Source: Ruegeria atlantica (lineage in GTDB: Bacteria > Pseudomonadota > Alphaproteobacteria > Rhodobacterales > Rhodobacteraceae). From it: a DNA stretch of 64,000 nt. The translations under genes and the position numbers were made by a program. The stretch spans positions 1 to 64,000 of the forward strand of contig NZ_CYPU01000072.1 in the NCBI RefSeq assembly GCF_001458195.1. Reading direction: 5' to 3'. Under the pieces are notes generated by a model. It was not told the origin of the DNA. It worked only from the letters and a program-made list of their open reading frames with translations, and did no database searches. Positions 1-64,000 of the stretch are shown in pieces (the first letter of the stretch is position 1; the number at the start of each line of letters is the position of its first letter).

Positions 1-178
1 CCAGCGCGCCTAGGACAGGGTGCAGGAGCATCGAGCCAAAATTGATCCGAAATACCGGCACACCGCCCTGCACCAGCCTGCGCCCCAGACCGGCCACTGT
101 TTCGTCAAGATCGGCATCCGTTAAAGCGCGTTCGAGCAGCCAACAGGAAATATCTCTGAACAATTCCGGTTTTCTCAT
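1..178 (-). CDS. Adenylate/guanylate cyclase, N-terminal fragment (runs off the left edge)
   Basis: The first 59 codons of a minus-strand gene are visible. They begin with ATG at 178, preceded by a good ribosome binding site (GGGAG). The peptide starts MRKPELFRDISCWLLER and continues with LTDADLDETVAGLGRRL and a segment ending in a LHP triad. This layout (DI..WLLE.AL, then a short acidic helix, then GRRLV..G.PV.R, then LHP) is the N-terminal region I know from class III adenylate/guanylate cyclases of rhizobia and roseobacters, ahead of the catalytic cyclase domain. The catalytic domain lies outside the window, so activity cannot be judged. The family call is recognition of the N-terminal pattern only. 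Confidence 0.6.
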   Translation of the reverse strand, partial: MRKPELFRDISCWLLERALTDADLDETVAGLGRRLVQGGVPVFRINFGSMLLHPVLGAL

Positions 179-419
179 AATCTCCCTACCCGGGATGGAC
201 GTTCACACCAGGTCACCCGACGACCCTTGCGAATAAGACTACAGCCGCAAAAAGAAGAAAGGCAATAGGACGGCATGCGCGTCGCATTGCGGCTCGGCGG
301 CTCCATTTGGCACAAAGCACCAATATGCGATACATCGCTTTCAGGATTTCCGCTGCCAAGCGCCTTGGTCAAATTATCCGCAAACCAACCAATGAGCCAA
401 GGCGCAACAAACGTCTGCT

Positions 420-545
420 TTCGTCATCCCCGACGTTGGAACGATTGACCGATTGGGGCTGTCTGCGGTCCTTCGGTGAAAGCGGGTCAATGGCAGCAAA
501 GTCCCGCAATGCGGACATAAAATCAAATTTCCTGAACGTCCGCTA
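420..545. repeat. Candidate dispersed intergenic repeat
   Basis: This GC-rich stretch lies in the gene-poor 179-845 interval. Both strands read as short open frames with no gene-like start, and the translated minus-strand text (ALCGTLLPLTRFHRR style) resembles strings I associate with small spurious proteins predicted many times in roseobacter genomes, which suggests a dispersed repeat rather than a gene. Only one copy is seen in this window, so the repeat status is an inference from memory. Confidence 0.25.
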
Positions 546-546
546 T

Positions 547-590
547 TGGTGCGAAGGGATACTCGAACCCAGAACTCTAGTTCGACGGGC
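547..590 (-). pseudogene. tRNA-like 3' relic ending in CCA
   Basis: Read on the minus strand this segment ends CCTTCGCACCA and contains GGGTTCGAGTATCCC, which resembles a T-arm followed by an acceptor 3' strand, discriminator A and encoded CCA. The T-stem does not pair in register and no matching 5' acceptor strand (GCGAAGG) is found upstream on that strand, so this is not a working tRNA. It may be the scar of an element that once integrated in a tRNA gene, or chance similarity. Confidence 0.25.
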
Positions 591-845
591 TCCAACCAAC
601 AGCTAGTGGACCTACCCCAATAAAAGTAGCCTTGGAAAAACGCGTCACAGAAAGTGTGAGAGGCTCACAGACTTGCGTTCGATCAGCTGAAGGGGTGCCA
701 AGGGGCGGGGGGTGGAGCTCGTCTATGAAGGCAAGGCCCCGACCATGCGACGTTAACAACGGACGTATTTTGCTAAGGCGTGGTCGCCATGTGGTCGCCA
801 TTTATGTGGTGCCAGCAGAGTAAATCTCGTAAATTATTGATTTTA
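591..845. other. Gene-poor stretch downstream of tRNA-Thr, with a tandem 11-bp repeat
   Basis: No convincing gene was found here. An exact tandem repeat of GTGGTCGCCAT occupies 780-801, and a third partial copy (GTGGTGCC) follows. The sequence lies immediately 3' of the tRNA-Thr gene on its strand, a usual place for integration debris. Short open frames on both strands lack ribosome binding sites and recognisable domains. Confidence 0.3.
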
Positions 846-920
<75 letters not shown>

Positions 921-1003
921 GCTGTGGGCGGGTGATTAGACTCAAACGAAACGCGGCGCAAGGGTGTCTGGACGGTTTTTTTTGTCTCCTGTAGAGAAAG
1001 ACA

Positions 1004-1159
1004 ATGGCAGACAAAAATTCACCTAAAAAAGACGGTAAATCCGGGGACGCGCGCGAAGAACGGCTTAAGGCCGCGCTTAAGGCGAATATGGCGCGGCGCA
1101 AGGCGCAGGCCAAGGCGCGAGCGGCATCCGAGGACAAGACCGGTAAGGACGAGGGATAA
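1004..1159 (+). CDS. Small basic conserved protein upstream of murA (51 aa)
   Basis: An ATG at 1004 opens a 51-codon frame ending with TAA at 1157-1159, six bases before the murA start. The product is very rich in Lys, Arg and Ala (it starts MADKNSPKKDGKSG and has a helical core RLKAALKANMARRKAQAKAR), so a highly charged amphipathic helix is expected. I recall similar tiny basic proteins directly upstream of murA in Rhodobacteraceae. Purine-rich sequence (GAGAAAG) upstream of the start can act as a ribosome binding site. The close spacing suggests co-transcription with murA. Function unknown. Confidence 0.7.
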   Translation: MADKNSPKKDGKSGDAREERLKAALKANMARRKAQAKARAASEDKTGKDEG

Positions 1160-1165
1160 GAGCAG

Positions 1166-2434
1166 ATGGATTCGATTTTGGTAACGGGCAACGGGCCGCT
1201 GAACGGTCAGATACCGATTGCGGGGGCCAAGAACGCATGCCTGACGCTGATGCCCGCAACGTTGCTCAGCGAAGAACCGCTGACGCTGACCAATGCACCG
1301 CGACTTAGTGACATCAAAACAATGACTGCGCTGTTGCAATCGCTCGGGGCCGAAGTGTCCTCGCTGCAGGATGGGCAGGTTCTGGCGATGTCCAGCCATG
1401 ACCTGACCAGCCAGACGGCGGATTATGAGATCGTGCGCAAGATGCGGGCGTCCAATCTGGTGCTGGGTCCTTTGCTGGCGCGTTTTGGACAAGCCGTTGT
1501 GTCGTTGCCGGGGGGGTGTGCCATCGGTGCGCGGCCGATGGACCTGCATGTCGAAGGGCTTGAGGCGCTGGGCGCCGAGATCGAGCTTAAAGACGGTTAC
1601 TTGCACGCCAAAGCCCCGGGTGGGCTGGAAGGCGCAGTGCATGAGATGCGCTTTGCCTCGGTGGGCGCGACCGAAAATATCGTCATGGCAGCGACGCTGG
1701 CCAAAGGCACGACCGTTCTGAAGAACGCTGCACGAGAGCCTGAGATCGTCGATTTGGTAGAATGTCTGCGCAAGATGGGTGCACAGATTTCGGGCGAGGG
1801 GACCTCGACCGTCGAGATCCAGGGCGTAGATCGGCTGCATGGTGCAACACATCAGGTCGTGACCGACCGGATTGAACTAGGCACCTATATGCTGGCCCCC
1901 GCGATGTGCGGCGGTGAAGTTGAGTTGCTGGGTGGTCGGATGGCTTTGGTCGAGTCTTTTGCGGCCAAGCTGGATGCGGCGGGTGTCAAGGTTGAAGAAA
2001 CCCCAATTGGCCTGAAGGTTGCCCGTAAGAACGGTCGTGTTAATGCTGTGGATGTTGTGACCGAGCCGTTTCCCGGTTTCCCAACAGATTTGCAGGCGCA
2101 GATGATGGCGCTGATGTGCACGGCCGAAGGTACCTCGGTTCTGGAAGAACGTATCTTTGAGAACCGCTTCATGCATGCCCCGGAATTGGTGCGCATGGGC
2201 GCGAATATTGAAGTGCACGGTGGTACGGCGACCGTGACCGGGGTTGAACGTCTGAAGGGAGCGCCGGTGATGGCGACGGATTTGCGGGCCTCAGTCTCGT
2301 TAATTCTGGCCGGAATGGCGGCTGAAGGGGAAACGACGGTCAGCCGGGTCTATCATCTGGACCGCGGATATGAACATGTGGTGCGTAAGCTGGAAGGCGT
2401 GGGCGCAAAGATTGAACGGATCAAAGGCCAATGA
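1166..2434 (+). CDS. murA: UDP-N-acetylglucosamine 1-carboxyvinyltransferase
   Basis: Cytosolic enzyme of the first committed step of peptidoglycan synthesis: it transfers enolpyruvate from phosphoenolpyruvate to UDP-GlcNAc, and fosfomycin targets it. The 422-aa length fits the family. Lys22-Asn23 in the GAKNA motif bind substrate. Cys118 in the [13 protein letters not shown] loop is the catalytic cysteine that fosfomycin alkylates, so the fosfomycin-sensitive Cys form is present. The start [14 protein letters not shown] is the normal family N-terminus. The stop overlaps the start of the DUF2948 gene by four bases (ATGA), so the two are translationally coupled. The murA-DUF2948-hisD order is typical of Rhodobacterales. 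Confidence 0.97.
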
Positions 2435-2907
2435 CAGATGCAAGTTTCGAAGACGGACGCGAAGCCCCACTGAATCTGGGGGCCGAGGACGCCGATGACC
2501 TTCAGGTGATCTCAACCCTGGCGCAGGATGCGATTTTCCCAATCACCGAGATGACGTGGCGGCCCTCTGAACGTCGCTTTGGCCTGTTGCTGAACCGGTT
2601 CCGCTGGGAAGACAAAGATGCCGCCGCCCGCCGCGACCGCCCGTTTGAACGGGTGCAGTCGGTTCTGGTTTTCGATTCAGTGCTGTCTGTGGCGAGCCAA
2701 GGGGTCGAACGCGGCGACAAGGAAATGGTGATGTCTCTGCTGTCGATTGATTTCGAAGCGGGCGAAGACGGTGCCGGGCAGATCATGCTAACACTTGCCG
2801 GAGATGGTACGATCCGCTTGTCGGTCGAGGCGCTGGATGTCACCCTCAAGGACGTGACCCGGCCGTATCAGGCCCCATCCGGTCAGGCACCGCACCATCC
2901 GGAATAA
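2431..2907 (+). CDS. DUF2948 family protein
   Basis: A 158-aa protein recognised as the DUF2948 family by the segments [35 protein letters not shown] and [14 protein letters not shown]. The family sits between murA and hisD in many Rhodobacterales and has no assigned biochemical role that I know. There is no signal peptide or membrane segment, so it should be cytosolic. Its start overlaps the murA stop (ATGA). The C-terminal tail after the conserved [11 protein letters not shown]-like region (here [11 protein letters not shown]) is short and proline rich. Confidence 0.85.
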
Positions 2908-2934
2908 GCGCGGCATAGCGCAGGCATTCACCGG

Positions 2935-2946
2935 CCCCCCCCCCCC
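2935..2946. repeat. Homopolymeric tract of 12 cytosines upstream of a GNAT gene
   Basis: An uninterrupted run of twelve C occupies 2935-2946. It ends one base before an AGGG ribosome-binding-like motif (2947-2950) and nine bases before the GTG start at 2955. Runs of this length are prone to slipped-strand mispairing. Because the tract lies outside the frame, length change would alter promoter or leader spacing rather than cause a frameshift, unless a longer upstream start is used. Confidence 0.9.
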
Positions 2947-2954
2947 AGGGTCTG

Positions 2955-3422
2955 GTGCTGCGCCGTGCGACCGTTTTCGACGAGTTCGATCTGAGCCGTG
3001 TTCTGGTCCGGTCAATTACCGAGCTTTGCACGGCGGACCATCAGGATGATCCTAAGGTGATCGCACAATGGGTCGCAAACAAAGATCCGGAGACGATCAG
3101 AGGCTGGATCAGGAACGGGGCACAAATCTGGCTTGCCGAGAAAAACGGGCAGCCAGCGGCAGTCGGTGGGCTGACCGAAGCCGGAGAAATCACGCTTTTG
3201 TATATCGATCCAGATCACATTGGTTGGGGTATTGGCGGCGCTTTGTTGAAGGCACTTGAGCAGGAACTTATCGCCTTTGGCTGTACCGAGGGGCAGCTTG
3301 AAGCCACCCAAACGGCACAGGGTTTCTATGCGCGGCACGGCTGGGAAACCACCGGAGGATGCAGTCAGCGCAATGACGTGTCCTGTCTGAGTATGCGCAA
3401 ATCGCTGCACCTACAGGACTGA
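2955..3422 (+). CDS. GNAT family N-acetyltransferase
   Basis: A 155-aa protein with the GNAT fold. The N-terminal strand is LRRATVFDEFDLSRVLVRSI, the central strand is GEITLLYIDPDHIGWGIGGALLKALEQE, which carries the acetyl-CoA pyrophosphate loop (here I-G-W-G-I-G-G-A, a variant of Q/RxxGxG/A), and a C-terminal strand follows (GFYARHGWETTG). The start is GTG at 2955 with AGGG just upstream. The acceptor substrate cannot be told from sequence. It sits between the DUF2948 gene and hisD, where the conserved block has an insertion, and its leader carries a 12-C homopolymer. Confidence 0.85.
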   Translation: MLRRATVFDEFDLSRVLVRSITELCTADHQDDPKVIAQWVANKDPETIRGWIRNGAQIWLAEKNGQPAAVGGLTEAGEITLLYIDPDHIGWGIGGALLKALEQELIAFGCTEGQLEATQTAQGFYARHGWETTGGCSQRNDVSCLSMRKSLHLQD

Positions 3423-3482
3423 GGGTTGAGGCCGGCCCATCTGGGCGGTATGTCCCGATCAAACGCTCCGGAGTGCCAGAAC

Positions 3483-4784
3483 ATGCCTGTTTTCCTCGAC
3501 ACGACGTCGTCTGAATTCGAGACCGCCTTCAAAACACTATTGTCCGCCAAGCGCGAGGACAGCCCGGATGTGGACGCCGTTGTCGCCGGGATTATCGATG
3601 ACGTGAGGAAACGTGGCGATGCGGCGGTGATCGAGCTGACCGCCAAGTTTGACCGGCTGGAGCTGACGCCCGAAACAATGGCCTTCAGCGCTGAACAGAT
3701 CACCGAGGCTGTGGATCAGGTCTCGTCCGAAGATCGGGCCGCGCTGGAATTGGCCGCTGAGCGCATCAGATCCTATCACGAAAAGCAGTTGCCAGAGGAT
3801 CACGAGTGGATAGATTCGTCGGGCGCAATGCTGGGTTGGCGTTGGTCTGCTGTGTCGGCTGCCGGTCTCTACGTGCCCGGCGGGCTGGCATCGTACCCGT
3901 CTTCCGTGCTGATGAACGCAATCCCCGCGAAGGTCGCTGGGGTTGAGCGTCTGGCCATTGCCGTGCCGACACCGGACGGGCAAGTGAACCCGTTGGTCCT
4001 GCTGGCGGCGCAGCTTTCCGGTGTGGACACGATCTATCGTATTGGCGGGGCACAGGCGATTGCCGCAATGGCCTATGGCACCGACACAATTGCAGCGGTC
4101 GACAAGATCACGGGTCCGGGCAACGCATTTGTAGCCGCCGCCAAGCGCCGCGTATTCGGGAAGGTTGGCATCGACATGATTGCCGGTCCGTCCGAGATTT
4201 TGGTGATTGCCGACAAGGATAATGATCCCGACTGGATCGCGCTGGATCTGCTTAGCCAGGCAGAACATGACGAAAGCGCGCAGTCGATTCTGATTACAGA
4301 TGACGCCGGGTTTGGACAGGCCGTCGCCAAAGCCGTCGACAAACGCCTCGAAACCCTGCAACGCCGCGCCATCGCGGGGGCCAGTTGGCGCGATTTCGGG
4401 GCGATCATCACTGTGCGTGATTTGGACGAGGCGGCGGCACTGTCGAACCGCATCGCACCCGAGCACCTTGAGCTGTGCGTGACGGATCCCTTGGCGCTGA
4501 GCGCGAAGACTGTCCACGCCGGCGCGATCTTCCTGGGCCAGTACACGCCCGAGGCCATAGGTGACTATGTTGGCGGCCCCAATCACGTGCTGCCGACGGC
4601 TCGTTCGGCCCGCTTCTCCTCTGGTCTCAATGTGATGGACTTCCTCAAGCGCACGACCCTCAGCCAGATGACACCAGAAGCCCTGCGTGCGATTGGACCC
4701 GCAGCCGAGCAACTGGCGCAATCCGAAAGCCTCGAGGCGCATGGACTTTCAGTAGCGGCGCGGTTGAAGCGTCTGAACGGCTAA
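3483..4784 (+). CDS. hisD: Histidinol dehydrogenase
   Basis: Last enzyme of histidine biosynthesis; a zinc and NAD-dependent cytosolic enzyme that oxidises L-histidinol to L-histidine in two steps. The 433-aa product starting MPVFLDTTSSEFETAF has the expected size. The signature GPGNAFVAAAKRRVFG is followed by the IDMIAGPSEILV motif. Zinc ligands fall in SQAEHDESAQ and GDYVGGPNHVLPT, and the catalytic Glu-His in APEHLEL. An upstream in-frame start at 3426 would add 19 residues unlike the family, so ATG 3483 was chosen. A second HisD homologue at 43.6 kb is the paralogue HpsN, not a histidine gene. Confidence 0.96.
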   Translation: MPVFLDTTSSEFETAFKTLLSAKREDSPDVDAVVAGIIDDVRKRGDAAVIELTAKFDRLELTPETMAFSAEQITEAVDQVSSEDRAALELAAERIRSYHEKQLPEDHEWIDSSGAMLGWRWSAVSAAGLYVPGGLASYPSSVLMNAIPAKVAGVERLAIAVPTPDGQVNPLVLLAAQLSGVDTIYRIGGAQAIAAMAYGTDTIAAVDKITGPGNAFVAAAKRRVFGKVGIDMIAGPSEILVIADKDNDPDWIALDLLSQAEHDESAQSILITDDAGFGQAVAKAVDKRLETLQRRAIAGASWRDFGAIITVRDLDEAAALSNRIAPEHLELCVTDPLALSAKTVHAGAIFLGQYTPEAIGDYVGGPNHVLPTARSARFSSGLNVMDFLKRTTLSQMTPEALRAIGPAAEQLAQSESLEAHGLSVAARLKRLNG

Positions 4785-4844
4785 ATCCTTATGGCCTAAG
4801 GGTCACGCCCGCCTCGAACCTGCACGGATTATCTAGGCAGGGAC

Positions 4845-4865
4845 TTGAAACAACCGGTTGTTCAA
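4845..4865. promoter_or_regulatory. Palindrome upstream of the glycosyltransferase gene
   Basis: AACAACCGGTTGTT (4849-4862) is a perfect 14-bp palindrome, extended by TTG/CAA arms once one bulged A is allowed. It lies 43 bp upstream of the TTG start at 4906 and downstream of hisD, so it could be an operator or a short hairpin. It has no T-tract, so it does not look like an intrinsic terminator. Confidence 0.35.
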
Positions 4866-4905
4866 CGGCGCCTTGACCGAAGGACCTGACACATAGGAGC
4901 TAGAC

Positions 4906-5703
4906 TTGGAACGCGTGGCAACACTCTGGATCGGCAATCGGTTTAGTTTTCTGGAGCATTTGTGCCTGAAATCCTTCGCGGATGTGGACCAGAAGCCGAT
5001 CGTCTACCACTATGGCGACCTAGAGGACATTCCGGACTACATTGAGGCGCGCGACGCACGTGAAATATTTGATACGTCCGAGATTTACCGCGACCCGATC
5101 ACCCGATCCGTTGCCGTTCACGCGGATTTGTTCCGCCTGAAGCTTATGCAAGATACCGACTATATCTGGGTGGATGCCGATGCCTACGCGAACAGACCGT
5201 TCGAGACCAAACAAGGTTATTTGTTTCCAAAGGCGAATTTGAAACGTCGACGTATGATGAATGGTGTTGTTGCCTTGCCAAGCGACAGTCCGGCATTGAA
5301 AAAAATGTGTGATTTCGCTTTCGACAGTGACCTTGTTCCGCCCTGGTGGGCAGAGGATCGGCGAAAGAACTACATCGACATATTCGGCAGATCAACTGTC
5401 TGGAGTTTGCCGCTTTCGACCTTTGGGCCACCTTTGTTCTTTCACTACATTTATGACACGCCGGAACATGATATGTGTTCTGCCCGCGCCGAGCTTTATG
5501 CGATCCCTCTCAGGTACAGAAAGCACTGGAACGATCCGGATATGTCGGAGCTCGAGTTTCTGGACTGGCAGAACAAGATGTCCGTGCATTTCTTTGGATC
5601 TTGGTTCCGGAAGATTTTTAAGGATTGTGAAATCGCCAAGGGCTCGCTTGTCGATACCCTGCTGCGGAAGCACGGAATCGACCCTTCGGATCACCCGTTG
5701 TAG
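4906..5703 (+). CDS. DXD-type glycosyltransferase-like protein
   Basis: A 265-aa protein starting at a TTG (4906) that has a clear AGGAG ribosome binding site at 4896-4900. The segment HADLFRLKLMQDTDYIWVDADAY matches the sugar-nucleotide binding region of DXD glycosyltransferases (R.....D/E...G...D.D), with Asp-Ala-Asp as the metal-binding triad. N-terminal TLWIGNRFSFLEHLCLKSF and a later VHFFGSW segment are also seen in capsular or GT32-like enzymes. It lacks membrane segments and should be cytosolic or peripheral. It interrupts the usual hisD-UPF0262 neighbourhood and probably decorates a surface glycan; donor and acceptor are unknown. Confidence 0.65.
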   Translation: MERVATLWIGNRFSFLEHLCLKSFADVDQKPIVYHYGDLEDIPDYIEARDAREIFDTSEIYRDPITRSVAVHADLFRLKLMQDTDYIWVDADAYANRPFETKQGYLFPKANLKRRRMMNGVVALPSDSPALKKMCDFAFDSDLVPPWWAEDRRKNYIDIFGRSTVWSLPLSTFGPPLFFHYIYDTPEHDMCSARAELYAIPLRYRKHWNDPDMSELEFLDWQNKMSVHFFGSWFRKIFKDCEIAKGSLVDTLLRKHGIDPSDHPL

Positions 5704-5788
5704 TGAGTTTGTCAGGAAATGGTCTGTGTGCGTTGCCCATTTAATTTTGTTGCTATAAGTCTGTCCCGACCTGAACGGACCGCGCCTT

Positions 5789-6268
5789 ATGACTCGTATC
5801 TCGCACATCGAACTAGATGATCGAAACCTGCCTCCGCCGACCCCCGAAATCGAGCAGGAGCGTAAGGTTGCGATCTATGATCTGCTGGAGGAAAACAGCT
5901 TTGCGCTGCCTGTGCGCGATGACCGTGTCGTGCCCGATGGACCGTACCGTGTTCAGTTGTCGATCCGCGACAAACGGCTGGTTTTCGATATCGCCACCGA
6001 GGCCGAAGAAAAGGCGGCAGAGTTTCACCTGTCGCTGGGACCGTTCCGGCAGGTGGTCAAAGACTACTTTCAGATCTGCGAAAGCTATTTCAACGCGGTA
6101 AAAACCTTGCCGCCGAGCCAGATCGAAACCATCGACATGGCCCGTCGCGGCATCCACAACGAAGGCAGCCGCGTTTTACAGGAACGTCTTGAAGGTAAGG
6201 CTGACATCGACACCGATACCGCACGCCGTTTGTTCACGCTGATCTGCGTGCTGCATTTCGGGGGCTGA
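5789..6268 (+). CDS. UPF0262 family protein
   Basis: A 159-aa protein recognised as the UPF0262 family of alphaproteobacteria by MTRISHIELDD, RDKRLVFDIA and LGPFRQVVKDYFQICESYF. It is found next to hisD in Rhodobacterales and rhizobia, but its biochemical role is unknown. It is soluble, with no signal peptide. The next gene starts three bases after its stop, so the two are very likely co-transcribed. Confidence 0.88.
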   Translation: MTRISHIELDDRNLPPPTPEIEQERKVAIYDLLEENSFALPVRDDRVVPDGPYRVQLSIRDKRLVFDIATEAEEKAAEFHLSLGPFRQVVKDYFQICESYFNAVKTLPPSQIETIDMARRGIHNEGSRVLQERLEGKADIDTDTARRLFTLICVLHFGG

Positions 6269-6271
6269 CGC

Positions 6272-6724
6272 GTGAAGCCTTTGCCGCAGTCGGTCCTGTT
6301 TTGTTGCGACCATAACGCGGTTCGGTCCCCTATGGCCGAAGGGCTCATGAAAAAGTTCTACGGCACCGGCACCTACGTACAATCCGCCGGTGTGCGAAAT
6401 GACCTTGAGATTGACGGGTTCTGCATCGCGGTCTGCCAAGAAGTCGGCGTTGAACTGTCCCGTCATCGGTCACGCTCGTTTGATGAAATGCAGGAATGGG
6501 GCGACGACCTCAGCTCGTTCGACCTGATCGTTGCGTTGTCGCCGGCCAGTCAACGCCAGGCGCTGGAATTGACGCGCATTTTTCACTTGGATGTCGATTA
6601 TTGGCCAATAATGGACCCTACCGGACTGGGCGAAAGCCGCGCAGACAAGTTAATTCACTACCGACAGACCCGCGACCAGATCATTCAGCATCTGAAGGGC
6701 CGCTGGGGCGAACCTACGGAGTGA
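6272..6724 (+). CDS. Low-molecular-weight protein tyrosine phosphatase family protein
   Basis: A 150-aa protein with the LMW-PTP/arsenate-reductase fold. The phosphate-binding loop near the N-terminus reads CCDHNAVRSPMAEG (C-x5-R-S), and the general-acid loop near the C-terminus is YWPIMDPTGLGES with Asp-Pro. GTG at 6272 is used as the start, right behind UPF0262. The P-loop is slightly unusual, with CDHNAVRS in place of C..N.CRS. It could dephosphorylate phosphotyrosine or act on another phosphoester; this UPF0262-coupled subfamily is uncharacterised to my knowledge. Confidence 0.85.
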   Translation: MKPLPQSVLFCCDHNAVRSPMAEGLMKKFYGTGTYVQSAGVRNDLEIDGFCIAVCQEVGVELSRHRSRSFDEMQEWGDDLSSFDLIVALSPASQRQALELTRIFHLDVDYWPIMDPTGLGESRADKLIHYRQTRDQIIQHLKGRWGEPTE

Positions 6725-6726
6725 CC

Positions 6727-7125
6727 ATGAACCAGACCGTCAAAACCTGTTTCGACGCTTTCAACGCCGGTGACGTCGACGGCATGCTGGCCTGCCTGTC
6801 CGATGATGTGGCGCATCACGTGAACGAAGGCCAGATCCGCACCGGTAAGGAAAAATTCACGGTCTTTTGCGCCCATATGAACCGCTGCTACAAGGAACAC
6901 CTAACGGATATCGTGGTGTTTGAGGCCGCAGGCGGTACTCGTGCTGCGGCAGAGTTCACTGTGAACGGCTCCTATCTGCAAACGGATGAGGGTTTGCCCG
7001 AAGCCCGCGGTCAGACCTACCGCTTGCCCGCCGGGTCGTTCTTTGACTTGAAAGACGGCAAAATTACCCGCGTCACCACGTTCTACAACCTCGCTGACTG
7101 GACCAAGCAGGTCTCGAATGGCTGA
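6727..7125 (+). CDS. Ketosteroid-isomerase-related SnoaL/NTF2-like protein
   Basis: A 132-aa protein with the cone-shaped SnoaL/NTF2 fold pattern. The N-terminal helices (MNQTVKTCFDAFNAGDVDGM) are followed by the strand region LSDDVAHHVNEGQIRTGKEKF, an ARGQTYRLPAGSFFDLKDGKI hairpin and a C-terminal TFYNLADW strand. It is closest to the ketosteroid-isomerase-related family. The ATG at 6727 lies two bases after the phosphatase stop. Its end overlaps the start of the GNAT gene by eight bases, and the pair looks like one transcription unit. Substrate and role are unknown. Confidence 0.75.
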   Translation: MNQTVKTCFDAFNAGDVDGMLACLSDDVAHHVNEGQIRTGKEKFTVFCAHMNRCYKEHLTDIVVFEAAGGTRAAAEFTVNGSYLQTDEGLPEARGQTYRLPAGSFFDLKDGKITRVTTFYNLADWTKQVSNG

Positions 7126-7711
7126 GGTCACAGCTGTCCGCCCCCTGACCGGGGCGGCGCTGACGGATGTCTTGGATGATGTGGCGCGTTTGCGGATCCA
7201 GGTGTTTTGGGCGTGGCCGTATCTGTATGACGGCGACATCAACTACGAGCGGAAGTACCTTCAGTCCTACAGGGACAGCGATAAGGCTATCGTGGTCGGG
7301 GCATTTTACAGAGACCGCCTGATAGGCGCTTCGACCGGTGCCCCACTGACCGACCACGCTGATGATTTCGCTGCCGCCTTTGATGGCTCTGGTCTGGACC
7401 TGAACGAAGTCTTCTATTGCGCCGAGTCTGTCCTTTTTTCGGATTACCGGGGGCAGGGAGTTGGCCATAAGTTCTTTGACCTACGCGAGGAACACGCACG
7501 CAAGCTGGGCTTCAGAAAATGCGCCTTTTGCAGCGTGCAGCGCCCTGTTGATCACCCGATGCGACCGGAAAACAATCGCCCCCTGGATGCCTTCTGGCGC
7601 GCGCGTGGATACGAACCGCTACCTGGTGTGATCGCGCAGTTTTCGTGGAAGGATGTTGGCGAAGAGGGCGAGACAGCAAAGCGACTGCAGTTTTGGATGC
7701 GGGATTTGTAG
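7118..7711 (+). CDS. GNAT family N-acetyltransferase
   Basis: A 197-aa acetyltransferase whose core strand VFYCAESVLFSDYRGQGVGHKFFDLREEHA contains the R-G-Q-G-V-G acetyl-CoA loop. The C-terminal strand and helix are YEPLPGVIAQFSWKD. It overlaps the SnoaL-like gene by eight bases, which indicates translational coupling and a shared pathway. A nitrilase-family hydrolase on the same strand follows after an antisense insertion, and the three may have formed one operon originally. The acetyl acceptor is unknown. Confidence 0.85.
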   Translation: MAEVTAVRPLTGAALTDVLDDVARLRIQVFWAWPYLYDGDINYERKYLQSYRDSDKAIVVGAFYRDRLIGASTGAPLTDHADDFAAAFDGSGLDLNEVFYCAESVLFSDYRGQGVGHKFFDLREEHARKLGFRKCAFCSVQRPVDHPMRPENNRPLDAFWRARGYEPLPGVIAQFSWKDVGEEGETAKRLQFWMRDL

Positions 7712-7850
7712 ATAGTTTTCGTCTGCTCTGCGGACGATATCGACGTTAGACCTCCCCGCGCAAACAGTAAGTGCCCGCGGTTCACGGCCGAAGTGGGAAA
7801 CGCTCGTGGCGCATTCCGATGCCTCGCGGCAGACGCGAAGAGAAATTGAG

Positions 7851-8411
7851 CTACCCGTCATCTTTCGGATAGATAAACCCGTTCACTGGGTAGAAATTGC
7901 CATATCGGCCCGGTTGGGTTTCAACACGGACCAAGGTCCAATCATTGTGTTTGGATACGTCCCTGACGCCCATTTTCAACGATACCTTGTTTCGGTGCCA
8001 GTTGGCGTGATTCACGATGACTTCCCGGTCCGTGACAATATCCGACACGACAGCCACATGACCCAGGGGCATCCCGCTGGTTGCCCGAAACGACATCACA
8101 GCACCGACAGCTGGTTCATTGCCGCGTTCAAATGCACTGCGCGCCCTTCCCCACCAATCCTTGGCGTTGCCGCGAATTTGGATGCCGCTGAGGTTACGTG
8201 CGTAGGGCACGCACCACACCCTTTGCCCCCGGGCTTGCTTTTGCGCGACCTCCCGCAAAGCCATTGACTGACGTTCCGGATTGAGGTCCGCATCGGTTGG
8301 ACGCTCGGCGCAAGCGGAGACAATACAACAAACTGCCACCGCAATCGCGGTTCGGGCGGTGCCGGACACGCGGGGCCAAATCGTATTTGTTTTGTGGGCG
8401 CTGTATTCCAA
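7851..8411 (-). CDS. CHAP-domain lipoprotein (putative amidase/peptidoglycan hydrolase)
   Basis: A 186-aa minus-strand protein starting at a TTG (8411). A hydrophobic segment TAIAVAVCCIVSAC ends in a lipobox (V-S-A-C, lipidated Cys34), so it should be an outer-membrane or periplasmic lipoprotein. The remainder is a CHAP domain: catalytic Cys67 in RVWCVPYAR, His118 in GHVAVV, and polar NHANW near 134. CHAP enzymes cut peptide amide bonds, often in peptidoglycan. It is the only minus-strand gene inside the 1-14 kb housekeeping block, a sign of later insertion. The true start could be a few codons further in. Confidence 0.8.
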   Translation of the reverse strand: MEYSAHKTNTIWPRVSGTARTAIAVAVCCIVSACAERPTDADLNPERQSMALREVAQKQARGQRVWCVPYARNLSGIQIRGNAKDWWGRARSAFERGNEPAVGAVMSFRATSGMPLGHVAVVSDIVTDREVIVNHANWHRNKVSLKMGVRDVSKHNDWTLVRVETQPGRYGNFYPVNGFIYPKDDG

Positions 8412-8707
8412 GATGCTTCATTGCCGGTTCGAAGACTAACGGGGTTCTACGATAATTTGACCGAAAATGAAAAGGGACCTGCCAATTCTCCAGCAAGATT
8501 TTGCCAGTTCCTTGTGCCGTTATTAACCCAATGGCTGAGATGGAAGACGCATATGCACTCGTTGTGACGGATGTTGCGCTTGAACAAGAGGTCAGCACTG
8601 AGCTCATAGTGGAGTTGTTCGTTCAATACACACGTTGACAGGATGGGGCTATACAGACCGCGAACTCACACATAAATTCGCCCGAGTTTGGACCGCAAGG
8701 ATAGCCC
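8412..8707. other. Intergenic stretch between CHAP and nitrilase genes, with one doubtful small frame
   Basis: About 296 bases without a convincing gene. A 35-codon plus-strand frame (8531-8638, peptide starting MAEMEDAYALVVTDVALEQ) is acidic and protein-like but has no ribosome binding site, so it may be a gene remnant. The stretch presumably carries the divergent promoters for the lipoprotein (minus) and the nitrilase-family gene (plus); no clear promoter boxes were recognised. Confidence 0.3.
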
Positions 8708-9583
8708 ATGAAAGTCGCTACTGCCGCCTATAACCTAGATTGGCTCGACAGCTGGGCGCAGTATGAGGACAAGCTAGACGGCTGGGTCTCGGACGCTGCG
8801 GGGCAGGGGGCGGAACTGCTGGTTTTTCCCGAATATGGCGCAATGGAGCTGTCGACGCTCGACGGGGCTGAAGTGGCGGGTGATCTGGAGCGTTCGATCC
8901 ACGCGGTCTCGGATCGGATGGAGGATGTGCGAAATCTACACCGGCGCCTCGCGCAGGAGTATAAGACGTACATTTTGGGCGCATCGGCCCCGGTTGTGGA
9001 TGGCCCCGGTCGACCTGTGAACCGGGCTGCATTCTATGCCCCAGATGGCAAACAGGACCACCAGGACAAACAGATCATGACCCGGTTCGAACGCGAGTCG
9101 TGGGATATTGCCCCTGGCGGCCCGCTGAAACTGTTCGATACTGCGCTGGGCAAAATCGGGGTGCTGATCTGTTACGATAGTGAGTTCCCGCTGTTGGGTC
9201 GTGCTCTCAGCGAGGCAGACCTTATCCTTGTCCCATCCTGCACCGAGGCGTTGTCAGGCTATTGGCGGGTGCGTATCGGCGCGATGTCCAGGGCATTGGA
9301 AAATCAATGCGTTACGGTAATGTCGTCTTTGGTTGGCGCTTATGAATGGTCCGAAGCTGTTGATATGAACACCGGCACTGGCGGTATATTTGGTCCACCG
9401 GACAAGGGCTTTCCCGCGACCGGAGTACTGGCCGAAGGCACCATGAACCAACCCGGCTGGACTTATGCTGAGGTCGACATGTCGGCCATCGCCGGTGTGC
9501 GGTCTGATGGCCATGTCCTCAACCGAACTCATTGGGATGAGCAATCACCCCGAGTCGATTCGGTCACAATATCCGCCCTATAG
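8708..9583 (+). CDS. Carbon-nitrogen hydrolase (nitrilase superfamily)
   Basis: A 291-aa amidase-type member of the nitrilase superfamily. The catalytic triad is readable: Glu42 in LLVFPEYGAMEL, Lys121 in HQDKQIMTRFE and Cys155 in GVLICYDSEFP. It probably hydrolyses a non-peptide C-N bond (omega-amidase, N-carbamoyl or nitrilase chemistry), but the substrate cannot be set from sequence. There is no signal peptide, so it should be cytosolic. It follows the SnoaL-like/GNAT pair on the same strand after the inserted antisense lipoprotein. Confidence 0.88.
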   Translation: MKVATAAYNLDWLDSWAQYEDKLDGWVSDAAGQGAELLVFPEYGAMELSTLDGAEVAGDLERSIHAVSDRMEDVRNLHRRLAQEYKTYILGASAPVVDGPGRPVNRAAFYAPDGKQDHQDKQIMTRFERESWDIAPGGPLKLFDTALGKIGVLICYDSEFPLLGRALSEADLILVPSCTEALSGYWRVRIGAMSRALENQCVTVMSSLVGAYEWSEAVDMNTGTGGIFGPPDKGFPATGVLAEGTMNQPGWTYAEVDMSAIAGVRSDGHVLNRTHWDEQSPRVDSVTISAL

Positions 9584-9634
9584 GTGATTCCGCCCTTGAA
9601 ATAGGGCCAAAATAGGCTCATTTAAGCGCACATC

Positions 9635-9651
9635 CCCGCAGATTCTGCGGG
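9635..9651 (+). promoter_or_regulatory. Hairpin in the infA leader
   Basis: CCCGCAG (9635-9641) pairs with CTGCGGG (9645-9651) across a three-base loop, 23 bases upstream of the infA start. There is no T-tract, so it is not an obvious terminator. It could protect the mRNA 5' end or modulate infA translation. Confidence 0.35.
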
Positions 9652-9674
9652 AGCAACTTAAATGTGGAGACAAC

Positions 9675-9893
9675 ATGGCCAAGGAAGATACGCTCGAATT
9701 TCCCGGTGTCGTGAAGGAACTCCTGCCTAATGCGACGTTTCGGGTCGAGCTGGAAAACGGCCATGAGATCATCGCACATACGGCAGGCAAGATGCGCAAG
9801 AACCGCATCCGTGTTCTGGCCGGCGACAAAGTTCAGGTCGAGATGACCCCCTATGATCTGACCAAGGGTCGGATCAACTACCGCTTCAAGTAA
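9675..9893 (+). CDS. infA: Translation initiation factor IF-1
   Basis: A 72-aa S1/OB-fold protein. The N-terminus [19 protein letters not shown] and the core [46 protein letters not shown]-type pattern are the canonical IF-1 sequence. It binds the A site of the 30S subunit during initiation with IF-2 and IF-3. A GGAG ribosome binding site precedes ATG 9675. maf follows after 11 bases, as in other Rhodobacterales. Confidence 0.98.
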
Positions 9894-9904
9894 CGCCTGC
9901 CGCA

Positions 9905-10483
9905 ATGGCGTTTATCTTAGGATCGGGCAGCCCAAGGCGGCTGGACCTATTGGCCCAGCTTGGCGTGCAGCCCGATGCCATCCGTGCACCCGACATTGAT
10001 GAAACGCCGCTGAAAGGTGAGCTGCCGGTGCCCTATTGCAATCGCATTACGCGGGCAAAAGTGCAGGCGGTACAGGCCGATGGCGACGATGTAACTCTTT
10101 GCGCGGATACCACGGTCGCACTGGGTCGCCGTATTCTGGGAAAACCGGAAGACGCGGGCCAGGCGGCTGAATTCCTGCATGCTTTGTCCGGTCGACGGCA
10201 CCGCGTAATCACCTCGGTCGCCGTACGATGCGGGGACCGCGTTCTGCAACGTGATGTGGTGTCTCAGGTCAAGGTCAAACGCCTGTCAGACGTTGAAATC
10301 AACGCTTATCTGGCGACCGGAGACTGGCAGGGCAAAGCAGGCGCTTACGCCATCCAAGGCCCTGCCGGGGCTTTCATCCCTTGGATTTCTGGTTCCTTTA
10401 CCGGCATCGTGGGGCTCCCCCTGTCCGAGACTGCCGCGCTTTTGCAAGGCATCGGCTATCCCCTGTATCGTGAGGTGTCATGA
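9905..10483 (+). CDS. maf: Maf-like nucleotide pyrophosphatase
   Basis: A 192-aa Maf/Ham1-type protein starting [18 protein letters not shown] after MA, which is the family signature loop. It also has the [10 protein letters not shown] segment and the [17 protein letters not shown] motif. Maf proteins hydrolyse non-canonical or free nucleoside triphosphates to monophosphates and are linked to division arrest and house-cleaning. The stop overlaps the start of the RNase E/G gene by four bases. Confidence 0.94.
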
Positions 10484-11502
10484 AGGGTCGAACCATTGTT
10501 CTGGATCACATCGAAAACCGCGAAGCTGCCGCCCTTATGGTCGACGGTCAGCTGGACGATTTCCTGATTGCAGCTGACGCGCCCGCGCCGGGTACGATTT
10601 ACCGTGCCCGTGCCGACCGACCGGTCAAAGGGCAGGGCGGCATGTTCCTGACCACACCTGACGGTCCGGCCTTTCTACGACAGATCAAAGGGCTCGCACC
10701 CGGTGTACTGATGTTGGTTCAGGTGACGGGCTATGCCGAACCCGGTAAGGCGCTGCCAGTGACCGATCGGGTTCTGTTCAAAAGCCGCTATGCGATCGTT
10801 ACGCCTGATGCGCCCGGTTTGAATATCTCACGTTCCATCCACGACGAAGATGAGCGTGACCGCCTTCTTGAAATCGCTCATGAGAGCATGGAGGGCAGCA
10901 GCCATGGCCTGATCCTGCGGTCCTGTTGTGAGGGCGAAGGTGCGGCTGAAATCGCCGAAGATATCGGTGCGATGCTGGCCCATGCGGATCAGGTTTTGAA
11001 CGATCCGGGAACTGAGCCCGAGCTGCTGCTGGAAGGCGACGGACCCCATGTTCTGGCCTGGCGCGACTGGACCGACCCGGCTGAGGTTGTGACGCAGCCG
11101 GGCAGTTTCGAAACGCATGGCGTATTGGATGCATTGGACGTGGCGCGTGGTATTTCCGAGCCACTGCCCGGAGGCGGGTATCTATATATTCAGCCCACCC
11201 GGGCCTTGGTCGCTGTGGATGTCAACACCGGGTCCGACACGTCGATGGCAGGCGGAACCAAGGTCAATTTCGCCTGTGCCAAGGGGCTTGCCCGTGCCTT
11301 GCGCGTTCGCGGTCTTGGGGGGCAAATCACTCTGGACCTAGCACCAATGCCTAAAAAGGATCGCCGTGGGTTCGAGGCCTCTCTGCGCGCTGCGTTGAAG
11401 GCAGATTTGGTCGAAACCACGCTGGCAGGTTGGACCCCTCTTGGCCACTACGAGCTACAGCGCAAACGCGGCCGTATCCCGTTGTCGGAAGTGCTGAAAT
11501 GA
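10480..11502 (+). CDS. Short ribonuclease E/G family protein
   Basis: A 340-aa member of the RNase E/G family, far shorter than E. coli RNase E or RNase G. It retains an N-terminal S1-like segment ([19 protein letters not shown]) and the catalytic region [14 protein letters not shown], with a second acidic motif near [17 protein letters not shown]. It lacks the C-terminal CPxCxG zinc-link and the long scaffold region of RNase E. A larger RNase E is presumably encoded elsewhere. It overlaps both maf and yacG by four bases, so the trio is translationally coupled. Confidence 0.88.
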
Positions 11503-11681
11503 GCTGCCCGATCTGCGCAGAAAAGTCTGTAACCGAGTTTCGGCCATTCTGTTCGAAGCGGTGTGCTGATATTGATCTGGCCAAGTGGCTGAACGGGTCC
11601 TACGCGGTTCCATCGCAGCGGGAAGAGGACGTTGAAACAGAAGTTTCCGATCCCGAACCAGAGCAACAACGTCCACATTGA
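11499..11681 (+). CDS. yacG: DNA gyrase inhibitor YacG (zinc-finger)
   Basis: A 60-aa protein that starts [10 protein letters not shown] and has the four-cysteine zinc finger C-x2-C ... FCSKRC, followed by the family motif [13 protein letters not shown]. YacG binds GyrB and blocks DNA binding by gyrase in E. coli. The ATG at 11499 overlaps the RNase stop (ATGA). The acidic C-terminal tail ([15 protein letters not shown]) is typical of the family. Confidence 0.93.
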
Positions 11682-11760
11682 AAAAATGTGAAAAAGCCTC
11701 TGGACACTGCCTGTAGCAAGTCATAGAAGGCCTCCACCCAACGGTAAACGCCGTTCCCGT

Positions 11761-11835
11761 GCCCGGGTAGCTCAGGGGTAGAGCAGTGGATTGAAAATCC
11801 TCGTGTCGGTGGTTCGATTCCGCCCCCGGGCACCA
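11761..11835 (+). tRNA. tRNA-Phe (anticodon GAA)
   Basis: Plus-strand cloverleaf with CCA encoded at 11833-11835. The acceptor stem is GCCCGGG (11761-11767) pairing with CCCGGGC (11825-11831), with discriminator A. The D-arm contains TAGCTCAGGGGTAGAGC, the anticodon loop is TTGAAAA (GAA, Phe), and the T-arm is GGTTCGATTCC. It closes the murA-yacG block as in other Rhodobacterales. Confidence 0.95.
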
Positions 11836-12068
11836 CTTTATCTGGTAAAGTATTGGTTTCGCATCGGCTTTTGACAGTTGGCTGAAACTGCAGACAAGTT
11901 CATCAAAAGATACCTACGTGACCGGCGGTTTTTTACTTCGGTCACCACAAAAGACACGGCTATACATTGCCAGCGACTCCCGTTAAGAGGCGGTCTTTAA
12001 CCTTGGAAGATGCGCTGATTGCAATACCGCAAGGCACGTATCCCCCGGCTGATACAAAGAACACCACC

Positions 12069-14081
12069 GTGAAACAGACCATCGCAGATGCGCTTGCCCG
12101 CAAGGGTTACGATACTTTGACACAAGTCCAGCAGGCCGTGACACAGCCCGAGCTGGAAGGGCGCGATATGTTGGTGTCGGCGCAAACCGGATCGGGAAAA
12201 ACCATCGGGTTCGGGTTGGCGATCGCACCACAGTTGCTGGGCGAAGATGAGACGTTCGGGGCGTCCGGCGCGCCGTTGGCTTTGGTGGTTGCGCCAACGC
12301 GGGAACTGGCCATGCAGGTCAAGCGCGAGCTGAGCTGGCTGTACTCGGATGCTGGTGCGTTTCTGGCCTCGTGTGTTGGTGGCATGGATATGCGTGATGA
12401 ACGCCGGGCTCTGGCGCGTGGGGCGCATATTGTTGTCGCAACTCCGGGGCGGCTGCGCGATCATATCATGCGTGGTTCCATTGATCTGACCGCGATCCGT
12501 GCTGTGGTTCTGGACGAAGCCGATGAAATGCTGGACCTTGGATTTCGCGAGGATCTTGAGTTCATCCTGGATGAAACTCCGGCAGAGCGGCAAACGTTGC
12601 TGTTCTCGGCCACGGTCCCGCGCGCCATTGCTAACCTGGCAACGCGCTATCAGCGCGATGCCGAGCGGGTGAGCACGGTCAGCGAGAAAACCCAACATGC
12701 CGATATCGAATATCGTGCGATGATGGTGGCGCCGCGGGACGGGGATAACGCGATCATCAATGCACTGCGGTATTACGAAGCCCCCAATGCTATCGTTTTC
12801 TGTAACACCCGGGCGACGGTGTCACGACTGACCACGCGGCTGTCCAACCGCGGGTTTTCGGTGGTGGCACTGTCTGGTGAGCTGACGCAGAGTGAACGCT
12901 CTAACGCGTTGCAGTCGATGCGCGATGGACGTGCGAGGGTATGTGTGGCGACAGATGTCGCGGCGCGCGGAATTGATTTGCCGAACCTCGATTTAGTAAT
13001 CCATGCCGAGTTGCCCAACAGTCACGAGACGCTTTTGCATCGCTCCGGGCGCACGGGTCGGGCAGGGCGAAAGGGCGTCAGCGCCCTGGTGGTCGAGCCG
13101 TCATCGCGGAAAAAGGCCGAGCGTATTCTGAAGTTCGCAAAGCTCACGGCGGATTGGGGCGTCGCCCCTTCTTCGGATGAGGTGAACGAACGGGATCAGG
13201 CGCGGATGCTCGCCTCGGATGACTGGCAAGTCGAAGTTACCGAAAGTGAACAGGGTGCTGTTCAGCACCTGGTCGAAAAGTTTACCCCTGAGCAAATAGC
13301 GGCAGCGTATCTACGTCAGTATAAATTGCGCCATTCAGCACCGGAAGAGTTGGCCCCGGTGACGGCGGACCGCCCGAAACCCCGGGCCGCCTTTGGTCCG
13401 AGCGTTTGGTATTCCTTGTCTGAAGGTCGCAACCAAAATGCTTCGCCGCGCCATTTGCTGCCGATGATCTGCAAGGCCGGTGATCTGACCAAAGACGATA
13501 TCGGTGCGATCCGGATTGCCGATGATGTGTCTTACGTCGAGATCCGCGAAGCCAGTGTTGCGGGCTTTCTGGCGGCTGTTGGACCGGGTATGAAAATCGA
13601 AGGTTCGAAAGACGTTGTGCGCTTGGATGGCGCGCCTGACGTGCCAGCGTTTGAGCGTCCAAGGTCCAACCGCCCACCCAAGGGTAAACCGCGTCCGCGC
13701 AAAGGGGACACCACCCCGGTTGATTGGAACGATGCCCCGACGCCCCGCAACCGCAAACCCAAGCCCGAAGATCGCAAGCCCAGTAAAGCAGCGGAACGCG
13801 GTTTCAAACAGACCCGATCAAAAGAATATGGCTCGACACCGCACCGCGACTCGTCACTGAGCGAGCCGGATGTTAAATTCACGGCAACGAGCGCAAAGAA
13901 GAAAACCCACAAAACGCCCGCTAACAAGAGCAAAGACGGAAGCGTAAAGCCCGGCGATAAACCCACCAAAGGCCCGCCGCCGCCCAAGGGAAAACCCAGC
14001 AGCAAGAAGAATCGCGCCCGCGTTTCAGCCGCGAAAGCGGGCAAGGGCGGAGAGGCTGTGCCGAAACGGCGCAAGACTTAG
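12069..14081 (+). CDS. DEAD-box RNA helicase with basic C-terminal tail
   Basis: ATP-dependent RNA helicase of the DeaD/CsdA kind. Visible motifs in order: Q-motif region (KGYDTLTQVQ), Walker A AQTGSGKT, PTRELA, TPGR, the DEAD box in VVLDEADEMLDLG, SAT in LLFSATVP, VATDVAARGID, and HRSGRTGRAG (motif VI). A DbpA-like segment follows, with a long disordered Lys/Pro/Arg-rich tail (last about 150 residues) for RNA binding. GTG 12069 gives MKQTIADALARKGYD, which aligns with relatives; a TTG at 11967 would add 34 residues with poor coding character. It probably acts in ribosome assembly or cold-adapted RNA unwinding. Confidence 0.9.
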   Translation: MKQTIADALARKGYDTLTQVQQAVTQPELEGRDMLVSAQTGSGKTIGFGLAIAPQLLGEDETFGASGAPLALVVAPTRELAMQVKRELSWLYSDAGAFLASCVGGMDMRDERRALARGAHIVVATPGRLRDHIMRGSIDLTAIRAVVLDEADEMLDLGFREDLEFILDETPAERQTLLFSATVPRAIANLATRYQRDAERVSTVSEKTQHADIEYRAMMVAPRDGDNAIINALRYYEAPNAIVFCNTRATVSRLTTRLSNRGFSVVALSGELTQSERSNALQSMRDGRARVCVATDVAARGIDLPNLDLVIHAELPNSHETLLHRSGRTGRAGRKGVSALVVEPSSRKKAERILKFAKLTADWGVAPSSDEVNERDQARMLASDDWQVEVTESEQGAVQHLVEKFTPEQIAAAYLRQYKLRHSAPEELAPVTADRPKPRAAFGPSVWYSLSEGRNQNASPRHLLPMICKAGDLTKDDIGAIRIADDVSYVEIREASVAGFLAAVGPGMKIEGSKDVVRLDGAPDVPAFERPRSNRPPKGKPRPRKGDTTPVDWNDAPTPRNRKPKPEDRKPSKAAERGFKQTRSKEYGSTPHRDSSLSEPDVKFTATSAKKKTHKTPANKSKDGSVKPGDKPTKGPPPPKGKPSSKKNRARVSAAKAGKGGEAVPKRRKT

Positions 14082-14125
14082 CGCCGCTCAATGCGGCCGC
14101 GGCAACGCGCCAGCGGTCATATTCC

Positions 14126-14153
14126 CGTCGACGCTCAGGTCCGAGCGTCGACG
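14126..14153. terminator. Strong hairpin between convergent helicase and CoA-ligase genes
   Basis: CGTCGACGCTC (14126-14136) pairs perfectly with GAGCGTCGACG (14143-14153) over a six-base loop. It overlaps the last codons and stop of the minus-strand CoA ligase. No T-tract follows on either strand, so it is more likely a 3'-end stabiliser or Rho-assisted terminator shared by the convergent genes than a classical intrinsic terminator. Confidence 0.45.
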
Positions 14154-15631
14154 ATTTCGAGTATCCGGTTGCGCTGAATCTTACCCGATGGCCCCTTTGG
14201 CAGATCACGCAGGATGTGAACCTCGTCAGGGGATTTGAACCGACCCAGCTTGGTCTCACAAATTTCTAAAAGGGTCAGCGAGGTCAGTTCGGACCCGTCG
14301 CGGATTTTGACAGCGGCCTCGACGGTTTCGCCATAGCTACGGCAGGGGCGTGCAAAGGCTGCGGCTTCGACAACGTCGGGGTGGGAATAAAGCGCCTCGT
14401 CGATCTCACGCGGGGCGATGTTCTCGCCGCCCTTGATGATCAGCTCTTTCAAGCGGCCCGTGACATAGACGTATCCATCCTCATCCATACGCGCCAGATC
14501 GCCGGTGCGAAGCCATCCATCGGCAGTAAACGTGCCTGCGGTCGCCTTCGGATCCTTAAGGTATTCAAGCATCACATTTGGTCCGCGTATGACCAGTTCA
14601 CCCTCGGTTCCGTGTGGGACGGGCTGTTGGTTCGCATCGCGGATCGCGGCGTCGTTTCCATAGGCAACACCTGGTGAGCCGATCTTGCGCACACCCGGCG
14701 GAAGTGGGTTCGAAAGGATCTGCGCGGCGGTTTCGGTAAGGCCCATGGTTTCGACGATGGGAACGTCGAACCGTTCTTCGAAAGCCCGTTGTACGTCCGG
14801 TGCCAGCGCGGACGAAGCAGAGCGCCCGAACCGCAACCGCTGACGGGTTTGGCTGTCCGGATTGGTGTCCGATTGCAGCAGATGAGAGATGATGGTGGGC
14901 ACAACCGAAAACCAAGTAGCCTGAGTCTTTCCAAGATTGTCCCAAAACCGGCTGGCTGAAAACCGTTCGCACATAGCAAGGGACCCGCCCGAAACGAGCG
15001 TTCCCATCACAGTCACACAAAGACCGTTGATGTGATAGATCGGCAGGACGCAGAAACCGCGATCCGTGTCGGTCAGCTCATGTGCGACAGCGGTGGTCCA
15101 GCCGCCAGCCAAAAGGCTAGAATGGGTATGAACAACACCCTTTGGTCTGCCGGTTGTGCCTGATGTGTACATGAGAAGGGCATGATCTTCCGGCGTCAGG
15201 TCATAAAGCTGGCTATCTGCGTCACCAGCATCGGCGATCTGCAAAGGTGTGATCACGGCAGGGCCGGCTGTTCGGTCGAACAACTCGGCTTGATCTGGGT
15301 GCACGAAGGCAAAGCGCGCGCCGCTGTGTTCAAGGGCGTAGGCCACGGCACTGTCGCCAGCGACGAGATTGATCATTGTTGCCCGGAATCCGCCATAGAG
15401 AACGCCGAACAAGGTGACAAGCGCTTCGCGGCAATTGGGATAGATAAGGGCGACGCTTTCGCCTTTTTGCGCCCCAAGGCGGGTTAGCATGCCTGCAGCG
15501 TTTTTGGCCGAGTCGCGCAGTTCAGCCCAGCTCAGATCCTGTGCGCCATCGGGAAACACAAACCCGGTTCCGCCCTGATCGGCTCTTAGGTCCAGCCAAT
15601 CGCGGACCGTTCCTTTGGGCGGTTCCATCAT
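14135..15631 (-). CDS. AMP-forming acyl-CoA ligase, SauT-like (sulfoacetate-CoA ligase candidate)
   Basis: A 498-aa ANL-superfamily ligase. The ATP-binding P-loop is MYTSGTTGRPKGVVHTH, followed by GLTETAAQ (A5), GWLRTGDLARMDEDGYVYVTGR (A7/A8) and PSGKIQRN carrying the catalytic C-terminal Lys. It lies directly downstream of an acylating sulfoacetaldehyde-dehydrogenase-like gene, with ATG overlapping that stop (ATGATG, GGAGGGAGG ribosome binding site). In Cupriavidus necator, SauT (sulfoacetate-CoA ligase) pairs with SauS in the same way, so sulfoacetate is the proposed acid. The genus-level function is certain; the substrate is inferred from its neighbours. Confidence 0.72.
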   Translation of the reverse strand: MMEPPKGTVRDWLDLRADQGGTGFVFPDGAQDLSWAELRDSAKNAAGMLTRLGAQKGESVALIYPNCREALVTLFGVLYGGFRATMINLVAGDSAVAYALEHSGARFAFVHPDQAELFDRTAGPAVITPLQIADAGDADSQLYDLTPEDHALLMYTSGTTGRPKGVVHTHSSLLAGGWTTAVAHELTDTDRGFCVLPIYHINGLCVTVMGTLVSGGSLAMCERFSASRFWDNLGKTQATWFSVVPTIISHLLQSDTNPDSQTRQRLRFGRSASSALAPDVQRAFEERFDVPIVETMGLTETAAQILSNPLPPGVRKIGSPGVAYGNDAAIRDANQQPVPHGTEGELVIRGPNVMLEYLKDPKATAGTFTADGWLRTGDLARMDEDGYVYVTGRLKELIIKGGENIAPREIDEALYSHPDVVEAAAFARPCRSYGETVEAAVKIRDGSELTSLTLLEICETKLGRFKSPDEVHILRDLPKGPSGKIQRNRILEIVDART

Positions 15632-17049
15632 TGGCCAGCCTCCCTCCAATACGCGCCGAATACATCCTCGAGCGCGGGTTCGCGTGGGGCTGTTTCACGC
15701 ACAATTTTGGTGGTCTGGACGAAGTGCCGCCAATGCAGGTTGGTGTCGATAGAGTTTCCGCCCCAACTGCCGCATCCCATAGACAGTGAGAAAGGCATTC
15801 CGTTGGTGAAGCTGCCGCCGGTGGCAAAGGTATGGGCCTGGTTCACGATAACCCGGCAGGTGGGTAATTCTCGGCCCAGCTCAATAGCGCGCGCGTCGTC
15901 GCTGGTGTGGATGCCGACCGAATGTCCGGCCCCCTGATTGGCTAGGACACGCGCTGCAGTGGCCTTGGCAGCCGCATAGTCCGACGCTCGGTACAGCGCC
16001 AGAACGCGGCTCAGCTTCTCTCCAGACAGGGGATGATCAGGACCGATCCCATCGGTCTCTACTGCCAGAAACTTCGTGCCTTCGGGCGCTTTGTCTGCCA
16101 TCCCCAACGCCTCAAGCATCTTGTCGGCGTCCTGAGCAATCGCTGATCGGTTGAGGTGCCCGTCCGGCCAGAGACGTGCAATGATACCATCAGCATCTGA
16201 AGCAGGGACAAGCGCACCGCCTTCGGCCGCCATTGCTGCGACGAAGTCGTCATAGACTGCGTCCACCACCACAACCGCGTTCTCGGACGAGCACGAAGTC
16301 GCATTATCAAAACACTTTGATGCTGTGATCTTGGCCGCCGCCGCCGACAGATCGGCGGTTTCATCGACAATCACGATGACATTGCCGGCGCCGACCGCGA
16401 CGGCCGGTGTGCCGCAGGACTGGGCCCGGTGGACGTTGTTCTGACTACCGGTGCAGATCACCCGATCCGAGGTCTCCATCAGCCGTTGTGTTTTGGCCTT
16501 TGATCCCGGTGCGGGGATCATCTGGACCAGGTCCCGGTCCAGCCCCAGCTTTTCAAACTCGGCGTGTATGAAGCTTAGCAGCATCTCACAGGATGCCACG
16601 CCCTTGGGCGAGGGGGCGACGACGATAGCATTGCCACCCTTGAGAGCATTAATGATGTTGTTGGCCGGTGTAGCGGCCGGATTGGTTGAGGGAACGACCG
16701 CGCCTACGACGCCGATCGCACGGGCGATTTCCGTGATGCCTGTTTCAGGATCGTCGCTGATGACCCCATATGTCTTTGCCTCGGCAATGTCGCGCAGAAG
16801 ACCCAGAGATTTGCGGTGGTTTTTGGTGATCTTATCGGGGACATTGCCCAGCCCGGTGGTTTCAACCGCCAGTTCTGCCAGCGCCTGATTGCGCGCGGGT
16901 TCCATGATCGCCCAGCCTGCCGCCAGCGCCGCCTTGTCATAGAGCGCCTGACTGCCTGTAGCCTCATAGGCAGCCTGAGCCTTGCGCGCATGTGCCACGA
17001 TCCGGTCCACTTCGGCGATTTCGGGGGCTATGTCGTTTGGAGCGTTCAT
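15628..17049 (-). CDS. sauS: Acylating aldehyde dehydrogenase, SauS-like (sulfoacetaldehyde dehydrogenase)
   Basis: A 473-aa CoA-acylating aldehyde dehydrogenase. Key signatures are GVVGAVVPSTNPAATPANNI, VGAGNVIVIVDETADL and the catalytic Cys253 in NATSCSSEN. The C-terminal part ATGGSFTNGMPFSLSMGCGSWGGNS matches what I recall of SauS, which interconverts sulfoacetyl-CoA and sulfoacetaldehyde with NADP(H). Other acylating dehydrogenases (EutE/PduP, AdhE N-terminal domain) share the catalytic motif, so substrate identity is an inference strengthened by the adjoining CoA ligase and by the sulfonate genes elsewhere in the window. It starts at ATG 17049 with GAGGA upstream. Confidence 0.75.
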   Translation of the reverse strand: MNAPNDIAPEIAEVDRIVAHARKAQAAYEATGSQALYDKAALAAGWAIMEPARNQALAELAVETTGLGNVPDKITKNHRKSLGLLRDIAEAKTYGVISDDPETGITEIARAIGVVGAVVPSTNPAATPANNIINALKGGNAIVVAPSPKGVASCEMLLSFIHAEFEKLGLDRDLVQMIPAPGSKAKTQRLMETSDRVICTGSQNNVHRAQSCGTPAVAVGAGNVIVIVDETADLSAAAAKITASKCFDNATSCSSENAVVVVDAVYDDFVAAMAAEGGALVPASDADGIIARLWPDGHLNRSAIAQDADKMLEALGMADKAPEGTKFLAVETDGIGPDHPLSGEKLSRVLALYRASDYAAAKATAARVLANQGAGHSVGIHTSDDARAIELGRELPTCRVIVNQAHTFATGGSFTNGMPFSLSMGCGSWGGNSIDTNLHWRHFVQTTKIVRETAPREPALEDVFGAYWREAGQ

Positions 17050-17104
17050 TTTGGTCCTCGATTGGTTGTCCGGGACGGGTTCTACCCGCCCCGATTTGGG
17101 TCGG

Positions 17105-18064
17105 TTAAAGACCAGCCAGCAATTCGTTCAGCGTCTGCTGGCGCTGCGCCCACATCTCGATCACTTCGTCACGTGTCATGATGTGCATGGGCGAGCCACC
17201 CGCTTCCATCTTCTTGGAAACGCGAGAATTGGCGAACATCTCGGGCACGGTTGCGGCCAATTTTTCAATCACCTCAGGAGGTGTTCCCTTGGGCACCATT
17301 ACACCCCGGAAATTGACCGAGGAGTTGTCCACGTCCAGCCCCTGTTCCATCATCGTCGGAACATCCGGCAGGAACGTGTTGCGTTCAAGATCGGCAACGC
17401 CGAGGATTTTCACATTGCCCGCCTCTTGTGCGCGGAACGCATCGGACAGGTTGTTGATGCCGCCCATGACTTCACCAGCGATGACGGCCTTCATGGCTGC
17501 TGCTCCGCCACCTTTGGTCGGGATGTAGGCCATCTTGGTCCCGGCTGCCTTGTCGATCTGCAGCGCCGCGATGTGGTGGCCCACAAAAAGGCCCGCGCCG
17601 GATACCGTCAGCTTGCCTGGGTTTTCCTTGGCATAGGCGACAACATCATCCATCGAGTTGAATTCACTGTCGGCGCCAACCACGAACACGGCCGGGTCTG
17701 CGCCCCAGTTCGCGATGGGTTCAAAGCTGTCGGTCGAGTATTCGACGCCACCCTTGATCGACTGGGCGATGAAATGAGGAACGTTGTAGGCACCCAGCGT
17801 ATAGCCGTCCGGATCGGCCTGAGTTGCGAACCAGTTCCAGCCAACGCGCCCACCGGCACCAGGCTTGTTGATGATGGCGATGGGCATTCCCAGCGCATCC
17901 TCGTTTCCAGATGTCATCGTGACGATCCGTGCCTGAAAATCGGTCGCGCCTCCGGCCCCGTAACTGACCATCATCATGATCGGCCGTTCGGGATAATCCT
18001 CGGCCATTGCCGCGCCCGTCAGGCCCGTCAGAGCCATTGCTGCCCCTGCAATCAATCGTTTCAT
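17105..18064 (-). CDS. TctC-type periplasmic binding protein (tripartite tricarboxylate transporter family)
   Basis: A 319-aa extracytoplasmic solute receptor of the TTT family (Bug/TctC). The signal peptide MKRLIAGAAMALTGLTGAAMA is followed by EDYPERPIMMMVSYGAGGATDF, a variant of the family N-terminal motif (YP.kPI...VP...GG..D), and later IINKPGAGGRVGWN. With the small and large membrane subunits downstream it makes a complete importer for an organic anion. In this context sulfoacetate or a related sulfonate is a reasonable guess; the family also takes citrate, tartrate and other dicarboxylates. Confidence 0.88.
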   Translation of the reverse strand: MKRLIAGAAMALTGLTGAAMAEDYPERPIMMMVSYGAGGATDFQARIVTMTSGNEDALGMPIAIINKPGAGGRVGWNWFATQADPDGYTLGAYNVPHFIAQSIKGGVEYSTDSFEPIANWGADPAVFVVGADSEFNSMDDVVAYAKENPGKLTVSGAGLFVGHHIAALQIDKAAGTKMAYIPTKGGGAAAMKAVIAGEVMGGINNLSDAFRAQEAGNVKILGVADLERNTFLPDVPTMMEQGLDVDNSSVNFRGVMVPKGTPPEVIEKLAATVPEMFANSRVSKKMEAGGSPMHIMTRDEVIEMWAQRQQTLNELLAGL

Positions 18065-18108
18065 TTTGCGTTTCCTCCCTGATTTGGTTCATCCGCGCAT
18101 TTGCGTGT

Positions 18109-18564
18109 TCAGAACAGAATTTCTCTTGGTGTGTAGACGTTCAAAAGCATGGCAAAGAGCCCGTACATCACTGCCACAAAGACCGCCGTGATGATCCCGC
18201 GTTTGATCCAGGTTTTGACCTCGGAATGGGGGGCGGGGTCGTAGATCGACAGCAGGGTAAAAAAGGCGATGGTTGTTGCGGTGTAGAACCCCAGCGTCTT
18301 CGCCGCCCAAAATACGTGGATTAGCGTGATGATCAGCCCCGGCAGCAAGTTCACGAACATCGTCCGCGTCACGCCGTTTCCGACTTTGGACAGACCCATA
18401 ACTGCTTTGCCAAATGTCCATCCGGCCAGAACCACAAAGACCGTTGCGATCAGGCGTGGGAACAGGAATGCCTCGGCGGGTTGTTGCGTGTAACTGACCC
18501 ATGCGACCCACAGGCCAACTGCAAAGACCAGACCTGACCCGAATACGTGCTGTGAGCGGTTCAT
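18109..18564 (-). CDS. TctB-type small membrane subunit
   Basis: A 151-aa protein with four predicted hydrophobic segments, including HVFGSGLVFAVGLWVAWVSY and TWIKRGIITAVFVAVMYGLF, matching TctB subunits of TTT transporters. The ATG at 18564 overlaps the TctA stop by four bases, so translation is coupled. A longer upstream start would overlap TctA by 50 bases and adds residues without family character. Confidence 0.85.
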   Translation of the reverse strand: MNRSQHVFGSGLVFAVGLWVAWVSYTQQPAEAFLFPRLIATVFVVLAGWTFGKAVMGLSKVGNGVTRTMFVNLLPGLIITLIHVFWAAKTLGFYTATTIAFFTLLSIYDPAPHSEVKTWIKRGIITAVFVAVMYGLFAMLLNVYTPREILF

Positions 18565-20072
18565 GCCTGTGCCTCCTCTTTGGTGGTGTAGCAGCGACTG
18601 CGCAGTTCCATCCAAACCGAATAGGCGATCGAGGCCAGTACCACTGCGATCAGGAACAGGTTTAATCCACCGGTCATGAAGTACGAAGCCTTGCCGACGG
18701 TCGCGTCAGCGATCATTCCACCCTGGATGAAGTTGGCCTCGGCGATTGGCCCGAGGATCAGGCCCAGTACCAACGGTGCAGCCGAGAAACCGAGGCGTTC
18801 CAAAAAGAACATGCCGATGCCGAGGCACGCCATCACGTAGACGTCGCCCATCGAACCCTGAACCGAGTATGCGCCAAAGACCGAAAGGGCCAGAACGATG
18901 GCGGCCATAACCGATTGCGGAACCTGTGCGACGCGTGCGGCAAGACCCGCGACATAGAGGCCGAAGATACACATCAGCACCTGCCCGATCAGCATCGAGT
19001 TGATGAAAGTCCACGCCACGTCCGGATGGTTATCGAACAAATCCGATCCCGGGAAAATCCCGTGGATCAGCAACCCGCCCAACAGCACGGCGGCGGTCGG
19101 GCTGCCGGGGATGGACAGCGTCAACAGTGGAACAAGCGAAGGTCCAACCATCGCGTTGTTGGCAGATTCCGCGGCAATCACGCCCTCGGAATGTCCAGTG
19201 CCGAACTTGTCCTTTTCGGACGAAAACTTCTTGGTCTGGTCATAAGCGACAAGGCCCGCGATCTGTCCACCGACGCCAGGGATCAGGCCGATGATCGAAC
19301 CTGTCAGCGTTCCGATGCTCAGCGCTCGGGTGCGGCTGAACAGTTCCCTGAACGCCGCCAGGATCGAGTGGCGTTGCACTTCGATCACTTCGGCGCCTGA
19401 GTTGTGCCGCCCTTTGGCAAACATGGTCAACACCTGTGGGATCGCAAACAGGCCAATCAACGCGGCGATTATGTTGATGCCGCCGCCCAGTGCGGGGTGA
19501 AAGATAAAGCGTTGTGCACCCATGATGTCGTCGAATCCGATGGTCGCCAGCCACAACCCAATACAGCCCGACAGCAAACCCTTGACCACTGAGGCCGAGT
19601 CCAGCGTGCCAATGACCGTCACTCCTAGAATGGCCAGCCAAAACAGGTGCGATGGTCCAAAGGCCAGCGCCCATTGCGCCAAAACGGGCGTCAGGAAGAT
19701 CAGCAGCAGAACGCCAAAAATTCCGCCCACGGCCGATGCCAGAAAAGACAGCTGCAAGGCGCGGGCACCTTCGCCTTTTTGGGCCATCGTGTGGCCATCC
19801 AGAGTGGTGGCGATGTTCGCCGGAGCGCCAGGGATCTTCAGTAGGATGGCGCTGACCGCGCCGCCAGCCACGGTCGAGGTATAGGCTGCCCCCAGCAGGA
19901 TCAGGCCTTGCGCGGCCTCAAGTTGGAAGGTGAACGGGATCAACAGGGCCACCGCCATCGTTGGTGACAGGCCGGGGGTCGCGCCCAGAATTAACCCTCC
20001 GATCGTGCCGCCCAAAAGCAGCAGGAACGACATCGGCGTGAACACATCTCCGAAGTAGTAAATGAATTCCAT
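18561..20072 (-). CDS. TctA-type large membrane subunit
   Basis: A 503-aa integral membrane protein of the TctA family, about 11-12 hydrophobic segments. The family signatures are GLILGATPGLSPTMAVALLIPFTF near the N-terminus and GLIPGVGGQIAGLVAYDQTKK in the middle. It forms the translocation channel with the TctB and TctC homologues. It is the first gene of the minus-strand unit tctA-tctB-tctC-sauS-sauT and is divergent from the LacI regulator at 20.2 kb, which presumably controls it. Confidence 0.9.
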   Translation of the reverse strand: MEFIYYFGDVFTPMSFLLLLGGTIGGLILGATPGLSPTMAVALLIPFTFQLEAAQGLILLGAAYTSTVAGGAVSAILLKIPGAPANIATTLDGHTMAQKGEGARALQLSFLASAVGGIFGVLLLIFLTPVLAQWALAFGPSHLFWLAILGVTVIGTLDSASVVKGLLSGCIGLWLATIGFDDIMGAQRFIFHPALGGGINIIAALIGLFAIPQVLTMFAKGRHNSGAEVIEVQRHSILAAFRELFSRTRALSIGTLTGSIIGLIPGVGGQIAGLVAYDQTKKFSSEKDKFGTGHSEGVIAAESANNAMVGPSLVPLLTLSIPGSPTAAVLLGGLLIHGIFPGSDLFDNHPDVAWTFINSMLIGQVLMCIFGLYVAGLAARVAQVPQSVMAAIVLALSVFGAYSVQGSMGDVYVMACLGIGMFFLERLGFSAAPLVLGLILGPIAEANFIQGGMIADATVGKASYFMTGGLNLFLIAVVLASIAYSVWMELRSRCYTTKEEAQA

Positions 20073-20132
20073 CCTGGGCCTCCCAACCCGTCCGTTCGCA
20101 CTTTTACCTTTGTTGACAAATCAGGTTAGGGG

Positions 20133-20160
20133 ATGAAAATAGTATTGCAAATGTTTTCAT
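20133..20160. promoter_or_regulatory. Candidate LacI-family operator between tctA and the LacI gene
   Basis: ATGAAAA (20133-20139) and TTTTCAT (20154-20160) are perfect arms of a 28-bp imperfect palindrome whose middle also partly pairs. It lies between divergent genes, downstream of TTGACA at 20113-20118, a possible -35 element for the plus-strand regulator. Binding of the adjacent LacI protein is inferred. Confidence 0.45.
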
Positions 20161-20185
20161 AAATTTGACCGGTTGGGGTAAAATT

Positions 20186-21214
20186 ATGGCTAACTTTCAG
20201 AAGGGTAAGGTGGATATTGTAGCTGTTGCAAAGGCTGCAAAGGTGTCGCCGTCTACGGTTTCACGCACCTTTAATCACCCCGATCTGGTCAACCCGGCGA
20301 CTCGCAAAAAGATCAATAAAGCGGTGCAGCGCTTGGGATACATCCGCAACCGCGCGGCCCAAACGATGCATGGGAAACGGTCGGGAACAATTGGCCTTGT
20401 CGTGCCCACAATCAATCACGCCATTTTTTCCGAGGTCATTCAGGCCTTTTCGGATTCGATCGACCAGGCAGGGTTCAGCCTGTTGCTGGCGTCCCATGGG
20501 TATGACCTGGATCGGGAGTACGCGATGGTTCGCAAGTTTCTTGAACATCGCGTGGACGGTGTGGCGCTAGTCGGGTTGGAACATTCCGACGCCACCAACC
20601 GCTTAATCACACAGCAAAAGATTCCCGCGCTGGCAATCTGGAATTTCTCAGAAGAATCACCCTTGCCCTGCGTTGGTGCGGATAACCATTTGGCTGGGCG
20701 ATTGGCGGCGGAACACCTGCTGGAGCTGGGGCACCGTGACATCGGGTTGATCTTTCCCGAAACTCAGGGGAACGACCGCGCACAGCACCGCCTTTCCGCA
20801 GTGCATGAAGCATTGGGCGAACAGGGGGTTTCCGTACCTGATGAGCATGAAACCCAAGCGCCGTACAGTGTTTCTCAGGCCAAGCAGGCTGCCTTGGCCC
20901 TTTTGACGACGCCGAAACGTCCGACGGCATTGCTGTGTGGCAATGACGTCATTGCGCAGGGGGCGCTGTTTGCTGCCCAAAAACTTGGACTAAGCGTTCC
21001 CGATGATCTGTCGATAATTGGTATCGGGGATTTCAAAGGCTCAGCGGACGTCGAACCCGGCCTTACAACCATCCGCATTCCCGCAGAAAACATCGGAGCA
21101 CTGGCCGGTGAGAAATTCACCGATTTCATCACGTCGGATGACCCAGAGCATTTCAGCATCCGCTGTGATTTGGAATGTGTCGCCAGACAAACGACCCGTT
21201 CGCTGGCGACCTGA
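20186..21214 (+). CDS. LacI-family transcriptional regulator (of the TctABC/SauST unit)
   Basis: A 342-aa repressor with an N-terminal helix-turn-helix (VDIVAVAKAAKVSPSTVSRTFNHPDLV) and hinge, followed by a periplasmic-binding-protein-like effector domain (GTIGLVVPTINHAIFSEV, LLCGNDVIAQGAL, DDLSIIGIGDFKGS). ATG 20186 follows a GGGG-rich ribosome binding site; a TTG at 20165 would add seven residues. Its position opposite tctA makes the transporter/SauST unit its likely target, with a small organic acid as effector. Confidence 0.88.
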   Translation: MANFQKGKVDIVAVAKAAKVSPSTVSRTFNHPDLVNPATRKKINKAVQRLGYIRNRAAQTMHGKRSGTIGLVVPTINHAIFSEVIQAFSDSIDQAGFSLLLASHGYDLDREYAMVRKFLEHRVDGVALVGLEHSDATNRLITQQKIPALAIWNFSEESPLPCVGADNHLAGRLAAEHLLELGHRDIGLIFPETQGNDRAQHRLSAVHEALGEQGVSVPDEHETQAPYSVSQAKQAALALLTTPKRPTALLCGNDVIAQGALFAAQKLGLSVPDDLSIIGIGDFKGSADVEPGLTTIRIPAENIGALAGEKFTDFITSDDPEHFSIRCDLECVARQTTRSLAT

Positions 21215-21232
21215 CAGGCCTGGGCAGAATAG

Positions 21233-22243
21233 CTAGGCTATGATTGCCTCAATCTTATCCAGCGTGGCCGCATTGACGGCAACACCATCGGTCTGTGCCA
21301 GCCTGCGTTTGCCACCGCGCCCATCGCCGGGCAGATGCGCTCCGTTCTGTGCGCGGATTGCGCCGACCAACTCGCTGATCCCCGAAGTAAACGCATCGCA
21401 AGAGGTTGCGGTTGGATCTATCGCAATGAAAAACTGTCCGGTCTTGGGCGGCCCGCCGGCGGTGCCGGAAAAGGGCGAGGCGTTGATGCCAAGGGTCGCT
21501 CCGGTCAACGCTGCGGCCATAATCTCTGTCAGTAGGGCAACACCGACGCCTTTGTAGCCGCCTGACGGTGCCATCGACCCCTTAAGGCCGACGTTGGGGT
21601 CTGTGGTCGGGTTGCCATCTGCGTCCAGAGCCCAGCCAACCGGGATCAGTTTGCCTTCGCGCGCATGTTTCATGACCTCGCTTTTGGCAATCGTGCTGGC
21701 GCTTTGGTCGATCAGCAGGGCGGGCTGGCCGTCCGCGCCAGGCGCGGCGATCGAGAAAGGGTTGGTGCCGACGACGGGTTTTGCGCCGCCCGAAGGCGCG
21801 ATCGAGGCCGGAGCGTTGGTGAACCCCAACCCCACCAATCCCGCCTGCGCCAAACGGTACGTATGGTAGCCAAGGACACCGCAATTATAGCTGTTGCGGA
21901 TCGACAGTGCCGCGATCCCCTGTTCACGTGCAGCTGGGATAAGGGCCTCAAAACCCATATCAATTGCGGAATGGGCAAAGCCGGTTGCTGCGTCCACGTT
22001 CACTGCGCCGGGGCGCGGGCGCGACAGTTCCGGTTGGGCTGTTCCGTCCACTTTCCCACATTGCACGTGCTCGCAATAGATCGGGATGTAGGCCAGCCCG
22101 TGGCTGGCGACCCCATCCGCCTCGGTTGCAGCCGTCGCAACGGCCAATGGCCGGGCGTTGGCTTCAGCGGTTCCTGCGGCAACAAGCGCACGGAAGGCGA
22201 GATCTTCGATCTGCTCAAGGGTCAGTGTACGGGTTTCAATCAT
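21233..22243 (-). CDS. Ldh2-family NAD(P)-dependent dehydrogenase, ComC-like
   Basis: A 336-aa malate/lactate-dehydrogenase type 2 enzyme, the family unrelated to classical LDH. Catalytic His48 lies in ADGVASHGL, and the nicotinamide-binding stretch GTNPFSIAAPGADGQ precedes GWALDADGNPTTDP. From memory, the last motif and its flanks resemble ComC, the (R)-sulfolactate dehydrogenase (NADP) that makes sulfopyruvate. The family also contains cyclic-imine (pyrroline/piperideine-2-carboxylate) reductases and ureidoglycolate dehydrogenases. It is the last gene of the operon with a KGSADH-like enzyme and unknown genes, so a role there is equally possible. It converges with the LacI gene. Confidence 0.8.
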   Translation of the reverse strand: MIETRTLTLEQIEDLAFRALVAAGTAEANARPLAVATAATEADGVASHGLAYIPIYCEHVQCGKVDGTAQPELSRPRPGAVNVDAATGFAHSAIDMGFEALIPAAREQGIAALSIRNSYNCGVLGYHTYRLAQAGLVGLGFTNAPASIAPSGGAKPVVGTNPFSIAAPGADGQPALLIDQSASTIAKSEVMKHAREGKLIPVGWALDADGNPTTDPNVGLKGSMAPSGGYKGVGVALLTEIMAAALTGATLGINASPFSGTAGGPPKTGQFFIAIDPTATSCDAFTSGISELVGAIRAQNGAHLPGDGRGGKRRLAQTDGVAVNAATLDKIEAIIA

Positions 22244-22253
22244 TGGGACCTCT

Positions 22254-22883
22254 TCAATCGTTGTCGGATAAGCCCGCTCCGGCCCCGCGCAGGCGGGATT
22301 CCTCGGTGGCAGGGGCGTATGTGCGGTGGGCGAACCGGTTTAGTACCGTCCAATCGGTCGGATCGGGTTCAGCCCGTGTTCGATGTGGGGCGGGGGCGGT
22401 AAGTTGGCCACCAAGGTGCACAGATACCTGATGTGCCCGGTCCGGAATCGGCGCGTCCAGGGACAAATCAAAACCGTCGGTTTCCGCTAGTGCGTGGTCA
22501 TAATCTACACTCACGCAGGTCGCTAGAAAGCGTGCGGCATTGGCCGCAAATGGAAGCAGCAGTGCGGGTACGGCTACGTTTCTTATTGAGATCGGGGATG
22601 AATTCAGGCGGTGGGCACAATCGGACAATAATGCGCCGGTCACCAATGGGCACAGCTGGTTTTCGCTCTGCCATTCGCCGCTCAGATCAGACGGGGCGTG
22701 TGTCTTTGGTGTGCTCGCCAAATCCAGTTGCAGCAGCTGAGCTAAAGCACCGGTACCGTTTTGCCCGTGCGCGCACAGCCAGCGCGTTGCTTTCGCGGCT
22801 TCCTCAGCAAGGCCCCAGCTATATCCAGCTCCTCGGGTCGCACGCTTTGCGGTGGCTTCGACCTCATTCAACGAGACGTTCAT
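22254..22883 (-). CDS. DUF3726 family protein
   Basis: A 209-aa protein recognised as DUF3726 by its N-terminus MNVSLNEVEATAKRATRGAGYSWG, followed by LAEEAAKATRWLCAHG. No enzyme motif or membrane segment was recognised; the family has no assigned function that I know. ATG 22883 overlaps the stop of the 561-aa gene (ATGA), and the Ldh2 gene follows after 10 bases, so it belongs to the same operon. The C-terminal part is proline and alanine rich with a final acidic SDND. Confidence 0.75.
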   Translation of the reverse strand: MNVSLNEVEATAKRATRGAGYSWGLAEEAAKATRWLCAHGQNGTGALAQLLQLDLASTPKTHAPSDLSGEWQSENQLCPLVTGALLSDCAHRLNSSPISIRNVAVPALLLPFAANAARFLATCVSVDYDHALAETDGFDLSLDAPIPDRAHQVSVHLGGQLTAPAPHRTRAEPDPTDWTVLNRFAHRTYAPATEESRLRGAGAGLSDND

Positions 22884-24565
22884 TGGGAAAGCTCCGGATA
22901 GACCCACAGATCTGCGGTTTTGGCATTCAGGTCTTCGGGGTAGGGCGCGCCAGCATACATGCAGATACGCACCCAGCGGTCCGAGCGTGGGTCAAAATGC
23001 GTAGCACCAAAAAAGGATAACTTGGCCCGGAGCATATCGATGGGCATGACGCCGGCGCTGATTGTGTTGTCGCGAAGCTCGCCATATGGCGCGACAAGGC
23101 CGATCTGCGCACGCCGGATCGTGTGACGGTGTTCAGGATGGCGCAGTAGGAACTCGGCTATCGACCTATCGTCCTGCCAATTCTCAAGATCCGCATAAGC
23201 CAGCGCGGCGTCTCTGGCCGGGGCAATGGGCTGTTCGTATTCGGCAATTGGTTCCTCGAACCGTTCACCCAAGCGTGGTTCCAGTTTTTCTTCAGACACG
23301 TACCAGGCGCGCGCGCAGTTTGCCTCTGCCGACCATTCCAAATCCAGCGCCCAACCAAAGCGGTCCTGAATCGCGGTGCGGACCTGATCGACGGTCATAC
23401 CCCCGTTGATAACCTGTGCTTGCGCATTTCCGTCAGCCATACAGCCGGTCAGGCCGTCCACCAGATCGCCATAGGGTTCCAGAACAAGTGAGGCGAGCAG
23501 TTCCTGCCCTTCTTCGCCAAGTGCGGTTTCGGACCATCGGATCAGCCTGTCCCAAGGGTGGTCCTGCGTCAGGTCATTCTGATCCAGGTAGCTGTTAATT
23601 GCCGCAAGATCTGCATTCAGCGACGCAAGCTTCTCAATCTGGACCGGATGTTCTGATCGCCACCACGACATCGACAGTTTGCTGCGATCGTAGATTTCAC
23701 GAAAGTGTCGGGCTTCATCCTCTGACGCTGTTTGCAGGGATCGCACCCGTGCCAAAGCTTCTTCGCGCGTCATAATCCAATTGTTGAACAGCACCGGGTG
23801 GTTCACGATGAACGGAGCCATGCCAAGGCCGGTAGAGTTACCGATGCCCAGCCACTGCGCAATCTCGGGGTCCAGATCCGCCGTCTGCATTCCGCCTTTG
23901 GCGAGGGCCATGTGTTGCACCAGATCGCGGACAAATGTTCGCGTCAGGTAGACCGACAGCATTTCCGCCTGAAACGGTGCGTGCAGTTCTGGCCGGTTCG
24001 CTATCTTCTCGCGATCTGCGGCGCCGAACTTGCCCGATCCGTAAACGGCCGTCGTCCGCATCAGGTAGCCGACTTTATGGATTTGCTCCAAGTCGGGCTG
24101 TTGTCCGGCAGCCAACCTGTCAACCACGTGTTTCCACAAACGCACGGACCGGTTGGCACGAGACAGTGACAGCTCGCTTTCGCTTACGCGCCCGGCTTCT
24201 TGCAAAGGCACGTTTTGGGACAGGCGTTGGATGTCCTGCTCCGTTGGGATGCCATCGAATAATGCGAATGTGGCGTCCCACGCCTCGGCGATCACCCGGT
24301 CCGACCGTTGTTCGGGCGGCAGGTCATGGGCAAACGCAACCAGCGAATAGGCGCGATCCGGACCTTGCGCCGTGTAGACCGCGTGGCCGACGCCGTTTTC
24401 GTCGATCTCAAAAACAGGGCGCATAAAGGCCCAGTTCTCACGCGCCATACGCCGGGTCAGTTGCCGCATGAAGCTGAGTCTGCACTGATGCAGCGACCCC
24501 AGCCGCGACAGGCGCATAACCTGCGCAGGATCGCGTCGCGGGATATCAGTACTGACGAGGTTCAT
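22880..24565 (-). CDS. Unrecognised conserved protein, 561 aa
   Basis: A large soluble protein with no signal peptide, membrane segment or motif I can name. The N-terminus (DPAQVMRLSRLGSLHQCR, then SFMRQLTRRMARENW) is strongly basic and helical. The middle has long alpha-helical stretches (KHVVDRLAAG, ARHFREIYDRSKLSM) and tryptophan-rich segments. A C-terminal RIDDNTISAGVMPIDMLRAKL-like region (here LRDNTISAGVMPIDML) ends with YAGAPYPEDLNAKTADLWVYP. It overlaps the M19 homologue and the DUF3726 gene by four bases each, so it is an integral part of the operon. Codon use matches its neighbours. It is a good candidate for an undescribed enzyme or scaffold. Confidence 0.85.
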   Translation of the reverse strand: MNLVSTDIPRRDPAQVMRLSRLGSLHQCRLSFMRQLTRRMARENWAFMRPVFEIDENGVGHAVYTAQGPDRAYSLVAFAHDLPPEQRSDRVIAEAWDATFALFDGIPTEQDIQRLSQNVPLQEAGRVSESELSLSRANRSVRLWKHVVDRLAAGQQPDLEQIHKVGYLMRTTAVYGSGKFGAADREKIANRPELHAPFQAEMLSVYLTRTFVRDLVQHMALAKGGMQTADLDPEIAQWLGIGNSTGLGMAPFIVNHPVLFNNWIMTREEALARVRSLQTASEDEARHFREIYDRSKLSMSWWRSEHPVQIEKLASLNADLAAINSYLDQNDLTQDHPWDRLIRWSETALGEEGQELLASLVLEPYGDLVDGLTGCMADGNAQAQVINGGMTVDQVRTAIQDRFGWALDLEWSAEANCARAWYVSEEKLEPRLGERFEEPIAEYEQPIAPARDAALAYADLENWQDDRSIAEFLLRHPEHRHTIRRAQIGLVAPYGELRDNTISAGVMPIDMLRAKLSFFGATHFDPRSDRWVRICMYAGAPYPEDLNAKTADLWVYPELSQ

Positions 24566-25539
24566 GCGGTTTTTGGTCCAAAGTTCTGATCGAAAAAGCG
24601 GTACCAGTTTCCGCCCATGATGCCTGAGATTTCTTCGGCGTTCATGCCAACGTTGCGAAGCCCGGTTTCGATATTGCCGAAGTCGCGATTGTCCTCGAAC
24701 CAGCTCGGCATTGGCGGAAAGCCGGGATTGCTGGCGGAACCTTCGCCATAGTCAATTTCCTTGGTCCAGCGACCAACGCGCATCCATTCGACGATGCTGT
24801 CGGGCTGATCCTGACACAGGTCAGTTCCAATCCCCAGATGCTGTGCACCGTATTTGTCAGCCGTACGGGCGATCATCTCGCAAAAACTCTCCAGCGTGCA
24901 GTCGGACTTGTCCTTCAGGTGGTGAGGGTAGACCGAAAAGCCCAATATCCCACCGTTTTCGGTCACTGCGCGGATCACCGCATCGCGCTTGTTGCGCAGG
25001 GCCGGGGACCATTCGTGCGGGTTGGCGTGCGTAATGGCAATGGGGCGTTCGGACATCTCGGCGGCCTCGATGGTCGAGCGATCTGCCGAATGGCTCATGT
25101 CTACGACAAGCCCAACACGGTTCATTTCTTTGATGACCTGTTTGCCCATGCGGGTGATGCCGGTGTCTTCGGCCTCATAGCAGCCGGTCGCCAGCAGCGA
25201 CTGGTTGTTATAGGTCAGCTGCATGAACCGCGCGCCCAGATCGTGCAGGATTTCCACCAGCCCGATATCATCTTCGATAGGCGAGGGGTTCTGGAAACCA
25301 AAGAACACAGCGGTCCGCCCGGTTTCCCGGGCGATGTCGATATCACTGGCCCAGCGGCCCTTCATGATCAGGTTGGGGTATTGCTCGAACCAGCGGTTCC
25401 ACTTTTCAAAGTTCAGAACCGTTTCGCGGAAGTTCTCGTGATACGAGATGGTGACGTGGATCGCATCCACCCCCCCTTCGCGCAACTGGCGGAAGATCTT
25501 CTCAGACCAATTGGCGTATTGCAGCCCGTCGATGCGCAT
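24562..25539 (-). CDS. Atypical membrane dipeptidase (M19) family protein
   Basis: A 325-aa protein with the metal-dependent amidohydrolase-like barrel of the M19/renal dipeptidase family. The later family motifs are present: His150 in LVVDMSHSAD, His171 in ITHANPHEW, and GTDL near 245. The N-terminal H-x-D pair of true dipeptidases (normally DGHND) is replaced by DGLQYANW at 4-11, and the bridging Glu motif (IEGG) is replaced by FQNPSP around 82-87. Binuclear zinc cannot form in the usual way, so it is probably not a standard dipeptidase. Its start overlaps the aldehyde dehydrogenase stop (TGATG). Confidence 0.82.
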   Translation of the reverse strand: MRIDGLQYANWSEKIFRQLREGGVDAIHVTISYHENFRETVLNFEKWNRWFEQYPNLIMKGRWASDIDIARETGRTAVFFGFQNPSPIEDDIGLVEILHDLGARFMQLTYNNQSLLATGCYEAEDTGITRMGKQVIKEMNRVGLVVDMSHSADRSTIEAAEMSERPIAITHANPHEWSPALRNKRDAVIRAVTENGGILGFSVYPHHLKDKSDCTLESFCEMIARTADKYGAQHLGIGTDLCQDQPDSIVEWMRVGRWTKEIDYGEGSASNPGFPPMPSWFEDNRDFGNIETGLRNVGMNAEEISGIMGGNWYRFFDQNFGPKTA

Positions 25540-27002
25540 CAGACCGGTGTTCCCGCGCTGATGTAGGCTGTTTTAACAGTGGTATAGAATTCAGCCGCTG
25601 CCTTACCCTGCTCACGTGGACCGTACGAGCTGTCGCCGCGCCCGCCGAACGGAACGTGATAGTCAGTGCCTGCGGTCGGCAGGTTGACTGTGACAACACC
25701 GGTGCGTGCGTTGCGGCGGAAATGCGTTGCGCGCGCAAGGCTTTGTGTCACGATGCCCGAAGTCAGTCCAAAGTTGGTTGCGTTCACCACGCTCAGCGCT
25801 TCGTCATAGCTGCCGACCTTGATGACGCTGGTCAACGGCGCGAACATCTCTTCGCGGTTGATCCGCATATCGTTGTTGGTGTTCAGGAAAACGCCGGGGG
25901 ACATGTAGAACCCGTCATGCGGCATCTCAAGCCGCTGACCACCACAGGCCAATTCTGCGCCCTCAGATTTGCCCAGATCGACATAAGTGAGGTTTTCGCT
26001 CAGCTGCTGTTCGCTGACGACTGGCCCCATCTGAACGCCGTCTTCCAGCGCGTGGCCGACTTTCATGGCCTGCGCACCCGCGACAAGTTTTTCGACAAAT
26101 GCATCGTGCACACCGGCATGAACGACCAGACGCGAGGACGCGGTACATTTCTGACCTGTTCCGCCAAAGGCTCCGCCCAGTGCCAGCGTCACCGCCAGAT
26201 CCAGATCAGCGTCATCCATAACGGCCAGTGCGTTCTTGGATCCCATCTCCATCTGAACCTTGGTCAGGTTCTGAATGGCAGCTGATGCGATGCCCTTTCC
26301 GACCGGAACCGAGCCGGTGAAGGATATCGCGTTGACCTTTGGGCTTTCTACCAGACGCTGACCAATCGAACGGCCCGAGCCCATGACTAGGCTGAACAGA
26401 CCTTTGGGGATGTCCTGCCGCTCGATGATTTCGGTCAAGGCCACAGCAGAGGCGGGCGTGATATTCGCCGGTTTCCAAACAACTGCGTTGCCGTAGCAAA
26501 GTGCCGGAGCAATCTTCCATGACGCGGTCGCAGTCGGAAAGTTCCACGGGCTGATGATGGCTACGACGCCTACGGCTTCGCGGCGCACGTCAATCTCGAC
26601 GCCGGGACGTACGCTGTCGGCGTTCTCGCCGATCTGGCGCAGGCATTCGGCTGCGTAATAGGTGAAAAACTGACCGGCGCGATAAACCTCGCCCTTGCCT
26701 TCGGCCAGCGGCTTGCCTTCTTCGCGGGCCAGCAGAGTGCCCAGCTCTTCGGCGCGCGACATCAGCTCGTTGCCGATATTCATCAGAACCGCTTGCTTGC
26801 GTTCGGGGCCGTAGGCTGCCCATTCTGCCTGTGCAACACGCGCCTGATCCAATGTGGCCTCAAGCTGATCCGCGCTGGCCTGTGCGAACATGCCAACCAG
26901 ATCGCTCAGATCCGAAGGGTTGCGGTTTTCAATTTCGGTCTCGCCCGCCAGCCATTCGCCAGCAATCAGGTTCAGTTTTGTCACGATGCGCCCCAGAGTC
27001 AT
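25539..27002 (-). CDS. Aldehyde dehydrogenase, alpha-ketoglutarate-semialdehyde dehydrogenase-like
   Basis: A 487-aa NAD(P)-dependent aldehyde dehydrogenase. The motifs are ISPWNFPTATASWKIAPALC, FTGSVPVGKGIA, the Glu in MEMGSKNAL and the catalytic Cys in GGTGQKCTASSRLVV. The C-terminal PTAGTDYHVPFGGRGDSSYGPREQG is the pattern I associate with alpha-ketoglutaric semialdehyde dehydrogenases, the last step of hydroxyproline and sugar-acid breakdown. ATG 27002 has no clear ribosome binding site; GTG 26984 with GGGG upstream is a plausible alternative start. It is the first gene of the five-gene operon and is divergent from a LysR gene. Confidence 0.85.
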   Translation of the reverse strand: MTLGRIVTKLNLIAGEWLAGETEIENRNPSDLSDLVGMFAQASADQLEATLDQARVAQAEWAAYGPERKQAVLMNIGNELMSRAEELGTLLAREEGKPLAEGKGEVYRAGQFFTYYAAECLRQIGENADSVRPGVEIDVRREAVGVVAIISPWNFPTATASWKIAPALCYGNAVVWKPANITPASAVALTEIIERQDIPKGLFSLVMGSGRSIGQRLVESPKVNAISFTGSVPVGKGIASAAIQNLTKVQMEMGSKNALAVMDDADLDLAVTLALGGAFGGTGQKCTASSRLVVHAGVHDAFVEKLVAGAQAMKVGHALEDGVQMGPVVSEQQLSENLTYVDLGKSEGAELACGGQRLEMPHDGFYMSPGVFLNTNNDMRINREEMFAPLTSVIKVGSYDEALSVVNATNFGLTSGIVTQSLARATHFRRNARTGVVTVNLPTAGTDYHVPFGGRGDSSYGPREQGKAAAEFYTTVKTAYISAGTPV

Positions 27003-27050
27003 GAAAATTGGTCTGGCGCAGAATGGCTTTTTGAGTAGATATCAGTCAAA

Positions 27051-27065
27051 CTCAAATAAATTGAG
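27051..27065. promoter_or_regulatory. Candidate LysR-type binding box
   Basis: CTCAA (27051-27055) and TTGAG (27061-27065) form an inverted repeat with five A/T-rich bases between, containing the T-N11-A pattern of LysR-type regulators. It lies between the divergent aldehyde dehydrogenase and LysR genes, 22 bases upstream of the LysR start. Confidence 0.5.
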
Positions 27066-27087
27066 CAAACTTCAAAAAAGGTGAAGC

Positions 27088-27960
27088 TTGGCGATCAAGA
27101 TCGAGACCTTACGGTGTTTTTGCACCGTTGCCCAAACAGGCAACCTGATCGAGGCGGCCGACCGGTTGGGCCGCACGCAGTCGGCGGTCTCGATGACCCT
27201 CAAGCAATTTGAGGATCATCTGGGTAAAAAGCTCTTTGAAGGAGAGCGCAAAAACCAGTTGTCCCCGTTGGGGTTACAGGTTTTCGAAGTGGCATTGAAA
27301 CAAGTCCGCCAATTCGATCAGGCCGTCTTGGATGTAATGGCCGCAGCAAAAGCAGAGCACGGTTTGCTGCGCATCGCGTCCGTTCCATCGGTTGCGGCGC
27401 TGATTTTTCCTAAGGTTCTGGCCTATGTCACAGAACGCTTTCCCGGAGTAAAAGTCGAATTGCGCGACACAGATACTCAGCAGGTATTGGACGCACTGGT
27501 TGAGGGTAAAGCGGATATTGGCATCGCCTCAGGTCAGCACGCGCTGAACGGAGTTCGGTCGCTTCCGTTGTTCGAAGACAGGTTTGGGCTGGTATGCGCC
27601 TCTGATCACCGTTTGATACGACAGCCAAATACGCCAACAATTGACGAAGTCCTGACACTTCCGTTTATACGAAACGCGCTGTGCGATCTGATTCAATCGC
27701 CCAAGTTCCGGGCATCCGAAGCGCAGGCGGATGTTACCGTTCACAACACCCATTCCCTTATCACAATGGTCAAGACCGGGGATTGGGTAACGGTGTTGCC
27801 GCAATCGGTCGCCAGTTTCATGCCCGAGGCGACGGCGTTTCGCGAAATTGCGGATTTGCCCGATCAGCGCCAGGTCTGCCTCTATGTCAGTGAACATGCG
27901 CGGTTCAAGCATCTGACCGAAGAGGCGGTCGCTTACATTCTGGAACTGGGCGCTGCCTGA
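27088..27960 (+). CDS. LysR-family transcriptional regulator
   Basis: A 290-aa LTTR starting at TTG 27088 behind AGGTGA. The winged helix-turn-helix is IETLRCFCTVAQTGNLIEAADRLGRTQSAVSMTLKQFEDHLGKKLF, split by the usual turn. The effector-binding domain follows (LLRIASVPSVAALIFPKVL, FPGVKVELRDTDTQQVLDAL). It is divergent from the five-gene operon, which it probably activates in response to a pathway metabolite, and lies upstream of the ABC transporter genes on the same strand. Confidence 0.88.
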   Translation: MAIKIETLRCFCTVAQTGNLIEAADRLGRTQSAVSMTLKQFEDHLGKKLFEGERKNQLSPLGLQVFEVALKQVRQFDQAVLDVMAAAKAEHGLLRIASVPSVAALIFPKVLAYVTERFPGVKVELRDTDTQQVLDALVEGKADIGIASGQHALNGVRSLPLFEDRFGLVCASDHRLIRQPNTPTIDEVLTLPFIRNALCDLIQSPKFRASEAQADVTVHNTHSLITMVKTGDWVTVLPQSVASFMPEATAFREIADLPDQRQVCLYVSEHARFKHLTEEAVAYILELGAA

Positions 27961-28122
27961 TGGCAGAGTACGAGTTCACGGCCAATTTTCGACAAAGCCG
28001 AAACATTTCTATGATAATATCGAATTTGAGTGCTTCTTGGACGTAACGCTTGATGGGTGACGCGTCGCCATGTTTCAATTTTTATTGCCGGGTCGGCGCA
28101 TCGTGCGGCTGACCCAAAAATG

Positions 28123-28140
28123 GGAAAGCATCGGCTTTCC
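28123..28140 (+). promoter_or_regulatory. Hairpin in the leader of the ABC transporter operon
   Basis: GGAAAGC (28123-28129) pairs with GCTTTCC (28134-28140) over an ATCG tetraloop, 77 bases upstream of the binding-protein start. The rest of the 27961-28216 interval holds no gene I can support and presumably contains the promoter. The hairpin could be a weak terminator for lysR or a leader structure. Confidence 0.35.
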
Positions 28141-28216
28141 GACTTTGTTTGCACGGTGCACCACGGCCCCCGGGCATAGAAAAACAGCGCCGCAGACGTC
28201 CAACATGGAGACACAA

Positions 28217-29167
28217 ATGAAAAAATTAGCCACGTTACTGGGAGGCGCATCCGCTGTGATCGCCGGACCCGCCCTTGCTGCTGATATCGTGATCGGCGTG
28301 CCGAACTGGCCTTCGGTAAATGCGACGGCACATATTTTGAAAGTTGCGATCGAACAGAACCTCGGTCTTGAGGTTGAGCTTCAGAATGGCACCAACCCGA
28401 TTGTGTTTGAGGCGATGGACTCCGGTGCCATGCACGTACACCCCGAAGTTTGGATGCCCAACCAGCAAAACCTGCATGATACCTACGTAAAAGATAAGGG
28501 CACGGTTACCTTCAACGCAAACGGAGTTGAAGCCTTCCAAGGTATGTGCGTCGACAAGGCAACGGCCGAAGCACATGGCATTACGTCCATTGAAGACCTG
28601 ACAAATCCCGACAATGCTGCGCTATTTGACAGCAACGGTGACGGGCAGGGTGAGCTATGGATCGGTGCGCCAGGATGGGCGTCGACCAACGTCGAAAAAA
28701 TTCGGGCCAAATCCTACGGTTATGACCAAGTTTTTGAACTGACGGAAATTGACGAGACAGTGGCTTACGCAAATCTCGACAATGCAATCAAGGCAGGCGA
28801 GCCGTGGGTTGGGTTCTGCTACACGCCGCACTATGTGTTTGCCCTGCATGACATGCAGATCTTGGAAGAACCGGCGTACGACGCGGCCAAGTGGAACGTG
28901 CTGCAGCCCACAGACGACCCGGATTGGCTGGAAAAATCCGAGGCCGGCGTTGCCTGGGATCTTGCCTACCTGCATTTGCACTTCGCAAAGTCGCTTGAGG
29001 AAGAGTATCCGGAAGTGGCGACCATGCTGTCCAACATGAAACTGGATACGGACACGGTTTCGGCGATGACATTTGCATTGGTGATCGAAGGCCAAGAGCC
29101 TTTGGCTTACGCAGAGGAATGGGTCGGTGCGAATGAAGATGCCGTTCTGGGCTGGATGTCAAATTGA
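28217..29167 (+). CDS. ABC transporter binding protein for quaternary amines (betaine/TMAO type)
   Basis: A 316-aa periplasmic protein with signal peptide MKKLATLLGGASAVIAGPALA. The mature part begins ADIVIGVPNWPSVNATAH, as in OpuAC/ProX-like receptors. Tryptophans in VPNWPS, EVWMPN, GAPGWAST and EPWVGF could make the aromatic box that binds a trimethylammonium or similar cation. ATG 28217 is preceded by GGAG at the right distance; an ATG at 28205 is less well placed. It is the first gene of a three-gene importer and is separated from the ATPase gene by a strong hairpin. Confidence 0.86.
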   Translation: MKKLATLLGGASAVIAGPALAADIVIGVPNWPSVNATAHILKVAIEQNLGLEVELQNGTNPIVFEAMDSGAMHVHPEVWMPNQQNLHDTYVKDKGTVTFNANGVEAFQGMCVDKATAEAHGITSIEDLTNPDNAALFDSNGDGQGELWIGAPGWASTNVEKIRAKSYGYDQVFELTEIDETVAYANLDNAIKAGEPWVGFCYTPHYVFALHDMQILEEPAYDAAKWNVLQPTDDPDWLEKSEAGVAWDLAYLHLHFAKSLEEEYPEVATMLSNMKLDTDTVSAMTFALVIEGQEPLAYAEEWVGANEDAVLGWMSN

Positions 29168-29195
29168 TTGACGCCCACCGGATTTGAAACTCTGG

Positions 29196-29228
29196 CAGGC
29201 CGTCGGGACAGCCCCGGCGGCCTGTTTT
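29196..29228 (+). terminator. Intergenic attenuator between binding protein and ATPase genes
   Basis: CAGGCCGTCGGG (29196-29207) pairs with the segment 29213-29224 (CCCCGGCGGCCTG-like) to give a 12-bp stem with one G-T pair, followed by TTTT at 29225-29228. Partial termination here would make the binding protein more abundant than the membrane complex, a common arrangement in such operons. Confidence 0.7.
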
Positions 29229-29245
29229 GCACCAAAGGGACAAAA

Positions 29246-30283
29246 ATGACCGAAACAGTCGTTAAACTGACGGATGTCTGGAAAATCTTTGGCGCAAAAG
29301 CCGAAGAAGCCATGGAAGCCGTCCGGAATGAAGGCATCGGAAAGCCTGAAGTTCTGGAAAGATTCAATTGTGTCGTTGGCGTGCAGGGCGCGTCCTTCGA
29401 AGTGCCAAGGGGCGAGATTTTCTGCATCATGGGCCTGTCAGGCTCTGGCAAATCTACGCTGGTACGACACGTTAATCGCCTGATCGAACCGACCGCCGGA
29501 AAGATCGAAATTCTGGGGCAGGATGTCTCCAGGATTTCCGAGGCCGAGCTGCGTCGCATTCGGGCCATGCAAATCGGGATGGTGTTTCAGCACATGGCAC
29601 TGATGCCACACCGATCGGTTCGCGATAACGTCGCCTACCCGCTGGAAATCCGCAAAGTGTCGAAATCGAAACGCTGGGCGGTTTCGGATCACGCATTAGG
29701 GTTGGTAGACCTGACAGGCTACGAAGACCGCCTGCCCAAAGAATTGTCGGGCGGCATGCAGCAACGGGTTGGGATTGCCCGCGCGCTGGCCTCGGACCCC
29801 GAAATTTTGTTGATGGACGAGCCGTTCTCGGCGCTGGATCCGTTGATCCGGTTGCAACTGCAGGATCAGTTCAAGGCTCTTGTGGCGCAGCTACAAAAGA
29901 CGACGCTGTTCATCACGCACGATCTGGACGAAGCCATTCGCATAGGTCACCGCATCGCGATCATGAAAGACGGTGTCATTGTGCAGATCGGTACGCCGGA
30001 AGATATCGTCATGAACCCTGCAGACGACTACGTGCGAGAGTTCGTGCAGGGAATTTCCAAACTCAAACTGGTCAAGGCGCATTCAATCATGGAGTCGATC
30101 GAAAGTTACTCTGGCCCGACCGATGGCGCGCCGCGCGCGGATGAAGGGGCGGATTTGGACCAGTTGATCGACCTTGCCGTCAGTACGGACCTTCCGGTCA
30201 TCATTACCGATGCTGGCGCTGATGTAGGCGTGGTCACTAAACCGCGTTTGCTGCGCGGAATTCAGGGGGGCAAAAATGACTGA
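29246..30283 (+). CDS. ABC transporter ATPase, ProV/OpuAA type
   Basis: A 345-aa ATPase. Walker A is GLSGSGKS, the Q-loop follows in MVFQHMALMPHRS, the signature is LSGGMQQRVGIARAL, Walker B is ILLMDEPFSALDP and the H-loop is LFITHDLDEA. The N-terminal extension before the ATPase domain (VWKIFGAKAEEAMEAVRNEG) and the C-terminal regulatory region are typical of glycine-betaine/proline-betaine ATPases. ATG 29246 was chosen because an upstream frame to 29168 crosses the attenuator hairpin. The stop overlaps the permease start by eight bases. Confidence 0.92.
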   Translation: MTETVVKLTDVWKIFGAKAEEAMEAVRNEGIGKPEVLERFNCVVGVQGASFEVPRGEIFCIMGLSGSGKSTLVRHVNRLIEPTAGKIEILGQDVSRISEAELRRIRAMQIGMVFQHMALMPHRSVRDNVAYPLEIRKVSKSKRWAVSDHALGLVDLTGYEDRLPKELSGGMQQRVGIARALASDPEILLMDEPFSALDPLIRLQLQDQFKALVAQLQKTTLFITHDLDEAIRIGHRIAIMKDGVIVQIGTPEDIVMNPADDYVREFVQGISKLKLVKAHSIMESIESYSGPTDGAPRADEGADLDQLIDLAVSTDLPVIITDAGADVGVVTKPRLLRGIQGGKND

Positions 30284-31865
30284 TGCAACCACGGAAGTAA
30301 AAGTCACGGCCGCATCGGATATCGAAGTCGACCGCGAGGCGCTGGACCGCTCGATCCACGAATTTACCGGTCCAAACGGCGACTACTACGTCAACGCGTT
30401 TCACAAAATCCATGACGCGACCAGCGGTATTCCCAATACCTTCAACATCTGGGCGGCTGTTTTGGGACCATTCTGGTCTGCGTCCCGCGCGATCTGGGGG
30501 ATGTTCTGGACCTTCCTGATCCTGGAAATCATCGCCTGGGTTCAGATCGGTCGCGGTGCCTGGGGCAACCCCGGCGCTGATCTGGCCGAACGGGCTGAAC
30601 GTCAGCAGACCCGCGCGAACGAGCTATTGGAACGTGCGACTGCGGCCACCGAAAAGGCGGACATTGACCGGTTCAACAAGTTGGCAGCGAATATCCAGAA
30701 AGCCGCAGATGCCAGTTTTGAGAAAGCGGCGTCGGCCCAGTCTGAGGCGTTTGGCATCATGGTTACAGGCCTGTTGATGTTGTTGGTATTCAAACTTGCG
30801 CAAGGTTTTTATGCGGACCGCGTGTACGAAAAGCAGTACTCGAATTGGCGGACAGATCCTGCTAGCACCGAAAGCGGCCGCTCGACCCGCAACACTGTTC
30901 TGGGTGCTGTTTTGGTGGCCGCAATTGGCCCGCTGATCGTTTACAAATTCACCGTCAACGCCTCACTCCCATTGTTGGATGCATTCCCCGAGCAGGAAGT
31001 CTCCGCGATGATATTGGGCGAAGGCAACGGAACGTTGTTCTCAAATCTGGCAAGCTGGATGGAGGCGCAAATAGATGCAGCCGCCGCAGCCGGCGGGGAT
31101 GTATTCGACGGTATCGTGGCGGGTGTGCGATCTGTTCTGGATGCGTTGACGGTGGCATTGATCGGTTCCCCGTGGCCGGTTGTGATGTTGGTGATCTGTG
31201 TGACCGCGTGGCGCGCGGCAGGGCCACGGGTGGCAATCTTCACCGCGTCTTCGTTGGCCTATATCGCGCTTCTGGGGTACTGGGATGTGGCGATGGAAAC
31301 CGTGGCCTTGGTGGGCGCGGCGGTGCTGTTATGCGTGGTTTTTGGCATTCCGCTAGGCATCTGGTTCGGCAAATCCAAGCGCGCCTACCGGGCGGCCGAG
31401 CCGGTTTTGGACCTGATGCAGACATTGCCGGCTTTTGTCTACTTGATCCCAATCATCGCTTTCTTTGGCACAGGCAACCCGCCGGGCATTTTGGCGACGA
31501 TCATCTTTGGTATGCCGCCAGTTATTCGCCTGACTGCGCTGGGGATGCGCGGGGTTCCGGAAAGCATCAAAGAGGCTGCCGTGGCTTTTGGGGCGTCGAA
31601 ATGGCAGTTGCTCAAGGATGTTGAGATCCCGCTTGCCCTGCCGTCGATCATGACCGGCGTGAACCAGACCATCCTGATGTGCTTGTCGATGGTGGTGATT
31701 ATCTCGCTGATCGGCGGTGGAGGTCTGGGCAAGGAAATCCTTGAGGCGCTGCAATACGCTGCCAAAGGTCCGGGTCTGCTGGGTGGGTTCGCCATCCTGT
31801 TCCTGGCCATGGTCATGGACCGTATCGTTCAAGGTGCCTTCCGCCGAGAAGACGAGAAACTCTGA
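30276..31865 (+). CDS. ABC transporter permease, ProW type, with an N-terminal DUF2628-like and coiled-coil extension
   Basis: A 529-aa membrane protein, much longer than usual ProW (about 280-350). Residues 55-95 (FNIWAAVLGPFWSASRAIWGMFW) resemble a DUF2628 membrane domain. Residues about 105-165 are a charged helical coiled-coil (AERAERQQTRANELLERATAATEKAD), then a further membrane segment. From about 290 the standard permease domain follows, with the EAA loop EAAVAFGASKWQLLKDVEIPLALPS. The fusion may sense osmotic or membrane state. It overlaps the ATPase gene by eight bases. Confidence 0.88.
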   Translation: MTDATTEVKVTAASDIEVDREALDRSIHEFTGPNGDYYVNAFHKIHDATSGIPNTFNIWAAVLGPFWSASRAIWGMFWTFLILEIIAWVQIGRGAWGNPGADLAERAERQQTRANELLERATAATEKADIDRFNKLAANIQKAADASFEKAASAQSEAFGIMVTGLLMLLVFKLAQGFYADRVYEKQYSNWRTDPASTESGRSTRNTVLGAVLVAAIGPLIVYKFTVNASLPLLDAFPEQEVSAMILGEGNGTLFSNLASWMEAQIDAAAAAGGDVFDGIVAGVRSVLDALTVALIGSPWPVVMLVICVTAWRAAGPRVAIFTASSLAYIALLGYWDVAMETVALVGAAVLLCVVFGIPLGIWFGKSKRAYRAAEPVLDLMQTLPAFVYLIPIIAFFGTGNPPGILATIIFGMPPVIRLTALGMRGVPESIKEAAVAFGASKWQLLKDVEIPLALPSIMTGVNQTILMCLSMVVIISLIGGGGLGKEILEALQYAAKGPGLLGGFAILFLAMVMDRIVQGAFRREDEKL

Positions 31866-31871
31866 ACGCAA

Positions 31872-31901
31872 ACGCCCCCGGTTCACTTCGGGGGTGTTTT
31901 T
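31872..31901 (+). terminator. Intrinsic terminator after the ABC permease gene
   Basis: ACGCCCCCG (31872-31880) pairs with CGGGGGTGT (31889-31897) over an eight-base loop, followed by a T-rich run (TTTTT). The next gene starts 19 bases later on the same strand with no evident new promoter, so read-through probably feeds it. Confidence 0.75.
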
Positions 31902-31919
31902 CTTTCACCGGAGACGCAG

Positions 31920-32894
31920 ATGACCGACCGTTACGAACAGTCTATGATGGACAATCTATATTGGTGGGGGATACCGACCCTATTTCGGTGCCCCAATCAA
32001 GGTCCCGAAGGGCAGGACATCGCTTTGGTCGGAGTGCCGCATTCGGCAGGCAACGGCACAACCGAGCGGGATCAGCATTTGGGCCCGCGTGCTTTGCGGC
32101 ATGTCTCGGCCGTACAGCGGCGGGTACATTCGGTGTTTGAAATTGATCCGTGGAATAGCGCAAAGATTGCAGATGTGGGCGACGTTCCATTTCCGCGGGC
32201 AAACGATAACGAAGACTGCATCGAACGGATTACGGCTTTTTACAAAGACATCGATGAAGCCGGTGCGCGCCCGGTGTCGATTGGCGGCGACCACTCCATC
32301 ACTGGCGGGATCGTGCAAGCGCTGGGTCGCGGCAAGCTGGCTGGTGGAGAGCCTGTCAGCTTTCTGCATTTGGACGCGCATACTGACGTCTTCACCAAGG
32401 TCGATCATTTCCTGGGGGCGAAGAAATCAGCGGCCCATTGGGGCGCGTATCTGGCGGATCAGGGGCAGGTCGACCCCACGCGATCCATGCAAATTGGACT
32501 TAGGGGCCATCCGCGAAGCTTGGACTGGCTGCAGCCGTCCTACGACTATGGCTACAACATCGTCACCATGCGTGAATTTCGCCAGCGCGGGCTGGAAGAC
32601 GTCGTGGCTCAGACCAAAGAAATTCTGGGCGACCGCCCGGTCTATATCACGTTCGATCTGGATTGCCTTGATCCCACTGTCGCGCCTGCCGTGTCCAATC
32701 TGGAACCGGGCGAGAAGGGTTTCGATATTGACGAGGCTGTCGGCATTCTGCGTGCCGCGCGCGGGTTGAACATTGTGGGTGGGGACGTCGTTTGCATGAT
32801 GCCAACCAAGGACAGCCCGAACAACATCACCGCGCTTACGGCAGCTGCGGTGATGTTCGAAATGATCTCGATGATCGCCGAAAACGCCAGCTAG
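31920..32894 (+). CDS. Arginase/agmatinase-family ureohydrolase (first of two)
   Basis: A 324-aa binuclear-manganese ureohydrolase homologue. The metal-binding motifs are complete: SIGGDHSITGG, HLDAHTDVF and FDLDCLDP. Members release urea from guanidino compounds such as arginine, agmatine, guanidinobutyrate or guanidinopropionate. The loop after the last motif reads TVAPAVSNLEPG where most family members have APGTGTPEPGG, so the substrate pocket is probably different. A GGAG ribosome binding site precedes ATG 31920. The 3' end overlaps that of the opposite ureohydrolase gene by four bases. Confidence 0.85.
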   Translation: MTDRYEQSMMDNLYWWGIPTLFRCPNQGPEGQDIALVGVPHSAGNGTTERDQHLGPRALRHVSAVQRRVHSVFEIDPWNSAKIADVGDVPFPRANDNEDCIERITAFYKDIDEAGARPVSIGGDHSITGGIVQALGRGKLAGGEPVSFLHLDAHTDVFTKVDHFLGAKKSAAHWGAYLADQGQVDPTRSMQIGLRGHPRSLDWLQPSYDYGYNIVTMREFRQRGLEDVVAQTKEILGDRPVYITFDLDCLDPTVAPAVSNLEPGEKGFDIDEAVGILRAARGLNIVGGDVVCMMPTKDSPNNITALTAAAVMFEMISMIAENAS

Positions 32895-33859
32895 CGCCGT
32901 GCGTCCACAGCCTGCGCCAAAACGCAGAGCAGTTCGAACATCAGCGAAATGCCCAGCCACGCGGTGCCTCCGTTCGGATCGAATGGGGGCGATACTTCGA
33001 CCAGATCAGCGCCAATCAGGTTCACACCAGACATCCGGCGGATGACCTGCTGCGCCTGAAAACTGTTTGGTCCGCCGATCTCGGGCGTTCCGGTGCCAGG
33101 GGCGTAGGTTGGGTCAACAAAATCAATGTCATAGGTGCAATAAGTTGGTGCTTGCCCAACGATACTGCGCACCTCGGCCATCACGTCGTCGATGCCCCGA
33201 TCAAACAGTTCCTCGATACGGATGATGCGAATACCCTGTGCCTCGCCCCACTCGATGTCTTCGGTGTTGTAGGCGGTGCCCCGGATGCCAACTTGAACAA
33301 AGCGTTTGGGGTCGACCAGTCCTTCTTCTACCGCCCGCCGAAACGGAGTGCCGTGGGTGAACTTATGGCCCCCAAAATAGCTGTCGAACAGGTCTGTGTG
33401 ACTATCGAACTGGATCAGGCCAATGGGGCCTTCGGCGGCAAGCGCACGCAAAACGGGCAGGGTGGTCAGGTGGTCCCCGCCAGCGGTGAGCGGAACAATG
33501 CCTTTTGCCTGTAGGGTCGAGTAGAAATCCGTAACCCGGTTCAGAGTATCTTCGATATCAACCGGATTGGGCGCAACGTCGCCAAGATCGGCGCAATTGA
33601 CCATTGAGAACGGCGCGACGCCTGTGGCCGGGTTCATCGCGCGGATCATCGTGGAATAGTCCCGCAATTGTCGCGGACCATGCCGCGCGCCGGGGCGATT
33701 GGTGGTGCCGCCATCCCACGGGATGCCGATGAGACCGACCTGAACATCCAAAATCCGTTCGTGATCCAGGTCCAGGCTGGGCAAACGCATGAACGAGGGG
33801 ATGCCGGCAAACCGGGCCAGCTCCATGGCCGATACCGGCTGAAAAAATGAATTAGTCAT
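32891..33859 (-). CDS. Arginase/agmatinase-family ureohydrolase (second of two)
   Basis: A 322-aa ureohydrolase with all metal ligands: TAGGDHLTTLP, FDSHTDLFDSYF and TYDIDFVDPTYAPGTGTPEIGG. It keeps the standard GTGTPE loop, unlike its neighbour. The N-terminal LARFAGIPSFMRLP and VGLIGIPWDGGTTNRPGARHGPRQLR are typical of guanidinobutyrase/guanidinopropionase-type enzymes. ATG 33859 was chosen; upstream in-frame sequence to 34042 overlaps the MttB gene region and lacks family character. It lies 71 bases downstream of the MttB-family gene on the same strand, so the two are probably co-transcribed. Confidence 0.87.
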   Translation of the reverse strand: MTNSFFQPVSAMELARFAGIPSFMRLPSLDLDHERILDVQVGLIGIPWDGGTTNRPGARHGPRQLRDYSTMIRAMNPATGVAPFSMVNCADLGDVAPNPVDIEDTLNRVTDFYSTLQAKGIVPLTAGGDHLTTLPVLRALAAEGPIGLIQFDSHTDLFDSYFGGHKFTHGTPFRRAVEEGLVDPKRFVQVGIRGTAYNTEDIEWGEAQGIRIIRIEELFDRGIDDVMAEVRSIVGQAPTYCTYDIDFVDPTYAPGTGTPEIGGPNSFQAQQVIRRMSGVNLIGADLVEVSPPFDPNGGTAWLGISLMFELLCVLAQAVDARR

Positions 33860-33930
33860 GGCCTTATCCTTCGCGCAATTCCCATTGGACCCTAGCGGCC
33901 CAATGAAGTGTTGGGAATGCTCTGTGGTTT

Positions 33931-35451
33931 TTATATCAGAATGCGGAAACGTTTCCGGATTTCGGTATCCTGTTCGGCGCTCAGGTATTGTGGGTGATGA
34001 CTGGCCAGAACCTCTTTTGCGTGATGTCGGGCAGATGACCATGCGTCTTTCGCACCATCATTTTGCCACGTGCGGGGCTCCTGTCGATCGGCGAGTTCGG
34101 GGTAAAAGTAATCCCGCTCCATCGCCGCATAGGTTTGTTCACTTCCCAAAAAATGCCCGTCACCCAGAACAGAATGGCAGATGGCGTCAAAACCCAGGTT
34201 TTCCTCGCTCACCTCAATCCCGCGCAGCGCCCGATAAGTGTGTGAGTGCATTTCGTTATCCAGAACAAAACCCTCGAAACTAGCGCCCAATAGCGATGCG
34301 GTCATGCCTGAGCTTTCATAGATCAGGTTCCCCCCAGCCAGTGCCGCGGCAAGCGATGTCATGCCTTTTTCAACGCCGTACTGCGCGTCGACAGCCTTTG
34401 CGTCGGTCATGGAGGCGGCTACGCCCGAGGGCAAACCTAACCAGTTCGTGAGCTGCGCCGAGGCCGCGTTCAAAACAGCCGTCTCTCCGCTGCCGCCGGC
34501 AAAAGACCCGGTCCTGAGGTCTACGATGAAAGGCCAATTGGAAAACACCATCGGAAATCCGGGTCTGATCGCGTAGACCATGACAAGGCTGGCCAATGTC
34601 TCGGCCAGCGATTGCGCCAAAAACCCGGCCAAAGTCGCCGGGGCCGTGGCACCGGCCTGCGCCGCCGTGATGCACGACATGGGAATGTTGTGGGCGACGC
34701 ATTCATAGACGACATCAACCGCATCCTCCCCATACCGCAGTGGCGAAATCACTGGGCTGATATGAGCTTTCAGGAAGGGGCGTTTGGCGAATTCACCCGG
34801 CCCTCCGGCGACGATATCCAGCAACTCGACAATGGGGCCGACATGTTCGGCCAGAGTAAACGATGTTGCCACTGGTTTGGTCGTATTGCGCACCAGCGCA
34901 TAGGCGGTGTTGACGTCCAGATCGAATACATCAGGTACATCTGTGGCCACGCAACATCGGGTGAACCAGCTGACATTGGCCAGCGTGTCCTGCAATCTTG
35001 TGAAGTCGTGCAGGTCCTCCAGCGTAGAGGGGCGATAAAGACCGCTGTCGATGTCCAGCGTTTGAACGGCGGCGCCACCCGTGCCGAAAAACACGCGGTC
35101 GCCGCCAACCTCGATCGAGCGGTTTTCGTCCCGGCCATGGAACACGAAACTTTTGGGGGCTGTATCGATTGCGCGCTGAACCATTTCACGCGGGAACAGC
35201 AACCGGTCTTGCTGACCCGCCTGCGCACCTGCGGTTTTGAGGTCTGCCGCTAATCTGTCTGGCACGTTTCCCATGCCCAAACGTTCCAACAGCTGCAGTG
35301 CTGTATCGTATATCTGTTCGATCTCGCGTTGGCTCAGAGGTTTATAAGCGCCGCCCTTCTGGCCGGGTGGGCAGGGGTCTACGACCGGTTTGGCTGCTCG
35401 CTGGGCATGCCGCGCTTTTCGGCCGCTGCGTTTAGAACCCTCTGATGACAT
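33931..35451 (-). CDS. Trimethylamine methyltransferase (MttB) superfamily protein, non-pyrrolysine type
   Basis: A 506-aa MttB-like TIM-barrel protein; the N-terminal basic segment is followed by GGAYKPLSQREIEQIYDTALQLLERLG, and the family core includes LPSGVAASMTDAK and SLLGASFEGFVLDNEM. No in-frame amber codon interrupts it, so it belongs to the pyrrolysine-free group whose characterised members demethylate glycine betaine, proline betaine or carnitine with a corrinoid partner. No corrinoid protein is encoded in this window. ATG 35451 is preceded by AAGGA; a GTG at 35484 would add 11 residues. It pairs with the second ureohydrolase and is divergent from the FAD/GcvT gene. Confidence 0.85.
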   Translation of the reverse strand: MSSEGSKRSGRKARHAQRAAKPVVDPCPPGQKGGAYKPLSQREIEQIYDTALQLLERLGMGNVPDRLAADLKTAGAQAGQQDRLLFPREMVQRAIDTAPKSFVFHGRDENRSIEVGGDRVFFGTGGAAVQTLDIDSGLYRPSTLEDLHDFTRLQDTLANVSWFTRCCVATDVPDVFDLDVNTAYALVRNTTKPVATSFTLAEHVGPIVELLDIVAGGPGEFAKRPFLKAHISPVISPLRYGEDAVDVVYECVAHNIPMSCITAAQAGATAPATLAGFLAQSLAETLASLVMVYAIRPGFPMVFSNWPFIVDLRTGSFAGGSGETAVLNAASAQLTNWLGLPSGVAASMTDAKAVDAQYGVEKGMTSLAAALAGGNLIYESSGMTASLLGASFEGFVLDNEMHSHTYRALRGIEVSEENLGFDAICHSVLGDGHFLGSEQTYAAMERDYFYPELADRQEPRTWQNDGAKDAWSSARHHAKEVLASHHPQYLSAEQDTEIRKRFRILI

Positions 35452-35510
35452 CCGGTCCAATTCCTTTTTATCACTTTCCTGCACCGTAAGGGGCGGAACA
35501 TCCCGGCATC

Positions 35511-35552
35511 AAAGGCGAATTGCCTTTTTCAGAATCCGAAATCGCAGTTTCG
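35511..35552. promoter_or_regulatory. Divergent promoter region with hairpin and inverted repeat
   Basis: Between the MttB gene and the FAD/GcvT gene, AAAGGC (35511-35516) pairs with GCCTTT (35522-35527) and runs into TT, a small terminator-like hairpin on the plus strand. Close by, CGAAA (35537-35541) and TTTCG (35548-35552) form an inverted repeat that could be a LysR-type site. Both assignments are tentative. Confidence 0.3.
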
Positions 35553-35636
35553 ATTTTCCTGTACCCGCATTTGCGCAGTTGTCGCCCCAGCCTTTTCTTC
35601 CGCAAGACTTGGACAAAATCTTACGGAGCAAAGCCA

Positions 35637-38072
35637 ATGAAGTCGCGTACCAAAGTCGTTGTGATAGGTGGCGGCATCGCCGGATGTTCGACCCTCTATC
35701 ATTTGACGCAAGAGGGGTGGACCGACGTGGCGCTGGTCGAACGGAACGAATTGACCTCGGGCACGACGTGGCATTCGGCCGCGCAGGTAACGAACTTTGG
35801 CATGAACCAGACGATGGTAGGCCTGAAAACGCACTCGATCCAATTGTACAAGGAATTAGCCGACGATCCGGATTATCCGATCAACTATCACCACGGGGAT
35901 GGGGGGATACGGCTCGCCAACACCGAAGGCCAGATGCAGGGCTATCGCCACTTTACATCCATGGCGCGGGGTATGGATGTGCACTTCGAGGTGATTGACG
36001 CGGACGAATGCGCCCGCCGACACCCTCTGATTTCAACCGACAACCTGATCGGCGGGCTGTGGGACCCGCTGGACGGCGATATTGACCCCGCTCAGTTGTG
36101 TCAGGCATTGGCGCGCCGGGCGCGCAAGGCAGGGGCAGAGGTTTATCGGAATACACCAGTGACTGGTCTGGAGCAGCACGCCGACGACACCTGGACTGTG
36201 CAGACCGAGCATGGTGACATCGATTGCGACATCGTGGTCAACGCCTGCGGATATCGCGTCAACGAAGTCGGCGCCATGATGGGCGTTCATCATCCTGTTT
36301 CGTCGATGGAGCACCAGTACTTCCTAACCGAAGAGATACAAGCGATACGCGACGCAGGTCACCGGATGCCGCTGCTGCGTTGTCCAATCAGCGACTATTA
36401 TTGCCGGCAGGAAAAAAACGGCCTGTTGCTCGGGTTTTACGAACAGGACTGCAAAACCTGGGGTATGGACGGGATTGATCCGAACTTTGTGAACGCCCTT
36501 TGCCCCGACGATCTGGATCGCGTGACCGACGTGTTGGAGGGCGCATTCGCGCGGATGCCAGCGCTAATGGAGGTTGGCATTCACACCGTGGTCAATGGGC
36601 CGATTACTTATACGATCGACGGGGCTCCGCTGGTGGGCCCAATCCCCGGAAAACGCAACGCCTTTTGTATCATTGGCCTGCGCGCAGGTCTGGGCGAAGG
36701 GGGCGGGCATGGGTGGCTGCTGGCCCAGCAGATCGTGCATGGTGAGGCTTGTTACGATACGTGGTGCCTCGACCCCCGGCGGTTCACTGGCCATGCAAAT
36801 TTCGAATTGACCGCGCTCAAGGCCATCGAAGATTATCAAAACGAATTCCGGTTCCACTTTCCGCATGAACATCGCCCAGCAGGGCGTCCCGCCAAGACCA
36901 CACCTCTTACTCCGGTGCTGGCGGCGGAAGGGGCCGAGTTCACCGTGGTCAATGGGTGGGAGAGGGTGGATTATTTCAAACCCTCGCCGGAGTTCACGCC
37001 GACGCATAGTTTCGGTTTTGACGAAACATTTGACGTGGTCGCCGCTGAGGTTCGGAATGTGCAATCGGGTGTTGGACTGTCCGAGGTGAACGGGTTCAAC
37101 CGGATCGAAATCACTGGAAACGACCGGCATGCTTTTCTGGACCGGATGTTCTGCGGGCTTGTGACCCGGCGCGAGGGGCGAGTTGGGCTAGGGTACCTGC
37201 TGAACGATCATGGTATGATCAAAGCCGAGGCTACGATCGCCAATATACCGGCCAGCGACCGGGGGGAGGCGCGCGTCTGGTATGGCTCAGCCGCAGCAAG
37301 CGAATTTCATGACATGGATTGGCTGCGTCAGCACATGCACGGCGATGAAGACGTTCATTTGCGCAGTTTGACAAATGATCAAACCATATTGGTGCTCGCT
37401 GGCCCGAAGGCGCGAGACGTCTTATCGGCCTGCGCCCGAGGGGATTGGTCGGCCGAGGTTTTCCCATGGCTCAATGTGCGTGAGTGCTTCGTTGGCATCG
37501 CTCCGGCTACGGTCATAAACCTCAGCTTTTCCGGTGAATTGGCTTATGAGATACACGTGCCCAATGCCTCGCTCTACGCGGCCTATCTGGCGTTGCGGCA
37601 CGCAGGTGAGGCGCACGGGTTGAAACTGTTCGGAGCGCGGGCTGTTGAATCGATGCGGATGGAGAAGAGCTTTCTTCATTGGAAAGCAGACCTGATCACC
37701 GAGTTCGATCCGTTTGAAACCGGATTGGACAAGTTCGTCCGATTGAATAAGGGTGATTTTGTCGGGCGCGACGCGTTGATGAAACGGCAATCGGAAGGTC
37801 CACGTAAAAAGCTTGCGGCACTTCAGGTCTCCTCGACCCTGGGTCCTGCACATCCCGGAGCGTCCTTGATGCAGGGGGATCAGGTGGTCGGCACCGTCAC
37901 GTCAGGCGAATGGGGGCACCGCACCGGGCTGAACCTAGCGCATGCATTTGTCGACCCCGTCTACACGGATATAGGCTCCGAAATGGAATTGGACAGCTGC
38001 GGACAGAGGGTGCACGCAACGGTCATTCCACCATGCCCATATGACCTGGGCTTTGACCGGATGAAGGCGTAA
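35637..38072 (+). CDS. FAD-dependent oxidase/dehydrogenase fused to GcvT (dimethylglycine/sarcosine dehydrogenase-like)
   Basis: An 811-aa two-part enzyme. The N-terminal half is a DAO-type flavoprotein with the dinucleotide motif VVVIGGGIAGCSTLYHL and SGTTWHSAAQ, in which His46 matches the covalent FAD-histidine of dimethylglycine dehydrogenases. The C-terminal half is an aminomethyltransferase (GcvT) domain (GLSEVNGFNRIEITGNDRH..., LAYEIHVPNASLY, MRMEKSFLHWK). Such fusions oxidise an N-methyl group and hand the one-carbon unit to tetrahydrofolate. ATG 35637 with CGGAG upstream is preferred. A secondary or tertiary N-methyl amine is the likely substrate. Confidence 0.88.
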   Translation: MKSRTKVVVIGGGIAGCSTLYHLTQEGWTDVALVERNELTSGTTWHSAAQVTNFGMNQTMVGLKTHSIQLYKELADDPDYPINYHHGDGGIRLANTEGQMQGYRHFTSMARGMDVHFEVIDADECARRHPLISTDNLIGGLWDPLDGDIDPAQLCQALARRARKAGAEVYRNTPVTGLEQHADDTWTVQTEHGDIDCDIVVNACGYRVNEVGAMMGVHHPVSSMEHQYFLTEEIQAIRDAGHRMPLLRCPISDYYCRQEKNGLLLGFYEQDCKTWGMDGIDPNFVNALCPDDLDRVTDVLEGAFARMPALMEVGIHTVVNGPITYTIDGAPLVGPIPGKRNAFCIIGLRAGLGEGGGHGWLLAQQIVHGEACYDTWCLDPRRFTGHANFELTALKAIEDYQNEFRFHFPHEHRPAGRPAKTTPLTPVLAAEGAEFTVVNGWERVDYFKPSPEFTPTHSFGFDETFDVVAAEVRNVQSGVGLSEVNGFNRIEITGNDRHAFLDRMFCGLVTRREGRVGLGYLLNDHGMIKAEATIANIPASDRGEARVWYGSAAASEFHDMDWLRQHMHGDEDVHLRSLTNDQTILVLAGPKARDVLSACARGDWSAEVFPWLNVRECFVGIAPATVINLSFSGELAYEIHVPNASLYAAYLALRHAGEAHGLKLFGARAVESMRMEKSFLHWKADLITEFDPFETGLDKFVRLNKGDFVGRDALMKRQSEGPRKKLAALQVSSTLGPAHPGASLMQGDQVVGTVTSGEWGHRTGLNLAHAFVDPVYTDIGSEMELDSCGQRVHATVIPPCPYDLGFDRMKA

Positions 38073-38161
38073 GCCTGAACCCAAAGTCAAATTCAGCATT
38101 GCCGTGCGGTCAAATCTTTGCTTGGCTAGTTTCGAGCAAATCGAAACAATGATTGGCACCC

Positions 38162-39133
38162 ATGTCCAAATCGCTGAGCCTGAGATGGTTGGAAATCTTC
38201 CAATTGATCGCCAAATCCGGATCGATCCAACAGGTCGCGTCCGAAACGGGTCTGTCGATCAGCACAGTTTCGAACCACCTGCGCAGCTTGGAGAACACGC
38301 TTGGTATCGAGCTGGTCGATCATGGGCGCAGACCCATGGGCCTGACACCCGCAGGCGAGGTCTTTGCGCGGTACGTCCGCGACGGTTTGACTGTTCTAAA
38401 GCGGGGCGAGGCCGAAATCCGAACGGGCAACTGGCAACACGCGACCGACTTGCGATTGGCGCTTATTGACGATTTCGATAACCAGATCGCGCCCGATATG
38501 GTTAGATTCCTGGCGCAGGCATTGCCGCGCTGTAATTTTCGTCATTATACGCGCCCCAGCCACGAAATCCTCGCCAAGCTACAGGAACATAAACTGGATG
38601 TAGGCGTTGCCACCCGACCACCGGGACGAACCGAAGGATTGATCGAATATCCGTTGATGCGGGACCCGTTTCTGGTCGTGCTGCCCAACAGTTTTGAAGG
38701 GTCGCCTGAAGAGCTGTTTCACCCGGACGCGGAATTGCCTTTGCTGCGTTATTCGAGGGACTACGTGATCGGGAAGCAAATCGAGATCCAGCTGGCGCGT
38801 AGCAAGTTCAGTTTGCCGAACAGGTTCGAACTGGAGTGCAATCAGTCCATTATCGGTTTGGTGGCCCAGGGTAGCGGTTGGGCGATCACAACGGCCGCCT
38901 GTTTTCATCGGACTCAGCGGTTCCATAACAGCGTCAAAGCAATGCCGTTTCCCGGCAGAAACTTCGTGCGAACCGTGTCGCTGTTCACGACCGAAGTGTA
39001 TCCCGTGACGACCTCGGAATTGATCCAGAAAGTTATGGTGAAATTGATCCGGCAACATTTTACGCGCCCAATGTGCGCCAAGCATCCTTGGTTGAAAGAC
39101 GACTTCCGCACGATGGAGGGCGAAGCGGCTTAG
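38162..39133 (+). CDS. LysR-family transcriptional regulator
   Basis: A 323-aa LTTR. The helix-turn-helix is LRWLEIFQLIAKSGSIQQVA, then SETGLSISTVSNHLRSLEN. The effector domain follows (LRLALIDDFDNQIAPDMVRFL). ATG 38162 is used rather than the TTG nine bases upstream. It lies 89 bases behind the FAD/GcvT gene, and probably regulates the methylated-amine genes on either side. Its 3' end overlaps the convergent LacI gene by four bases. Confidence 0.87.
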   Translation: MSKSLSLRWLEIFQLIAKSGSIQQVASETGLSISTVSNHLRSLENTLGIELVDHGRRPMGLTPAGEVFARYVRDGLTVLKRGEAEIRTGNWQHATDLRLALIDDFDNQIAPDMVRFLAQALPRCNFRHYTRPSHEILAKLQEHKLDVGVATRPPGRTEGLIEYPLMRDPFLVVLPNSFEGSPEELFHPDAELPLLRYSRDYVIGKQIEIQLARSKFSLPNRFELECNQSIIGLVAQGSGWAITTAACFHRTQRFHNSVKAMPFPGRNFVRTVSLFTTEVYPVTTSELIQKVMVKLIRQHFTRPMCAKHPWLKDDFRTMEGEAA

Positions 39134-40155
39134 CCCGACGCGGGCTTACCAAGCGACGGTCGATTTACAATTCTCGTCGCCAGTTGTTCGCCAGTCCCTG
39201 CGGTTTGGTTTTCGACCATCTCAATCAATTGCAGGGCTGCTTTATGCCCCATTTCACGGTGGGGGACATGCACTGTGGTCAGAGCCGGGGAGACGATCCG
39301 GGCCAGTTCGATATCATCGAAGCCCGTGATCGAAACATCGCTGGGTACATCGAGCCCCATTTTTTGCGCCTGTCGCAAAGCACCAACGGCTAACACGTCA
39401 TTACCACACAGGATTGCTGTCGGCGGCGTGGCGGCGTTCATCAGGTCGCTAAAGGCTTTGGCGCCGTTTTCGATTTCATACGACGTTTCGATAACGGTCA
39501 GATTGTTGGCCTGAAGCCCACGATCAGCGACTGCTTCTCGGATGCCCTGAACCCTGAGACGGGCGCGGTCATTTCCGTCAACGCGAGCCGAGATCACGCC
39601 GATCCGAGTGTGCCCTAACCCAATAATGTGACTGGCGAGGTCGAACATCGCCGCGCGATTGTCAAAGCCTACTGAAGGCAGTTTGGAGTCTGGCAGATAA
39701 GACCAGGCGACCAAAGCGGGAATATTCCGCTGGTCCAGAAAGTCATAGATCTCGGGATCGCGGTCATGCCCGATCAGCAACAACCCGTCGGCCCCACGCG
39801 CAATCAAGGTCCGGATTTGCTCTTCTTCGATTTCCGGTTTGTAGGCCGAACTTGAAACCAAAAGCGTATAGCCGCGCTGGTGCAGTTCCTCCTGAAAGGC
39901 CTGAAGGCCCCGCGCAAAAATCGCGTTTTCCATGGTTGGAATGATCGCGCCGATGGTGAACGACCGCTTGGCGGCCATTACGCGGGCTGCAAAGTTTGGC
40001 GTGTACCCTAGCGCATCAACTGCGGACTGCACGCGTTCACGGGTCGCTTTGACCACCCGGTCCGGACTGTTGAGGCAGCGCGACACAGTGGCAGTCGAAA
40101 CACCTGCCATTTTTGCCACATCATCCAGTGTCGGCGCCGACCGGGATTTCGCCAT
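39130..40155 (-). CDS. LacI-family regulator of the DHPS operon
   Basis: A 341-aa LacI/PurR-type repressor. The helix-turn-helix and hinge are PTLDDVAKMAGVSTATVSRC and VQSAVDALGYTPNFAARVM; the effector domain includes FTIGAIIPTMENAIFARG, ILCGNDVLAVGALRQA and DVSITGFDDIELARIVSP. ATG 40155 is preferred over a TTG six bases upstream. It is divergent from the TRAP/HpsNOP/ComDE operon, and two matching palindromes lie in between, so it very likely represses that operon until DHPS or an intermediate is present. Confidence 0.9.
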   Translation of the reverse strand: MAKSRSAPTLDDVAKMAGVSTATVSRCLNSPDRVVKATRERVQSAVDALGYTPNFAARVMAAKRSFTIGAIIPTMENAIFARGLQAFQEELHQRGYTLLVSSSAYKPEIEEEQIRTLIARGADGLLLIGHDRDPEIYDFLDQRNIPALVAWSYLPDSKLPSVGFDNRAAMFDLASHIIGLGHTRIGVISARVDGNDRARLRVQGIREAVADRGLQANNLTVIETSYEIENGAKAFSDLMNAATPPTAILCGNDVLAVGALRQAQKMGLDVPSDVSITGFDDIELARIVSPALTTVHVPHREMGHKAALQLIEMVENQTAGTGEQLATRIVNRPSLGKPASG

Positions 40156-40221
40156 TTCCAAACTCGCAATTTGCTTTTGCTGATAACTCTAAACTCAACT
40201 GCGGTGAGAGGGAAGCAATTA

Positions 40222-40235
40222 TGTAAGCGCTTGCA
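40222..40235. promoter_or_regulatory. LacI-family operator, near-perfect palindrome
   Basis: TGTAAGCGCTTGCA matches the classical LacI/GalR-family consensus (central CG with symmetric arms) with one mismatch between the arms. It lies 73 bases upstream of the first gene of the TRAP/HPS operon. Confidence 0.75.
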
Positions 40236-40242
40236 TTTTTAA

Positions 40243-40256
40243 TGTAAGCGCTTACA
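40243..40256. promoter_or_regulatory. LacI-family operator, perfect palindrome
   Basis: TGTAAGCGCTTACA is a perfect 14-bp palindrome with central CG. Its centre is 21 bp from the centre of the upstream copy, two helical turns, so two repressor dimers would sit on the same DNA face. It is 39 bases upstream of the small membrane protein gene. Confidence 0.8.
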
Positions 40257-40294
40257 AATGACGTTGGGCCGAATCTGAAAAGGGAGTCCAAGAG

Positions 40295-40480
40295 ATGTTT
40301 CTTGCTGCGTCCGCACTCGTGTTTGCCGTCTATTTTGCGAACGTGGCGTTGGGGGCTTTTGCAAACAGCGCCTTTCTTGGTGACGTCGGAGAGATGTTGG
40401 TTCTGTTCGCGGCGTCGATCCTGTTCGTTGTCGCAATTCTAAAAAAGGAAGCCGCTCGCGACGCAAAAAGCGATGGCTGA
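40295..40480 (+). CDS. Small two-helix membrane protein at the head of the DHPS operon (61 aa)
   Basis: A 61-residue protein with a GGGAGT ribosome binding site ahead of ATG 40295. Two hydrophobic segments are seen: residues about 2-22 (FLAASALVFAVYFANVALGAF) and 30-48 (DVGEMLVLFAASILFVVAILKK). The tail KKEAARDAKSDG is charged. It lies 23 bases upstream of the TRAP binding protein and behind the LacI operators, so it is the first gene of the operon. I do not recognise a family. It could be an accessory subunit of the transporter. Confidence 0.75.
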   Translation: MFLAASALVFAVYFANVALGAFANSAFLGDVGEMLVLFAASILFVVAILKKEAARDAKSDG

Positions 40481-40503
40481 TTTTTTGCTTGGGAGGGCAC
40501 TAA

Positions 40504-41649
40504 ATGAAAAACGATAGAAATGAACTGGCGTCCGTCGAACGTCGTAATTTCCTGAAGCTGAGCGCCAGTGGTTCGTTCACTGCTGCGCTTGTTGCAGGTG
40601 CCGGTGGCGTCCTGTGGTCGTCCGAAGCTGTAGCGCAGACAGCTAAAGAAGAAAGTGAGCGTGAAAAGGCAGCGGACCATGTCATGACGGTCGCAACCGC
40701 ATACGTGTTAGGCGCTTCGCGCAGCTATCCGATCATGCAGCTTGACCTGAAAGAAAATATCCAAAACGCAACAAACGGCAAAGTGTACGTCAAGCTTGCG
40801 CCTGGTGGTCAGCTGGGTGCCGGTGGTGCTTTGGTGCAGAAGGTGCAGGGCGGAACCATTCAGGCAGCGCAGCATTCGCTGTCCAACTTCGCACCATTCG
40901 CGTCGACCGTTGACCTTATCAACATGCCGTATCTGTGCGGTTCGAACCAGCGGTTCACTAACCTTGTGCATTCCGACACATGGCAGAACGAAGTTCACCC
41001 GAAAGTCGAGGCCGCCGGGTTCAAGGCCCTGTTCTATGTGGTGATCGACCCGCGCGTCGTTGCCGTGCGTCAGGGTGGTAATGCCATCATCACGCCGGGT
41101 GACATGAGCGGCGTGAAGTTCCGCGTGCCCGGCTCAAAAATGCTGCAGCAATATTATCGTATGGTCGGCGCGAACCCGACACCTGTTGCTTGGGGTGAAA
41201 CCCCCTCGGCGATCAAACAGGGTGTCGCGGATGCGCTCGATCCGTCGGTCGGAGCGCTGTATGTGTTTGGCTTCAAGGACATCCTCAGCCACGTGACCTT
41301 TACGCAGGCCGTTCCGGACAGTCAGGTTTATTCGTGTAACCTCGAATGGTTCAATTCGATGCCGCCGGACGTTCAGGAAGGCATCATGTGGGGTTCGGAA
41401 ATGACCAGCCATCAGAACCTTTCCAAAGTTCCCTCGGCACGTGCCTTTGCCATGGCCGAACTAAACAAGGCCGGAGTGGAGTTCCATTCGCTTAACGCGG
41501 ATCAACTGGCCGAGTGGGAAAGCGTTGGCGGCTATCAAAACGCCGATTGGGATCCGTTCAAGACAGAGTTGGCTGGGTCGATGGACGCATTTGAGAAACT
41601 TGTCGAGGCGGCCGGGACGCAAGGCAAGTACTACGTCCACGACGCATGA
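40504..41649 (+). CDS. hpsK: TRAP transporter substrate-binding protein (DctP family), Tat-exported
   Basis: A 381-aa extracytoplasmic solute receptor. The N-terminus carries a twin-arginine signal (ERRNFLKLSASGSFTAALVAG), so it should be exported folded by Tat. The mature domain has the TRAP pattern (NATNGKVYVKLAPGGQLGAGG, LINMPYLCGSNQRF, GVKFRVPGSKMLQQYYRMVGANPTP-type core). Its place directly before DctQ, DctM and HpsN-like genes identifies it as the likely DHPS receptor, as in Roseovarius nubinhibens hpsKLM. The gene symbol follows that context; ligand specificity is inferred. Confidence 0.8.
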   Translation: MKNDRNELASVERRNFLKLSASGSFTAALVAGAGGVLWSSEAVAQTAKEESEREKAADHVMTVATAYVLGASRSYPIMQLDLKENIQNATNGKVYVKLAPGGQLGAGGALVQKVQGGTIQAAQHSLSNFAPFASTVDLINMPYLCGSNQRFTNLVHSDTWQNEVHPKVEAAGFKALFYVVIDPRVVAVRQGGNAIITPGDMSGVKFRVPGSKMLQQYYRMVGANPTPVAWGETPSAIKQGVADALDPSVGALYVFGFKDILSHVTFTQAVPDSQVYSCNLEWFNSMPPDVQEGIMWGSEMTSHQNLSKVPSARAFAMAELNKAGVEFHSLNADQLAEWESVGGYQNADWDPFKTELAGSMDAFEKLVEAAGTQGKYYVHDA

Positions 41650-41694
41650 CCTAAACCGGCGGGCGTCCTTTTGGCGTCCGCAATCACTCAACAG

Positions 41695-41739
41695 CAGTCA
41701 GGCCTGAAAGGGCCCGAAACAGATGGCCGTGCCTGACTG
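41695..41739 (+). promoter_or_regulatory. Intergenic hairpin between TRAP receptor and membrane subunit genes
   Basis: CAGTCAGGC (41695-41703) pairs with GCCTGACTG (41731-41739), a perfect 9-bp stem with a 27-base loop that can pair further internally (GGGCCC). A T-rich tail is weak, so it may serve mainly to stabilise the receptor mRNA or attenuate downstream transcription. Confidence 0.5.
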
Positions 41740-41760
41740 TTCTGTCGCCGAGGGAACACG

Positions 41761-42273
41761 ATGACCTTACTCCGAAATATTGATCGCAACGCCGAGCGCT
41801 GGCTGCTGCTGGTGTTCTACGTGATGCTGGTCATCACCATGGCCATCGAGGTTCTGCGGCGCGAGATATTCGCTTATTCCTCGATCTGGGGAGAAGAAAT
41901 CGTCCGATATTCCTTCATCTATCTGGCCTGGATCGGTGCTGCGGCGGCGGTCAAAGAGCGGGCGCATATCCGGATTGATGTCGTCATGCATTACCTCGGG
42001 CCGCGTCCCAAGGCCCTGCTGTACATCTTTGGCGATCTTGTGATGTTCGCAGTCGCTGTGATCGCGCTTTATTGGTCATATGAGGCGGTTCACGTCTCGG
42101 CCAAGTTCGGGTCAGTGACTGACGGCCTTCGGGTGTCCAAAGTCTGGTTCCTGATGGCGGTGCCGACCGGTTTTGCGCTGATGATCTGGCGCCTGATCCA
42201 ATCTTTTATGCGTGACATCAAATCCCTTCGCGACGGCACGCCCGTCTTCGAAGGTGACAAGCTGTTTGACTGA
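41761..42273 (+). CDS. hpsL: TRAP transporter small membrane subunit (DctQ family)
   Basis: A 170-aa protein with four hydrophobic segments, including LLLVFYVMLVITMAIEVLRR, FIYLAWIGAAAAV and ALLYIFGDLVMFAVAVIALYW. The E-E-I-V-R-Y-S-F motif after the first helix is typical of DctQ. ATG 41761 starts right after an AGGGA ribosome binding site. It forms the membrane complex with the DctM protein 11 bases downstream. Confidence 0.85.
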   Translation: MTLLRNIDRNAERWLLLVFYVMLVITMAIEVLRREIFAYSSIWGEEIVRYSFIYLAWIGAAAAVKERAHIRIDVVMHYLGPRPKALLYIFGDLVMFAVAVIALYWSYEAVHVSAKFGSVTDGLRVSKVWFLMAVPTGFALMIWRLIQSFMRDIKSLRDGTPVFEGDKLFD

Positions 42274-42284
42274 GGGGATTTGAG

Positions 42285-43613
42285 ATGCTCTGGAATACTC
42301 TCAATCAAACCGTAGAACTGGGCTGGGATTTTTACCTGCCCGTCATTCTGTTCGTTGTGCTGATCGCCATGGCTGTTCCGGTTTGGGCGGCGATTGGTTC
42401 TGCTGCCATCGTGATGTTGGTCATGTCGGGCGATCTACCGCTGAGCCTGGTGGGCGAGAGTCTGTTTACCGGGATCGACGCCTTTGCCCTGACAGCCGTG
42501 CCGCTGTTTATCCTGACAGGTGACGTGCTGGTCCGTACCGGTTTATCACGTAAATTCCTGGATGTGGCTGAGGCGCTGACTTGCTTCGCCAAGGGCGGGT
42601 TTGGCTCGGCCACCGTTCTGGTTTGCGGCATGTTCGCCGCCATTTCGGGTTCGGATGCCGCTGGCGCGGCCGCTGTCGGTCGCATGACCATCAACCGGTT
42701 GGTCGAAAGCGGGTATCCGCGCCCCTACGCCTGCGCCTTGGTCGCGGCGGGGGCTTGTACCGGCATCCTGATCCCACCGTCGATTGCCTATATCATCATT
42801 GGCCTCGTTCTGGGGATTTCTGCGTCGACCTTGTTCCTGGCTGCCTTGATCCCCGGTCTGGCCATTCTGATTTCGATCCTGATCACCAACATCATCATGA
42901 ACCGTCTGTACGCCTATGAGGGTGGCGGCTTGATGACCATGGGCGAGTGGCTGGCCAATTTGGGTAAAGCGCTGAAGTCCGGCTGGTACGCGTTTATCGT
43001 GCCCGGAATTATCTTCTACGGCATCTTCTCGGGTCGCCTGACCCCGACCGAGGCGGGTGCCACCGCCGTGGTTGTCACCATCATCATGGGGTTCATTATG
43101 CGCACCCTGACACTGGCTGACTTTCCGTCGATGCTGGTCAGCTCAGCCAAGGTGAACGGGGTGATCCTGCCGATCATTGCCTTTTCGGCCCCCCTGGCCG
43201 AGGCGCTGGCGATCATGGGCGTGCCTCAGGGGTTCGTCGCCTCGATCACTTCGCTGACCGACGATCCGTACCTGCTGATCCTGCTGATGATCGGTATCCT
43301 GATTGCTGCGGGCTGCGTGATGGAAACGACCCCCAACATCGTGATACTCGCCCCGATCCTTAAACCGTTGGCCGATAACATCGGAATGAACGAAATTCAA
43401 TTCTGCATCATGATGATTACCGCGCTGGGTGTCGGGTTTATCACGCCGCCGCTTGGCCTGAACCTGTTCGTCGTATCTGGCATTACAGGTGAGTCCATTC
43501 TGAAGATTGCGGCCCGTGCTATTCCATTCGTATTAACAATGCTGATCGTAGTTCTTCTGATTGCTTACGTTCCGGCGGTTTCGACCACTTTGCTTCCTGA
43601 AATCTACCAATAG
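42285..43613 (+). CDS. hpsM: TRAP transporter large membrane subunit (DctM family)
   Basis: A 442-aa protein with about 12 hydrophobic segments and the DctM signatures: AVPLFILTGDVLVRTGLSRK, MFAAISGSDAAGAAAVGRMT, AGACTGILIPPSIAYIIIG, and LTPTEAGATAVVVTIIMG. It imports the ligand of the receptor with sodium. HpsN follows after 12 bases, so the transporter and catabolic genes are one unit. Confidence 0.88.
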   Translation: MLWNTLNQTVELGWDFYLPVILFVVLIAMAVPVWAAIGSAAIVMLVMSGDLPLSLVGESLFTGIDAFALTAVPLFILTGDVLVRTGLSRKFLDVAEALTCFAKGGFGSATVLVCGMFAAISGSDAAGAAAVGRMTINRLVESGYPRPYACALVAAGACTGILIPPSIAYIIIGLVLGISASTLFLAALIPGLAILISILITNIIMNRLYAYEGGGLMTMGEWLANLGKALKSGWYAFIVPGIIFYGIFSGRLTPTEAGATAVVVTIIMGFIMRTLTLADFPSMLVSSAKVNGVILPIIAFSAPLAEALAIMGVPQGFVASITSLTDDPYLLILLMIGILIAAGCVMETTPNIVILAPILKPLADNIGMNEIQFCIMMITALGVGFITPPLGLNLFVVSGITGESILKIAARAIPFVLTMLIVVLLIAYVPAVSTTLLPEIYQ

Positions 43614-43625
43614 GACCTACTGAAT

Positions 43626-44933
43626 ATGCCTCGCGACTATCTGAAAAAGGCGACCCTGACGGCTCAATCTCATGCCACGGAAGTGCATGATACAGTGAAA
43701 ACAATCCTTGCCGACATTGAGGCTGGCGGGGATGCCAAAGCGCTGGAATACGCAGTCAAGTTCGACAAGTTTGACGGCAACGTGTTGATGACCGCCGATG
43801 AGATCGAGGCCGCCTGCGCGCTTGTTCCCGAAAGGCTCAAGGCGGATATTCGGTTTGCTCACGACAACGTTCGCAGGTTTGCTGAAACGCAGAAATCCAC
43901 AGTGTCTGACGTCGAGATGGAAATTGTCCCGGGCTTTATCGCCGGCCAAAAGGCCATCCCTGTGGACGCGGCTGGCTGCTATGTGCCCGGCGGGCGCTAT
44001 AGCCATATTGCCAGCGCGATCATGACGGTCACTACGGCAAAGGTTGCCGGGTGCCGCCACATCACAGCCTGTTCGCCGCCACGTCCGGGTGAAGGCGTGG
44101 CGCCTGCGATTGTCTATGCAGCGCATATCTGCGGTGCAGACAGCATTTTGGCCATGGGCGGCGTTCAGGGCGTGGCCGCCATGACCTATGGTTTGTTCGG
44201 CCTGCCGAGCGCAAATATTCTTGTGGGCCCAGGCAATCAGTTTGTGGCCGAGGCTAAACGTATTCTCTATGGCAAAGTCGGCATCGACATGATTGCCGGG
44301 CCGACGGACAGCCTGATCCTTGCGGACGGTGCCGCAGATGCGCATGTAGTTGCCACCGATTTGGTGAGCCAGGCGGAACACGGGTACAATTCTCCGGTTT
44401 GGTTGGTGACAGATGACCGGGACCTAGCGCAAAAAGTCATGGAGTTGGTGCCAGCACTGATCGAGGATCTGCCTGAACTCAACCGGGAAAACGCCTTTGC
44501 TGCGTGGCGCGATTATGCCGAAGTTATCGTCTGTTCAGATCGTGAAGAAATGGCGGCCTGTTCGGACGACTATGCACCCGAACACCTGACCGTTCAGGCC
44601 GAGGACCTGGATTGGTGGCTGGGTCGGTTGACCTGCTATGGATCGCTGTTTCTGGGTGAAGAAACAACAGTGTCCTACGGTGACAAGGCGACTGGTACGA
44701 ACCACGTTCTGCCGACATCCGGCGCGGCCAGCTATACCGGCGGCTTGAGCGTTCACAAATACATGAAGATCGTCACATGGCAGCGCGCTACACGCGAAGG
44801 CTCGAAATCCATTGCCGAGGCGACCGCTCGTATTTCCCGGCTGGAAGGCATGGAAGGGCATGCGCGGGCTGCAGACGTGCGCCTTGCCAAATACTTCCCT
44901 GACGAACAGTTCAACCTGACCGCCGATGAATGA
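43626..44933 (+). CDS. hpsN: Sulfopropanediol 3-dehydrogenase, HpsN-like (histidinol dehydrogenase homologue)
   Basis: A 435-aa HisD-superfamily enzyme: zinc ligands lie in SQAEHGYNSP, GDKATGTNHVLPT and MEGHARAAD, and the catalytic Glu-His in YAPEHLTV. GPGNQFVAEAKRILYGKVGIDMIAGP is the HisD signature. It differs from the true hisD at 3.5 kb and sits in a TRAP / SDR / alcohol dehydrogenase operon exactly like HpsN, which oxidises (R)-DHPS to (R)-sulfolactate in two NAD-dependent steps. Most databases would label it histidinol dehydrogenase. The SDR gene overlaps its 3' end by eight bases. Confidence 0.82.
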   Translation: MPRDYLKKATLTAQSHATEVHDTVKTILADIEAGGDAKALEYAVKFDKFDGNVLMTADEIEAACALVPERLKADIRFAHDNVRRFAETQKSTVSDVEMEIVPGFIAGQKAIPVDAAGCYVPGGRYSHIASAIMTVTTAKVAGCRHITACSPPRPGEGVAPAIVYAAHICGADSILAMGGVQGVAAMTYGLFGLPSANILVGPGNQFVAEAKRILYGKVGIDMIAGPTDSLILADGAADAHVVATDLVSQAEHGYNSPVWLVTDDRDLAQKVMELVPALIEDLPELNRENAFAAWRDYAEVIVCSDREEMAACSDDYAPEHLTVQAEDLDWWLGRLTCYGSLFLGEETTVSYGDKATGTNHVLPTSGAASYTGGLSVHKYMKIVTWQRATREGSKSIAEATARISRLEGMEGHARAADVRLAKYFPDEQFNLTADE

Positions 44934-45687
44934 TCCGCGCGCGTTGTTCGATCTGACCGGGCGTGTCGCTTGCGTGACCGGCGCAAGCGCGGGCCTTGGG
45001 CGTCGTACGGCGATTGTGTTGGCCTCAGCGGGTGCGTGCGTCGTTGGTGTCGCCCGTCGACCGGAAGCACTGGCAGATTTGCAAGCTGAAGGGGGCGACA
45101 GCGTGGCCACAGTTGTTGCCGACGTGGCCGATCGGTCGCGCATGGCATCGCTCACCGAAGAGGTCTCAGCCAGTTTTGGCGCGCCGGACATCATTGTACA
45201 TGCGGCGGGCATCAACACGCGCGAAGTGGCCGATGACGTGACCGCCGAAGGCTGGGACAAGACGCTTGAGCTGAACCTGAGCGCCCCGTTCTTCCTAAGC
45301 CAGGCATTGGTGCCTGCGATGAAAGCTCGGGGGTGGGGGCGGATCGTGAATTTCGCCTCGCTTCAGACCACGCGCGCTTTCCCGGGCGGTATTGCTTATG
45401 GAGCCAGCAAGGCCGGGGTTGGGCAACTGACGCGGGCCATGGCCGAGGCTTGGTCCGCTGACGGCATCACTGCAAACGCCATCGGGCCGGGGTTTTTCCC
45501 GACCGAGCTAACGCAGGCCGTTTTCGATGACCCCGACCGGGCAAATCGTAACGCGGCGCAAACCTGCATGAACCGGAACGGGCAGATGGAGGATATCGAT
45601 GGGCCGATCCTGTTCCTGTGCTCACGGGCGTCCGACTACGTCACAGGGCAAGTTTTGATGGTCGACGGAGGGTTTACAGCGAAATGA
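44926..45687 (+). CDS. hpsO: Short-chain dehydrogenase, HpsO-like
   Basis: A 253-aa classical SDR: the cofactor motif is VTGASAGLGRRTA, the NAAG equivalent is VHAAGIN, the catalytic Ser falls in VNFASLQTT, and YGASK carries the Tyr-Lys pair. In DHPS degraders an SDR and an alcohol dehydrogenase (HpsO and HpsP) are thought to interconvert the DHPS enantiomers through a 2-oxo intermediate so that HpsN can act. The symbol is given by gene order (N-O-P) and is an inference. It overlaps hpsN and the next gene (ATGA). Confidence 0.75.
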   Translation: MNDPRALFDLTGRVACVTGASAGLGRRTAIVLASAGACVVGVARRPEALADLQAEGGDSVATVVADVADRSRMASLTEEVSASFGAPDIIVHAAGINTREVADDVTAEGWDKTLELNLSAPFFLSQALVPAMKARGWGRIVNFASLQTTRAFPGGIAYGASKAGVGQLTRAMAEAWSADGITANAIGPGFFPTELTQAVFDDPDRANRNAAQTCMNRNGQMEDIDGPILFLCSRASDYVTGQVLMVDGGFTAK

Positions 45688-46664
45688 AAGCGCTTGTTTA
45701 TCAGGGTGTTGAGCATTTGGCCTATGAGGACGTACCAGATGCTGCGCCCGACATAGGTGAGCAATTGATCCGGGTCGAGGCCGTCGGGATTTGCGGCTCG
45801 GATATGCACGCCTATTTGGGTCACGACGCGCGCCGACCTGCACCACTTATTCTGGGCCACGAGGCCGCAGGGACGATTGTTGGAGGTCCACGCGACGGTA
45901 CGCGCGTAACGATCAATCCTTTGGTCAACTGCGGTGTCTGCCCGGCGTGTGAGGCAAGTCGGGAAAACCTGTGCCCCATCCGGCAGATCATCTCGATGCC
46001 ACCGCGTGAAGGGGCTTTTGCCCAATATGTCGCAATGCCGGATGCAAATCTGGTTGAGGTGCCGGACCACGTATCATTTCAGCAGGCCGCTTTGGCTGAG
46101 CCATTGGCGGTTAGCTGGCATGCGGTTCGTTTGGGCCTTGAGGCGCTGCATCAGGGAATGGCGCGTGATGCGTTGGTGATTGGCGGCGGCGCGATTGGTG
46201 TGGCGGCAGCTTTGGCACTGGCGGCGGCCGGCGTTGACGATATTGTCATCATCGAACCGAATGATATGCGGCGCGCCTATTTACAGAGTTTGGGCTCTTT
46301 CAATGTGGTTGAAGCCACGGATGATACGTTCTCACTGGTTGTTGACGCAGTGGGGTATTCTGCGACCCGTGCTGCCGCTTCCCATCACGTTCAGCCGGGC
46401 GGCGTTATCGTGCATGTTGGGTTGGGTGAGGATGCTGGCGGTTTGGATATACGTCGTATGACCTTGCAGGAGATCGCGTTTATCGGCACCTATACTTATA
46501 CTGCCGAGGATTTCAGAAAAACCGCGCAGGCGATTTTCGATGGCCGTTTGGGCCCGTTGAACTGGATACAGGAACGGGCCTTGTCTGAAGCTGCCGACGC
46601 CTTTCGCGATTTGCGGAAAGGTGCTGTGGCCGCACCTAAGATCATCCTCGCACCCTGGGTCTAG
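45684..46664 (+). CDS. hpsP: Zinc-type alcohol dehydrogenase, HpsP-like
   Basis: A 326-aa medium-chain dehydrogenase. Catalytic zinc ligands are Cys in AVGICGSDMHAY and His-Glu in GHEAAG, and the structural zinc site is NCGVCPACEASRENLC. The Rossmann motif is VIGGGAIGVAAAL. It is threonine-dehydrogenase-like in layout. The ATG at 45684 overlaps the SDR stop with GGAGGG upstream. The proposed role is 2-oxidation/reduction of DHPS with the SDR to convert (S)- to (R)-DHPS; this rests on gene order. Confidence 0.75.
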   Translation: MKALVYQGVEHLAYEDVPDAAPDIGEQLIRVEAVGICGSDMHAYLGHDARRPAPLILGHEAAGTIVGGPRDGTRVTINPLVNCGVCPACEASRENLCPIRQIISMPPREGAFAQYVAMPDANLVEVPDHVSFQQAALAEPLAVSWHAVRLGLEALHQGMARDALVIGGGAIGVAAALALAAAGVDDIVIIEPNDMRRAYLQSLGSFNVVEATDDTFSLVVDAVGYSATRAAASHHVQPGGVIVHVGLGEDAGGLDIRRMTLQEIAFIGTYTYTAEDFRKTAQAIFDGRLGPLNWIQERALSEAADAFRDLRKGAVAAPKIILAPWV

Positions 46665-46687
46665 TCCAGGCAGAAACGGAGGTATTC

Positions 46688-47098
46688 ATGTATAAAAAAA
46701 TTCTCGTCCCAATGGCGCTGGATCATGGGATTTCGCCGCACACTTTGGAAATCGCCAAAGCCTTGTCGGCAGAAGGGGCCGAGATCGTGGCCCTGCATGT
46801 CTACGAGATGCCTCAGGGCTCTGTCAGTGCCTATCTCGACAAGGATGTCGTCGCCGAAGGCTTTCGCGCGGCACGCACCTTGTTGCGGGAAAAAGTTTCG
46901 GGGCTTGAAGGTGTTCAGGCCGAGATTGTCAAAGGTCACACGGCTCGCACGGTGATCGACTTTGCGACACAAAACAAATTTGACTGCATCGTCATCGGTT
47001 CGCATGAACCGGGTGTCAGCGATTATTTTCTGGGATCGACCGCCTCGCGTGTCGTCCGTCATGCGCCTTGCGCCGTGCACGTGCACCGCGGGCTGTAA
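46688..47098 (+). CDS. Universal stress protein (UspA family)
   Basis: A 136-aa UspA-fold protein: N-terminal strand YKKILVPMALD, and the nucleotide-binding loop near the C-terminus, CIVIGSHEPGVSDYFLGSTASRVVRHAPCAVHVHR, which fits the G-2x-G-9x-G(S/T) ATP-binding pattern in relaxed form. It lies 23 bases behind hpsP and before comD, inside the operon. Usp genes often accompany TRAP transporters, sometimes as regulators; its role here is unknown. Confidence 0.88.
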   Translation: MYKKILVPMALDHGISPHTLEIAKALSAEGAEIVALHVYEMPQGSVSAYLDKDVVAEGFRAARTLLREKVSGLEGVQAEIVKGHTARTVIDFATQNKFDCIVIGSHEPGVSDYFLGSTASRVVRHAPCAVHVHRGL

Positions 47099-47145
47099 CC
47101 CGTCAATCGCGCCTATAGCGCCCATACAGGACTTACATATCGGAC

Positions 47146-47652
47146 ATGAACATAGACAAAAAGATCACCGACGATCTGGTGGCCAACGACATCTCATTTG
47201 TCACCACGGTTCCGTGCAAGCAATTGGCCGGCGTCATCGACGAAATCGATGCGCGTGAAGACATCTTTCACGTTCCGTCGAACAAAGAGGATGAAGGCAT
47301 GGGCCTGTGTGCTGGTGCCTGGATGGGCGGCAAACGCCCCGCGATAATCATGCAGAACACTGCCATCGGCGTAACCATCAACACGTTGGCGACGTTGATC
47401 CAATACTACCGTATGCCATTGCCGATGTTGATCTCATATCGCGGAGAGTTGCGCGAACCCGTCGCCTGCCAGGTCGAGATGGCGGTGCATACCAAGGCGC
47501 TTCTGGCACAGATGAACATCCCGACCTACCACTTCCATCATCAGGCAGATGTCGAGGAGCTGGATGCGATCCTGAAATACACCTTCATGTGCAACAAGCC
47601 GGTCGCCATTCTGACCGACGCCAATTTCTGGGGAGGCTATGGCGACCAATGA
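47146..47652 (+). CDS. comD: Sulfopyruvate decarboxylase alpha subunit (ComD)
   Basis: A 168-aa protein that corresponds to the N-terminal pyrimidine-binding half of thiamine-diphosphate decarboxylases. The segment HVPSNKEDEGMGLCAGAWMGGKRPAI holds the conserved Glu that activates the cofactor, and MQNTAIGVTINTLATL is typical of sulfopyruvate and phosphonopyruvate decarboxylases. With the beta subunit it would convert 3-sulfopyruvate to sulfoacetaldehyde. Phosphonopyruvate decarboxylase is the main alternative; the sulfonate operon favours sulfopyruvate. The stop overlaps comE by four bases. Confidence 0.82.
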   Translation: MNIDKKITDDLVANDISFVTTVPCKQLAGVIDEIDAREDIFHVPSNKEDEGMGLCAGAWMGGKRPAIIMQNTAIGVTINTLATLIQYYRMPLPMLISYRGELREPVACQVEMAVHTKALLAQMNIPTYHFHHQADVEELDAILKYTFMCNKPVAILTDANFWGGYGDQ

Positions 47653-48206
47653 TCCGTTCTGAAATCCTGAAAGAAATCGCGCCGATCCTGCGGGATCAAT
47701 TGGTTGTCTGCAACATCGGCATTCCCAGCCAGGAGCTGCACGCCATCGACGACCAGCCCACCAATTTCTACATGCTGGGCACAATGGGGTTGGCCTCAAG
47801 CATCGGCCTGGGTCTGGCCTTGTCTCAGCCAAAGCCGGTCATCGTAATCGACGGTGACGGGTCCATCCTGACCAACCTCGGCACCTTGCCGACCATCGCC
47901 AACAACGTGGCTGACAATTACATCTTGCTGATTGTCGATAACGGATCTTATGGGTCGACCGGAGATCAGCCGACTTACGCGGGCAAAAAGACATCGCTGG
48001 CGGCTGTGGCGCAGGCCTGTGGTTGCGAGAATGTGGTCGAGTGCCAGGCCGAAGACACTGGCGCCGCATTGCAGGCAGCGCTCGACAGCGGCCAAATGAC
48101 AATCATCGTCAGCAAGTGCGAAAGCGGCAATGCCAAGATGCCGGTAATCACGATGGACCCAGTTGTGATCCGCGACCGCTTTATGAAGGCCGTCCAAGCG
48201 TCATAA
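47649..48206 (+). CDS. comE: Sulfopyruvate decarboxylase beta subunit (ComE)
   Basis: A 185-aa protein matching the pyrophosphate-binding half of thiamine-diphosphate decarboxylases. The cofactor motif G-D-G (residues 69-71) begins IVIDGDGSILTNLGTL, followed by NNVADNYILLIVDNGSYGSTGDQPTY. N-terminal ILRDQLVVCNIGIPSQELHAI matches ComE-type subunits. It overlaps comD (ATGA), and an intrinsic terminator follows at 48235, so it is the last gene of the operon. Confidence 0.82.
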   Translation: MIRSEILKEIAPILRDQLVVCNIGIPSQELHAIDDQPTNFYMLGTMGLASSIGLGLALSQPKPVIVIDGDGSILTNLGTLPTIANNVADNYILLIVDNGSYGSTGDQPTYAGKKTSLAAVAQACGCENVVECQAEDTGAALQAALDSGQMTIIVSKCESGNAKMPVITMDPVVIRDRFMKAVQAS

Positions 48207-48234
48207 AGAAGTCGACCTGCAGGTATTCAGCTTA

Positions 48235-48262
48235 CGCCGTCCCGTTCGGGGCGGCGTTTCTT
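48235..48262 (+). terminator. Intrinsic terminator of the DHPS operon
   Basis: ACGCCGTCCC (48235-48244) pairs with GGGGCGGCGT (48249-48258) over a GTTC tetraloop with one G-T pair, followed by TTTCTTT. It ends the transcription unit that begins at the LacI operators. Confidence 0.88.
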
Positions 48263-48368
48263 TGGTCGATTGCACCTCAATTTGATGCAGTTTCCTGAAT
48301 GTGATGTGACGCTACGTAAAGTGAATTTCAAAAACATTTTTAGAAGTTTCATCGCAAGGGGGAAAATT

Positions 48369-49667
48369 ATGAAATTCAAATTGCTTGCGCAGAGTGTACT
48401 TATCGGTGCCGGGCTGTTGATGGTTGGCCTAACGCCGGCGCAGTCTCAGACCCGCGAGGAAAGTCAGGGCATGGTTCTGCTGCGCGGTCTGCCGACGTTG
48501 GATACAAATCACAGCATCGCGATTGTCGAGCTGGATCCGGAATCCGACCAGTTCGGAGAGCTACTGAGTGAAGTTGAGCAGCCCGATATTCAGCATCCAT
48601 TGCATCACCTCTACTACAGCCCGAATGGGCGTCTCTATTCGACCGGGTTGGACCCATCCTGCAGTCTGGCTGAAATTGGACTGTCCCACGATTCCGGCGG
48701 AACGCCGGTGATTGAGGGCTTTACCTGTCTGGATACCCAAGGGCAGATCGTTGGCGAGGACATCATGTGGGCCACGTCGAACGGGCAGGAGTATATGTTC
48801 GTGACCTTCATGGGTGGCACTGGAGGCGATGATGGCGGCTCGGTCGGTGTTTTCGACACACAGACCAACGAGGTGGTCAAAATTATCGAAGCACGCAAAA
48901 GCCAAGTCGGCGAGGGTGAGCCATATATCATGTACCCACACGGGATATCTGCGTTCGACGACCGCATGGTGGTCACTTCGACGATACATCCCGATATGAC
49001 GACTGGCGTTGGAAATGTGTTGACGATCATAGACCTCAACACGCTTGAACCCATCCAAAACATCGTGGTGGAAAACGAAAAGCCGTTGGATTTTCCGTCT
49101 TCACCTGTCGAGGTGCTGTTCGCACGGCCTGACATGCATGCTGACATTGAACCGGCCATTCTGGCCAATACGATGTTCGGGTTCGAGACCTGGAAAATTC
49201 CCTATGACGCCGGTTCCAAAACCTTTGGTGAAGCCGAAGTCATATACAGTGGCGTGGCCAATGAAACCGCTGTTCCGCTGGAGTTCTATGGCACTGAAGA
49301 TGAGCTGTTCATCTCTCATGGATTGCCGGGTGTCGTGAAACGCTATGAACTGGCCGCACTGCCCGAGCTTGTGTCCAGCGGGCCGGACATCGTTGCCGAT
49401 CCGGGTGCACATCACATGATCTTTTTCACGTCCGCTTCCGGCCGAGACCTGATCGCCGTTCAAAATAACCTGCTCAATCTGGGCAACGCAGCTGATGACG
49501 ACCCAACGGATGTGGATTTTATTGCCGACCTGAACGCACACACGATCACGATCCATGATCTTGAGACGGGCGAACGTATCGCCGAGGTCAATTTCAAGGA
49601 GAGCTACAACAAAGGCGTGGACAACGTTGAAGGGCTGTTTGGTTCGGGTTTTGTGCACCACCATTAA
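48369..49667 (+). CDS. Exported beta-propeller protein, SBP56/methanethiol-oxidase-like
   Basis: A 432-aa protein with a signal peptide (KLLAQSVLIGAGLLMVGLTP, then AQS). The remainder has repeated propeller blades: SIAIVELDPESDQFGELL, YMFVTFMGG, GSVGVFDTQTNEVVKII, NVLTIIDLNTLEPIQNI and HTITIHDLETGERI. Adjacent His79-His80 in HPLHHLYYS and His in YPHGIS and SHGLPG recall conserved histidines of the copper enzyme SBP56 (methanethiol oxidase), but overall similarity is low. A GGGGGA ribosome binding site precedes ATG 48369. It leads an operon with MbnH- and MbnP-like genes. Confidence 0.65.
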   Translation: MKFKLLAQSVLIGAGLLMVGLTPAQSQTREESQGMVLLRGLPTLDTNHSIAIVELDPESDQFGELLSEVEQPDIQHPLHHLYYSPNGRLYSTGLDPSCSLAEIGLSHDSGGTPVIEGFTCLDTQGQIVGEDIMWATSNGQEYMFVTFMGGTGGDDGGSVGVFDTQTNEVVKIIEARKSQVGEGEPYIMYPHGISAFDDRMVVTSTIHPDMTTGVGNVLTIIDLNTLEPIQNIVVENEKPLDFPSSPVEVLFARPDMHADIEPAILANTMFGFETWKIPYDAGSKTFGEAEVIYSGVANETAVPLEFYGTEDELFISHGLPGVVKRYELAALPELVSSGPDIVADPGAHHMIFFTSASGRDLIAVQNNLLNLGNAADDDPTDVDFIADLNAHTITIHDLETGERIAEVNFKESYNKGVDNVEGLFGSGFVHHH

Positions 49668-49682
49668 TGCTCTGGGGGCGTT

Positions 49683-50804
49683 ATGCTTCGGGTGTTTTTG
49701 ACAGCGGCCGTCGCCGTGATGGTCGCGGCGACGGCGTGGGTTTTCTGGGACCGCGCACGCGGGTCGACGGCGACGCCGATTGCTGGCTTCTCGGCGCCTT
49801 TTGTTTTCGGACGCTTTGCTGTGCCGCCGGACAACCCGCTGACGGAAGAGGCCTTTGCCCTTGGGCGCCACCTGTTCTACGACCCGATCCTGTCTGGCAA
49901 CAATCAGGTGTCCTGCGCGACATGCCATATGCAGGCTCTTGCCTTCACTGATGGTCTGGCAAAGTCGCCCGCATTGTCGGGCGGAGAGCTGGAGTTCAGC
50001 TCCATGAGTTTGATCAACCTTCTTTGGGGCCAAGAGCGGTTCTTCTGGGACGGTCGCGCAACGTCGTTGGAAGCGCAGGCTTTGATGCCGATTCAACACC
50101 CGGACGAGATGGACCAGGACTTGGATGCGCTGATCACGGAACTGCAGGCATCCCGCGACTATCGACGGATGTTCCGCAAGGCATACGGGGAAGTCAGCGC
50201 CGAAAACGTGGCCCGGGCGTTGTCGACCTTCATGCGAATGCTGATTTCGACGGATTCAAAATACGACAGGTTTCTGCGGGGCGAAGTGCGATTGACCGCG
50301 CAGGAAGAACATGGCCGCAAACTATTCATGGCGCATCCGGACACCAAGGTTTCATTGCGTGGTGGGAACTGCATCGACTGCCACAGCCAGTTTTTGACTT
50401 CCGGGTTTCGGGACGCGTTGGATGGGTTTTCAAACAATGGGCTGGATTCCGATGACGACCTGCCGGATGGCCTGATGGCCGTGACCGGCAATCCGGCGCA
50501 CAAGGGCTTCTTCAAAGTGCCGACACTGCGCAACATCGCAGTAACCGCGCCCTACATGCATGATGGCCGGTTCGAGACATTGGAAGAGGTCATGGATCAC
50601 TACAATGACGGGATTGTCGTCAGCGATACGCTCAGCCCTTTGATCCTTGAGGCCGACAATGCGCCAGAGGCCGGGCAAAACACTGTGGGCCTGCGGATGA
50701 CGCCCGGTGAGGTTCAGTCCATCATCGCGTTCCTGAACACGCTGACGGATGAGGGTTTTCTAACAAACACCCAGTTTTCCAATCCGTTCGAAGGAGACGG
50801 CTGA
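49683..50804 (+). CDS. Di-haem cytochrome c peroxidase/MauG family protein, MbnH-like
   Basis: A 373-aa protein with an N-terminal membrane anchor or signal (FLTAAVAVMVAATAWVFW) and two c-type haem sites, CATCH at 78-82 and CIDCH at 230-234. FFWDGRA and the C-terminal VPTLRNIAVTAPYMHDGRF are typical of the MauG/CcpA superfamily. MbnH is the member that oxidises a Trp in MbnP to kynurenine; this gene directly precedes an MbnP homologue (TGATG junction), which supports that identity. It acts in the periplasm. Confidence 0.85.
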   Translation: MLRVFLTAAVAVMVAATAWVFWDRARGSTATPIAGFSAPFVFGRFAVPPDNPLTEEAFALGRHLFYDPILSGNNQVSCATCHMQALAFTDGLAKSPALSGGELEFSSMSLINLLWGQERFFWDGRATSLEAQALMPIQHPDEMDQDLDALITELQASRDYRRMFRKAYGEVSAENVARALSTFMRMLISTDSKYDRFLRGEVRLTAQEEHGRKLFMAHPDTKVSLRGGNCIDCHSQFLTSGFRDALDGFSNNGLDSDDDLPDGLMAVTGNPAHKGFFKVPTLRNIAVTAPYMHDGRFETLEEVMDHYNDGIVVSDTLSPLILEADNAPEAGQNTVGLRMTPGEVQSIIAFLNTLTDEGFLTNTQFSNPFEGDG

Positions 50805-51529
50805 TGCGTATTTGGATGACGGGACTAGCGATACTGTTGTTCGTTGGCGGAGCGCTGTTCTTTGCTCTTGGTCCTCAGCGCACTACGTCGATCACCTTGA
50901 CCTTTCATGCGAAGATGGGTGACGATCCGTTGATATTTGATGAGTTCGTGTACGATAACCCCGGCGGGTCCGGTACGTTCAGGGTTCGTGACTTTCGGTT
51001 TTACCTTAGCAACCTGACCCTCTCGCAAGATGGGGCGCTGTTTGCCGAGCCTGACAGCTATCACCTGCTCCGGTTCGACAATCCGGAAACAATCCATTCG
51101 ATCAGGCTGAACGACATTCCTCTGCGCAGCATTGAACACGTCCGTTTCATGATCGGCGTAGACCCAGAAGCCAATGGCTCGATCCAAGTGCGCGGGGATC
51201 TTGATCCCAACAGTCAAATGGCATGGAATTGGGAGGTCGGCTATAAATTCGTCGTGATGGAAGGAACGCTGCGCATTGGTGAAGAAGTCTCGCCGTTGGT
51301 CTATCACGTTGGGTTTTCGGAAAACGCGCGAGAGGTCGATATCCAGTTGCCACCGGATATCGGTTCTGATGGCAATGCCGACCTGCACGTGAACGTCGAT
51401 CTTGCAAAGCTGTTTGGCGGGCCTTCGCAAATTGATCTGCAAAAGCTCTCATCGGTCAAATTCAACCGCGAAGACGCCGCCATGCTGGCCGACAATTACG
51501 CGACCATGATGACCCCGATGTTTCGGTGA
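50804..51529 (+). CDS. MbnP-family copper-binding protein
   Basis: A 241-aa exported protein (N-terminal segment MTGLAILLFVGGALFFALG). The mature part starts with SITLTFHAKMGDDPL, where His35 is a likely copper ligand, and contains VRDFRFYLSNLTL and the family motif MAWNWEVGYKFVVMEG with Trp141 and Trp143. In characterised MbnP a conserved Trp becomes kynurenine through MbnH and a copper site forms. It is translationally coupled to the di-haem gene. No methanobactin genes are nearby, so it belongs to the wider non-methanobactin group. Confidence 0.8.
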   Translation: MRIWMTGLAILLFVGGALFFALGPQRTTSITLTFHAKMGDDPLIFDEFVYDNPGGSGTFRVRDFRFYLSNLTLSQDGALFAEPDSYHLLRFDNPETIHSIRLNDIPLRSIEHVRFMIGVDPEANGSIQVRGDLDPNSQMAWNWEVGYKFVVMEGTLRIGEEVSPLVYHVGFSENAREVDIQLPPDIGSDGNADLHVNVDLAKLFGGPSQIDLQKLSSVKFNREDAAMLADNYATMMTPMFR

Positions 51530-51549
51530 ATTCGGATCGTGCAAGCCCC

Positions 51550-52302
51550 TCAGAACCGATAGGTCGCGCCGATCAACGGGCCGGACTGGTCAAACGTGAA
51601 ATCGTTGCCGTCAATCTCGTGATCGAAAGAGATATAGCGATAACCGCCGCGGATCACCCACCTGTCGTTGATTTCATAATCCGCAGTCAGCAAGACCTGC
51701 CATGTTTCGCTGTCGCTGCTGAAGCCGCCGTAGTCAAAAAAGCCAGTGCCGGACCACCTGTCGTTGAACGCGACCCGGGCTCGGACGCCGATGACCGGGT
51801 CTGTCCAGCTTTCATCAACATTGACGGACCGGCCGGGGGCTGCTCCGGGAAGGACGGCGAAATCGGTCTGCGTCCGAAACCAGCGGAAACCGCCGACCAA
51901 GTCCACGTAGGACGTATCTGTAGTATAAGCCCGGTACCCAACATAGCCGCTGAAAAATTGCGTTGTGAGAGAGGTTTCAAGACCAGAGCTTGCCGGACCG
52001 GGCGTGTCATTGCTGAAAGAGACGTCCACATAGTTGTAGTCGGCCAACAGTGACCAGCGCCCGTTCGATGCACCAAAGACGCCCATGAAGGCCAAATCGA
52101 GATTCTTCAGCGCGTCAGAGAAACTCAGCGTTCCATCAACGGTGCCGCGGGCTGTTTCCTGCGTAACCTCCGTTTCAGGCATGAACAGGTATATTGTTGC
52201 CTCATAGGACCAATCGGACTGCTGCGCCACAGCGGCAGTTGTCATTGGAATCCAGGTCGCCACGGCCCACGCAGCGGTTGTTATTGCCCTCTTAAAGACC
52301 AT
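51550..52302 (-). CDS. Outer-membrane beta-barrel protein
   Basis: A 250-aa protein with signal peptide MVFKRAITTAAWAVATWIPM..AAVA and alternating aromatic strands (SYEATIYLFMPETEV, WSLLADYNYVDVSFSND, FSGYVGYRAYTTDTSYVDLVGGFRWFRTQ split by turns, WVIRGGYRYISFDHEI). It ends GPLIGATYRF with the terminal Phe used by the BAM assembly machine. GGAGG precedes ATG 52302. It converges with the MbnP gene and is followed upstream by the DUF3179 gene. It is probably a small porin-like or structural barrel; ligand unknown. Confidence 0.82.
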   Translation of the reverse strand: MVFKRAITTAAWAVATWIPMTTAAVAQQSDWSYEATIYLFMPETEVTQETARGTVDGTLSFSDALKNLDLAFMGVFGASNGRWSLLADYNYVDVSFSNDTPGPASSGLETSLTTQFFSGYVGYRAYTTDTSYVDLVGGFRWFRTQTDFAVLPGAAPGRSVNVDESWTDPVIGVRARVAFNDRWSGTGFFDYGGFSSDSETWQVLLTADYEINDRWVIRGGYRYISFDHEIDGNDFTFDQSGPLIGATYRF

Positions 52303-52350
52303 TTTGATCCTCCGTTTGTTCCAATTTGGCAATCTGATCTGATTGCTCAC

Positions 52351-53595
52351 TCATTCAGCGGCTTCGCCAGACTGTTGTACGCGCGCACCGACACGGTTGA
52401 TATCGGTTTCCGGAAAGAACTCGGACCAGACATGCCAGAAAACACCGGCACGCAGGGTTTCGACGCGTTGCAGTTTTCCTTGATCCGACATTCCCCAGAA
52501 ATCGCAGCGGGTGATGGGCTGGCCTTTGTCATTGTACCAAACTCCAAGGCTTTCGTATTTTGGGTCCAGACTGACAACCACGTCTCGCCCACCGACATTT
52601 GCGTTTACGATCCAGTCATTCTCGACCACGAAATCATCGGTCCAGCAGGCAGCGTCGTTGCCGATCGTGATCCCCCAGACATAGGTCTTGTTCGGTAGCC
52701 GGTTGTCCGAGCTGTCCATGTTGTCCATGACTGGCGCATCTTCCTGATGCTGGCGCGCGATCCCCCAACCAAAGGTTATCTCGGTCACCATGTCCAGCAG
52801 CCGCAAGAATGGGTTGGGCGAGGGCGTGTTCAGATACACCTCACCATCGGGAAACGCTTTTTGAAATCCGCGGAACGTCATCCGATACGTGGGCCAGGGC
52901 TGCATCTTTGCTTTGGGGCGCACAGGGCAGGCAGGTCCATCCGCGCCAGTATCGCGATCCGCCTCGCGGAATCCATAGATCTGTTGGATCGGTTCCCCGG
53001 TTTCGTTGTCCCGCAGGATCAGGTTGTTGCCATGTTGGGCCAGAACTTCAAGATCCAGTCGGTTGCCCTCAATGCGTGGGGCATAGCCTTGCCCAAGGTT
53101 GGCCATCGCGCAAAAGGTCATGACGATATCTTCGCCACCCAGCCCGTCGGCATTGCCGGCCAAATGGGGCCGCATGATTTGCGCATCGGGGTGCGCGCGG
53201 GCGTGACCTTTATTTTCGATAACGATGACCGGCGCGGTCGGGCCTATGAATTTTCGCGCCTCGGAAATGGGAAAGAAGGCCGCAGTGTTGAGTTGATTCC
53301 TCAGCCCCAGATGGACCCACACATAGGGAAAGCCATACAAAATTAAAACCAGCAGCGCCGCGACCAGCCACAGCCAGAATGGGCCGCCGCCCAGAATGAA
53401 ATGCGCAAGCGTAGCGATGGCAAATCCGCTCAACCCCACTGCGATCAGGCGGTATTCGTGCCGGATAAACCGGATCATGTTTTTGCGTTTAACCCTAAGC
53501 ACCATTTGCGAAATGTCGCCAAGATCGCGGAAATAGACGAATCCTATACCCAGCGAGACAACCAGACCCAGAGCGAAAATGATGTTACCTAACAT
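52351..53595 (-). CDS. DUF3179 family protein with N-terminal membrane segments
   Basis: A 414-aa protein. The first 90 residues hold three hydrophobic segments (IIFALGLVVSLGIGFVYF; LIAVGLSGFAIATLAHFIL; FWLWLVAALLVLILYGFPYVW). The rest matches DUF3179 by HARAHPDAQIMRPHLAGNADGLGGEDIVMTFC-like and VWGITIGNDAACWTDDF with GGRDVVVSLDPK. The usual TYCPLC motif is replaced by TFCAMAN. The family function is unknown. It shares orientation with the barrel gene and sulfatase, and 48 bases separate it from the barrel gene. Confidence 0.7.
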   Translation of the reverse strand: MLGNIIFALGLVVSLGIGFVYFRDLGDISQMVLRVKRKNMIRFIRHEYRLIAVGLSGFAIATLAHFILGGGPFWLWLVAALLVLILYGFPYVWVHLGLRNQLNTAAFFPISEARKFIGPTAPVIVIENKGHARAHPDAQIMRPHLAGNADGLGGEDIVMTFCAMANLGQGYAPRIEGNRLDLEVLAQHGNNLILRDNETGEPIQQIYGFREADRDTGADGPACPVRPKAKMQPWPTYRMTFRGFQKAFPDGEVYLNTPSPNPFLRLLDMVTEITFGWGIARQHQEDAPVMDNMDSSDNRLPNKTYVWGITIGNDAACWTDDFVVENDWIVNANVGGRDVVVSLDPKYESLGVWYNDKGQPITRCDFWGMSDQGKLQRVETLRAGVFWHVWSEFFPETDINRVGARVQQSGEAAE

Positions 53596-53658
53596 GTGGA
53601 TACCCTAAGTGTTCGAATTCAAAAGCCCCGAGGGGTTCGATGCCCGAATGGCGCTGAC

Positions 53659-55326
53659 CTACTGTTGGGGAGAGGCACCTTTGATCTTAAATGCTTCAAC
53701 CGCATGCTGCGTTTCAGGGCGAAGGTTTTCGATGCCTTCATACGGGATGCCGTACGCGGGCGATGTATCAGGGAATTTCTCTTTGCGGGCCATGTGCCTC
53801 CCCAGAATACGCACAAACTCTGCGCCGCCCCATGCGCCAACTTCGGTGGAAACCGGGTACTCTTCGCGGGTGTCACGGTAGAGGTTGTAGAAATCCGCCA
53901 GGATAGCGTTTTCGATCGACCCTGGAAAAGTCAGCTTCAGCTGATCCTTGATAATCGCCTGAGGTGTATGGATCGAATAGGCAATCACGCTATCGCGTCG
54001 GGCTTTTTGTTCGTCCTGAAACAGGATGGCGGCGGTTTGATCCACACCATCGACCAGCCGATCCCGGGGAATATGTTGGGTTGCGCCGGCAAATCGCGCC
54101 AGGGTCGTATACAAGTCAGAGACGTGCACGATACTATTTAGCATCCCGTCCGCCTCGATCATTCCGGGCCAGCGAATAAAAGCGTCAACACGAATTCCGC
54201 CTTCACTGGTATCGCCTTTCCCTCCGCGAAAGATCATTGCCGAGAAACCAGATTGTGGGGAGTATTTGGTAAAATGCCCGTTGTCGCCCATCACGACCAC
54301 AATGGTATTGTCCGCAACACCCAGCGTATCAACCTCTTCAAAAAGTTCACCCAACCATTGGTCAAGAAGTTGCATCTTGTCGACAAAAAGCCCCGCGTTG
54401 GCGCTTTCTGGTCCCAATCGTCCGGTCCGGGTGCTGTCGATTGGGATCATGGGCCAATACTGAAGGAAAAAAGGTTCCTCTCCGCCCGATAGGCGACGCA
54501 GCTCGTCCAGAGTTTTGTCTTGAAACGCCTGATTCATCTGGTCGTACTTTTCAGCCCCCCAGCGTTCGCCGGGCTCCATGCGGATCTCACGCACAGGTTT
54601 ACCGGCTTCGCCCTCAATTACTGTCAACATCGCCGCCGGATCAGGGCGGAACCAACCGTCGATAGTGTAGATTGGATCATAGTCCCCTATACCAACCGAA
54701 ACCTGTTCACGCACGCCATCATCATTGAAGATATCCAACTGGCCCTGTTGGTGAACCGCGTGCTGGGCATAGTCAAATCCCTGATTCATCGCCCAACTTT
54801 CAGCGATATCCCCCATATGCCATTTGCCTATGTGCGAGGTCGCGTAACCTGCGTCTTTCAGGACCTCGGCCAAGGTGACCTCTTGCCCAGGCAAACCAAA
54901 GCCGGAGATGTCGACCGAGGTGTTTCCCATTCCCATGCGAACAGGCAATCGCCCTGTCATCTGTGCGACACGGGTCGGAGTGCAAGAAGGTTCAGTATAC
55001 ATGCGGACCAACCGCATGGCTTCGTCTGAAAAAGCATTGATACTTGGGGTTTCGTATCCTCGCACAGCGTTAAGTTCAGGTATGCCCATGTCGCCGAAGC
55101 CGACATCGTCGATAAGAATATTGATGATGTTTGGTGCTTTCCCACCGTTAGACTCACGAAAAGCGGCAAGCGCTTCGTTTACGGCTAAGTCGTCCTGCGC
55201 CCATTGTTCTGCATGCTGTGCCTTCAGGATGTAATACTCGGCATCGTGTTGAATTGGATTTTCCTGCGCTTCAGCTGATAAGGCGGCAAAGCCCATCGAC
55301 AACACAAAAACACACTGCAATTTCAT
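53659..55326 (-). CDS. Type I arylsulfatase (exported)
   Basis: A 555-aa sulfatase with signal peptide MKLQCVFVLSMGFAALSAEA. Metal-binding Asp73-Asp74 lie in INILIDDVGFGDMG; the sulfatase signature around Cys115 (SCTPTRVAQMTGRLP, C-x-P-x-R) is the site of formylglycine conversion; HIGKWHMGD and MGDNGHF complete the active site. It would hydrolyse a sulfate ester outside the cytoplasm. The formylglycine-generating enzyme is not in this window. ATG 55326 with GGGGAGA upstream was chosen over a longer frame. It may feed sulfate to the cysteine synthase pathway. Confidence 0.9.
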   Translation of the reverse strand: MKLQCVFVLSMGFAALSAEAQENPIQHDAEYYILKAQHAEQWAQDDLAVNEALAAFRESNGGKAPNIINILIDDVGFGDMGIPELNAVRGYETPSINAFSDEAMRLVRMYTEPSCTPTRVAQMTGRLPVRMGMGNTSVDISGFGLPGQEVTLAEVLKDAGYATSHIGKWHMGDIAESWAMNQGFDYAQHAVHQQGQLDIFNDDGVREQVSVGIGDYDPIYTIDGWFRPDPAAMLTVIEGEAGKPVREIRMEPGERWGAEKYDQMNQAFQDKTLDELRRLSGGEEPFFLQYWPMIPIDSTRTGRLGPESANAGLFVDKMQLLDQWLGELFEEVDTLGVADNTIVVVMGDNGHFTKYSPQSGFSAMIFRGGKGDTSEGGIRVDAFIRWPGMIEADGMLNSIVHVSDLYTTLARFAGATQHIPRDRLVDGVDQTAAILFQDEQKARRDSVIAYSIHTPQAIIKDQLKLTFPGSIENAILADFYNLYRDTREEYPVSTEVGAWGGAEFVRILGRHMARKEKFPDTSPAYGIPYEGIENLRPETQHAVEAFKIKGASPQQ

Positions 55327-55580
55327 TCTAATCTCCCCTTCAGAATGTCGACTCCACAGCGCAGGCTGTTTGTCATATTGAAACATTATTACATTTGCCG
55401 TTGAAACGCTACGTCGCAAAAGCCGGGTGGAGGTAACCTCTCAATTTATTAGGAAAGTCCGTCACACGCGGGCCGTATGCCACGTGTCTTAGAGGCTGAC
55501 ATGAGGAACCCCAGAAGGTTGCGCAAAACCACGCGAAATATACGAGAGAAGCGGCGTGGGTGAACCGTGTGTTTCGGCAG
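55327..55580. other. Intergenic region upstream of the sulfatase gene
   Basis: A 254-base interval between the glutaminase stop and the sulfatase start on the same strand. AT-rich sequence near 55370-55400 may hold the sulfatase promoter. No gene, RNA or clear hairpin was recognised. Confidence 0.3.
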
Positions 55581-56540
55581 TCAAACACTTGGCCCGAACA
55601 CCGACCATCCGGTCGCGCGGACCAGTTCCTGAAATGCAATGCTTGCCAAATGAGAGTTGCCTTTTGCGTCCAGTCCCGGGCTCCATGCTGTGACCGCTGC
55701 GACGCCTGGAACAATACACAGGATGCCGCCGCCGACACCGCTTTTGGCGGGAAGCCCGACGCGGAATGCAAACTCGCCCGAGGCGTCATAAGATCCACAC
55801 ATCATCATCAGCGCAGTCACTCTGCGGGCGCGCTGCGCGGACAGAACGGTTGAACCGTCTGCAGGGTTCTGGCCTGCGGCGGCCAAGTAGCGGCCCGCAA
55901 CCGCCAACTGACGACACGACATGGCGATGCTGCATTGGCGGAAATACAGCGACAGAACGTCTTCGACCGGCGCTTTTAGGTTTCCCTCGGCTTTCATGAA
56001 ATGCGCAAGTGCCCTGTTTCTGGACCCTGTCCGCATCTCGGAGTCTGCAACGGCTTCATCCACTTGAATGGACGCATCCTCTGCGAGCGTCCGGCAAAGG
56101 TTCAGTACATCGTTGACCGCCTCATCAGAGCTTCGGTCTTCTAGCAGAACGTCGGCCACGACGATGGCGCCGGGGTTAATAAACGGGTTTCTGGGAATTC
56201 CACGTTCATGTTCGAGCTGGACGATTGAATTAAACGGATCGCCCGAAGGTTCGCGCCCCACACGTTGCCAAAGGGTCGCGCCCACATGTTGCAGGGCCTC
56301 TGTCAGCGAAAAAACCTTGGAAATGCTTTGAATGGAAAACAGCGTGTCCGCATTTCCGGCCGAAACAGGCGCGCCGTCAATGGGTGCGACAGCGATGCCG
56401 AACTGGTTCAGGTCAACGCTGGCAAGTTCGGGAATATATTGGGCGACCTTCCCGCGTTCCGACATGCCGGCAACGCGATCGGCGATGTCATCCAAAATGA
56501 CCTGCAACTCACCGGTTTCAATCACGCTGGGTCTCGGCAT
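55581..56540 (-). CDS. glsA: Glutaminase
   Basis: A 319-aa serine-dependent beta-lactamase-like glutaminase that hydrolyses glutamine to glutamate and ammonia. The signature [12 protein letters not shown] carries the catalytic Ser-x-x-Lys (S-I-S-K). Other family segments are [32 protein letters not shown] and [20 protein letters not shown] 56540 with GGAGG upstream lies inside the 3' end of the alanine symporter gene (23-base overlap), so both are co-transcribed. Pairing with an amino-acid:sodium symporter suggests uptake and deamidation of glutamine or a similar amide. Confidence 0.93.
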
Positions 56541-57957
56541 ATGCCTCCTCCGTCCAGACTGAGTGATCCACGCCTTTGTCAAATTCAGGGAATTTGCTTG
56601 CCACAAAGCGGGGCTCAAGATTCTGTCTGCGCTGTGTGAAATAGTCCAAGGTCAGTTTGTACACCGTGCCCGACAGCAGCACGATGGCGACCAGGTTGAT
56701 GGTTGCCATTACGCCCATGGCTGCATCTGCAAAATTGAACACTGTGCTGACCGCTTGCACCGCGCCCCAGACGACCATGGCAAGACAACCCAGGCGCAAG
56801 ATGTAGATAGGCACTTTGCCTTCCAACTTCAGAAACGTCATGGCGTTTTCTGCGTATGAGTAATTGCCCAATATCGACGTAAAGCCAAAAAACACGATTG
56901 CGATTGCGATAAAATGGCGGCCGATCTCACCCAGATGGACCGCTGCCGCATCCTGAGTTAACCGCATACCGGTGGCTCCGTCCGGTTCGATGGCGCCAGA
57001 CAGCAGGATCAGCAATGCGGTCGCGGTGGCGACCAATATTGTATCCACGAAACAGCCAAACGCCTGGACCAAACCCTGGCTCGAAGGATGATGCGGAGCA
57101 GGCGTGGCAACGGCCGCGATATTGGGGGCCGAGCCCATGCCAGCTTCGTTTGAAAACAACCCGCGCTTGATACCATTGAGCGCTGCTGCCATCACGCCAC
57201 CTGTGACGCCGCCTGCGGCTTCCTGAAGGCCAAAGGCTCCTGCAACGATAGACCACAGCATTGCAGGCACCTGTGGCAGGTTCAGGACAACGACAACACA
57301 GGCCAGCAACAGGTAAAGCCCGGCCATGAGCGGCACGACGATTTCGGCAAAGCGCGCAATGGTTCGGATGCCGCCAAAGATGACCACAGCAGCGGCAGCC
57401 GCCAGCGCCAGACCAGCAATCAATTTGTTCAACCCAAACGCGCCTTCGAACGCCTCAGCGATTGAGTTGGATTGGACGGCGACAAAAACCAGGCCGAAAC
57501 TGACGATCAGGCAGATCGAAAAGATCACCCCGGCCCAGGGCGCGTTCAGGGCATTGGCCATGTAAAAAGCAGGACCGCCACGGAACCGCCCGTTCGAAGA
57601 CGTGACCTTGTAAAGTTGCGCCAGTGTGCTTTCGGAATAAGCCGTGGCCATCCCGACCAAGGCTACGATCCACATCCAGAAAATTGCGCCGGGGCCACCC
57701 AGGGTCAAAGCCACGGCGACACCGGCCAGGTTTCCGGTGCCAACGCGTGACGCCAGACTAACGGTCAGTGCCTGAAACGGTGTAATTCCGCGTTTGTCAG
57801 TGGATTTGGACGAGGTAAGGACGCGGATCATCTCGCCGAAATGTAGAAACTGCAGCGCACCCAGACGAATGGTGAAAAATATGCCGACGCCGAGCAACCC
57901 GTAGATCAGGACGTAGTTCCAAAGAATAGAGTTAATGCCGTTAACAATTGCTTCCAT
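56518..57957 (-). CDS. Alanine/glycine:cation symporter (AGCS family)
   Basis: A 479-aa membrane protein with about 10-11 hydrophobic segments. AGCS signatures are [48 protein letters not shown] and [17 protein letters not shown]. It imports small neutral amino acids with sodium. The glutaminase gene overlaps its end, which suggests that glutamine could be among its substrates. ATG 57957 is the natural start. Confidence 0.92.
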
Positions 57958-58189
57958 CGTCCGCCTCCTGAGAACTTAGACCGTTCGAAAAAGCAGCTAA
58001 AATACGATGCTTATTCGGCCATCATGCACGAAGGGAGGGTTGTCGAGTCAAGCTTCAAACCCGAAAATCGGCGAAACGTCCCGACATATACAATTGATTT
58101 AACGATGAGAATTCATTCGGATGACGTCTTTTTGCGCGGCTTCAACTACAGACTGACCTGCGTGTTCCGAAGGTTGTGAGCGCGCTGCG
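57958..58189. other. Intergenic region between the symporter and cysK terminator
   Basis: Together with 58190-58261 this forms a roughly 300-base gap. It should contain the symporter promoter on the minus strand. No gene or RNA was recognised in it. Confidence 0.3.
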
Positions 58190-58224
58190 AAAAGCGCATT
58201 CGGGGCGCAGGCAGTCCCGAATGC
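58190..58224 (-). terminator. Intrinsic terminator of cysK
   Basis: Read on the minus strand, GCATTCGGG (58224-58216) pairs perfectly with CCCGAATGC (58204-58196) over an 11-base loop and is followed by GCTTTTC. The position, 38 bases behind the cysK stop, fits a terminator. Confidence 0.7.
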
Positions 58225-58261
58225 CATAGTCATAGAAGCGTCCAGATGAAGTGTGCTTTGC

Positions 58262-59338
58262 CTATTCAGCGGCCATCTGTGCCGAAGGTGTCGACATCGA
58301 AATCACGCGCTCGTCTTCGGTCATGTCTTCTTCGATCCCGTCAAAAAGAGGTGTGGAGAGATAGCGCTCGCCCGTGTCTGGCAACATCACCAGAAAAACG
58401 GATCCCTGTGGCGCTTGCTCGGTCACTTTCATAGCAACAGCAAGCGTCGAGCCACCAGATATTCCCGTAAAAATCCCTTCTTCCGACGCCAGCCGTCTGG
58501 ACCATTCAATCCCCTCGGTACCGGGGACAGGGATCAATTCATCATAGTAATCCTTGTCGATCGCCTCTTGCAGAACCCATGGGATAAAGTCTGGGGTCCA
58601 GCCCTGAATGGGGTGAGGTTCAAAATTCGGATGGCTTTCCGTGGGTTGGTGGCCCTCGTTGCGGGTGTTTGTATAACCCGATGACACAATCGCCGCGTTG
58701 GCGGGTTCTGTTAGGATGATTTTCGTGCCGGGGCGCTCTGCGCGAAGAACGCGTGCGACACCGGAAACGGTCCCGCCGGTGCCATAGCCGGTGACCCAGT
58801 AATCCAGCCGCTCACCTTCGAAATCTGCCATGATTTCTCGAGCAGTGGTGTTCTCGTGAATATCGGCATTTGCCGACGTCTCGAACTGGCTGGCCAGAAA
58901 CCATCCATTCTGTTCGGCCAGTTCCTTGGCTTTGACATACATGCCAAAGCCCTTTTGCGCGCGCGGCGTCAGCACGACCTTCGCCCCCAGAAAGCGCATC
59001 AGCTTGCGGCGTTCTACCGAGAAGCTGTCGGCCATGGTCAACACCAGAGGATACCCTTTGGCAGCACACACCATCGCAAGGCCGATCCCAGTGTTGCCTG
59101 ATGTGGCCTCGACCACGGTCTGGCCGGGTTTCAGCCGCCCGTCACGTTCCGCCGCCTCGATAATGTTCAGCGCCAAACGATCCTTGACCGAAGCTGCAGG
59201 ATTGAAAGCCTCGAATTTCACATAGACCGTCACATGCGACGGCGCGATCTTGTTGATCCGAATGCAGGGCGTGTCACCTACGGTATCGAGAACACTGTCA
59301 TAAAGCCGTTTGCGTCCCTCAGTCTGCCGAATTCCCAT
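58262..59338 (-). CDS. cysK: Cysteine synthase (O-acetylserine sulfhydrylase) family protein
   Basis: A 358-aa PLP-dependent enzyme. The PLP lysine lies in NPAASVKDRLALN, the phosphate loop is GTGGTVSG, and the substrate loop is EATSGNTGIGLAM. It forms L-cysteine from O-acetylserine and sulfide. Compared with E. coli CysK (about 320 aa) it has a longer C-terminus (about 35 extra residues after the TGERYLSTPLFDGI motif), a form common in Rhodobacteraceae. It is monocistronic with its own terminator. Confidence 0.9.
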   Translation of the reverse strand: MGIRQTEGRKRLYDSVLDTVGDTPCIRINKIAPSHVTVYVKFEAFNPAASVKDRLALNIIEAAERDGRLKPGQTVVEATSGNTGIGLAMVCAAKGYPLVLTMADSFSVERRKLMRFLGAKVVLTPRAQKGFGMYVKAKELAEQNGWFLASQFETSANADIHENTTAREIMADFEGERLDYWVTGYGTGGTVSGVARVLRAERPGTKIILTEPANAAIVSSGYTNTRNEGHQPTESHPNFEPHPIQGWTPDFIPWVLQEAIDKDYYDELIPVPGTEGIEWSRRLASEEGIFTGISGGSTLAVAMKVTEQAPQGSVFLVMLPDTGERYLSTPLFDGIEEDMTEDERVISMSTPSAQMAAE

Positions 59339-59404
59339 GGCAATATCCCTCTCTTGGTTGGAAAAATCCGTGCCAGTTTATACCAAGTTCGCTGCTTCGG
59401 CGCT

Positions 59405-60466
59405 TTAAACATTTGTCTTGGGAATGAGCGGCGGGGTCACACGCTGGACCGTCAGTTCAGGATGCCCATAGGCTTCGGGATATGCCATGGGAACAAACGG
59501 GCCTGCGGGAATAACACCATTCCAGCTTCGGCCGAAGTACCCTTGCCGACAGTGATCCAGTGAACTGCTGTTCGCCACCCCGGGCAGGTCATGGACGCGA
59601 CAAAGCCAGCGCCAGAGATGCGGGTAGTCAAGGATCTTGGCGCCGTTCAGCTTCATTCGCACGTAGTAAACAGGGTCGTGGCGGTAGAGCGTCGGGAAAA
59701 GGCGCAGATCGACTTCTGTAAATCGCTCCCCGGTTAGAAAAGGTCTGCCATCGCTGGCCAAGCGATCTTCCAACTGCGCCAATGTCTTGAAGTAAGTCCC
59801 GAAACTGGTGGCATAGACGTTTTGATCAGACGAGAACCCGGCCTTGTATGCCCCGTTGTTGATGGCGACGTAGATTTGAACGTTCAGTTCGTCAATTTCA
59901 GCCCGGATCGCAGGATCATCCGGGTAGAGGTTGGGCCGGTTGGCTTCATTGCAGTAGCTGCCCAGCAGCGCCGCATTGCCATTCAGCATTCGAATGATCT
60001 CGGCGCTTTCATTGTTCACGATACGGCCGGCTATTTTGTCATACAGGATCGGAACTGAACGTTCTTCTGAGCCTTCAGCCCGGTAGATTTCGCGAACCAA
60101 CCTGAAACCTTGTCCCGTTGCGGTTTCCAGGGTGCATTCAGGCAACGTCGCCCCAGTTGCCGAAGCAACAAGCTCGGGGGCGAACTGCCAGTTGTTCGGA
60201 CCCTCTGGGTCGTTTTCTGTGGTGCGATTGGGAAAGGCCACATCCATCGAAATGCTGTCCTGCAAACCCAACACATTGCGCGCCAGCGTCACCCGATGAC
60301 ACCATGGGCAATTCAGCGCAACAAACAGGTGATAGCGCCCTGGTTCAGCCGGGAACTCTGGATCGCCGATAGCATGTCGGAATCCACTGACGCCGCGCAC
60401 GAACTCTCCTCGTGCGCGGCGTTCTGAGGCATGGGTCTGATCTTCCTGTTTGGAATGGTCGGTCAT
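59405..60466 (-). CDS. Glutathione S-transferase family protein, glutathionyl-hydroquinone reductase-like (YqjG/ECM4)
   Basis: A 353-aa omega-type GST. Catalytic CPWC lies in LFVALNCPWCHRVTLARN, and the C-terminal domain has INNGAYKAGFSSDQNVYA, LTGERFTEVDLRLFPTLYRHDPVYYV and YPHLWRWLCRVHDLPGV, all signatures of glutathionyl-hydroquinone reductases. These enzymes reduce glutathionyl-(hydro)quinones using the thiol of the first Cys. The gene follows a hemerythrin fragment on the same strand with an 8-base gap. Confidence 0.9.
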   Translation of the reverse strand: MTDHSKQEDQTHASERRARGEFVRGVSGFRHAIGDPEFPAEPGRYHLFVALNCPWCHRVTLARNVLGLQDSISMDVAFPNRTTENDPEGPNNWQFAPELVASATGATLPECTLETATGQGFRLVREIYRAEGSEERSVPILYDKIAGRIVNNESAEIIRMLNGNAALLGSYCNEANRPNLYPDDPAIRAEIDELNVQIYVAINNGAYKAGFSSDQNVYATSFGTYFKTLAQLEDRLASDGRPFLTGERFTEVDLRLFPTLYRHDPVYYVRMKLNGAKILDYPHLWRWLCRVHDLPGVANSSSLDHCRQGYFGRSWNGVIPAGPFVPMAYPEAYGHPELTVQRVTPPLIPKTNV

Positions 60467-60474
60467 GCGTGGCC

Positions 60475-60729
60475 TTATCCTCTTAGGCGGTGGTGCAGGA
60501 TGATTGGAACCGCAAGGTCTTCCTCATCGCTTAGGTGCCGTTTCAGAAAGGCCTCGATGGCCTGTGATGTATCGTGCAGGGTCCCGACCTCGGATCGAGC
60601 CTGATCCTCATCCAATTGAATGAGCTTGATCACACGATTGGCCGTCCGTGTGTATTGGTCAAGGACCAGATCGAGGTCGGCATGGTCCTTTTCCAAAACC
60701 TTTTGTCCGCAAGCAAGGTCACCGCCCAC
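60475..60729 (-). pseudogene. C-terminal fragment of a hemerythrin-domain protein
   Basis: An 84-codon frame with LEKDHADLDLVLDQYTRTANRV, LHDTSQAIEAFLKRHLSDEED and VPIILHHRLRG, which is the C-terminal half of hemerythrin-like cation-binding proteins seen next to ECM4-type GST genes. Normal members are about 190 aa with an additional N-terminal HHHxxED helix pair that is missing. An in-frame TGA at 60730-60732 sits directly before the first codon (GTG), and the preceding codons do not resemble the missing half. It is best read as a 5'-truncated remnant. Confidence 0.65.
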
Positions 60730-60939
60730 TCAGTTCAGGGCTCCCAGTTCATCAGCCGTGAATGGCAGACGTTCCTGTGTCAGCACCATCTGGAACCCAG
60801 CATGAGCTGACGCGCTAACCGTCACCACAACGACGTCACCGAACGCATGATAGACCTGCCCTTGGGGGGATTGGAACAATGCCCAACGGGGTGCGACTTC
60901 CGTTAGGAGGTCGAAGACGGGCGGGAGAGTCGTTGCGGC
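60730..60939 (-). pseudogene. Open stretch in frame between phnF stop and the hemerythrin fragment
   Basis: After the phnF stop (TAG, 60940-60942) the same reading frame stays open for 69 codons to the TGA at 60730-60732, with protein-like text such as RWALFQSPQGQVYHAFGD and LTQERLPFTADELGALN. There is no ATG near the beginning and no recognised domain. It may be the C-terminal end of a lost gene or of a formerly longer phnF-linked frame. Confidence 0.3.
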
Positions 60940-61650
60940 CTAGTCCTCGTTCAGGGTCAGGGTGACCCGATCTCCGGCAAATACGGTTCGCCCAAATTCA
61001 ACCGGCAGACCATTGGGATCTGCGTTTATGCCGACGGAATACAGTACAGGCGCACCTTCTGTCAGTCGCAGGTGCAGGGCCTGTGTTGCCGTCGCCGCGC
61101 GCGCATTCAGGCGCGTTGAGATACGGGTGTAATCTTTAACACCGCAGTGCTGCAAAGCCTTCGTTACCGATTCTGTCTCTGATAGCGCCTCAAGAATGCC
61201 GGGCAAGCGGTCCGCGGGAAAGACACTTTGGAACAGCCCGATTGGCTGCCTATCCGCCAGAGACAGTCCGTCATATACGTGTACCTGGTCGCCGGAAGCG
61301 ATCTCCAGGGCCTCTGCTTCTGTTTCATCTGCGGCGCGCGTTGTGAGCGTAAGTATCTTTTTGCCAGGAATCTTACCGCTGGCCGAGATGCTCTTGTGGT
61401 ATCGGACGCGCTTGCCGATGGCATAATCGGTCGGACGGGCCGCGACAAAGACACCGGCGCCGCGACGGGCATGCACCAGACCTTGGTCCGCCAGATCCGA
61501 CAACGCGCGCCGTACCGTATGGCGGTTGACCCCGTGTTTTGCCGCCAGTTGTGCCTCGGTCGGCAGCCGGTCGCCGGTGTTGTACCGACCTTCCGCAATG
61601 TCGGATGTCAGGTTCAGGGCGATGCTTTTCCAGACAGGTGTTTTTCTCAT
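60940..61650 (-). CDS. phnF: GntR/UTRA-family regulator of phosphonate genes (PhnF)
   Basis: A 236-aa repressor. The N-terminal winged helix is GDRLPTEAQLAAKHGVNRHT, followed by VRRALSDLADQGLVHARRG. The C-terminal UTRA effector domain is LNARAATATQALHLRLTEGAPVL with SVGINADPNGLPVEFGRTVF. It is divergent from phnGHI with a matching inverted repeat between, the usual arrangement for PhnF. Confidence 0.9.
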   Translation of the reverse strand: MRKTPVWKSIALNLTSDIAEGRYNTGDRLPTEAQLAAKHGVNRHTVRRALSDLADQGLVHARRGAGVFVAARPTDYAIGKRVRYHKSISASGKIPGKKILTLTTRAADETEAEALEIASGDQVHVYDGLSLADRQPIGLFQSVFPADRLPGILEALSETESVTKALQHCGVKDYTRISTRLNARAATATQALHLRLTEGAPVLYSVGINADPNGLPVEFGRTVFAGDRVTLTLNED

Positions 61651-61706
61651 GTCATCAAATCTTCACAAGGTTGCGGATTGCCAGCTACAGCAGCGGGATA
61701 TAGTAT

Positions 61707-61735
61707 TTGTCTAGTTGTATAGATCACGTAGACAA
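61707..61735. promoter_or_regulatory. Candidate PhnF operator
   Basis: TTGTCTA (61707-61713) and TAGACAA (61729-61735) are perfect inverted arms separated by 15 bases, located between divergent phnF and phnG. The position 18 bases before phnG suggests that it covers the promoter of phnGHI. Confidence 0.6.
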
Positions 61736-61753
61736 CCCGGCCAAGAGGCTTTG

Positions 61754-62215
61754 ATGACAGATCAAACATATAATTCTAAGGCAACGCGACAGGACTGGAT
61801 GGGCCTGCTGGCGCGTGCGCCCGAAAGCGCGCTGATGCCCCTTTGGGACAAGTACGAAGTACGCCCGAATTTTGAATGGCTGCGCAGCCCCGAAGTGGGC
61901 GGCGTCATGGTGCGCGGACGCACTGGTGGCACTGGCGCTCGGTTCAACATTGGCGAAATGACCGTCACGCGGTGTTCTCTGGTGCTGCAGGATGGAACGG
62001 TTGGGCATGGATACGTGCAGGGCCGGTCCAAGTCCAAGGCCCAGGCGGCCGCATTGATTGATGCTTTGATGCAGACCTCGGCTGCGGGTGCAGTTCATGA
62101 CCAAGTGATCGCGCCGCTCGAGGGTCAGATACAGTCCGCCAGAACAGATCGCGCCTCCAAAGCCGCAGCGACGAAGGTTGAGTTTTTCACCATGGTAAGG
62201 GGAGAGGACACATGA
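61754..62215 (+). CDS. phnG: Phosphonate C-P lyase complex subunit PhnG
   Basis: A 153-aa PhnG. Family text includes RQDWMGLLARAPESAL, VGGVMVRGRTGGTGARFNIGEMTVTRCSLVL and GHGYVQGRSKSKAQAAALIDAL. PhnG, with PhnH, I and J, forms the core of the carbon-phosphorus lyase. ATG 61754 was used because the upstream frame crosses the operator. The stop overlaps phnH by four bases. Confidence 0.94.
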   Translation: MTDQTYNSKATRQDWMGLLARAPESALMPLWDKYEVRPNFEWLRSPEVGGVMVRGRTGGTGARFNIGEMTVTRCSLVLQDGTVGHGYVQGRSKSKAQAAALIDALMQTSAAGAVHDQVIAPLEGQIQSARTDRASKAAATKVEFFTMVRGEDT

Positions 62216-62787
62216 CGGCGCAGACCCAATTTTTCGGGGGTTTTCAGAATGCACCGGTCCAGGCCGCGCATGCATTCCGCGCCGCCATGACCGTAATGGC
62301 CCAGCCCGGAGAAATCCGTGACCTGAGGGGTGCGCGACCGCCAAAACCCCTATCGATCGCAGCAGGAACCTTGCTGCTGACTTTGTGTGACCCCGAGACA
62401 AAGGTCCATCTGGCGGGCGCGTTCAACACCGATGGGGTGCGCGAGTGGCTGACCTTTCACACAGGTGCGCCCATTTCACAGGCTGCTGTAGCAGATTTCG
62501 CCGTAGGGACTTGGGCCGAGCTCAGCCCACTGGGATCATTTCGTATCGGTACCGCAGAATACCCGGATCGCTCGGCCACCTTGATTGTTGAATGTGACGC
62601 GCTGCAACAAGCAGGTGCTATTCTAAGTGGTCCGGGGATCAAAGACACTGCGCGGCTATCCTTGCCGGATGCCCCGGCATTGCAGGCCAACGCGGACTTG
62701 TACCCGCTTGGATGTGACTTCTTTTTTACCTGCGGCGACCGGGTGGCGGCCCTGCCTCGCAGTTCCCAAATCAGTGTGGGGGCCTAG
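62212..62787 (+). CDS. phnH: Phosphonate C-P lyase complex subunit PhnH
   Basis: A 191-aa PhnH. The N-terminal FFGGFQNAPVQAAHAFRAAMTVMAQPGEI is typical (split by the family RxxLxxMxxPG pattern), and the C-terminal LYPLGCDFFFTCGDRVAALPRSSQ is the family tail. It overlaps phnG and is three bases from phnI, so all are co-transcribed. Confidence 0.94.
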   Translation: MTAQTQFFGGFQNAPVQAAHAFRAAMTVMAQPGEIRDLRGARPPKPLSIAAGTLLLTLCDPETKVHLAGAFNTDGVREWLTFHTGAPISQAAVADFAVGTWAELSPLGSFRIGTAEYPDRSATLIVECDALQQAGAILSGPGIKDTARLSLPDAPALQANADLYPLGCDFFFTCGDRVAALPRSSQISVGA

Positions 62788-62790
62788 GCA

Positions 62791-63882
62791 ATGTATGTTG
62801 CAGTCAAGGGTGGCGAGACGGCCATCGAAAACGCACATGCCTGGTTGGCGGAAGAAAGACGCGGCGCAACCGACATTGACGAACTGAGCATCGTCCAGAT
62901 CCGGGAACAGCTGGGTTTGGCGGTCAATCGGGTGATGGCCGAGGGGTCGTTGTACGACCCCGATTTGGCGGCCCTGGCTATCAAGCAGTCGCGCGGTGAT
63001 CTGATCGAAGCGATCTTTCTGATCCGAGCCTACCGAACGACATTGCCGCGATTTGGCTATTCGAACCCGGTTAAGACTGATGAGATGGCGTGTGATCGCC
63101 GGATTTCGGCCACGTTCAAGGATGCGCCGGGCGGGCAGGTGCTGGGGCCAACCTTTGATTACACACACCGCTTGCTGGACTTCAAACTGGCCGCAGAAGG
63201 TGAGGTTCCGGCTGCGCCTACGGCGCAACCCCGCACCGAGGCGACGCCGCATATCACTGAGTTCCTGAAGGGCGAGGACATCATTCAGGATGAACCCGCC
63301 AGTGACACTACCCCGGGTGATCTGACCCGCGAACCGATGGAGCTTCCGTCGAACCGCCCCCTGCGCCTGCAATCCCTGACCCGCGGGGATGAGGGGTTTG
63401 TACTGGGCATGGCCTATTCAACGCAACGCGGTTACGCCCGTAACCACGCATTCGTCGGTGAGTTGCGGATCGGTAAGGTCGCAGTGGAAATGGACATCCC
63501 GGAACTGGGTTTCGCCATCGACATCGGCGAAATCGAATTGACCGAATGCGAGACGGTGAACCAGTTCAAAGGTTCCAAGACGGAACCCCCGCAATTCACC
63601 CGTGGCTATGGTTTGGTGTTTGGTCAGTCTGAACGGAAATCCATCGCGATGGCTTTGGTGGATCGCGCCCTGCGTTGGGAAGAGTTGGGCGAAGACAATC
63701 TGGGCGCACCCGCGCAGGACGAGGAATTCGTGCTCAGCCACGCGGACAACATTCAGGCGACCGGATTCCTAGAACATATCAAACTGCCGCATTACGTCGA
63801 CTTTCAGTCCGAACTGGAACTGGTCCGCAAACTGCGCCGTGAGGCCGAAGAGCGGATCACGCCAAAGGAGGCAGCAGAATGA
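62791..63882 (+). CDS. phnI: Phosphonate C-P lyase complex subunit PhnI
   Basis: A 363-aa PhnI, the nucleosidase that starts the pathway by exchanging adenine of ATP for phosphonate. Family segments are MYVAVKGGETAIENAHAWL, QIREQLGLAVNRVMAEGSLYDPDLAALAIKQSRGDLIEAIFLIRAYR-type text, AYSTQRGYARNHAF and FTRGYGLVFGQSERKSIAMALVDR. It is of normal length. A HAD-like gene rather than phnJ overlaps its stop. Confidence 0.95.
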   Translation: MYVAVKGGETAIENAHAWLAEERRGATDIDELSIVQIREQLGLAVNRVMAEGSLYDPDLAALAIKQSRGDLIEAIFLIRAYRTTLPRFGYSNPVKTDEMACDRRISATFKDAPGGQVLGPTFDYTHRLLDFKLAAEGEVPAAPTAQPRTEATPHITEFLKGEDIIQDEPASDTTPGDLTREPMELPSNRPLRLQSLTRGDEGFVLGMAYSTQRGYARNHAFVGELRIGKVAVEMDIPELGFAIDIGEIELTECETVNQFKGSKTEPPQFTRGYGLVFGQSERKSIAMALVDRALRWEELGEDNLGAPAQDEEFVLSHADNIQATGFLEHIKLPHYVDFQSELELVRKLRREAEERITPKEAAE

Positions 63883-64000
63883 GGGCTGCCATGTTTGATA
63901 TCGGTGATCTGTTGCTCGACTGGCAGCCCCACTTGGCATGGGCCGAGGACCTGGCGTCCGAAGACGCCGCGCAGTCCGTTCGCAAAAGCAGCGTCCACTC
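63879..64000 (+). CDS. HAD-superfamily hydrolase, N-terminal fragment (runs off the right edge)
   Basis: ATG 63879 overlaps the phnI stop (ATGA), and 40 codons are visible. The peptide MRAAMFDIGDLLLDWQPH carries HAD motif I in altered form (usually FDIGNVLLDWDP; the nucleophile Asp and second position are D-I-G). The text AWAEDLASEDAA follows. It does not resemble the PhnJ N-terminus. A phosphatase acting on a C-P lyase product is a reasonable idea, but most of the gene lies outside the window. Confidence 0.6.
   Translation, partial: MRAAMFDIGDLLLDWQPHLAWAEDLASEDAAQSVRKSSVH

Follow-up and report, generated by a model that had tools for sequence, protein, structure and literature searches.

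The window, a stretch of 64,000 nucleotides from Ruegeria atlantica, contained three adjacent genes on the same strand encoding a propeller protein, an MbnH-like di-haem protein of the MauG family and an MbnP homologue. These three genes probably make a copper-dependent envelope protein together with its own pair of copper-handling helpers. More specifically, we give an even chance to the reading that they form a self-contained cuproprotein cassette, in which the envelope propeller is loaded with copper via a kynurenine-containing MbnP; the copper, the kynurenine and the substrate are what we infer here. The genes and the region in front of them were located as follows.

48207-48368, forward strand: region 5' of the propeller gene, with a GC-rich hairpin followed by a purine-rich stretch (read by eye)
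48369-49667, forward strand: propeller gene, from ATG to stop codon, 432 amino acids
49683-50804, forward strand: MbnH/MauG-family di-haem gene, 373 amino acids
50804-51529, forward strand: MbnP gene, 241 amino acids

The genes form one tight operon, as an earlier note made from the sequence alone had proposed. The start of the MbnP gene overlaps the stop of the MbnH-like gene as TGATG, also as described there, and the gap between the propeller and MbnH-like genes was counted as 15 bases instead of 16. Genes for sulfopyruvate decarboxylase (TIGR03845, TIGR03846) precede the cassette and a gene for an outer membrane protein lies 3' of it; by eye, the hairpin is placed 3' of the sulfopyruvate decarboxylase gene and the purine-rich stretch between the hairpin and the propeller ATG. 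The genome of the window contained one copy of this propeller.

A scan of genome contigs with the propeller as bait identified 41 loci, some of them from genomes that were also in the order samples described below, and all three genes were found in the same order and on the same strand in 37 of the 41, which agrees with the proposed operon. In L071, one of the 37, only the start of the MbnP gene was present before the contig end. Of the other four loci, L090 and L094 were cut at a contig edge, and L088 is the broken propeller gene of genome G128. Locus L063 had a propeller ending in AHH, with a phage terminase gene downstream and no genes for MbnH or MbnP. Hosts of the loci, among them distantly related bacteria, include Ruegeria, Leisingera, Simiduia, Alteromonas, Colwellia, Thalassotalea, Vibrio sagamiensis, Bowmanella and one metagenome-assembled genome called Gemmatimonadales. 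Residue counts and trees were based on 36 rows, comprising 35 of the 41 loci and the window (L063, L066, L071, L088, L090 and L094 were left out, L066 because extraction of its MbnH ran past the stop codon). The gene trees of the triad were congruent over these rows (r 0.86-0.87, with 0 of 1000 permutations as high); since this congruence partly reflects shared species history, we take it as supportive only.

Because the propeller served as bait, the scan cannot reveal MbnH/MbnP pairs without a propeller. MbnP was also searched first, in two orders. In the order of the window, PF20243 (MbnP) matched in 16 of 390 genomes, of which eight belonged to the same genus and eight to other genera. All eight same-genus genomes had the propeller, one of them (G374) as a remnant in which the start of the propeller gene is joined to the end of the MbnP gene, with MbnH missing. 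None of the eight other-genus genomes was among the propeller matches and no propeller was seen in their fetched contexts, where any visible MbnP or MbnH was canonical. In another order (148 genomes), the one strong MbnP of the cassette type, in G1044, came with the propeller and the whole triad, and five weak MbnPs of the Cys-rich type were found in genomes without a propeller match; one further genome there had a remote propeller. Cassettes lacking the propeller, which the earlier note had named as evidence against its proposal, were thus not seen in the same genus (8/8, counting the remnant) or for the strong MbnP of the other order (1/1).

The reverse case, a propeller without MbnP, occurs in L063 and G128. 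Propeller matches were found in 15 of the 390 genomes of the window's order: seven from the same genus, including that of the window, were full-length or nearly so with at least 76% identity, and the others were the same-genus remnant of G374 (residues 1-99), a partial match in G128 (residues 24-329) and six remote matches at 28-34%. The G128 match breaks off some 76 bases short of the contig edge, giving way to unrelated sequence, and a search of that genome found no MbnP. G128 may be another decayed cassette, and it argues against a strict linkage of propeller and MbnP. Propeller matches were also found in 11 of 385 genomes of the class sample and 5 of 398 of the phylum sample, each count including the window's own genome; apart from G1044 the matches in these samples were all remote, and those in G007 and G1036 covered only the stretch shared with SBP56. 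At 17 remote-propeller loci, no open reading frame (0/17) matched the MbnP or MbnH profiles.

The earlier note had placed the cassette next to the sulfonate operon, and a connection with sulfonate metabolism was not supported. The gene for the beta subunit of sulfopyruvate decarboxylase lay close to the cassette in 8 of 41 loci, all in Ruegeria, yet 16 of 17 same-genus genomes that lack the cassette also carry this gene (79-93% identity). Moreover, in two of these genomes (L164 and L168) the sulfopyruvate decarboxylase gene directly adjoins the gene for the outer membrane protein, which marks an empty cassette site. These results indicate that the cassette is an independent unit that is gained and lost, and we rejected the sulfonate link; the neighbouring operon is incidental. 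Among the 27 loci (of 41) whose neighbours were compared, no cluster outside the triad recurred in more than three and no neighbour gave a clue to the substrate. A plasmid collection, which may not include records of very closely related genomes, contained no match to the cassette.

The identification of the helper pair was confirmed by Pfam, with scores above the cut-offs for both PF20243 (144.5 bits, cut-off 27) and CCP_MauG (188.2 bits, cut-off 25.6); the scores against the NCBIfam models stayed below theirs, with 44.7 bits for the MbnP model TIGR04052 (cut-off 140) and 249 bits for the MbnH model TIGR04039 (cut-off 362.85). In MbnP, the two tryptophans named beforehand, Trp141 and Trp143, are present, and M139, W141, W143 and H168, which presumably have a role in copper binding, were kept in all 36 rows. 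This M-x-W-x-W motif and the His align with those of eight canonical MbnPs. The sole PDB sequence match of the MbnP profile was 7L6G, titled as a metallo-mystery pair system four-Cys motif protein, with which the WxW stretch aligns weakly (E 0.74). The canonical MbnPs aligned carry several Cys, and the four-Cys motif is absent from the cassette MbnP, with no Cys at all in 28 of 36 rows and one to three in the rest. In Methylosinus, Cu(I) binding by MbnP reportedly requires conversion of the first Trp of WxW to kynurenine.

The MbnH-like protein has two CXXCH haem sites (78-82 and 230-234), and both motifs, W122 and Y291 were kept in 36/36 rows; judging from relatives, we take W122 to be placed between the haems. 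Its best PDB match was the di-heme enzyme 6E1C (E 3.2e-54), which we take to be MbnH. A hydrophobic N-terminal anchor is predicted by eye for MbnP and an N-terminal membrane anchor for the MbnH-like protein. Both proteins formed clades of their own with a split support of 1.0, MbnP apart from 13 MbnPs of the other type (35-90% identity of this MbnP to others of the cassette type, 18-21% to those 13) and MbnH apart from seven canonical MbnHs (58-98% to its own type, 32-37% to those seven; seven of the eight canonical MbnH loci were picked up for this tree).

The propeller is a remote relative of SBP56, in line with the description "SBP56-like", whereas plain membership of that family was not supported. 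Its score against Pfam SBP56 (PF05694) was 18.7 bits, below the cut-off of 34, and the match spans residues 44-81, whereas its profile aligned with eight SBP56 proteins in hhalign at 97.6% probability (E 4.8e-12, 298 columns, 16% identity). A PDB sequence search with the propeller profile returned 2ECE, the SBP56 of Sulfolobus, alone (E 0.035). An AlphaFold2 model built with 41 sequences (27 close and 14 remote propellers, without L027, L119, L126 and others) reached a pLDDT of 88.2 and a pTM of 0.87 and has seven predicted blades; an earlier model from seven close sequences was poor (pLDDT 56.5) and was set aside. The top Foldseek match of the model was again 2ECE (E 4.9e-11; Z 30.7, rmsd 3.4, 359 aligned residues over 28-432), and gluconolactonase-type propellers ranked next (Z 28-29), followed by N2O reductase (Z 24.9) and thiocyanate dehydrogenase (Z 23.9, rmsd 4.0, 333 aligned, a comparison at the level of the fold alone). 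Since lactonase propellers outrank N2O reductase, the fold by itself is no argument for copper. An N-terminal export signal is predicted by eye.

The propeller has many invariant residues of the metal-binding type, which in the model, by our own reading of the strand map, fall on the first strands of blades: PLHH (79-80), GED (130-131), PHG (191), PVE (248), PLE (305) and AHH (348-349). H79, H80, E130, H191, E248, E305, H348 and H349 were invariant in 41 of 41 aligned propellers and D131 nearly so, even though identity drops to 24-28% in the remote rows, and all 15 sites tallied were unchanged in the 36 rows. Hence the absence of metal ligands, which the earlier note had set as a point against it, was not found, and candidate ligands are present in the predicted structure. 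The C-terminal HHH was present in 36/36 rows and ends the propeller in 37 of the 39 loci that include its stop codon; among the remote propellers the full HHH is not kept and H432 alone is nearly invariant. As the remote propellers keep the blade-start residues, with no MbnP or MbnH at the 17 loci, the putative site may not require MbnP.

These candidate ligands appear to match the SBP56 ligand set only in part. In SELENBP1, mutation of activity residues including H73, H74 and E252 suppressed activity, according to the excerpted text of PMC10362175. With the SELENBP1 residues located in the SBP56 alignment through their motifs, the hhalign register puts the propeller pair H79 H80 and E248 on H73 H74 and E252, so that three of six activity residues are matched. 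The other three are unmatched in this register: the HXXH (H137, H140) falls by hand near E130 to M133, and no two of the 11 invariant His of the propeller are three residues apart; D189 falls opposite S194, three residues past H191, in a register that is uncertain because of the 16% identity. SBP56 has GPQM where the propeller has GAHH (348-349).

Taken together, we judge copper loading through a kynurenine-containing MbnP to be the likeliest design of the cassette. The membrane-anchored MbnH, with two haems and a Trp between them, would oxidise W141 of MbnP to kynurenine, and MbnP would then hold Cu(I), probably through M139 and H168. Delivery of this copper by MbnP to the propeller is plausible; the metal would be bound there, within the central channel or above it, by the blade-start His and Glu and perhaps also the C-terminal HHH, and the loaded propeller might oxidise or reduce a small periplasmic substrate. 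A non-catalytic copper-binding role ranks second and seems possible, if rather unlikely: the propeller would bind metal in the periplasm or at the surface, as a partner or chaperone exchanging copper with MbnP for acquisition or storage. AztD, presumably a zinc chaperone with a propeller fold, is among the first 50 Foldseek matches (6cmk, 6n01), the HHH tail is modelled with low confidence (pLDDT about 59), as a mobile metal tail would be, and a simple lipobox pattern fits 13 of 36 propellers. However, eight blade-start residues invariant down to 24% identity are seemingly more than a simple chaperone needs, and across the 27 loci compared the triad has no recurring neighbour from a transporter or regulator family.

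We consider it improbable that MbnH modifies the propeller itself to give a Trp-derived cofactor. A tryptophan tryptophylquinone (TTQ) has been proposed for methanethiol oxidase (MTO) with a MauG neighbour cited (in the excerpt of PMC5739008), and W134 and W275, the sole Trp of the window's propeller, are invariant (36/36). Nevertheless, the MbnH gene adjoins an MbnP with an invariant WxW in the 37 complete loci, and W134 and W275 appear to lie in different blades on our strand map, so that a TTQ-like crosslink looks unlikely. A periplasmic SBP56 subtype oxidising methanethiol or another thiol, as the earlier note had favoured, seems equally doubtful: the remote homology, the top fold match and the common HH motif and Glu would suit it, but the score below the Pfam cut-off, the lack of an invariant HXXH and the GAHH in place of GPQM speak against it, and thiol oxidation is not favoured because the genome has three true, full SBP56 genes elsewhere.

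MbnH/MbnP pairs are spread far beyond methanobactin producers, and the cassette offers a small and concrete candidate client for them, one propeller beside a distinct MbnP clade. Kynurenine-dependent copper loading of the propeller would link the formation of a protein kynurenine to the copper loading of another protein and add one more member to the known copper propellers. Somewhat more tentatively than the cassette reading as such, we propose a new class of envelope copper enzyme, a propeller with two HH pairs, a single His and acidic residues at the blade starts and a C-terminal HHH, loaded by a co-evolved, Cys-poor kynurenine MbnP made by its own MbnH. To our knowledge, this would be the first case of an MbnH/MbnP pair serving a defined client enzyme. 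A literature search at the level of titles listed none on a propeller-MbnH-MbnP cassette.

N2O reductase is a periplasmic copper propeller with channel histidines that include an HH pair, and the same is described for thiocyanate dehydrogenase (PMC6504805, in the part drawn on here). The cassette differs from the operons of these two enzymes, and its propeller resembles them at fold level only (Z 24-25). SBP56/MtoX is a copper enzyme whose operons include SCO1 and a MauG-family di-haem protein, according to the section of PMC5739008 used. Like SBP56 (MtoX, SELENBP1), the propeller has the HH dyad and E248 besides its best fold match, and the combination of a putative copper protein with a MauG-family protein resembles the MtoX operons. 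In contrast, the propeller falls below the Pfam cut-off, lacks the invariant HXXH, has GAHH for GPQM and ends in HHH, and its partner is MbnP and not SCO1/SenC; the design of the cassette would thus resemble that of SBP56-SCO1-MauG, with MbnP standing in for SCO1.

MopE/CorA, a copper protein that contains kynurenine and has a di-haem peroxidase as its partner, offers a further analogy, as the cassette likewise seems to pair a putative kynurenine copper protein with a di-haem protein. In the portion of PMC3621798 consulted, its sequence is not markedly similar to MbnP, no propeller is mentioned alongside it, and the role of MbnH/MbnP was left open in 2013 as that of "mysterious partners". Like canonical MbnP and MbnH (7L6G, 6E1C), the cassette proteins keep the M-x-W-x-W and His, both CXXCH motifs and the Trp between the haems; unlike them, they form separate clades, have an MbnP with zero to three Cys, and are encoded in the order MbnH then MbnP with a propeller gene in front.

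Downstream of the window's cassette, which encodes the propeller, MbnH-like and MbnP proteins, we found a further group of genes:

51550-55419: genes encoding an outer membrane barrel, a DUF3179 protein and a sulfatase

These genes co-occur in cassette-bearing Ruegeria loci, and the group is also partly present in two Ruegeria loci lacking the cassette.

Three loci hold a propeller gene, or part of one, outside a complete cassette:

L023, 7887-8460, minus strand: deletion scar in the cassette of genome G374
L022, 9600-9776 (the same gene as L088): interrupted propeller gene of genome G128
L063, 7507-11523: region with an intact propeller but no MbnH or MbnP

At the G374 scar, MbnH has been lost and the beginning of the propeller gene is fused to the terminal part of that for MbnP. 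The propeller gene of G128 continues into unrelated sequence from approximately residue 329, shortly before the contig end, possibly owing to an insertion element, and no MbnP was found in this genome. The L063 propeller ends in AHH instead of the usual HHH, and a phage terminase gene lies downstream of it.

Near the remote propellers, a membrane-like protein of roughly 470-500 aa with the motif H[AG]FGxR[YH] was encoded in 6 of 17 loci (L024, L025, L117, L124, L126, and L128); the two copies searched (L025 and L124) matched no Pfam family.

Another membrane-like protein, with the motif YHGxNPGMGWPLAVSAALM, follows two of the three true SBP56 (methanethiol oxidase family) genes in the window's genome:

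L157, 5524-6192: membrane-like protein after an SBP56 gene
L158, 4128-4799: membrane-like protein after an SBP56 gene

The L157 copy had no Pfam family match, and a ZrgA zinc uptake gene lies close to it.
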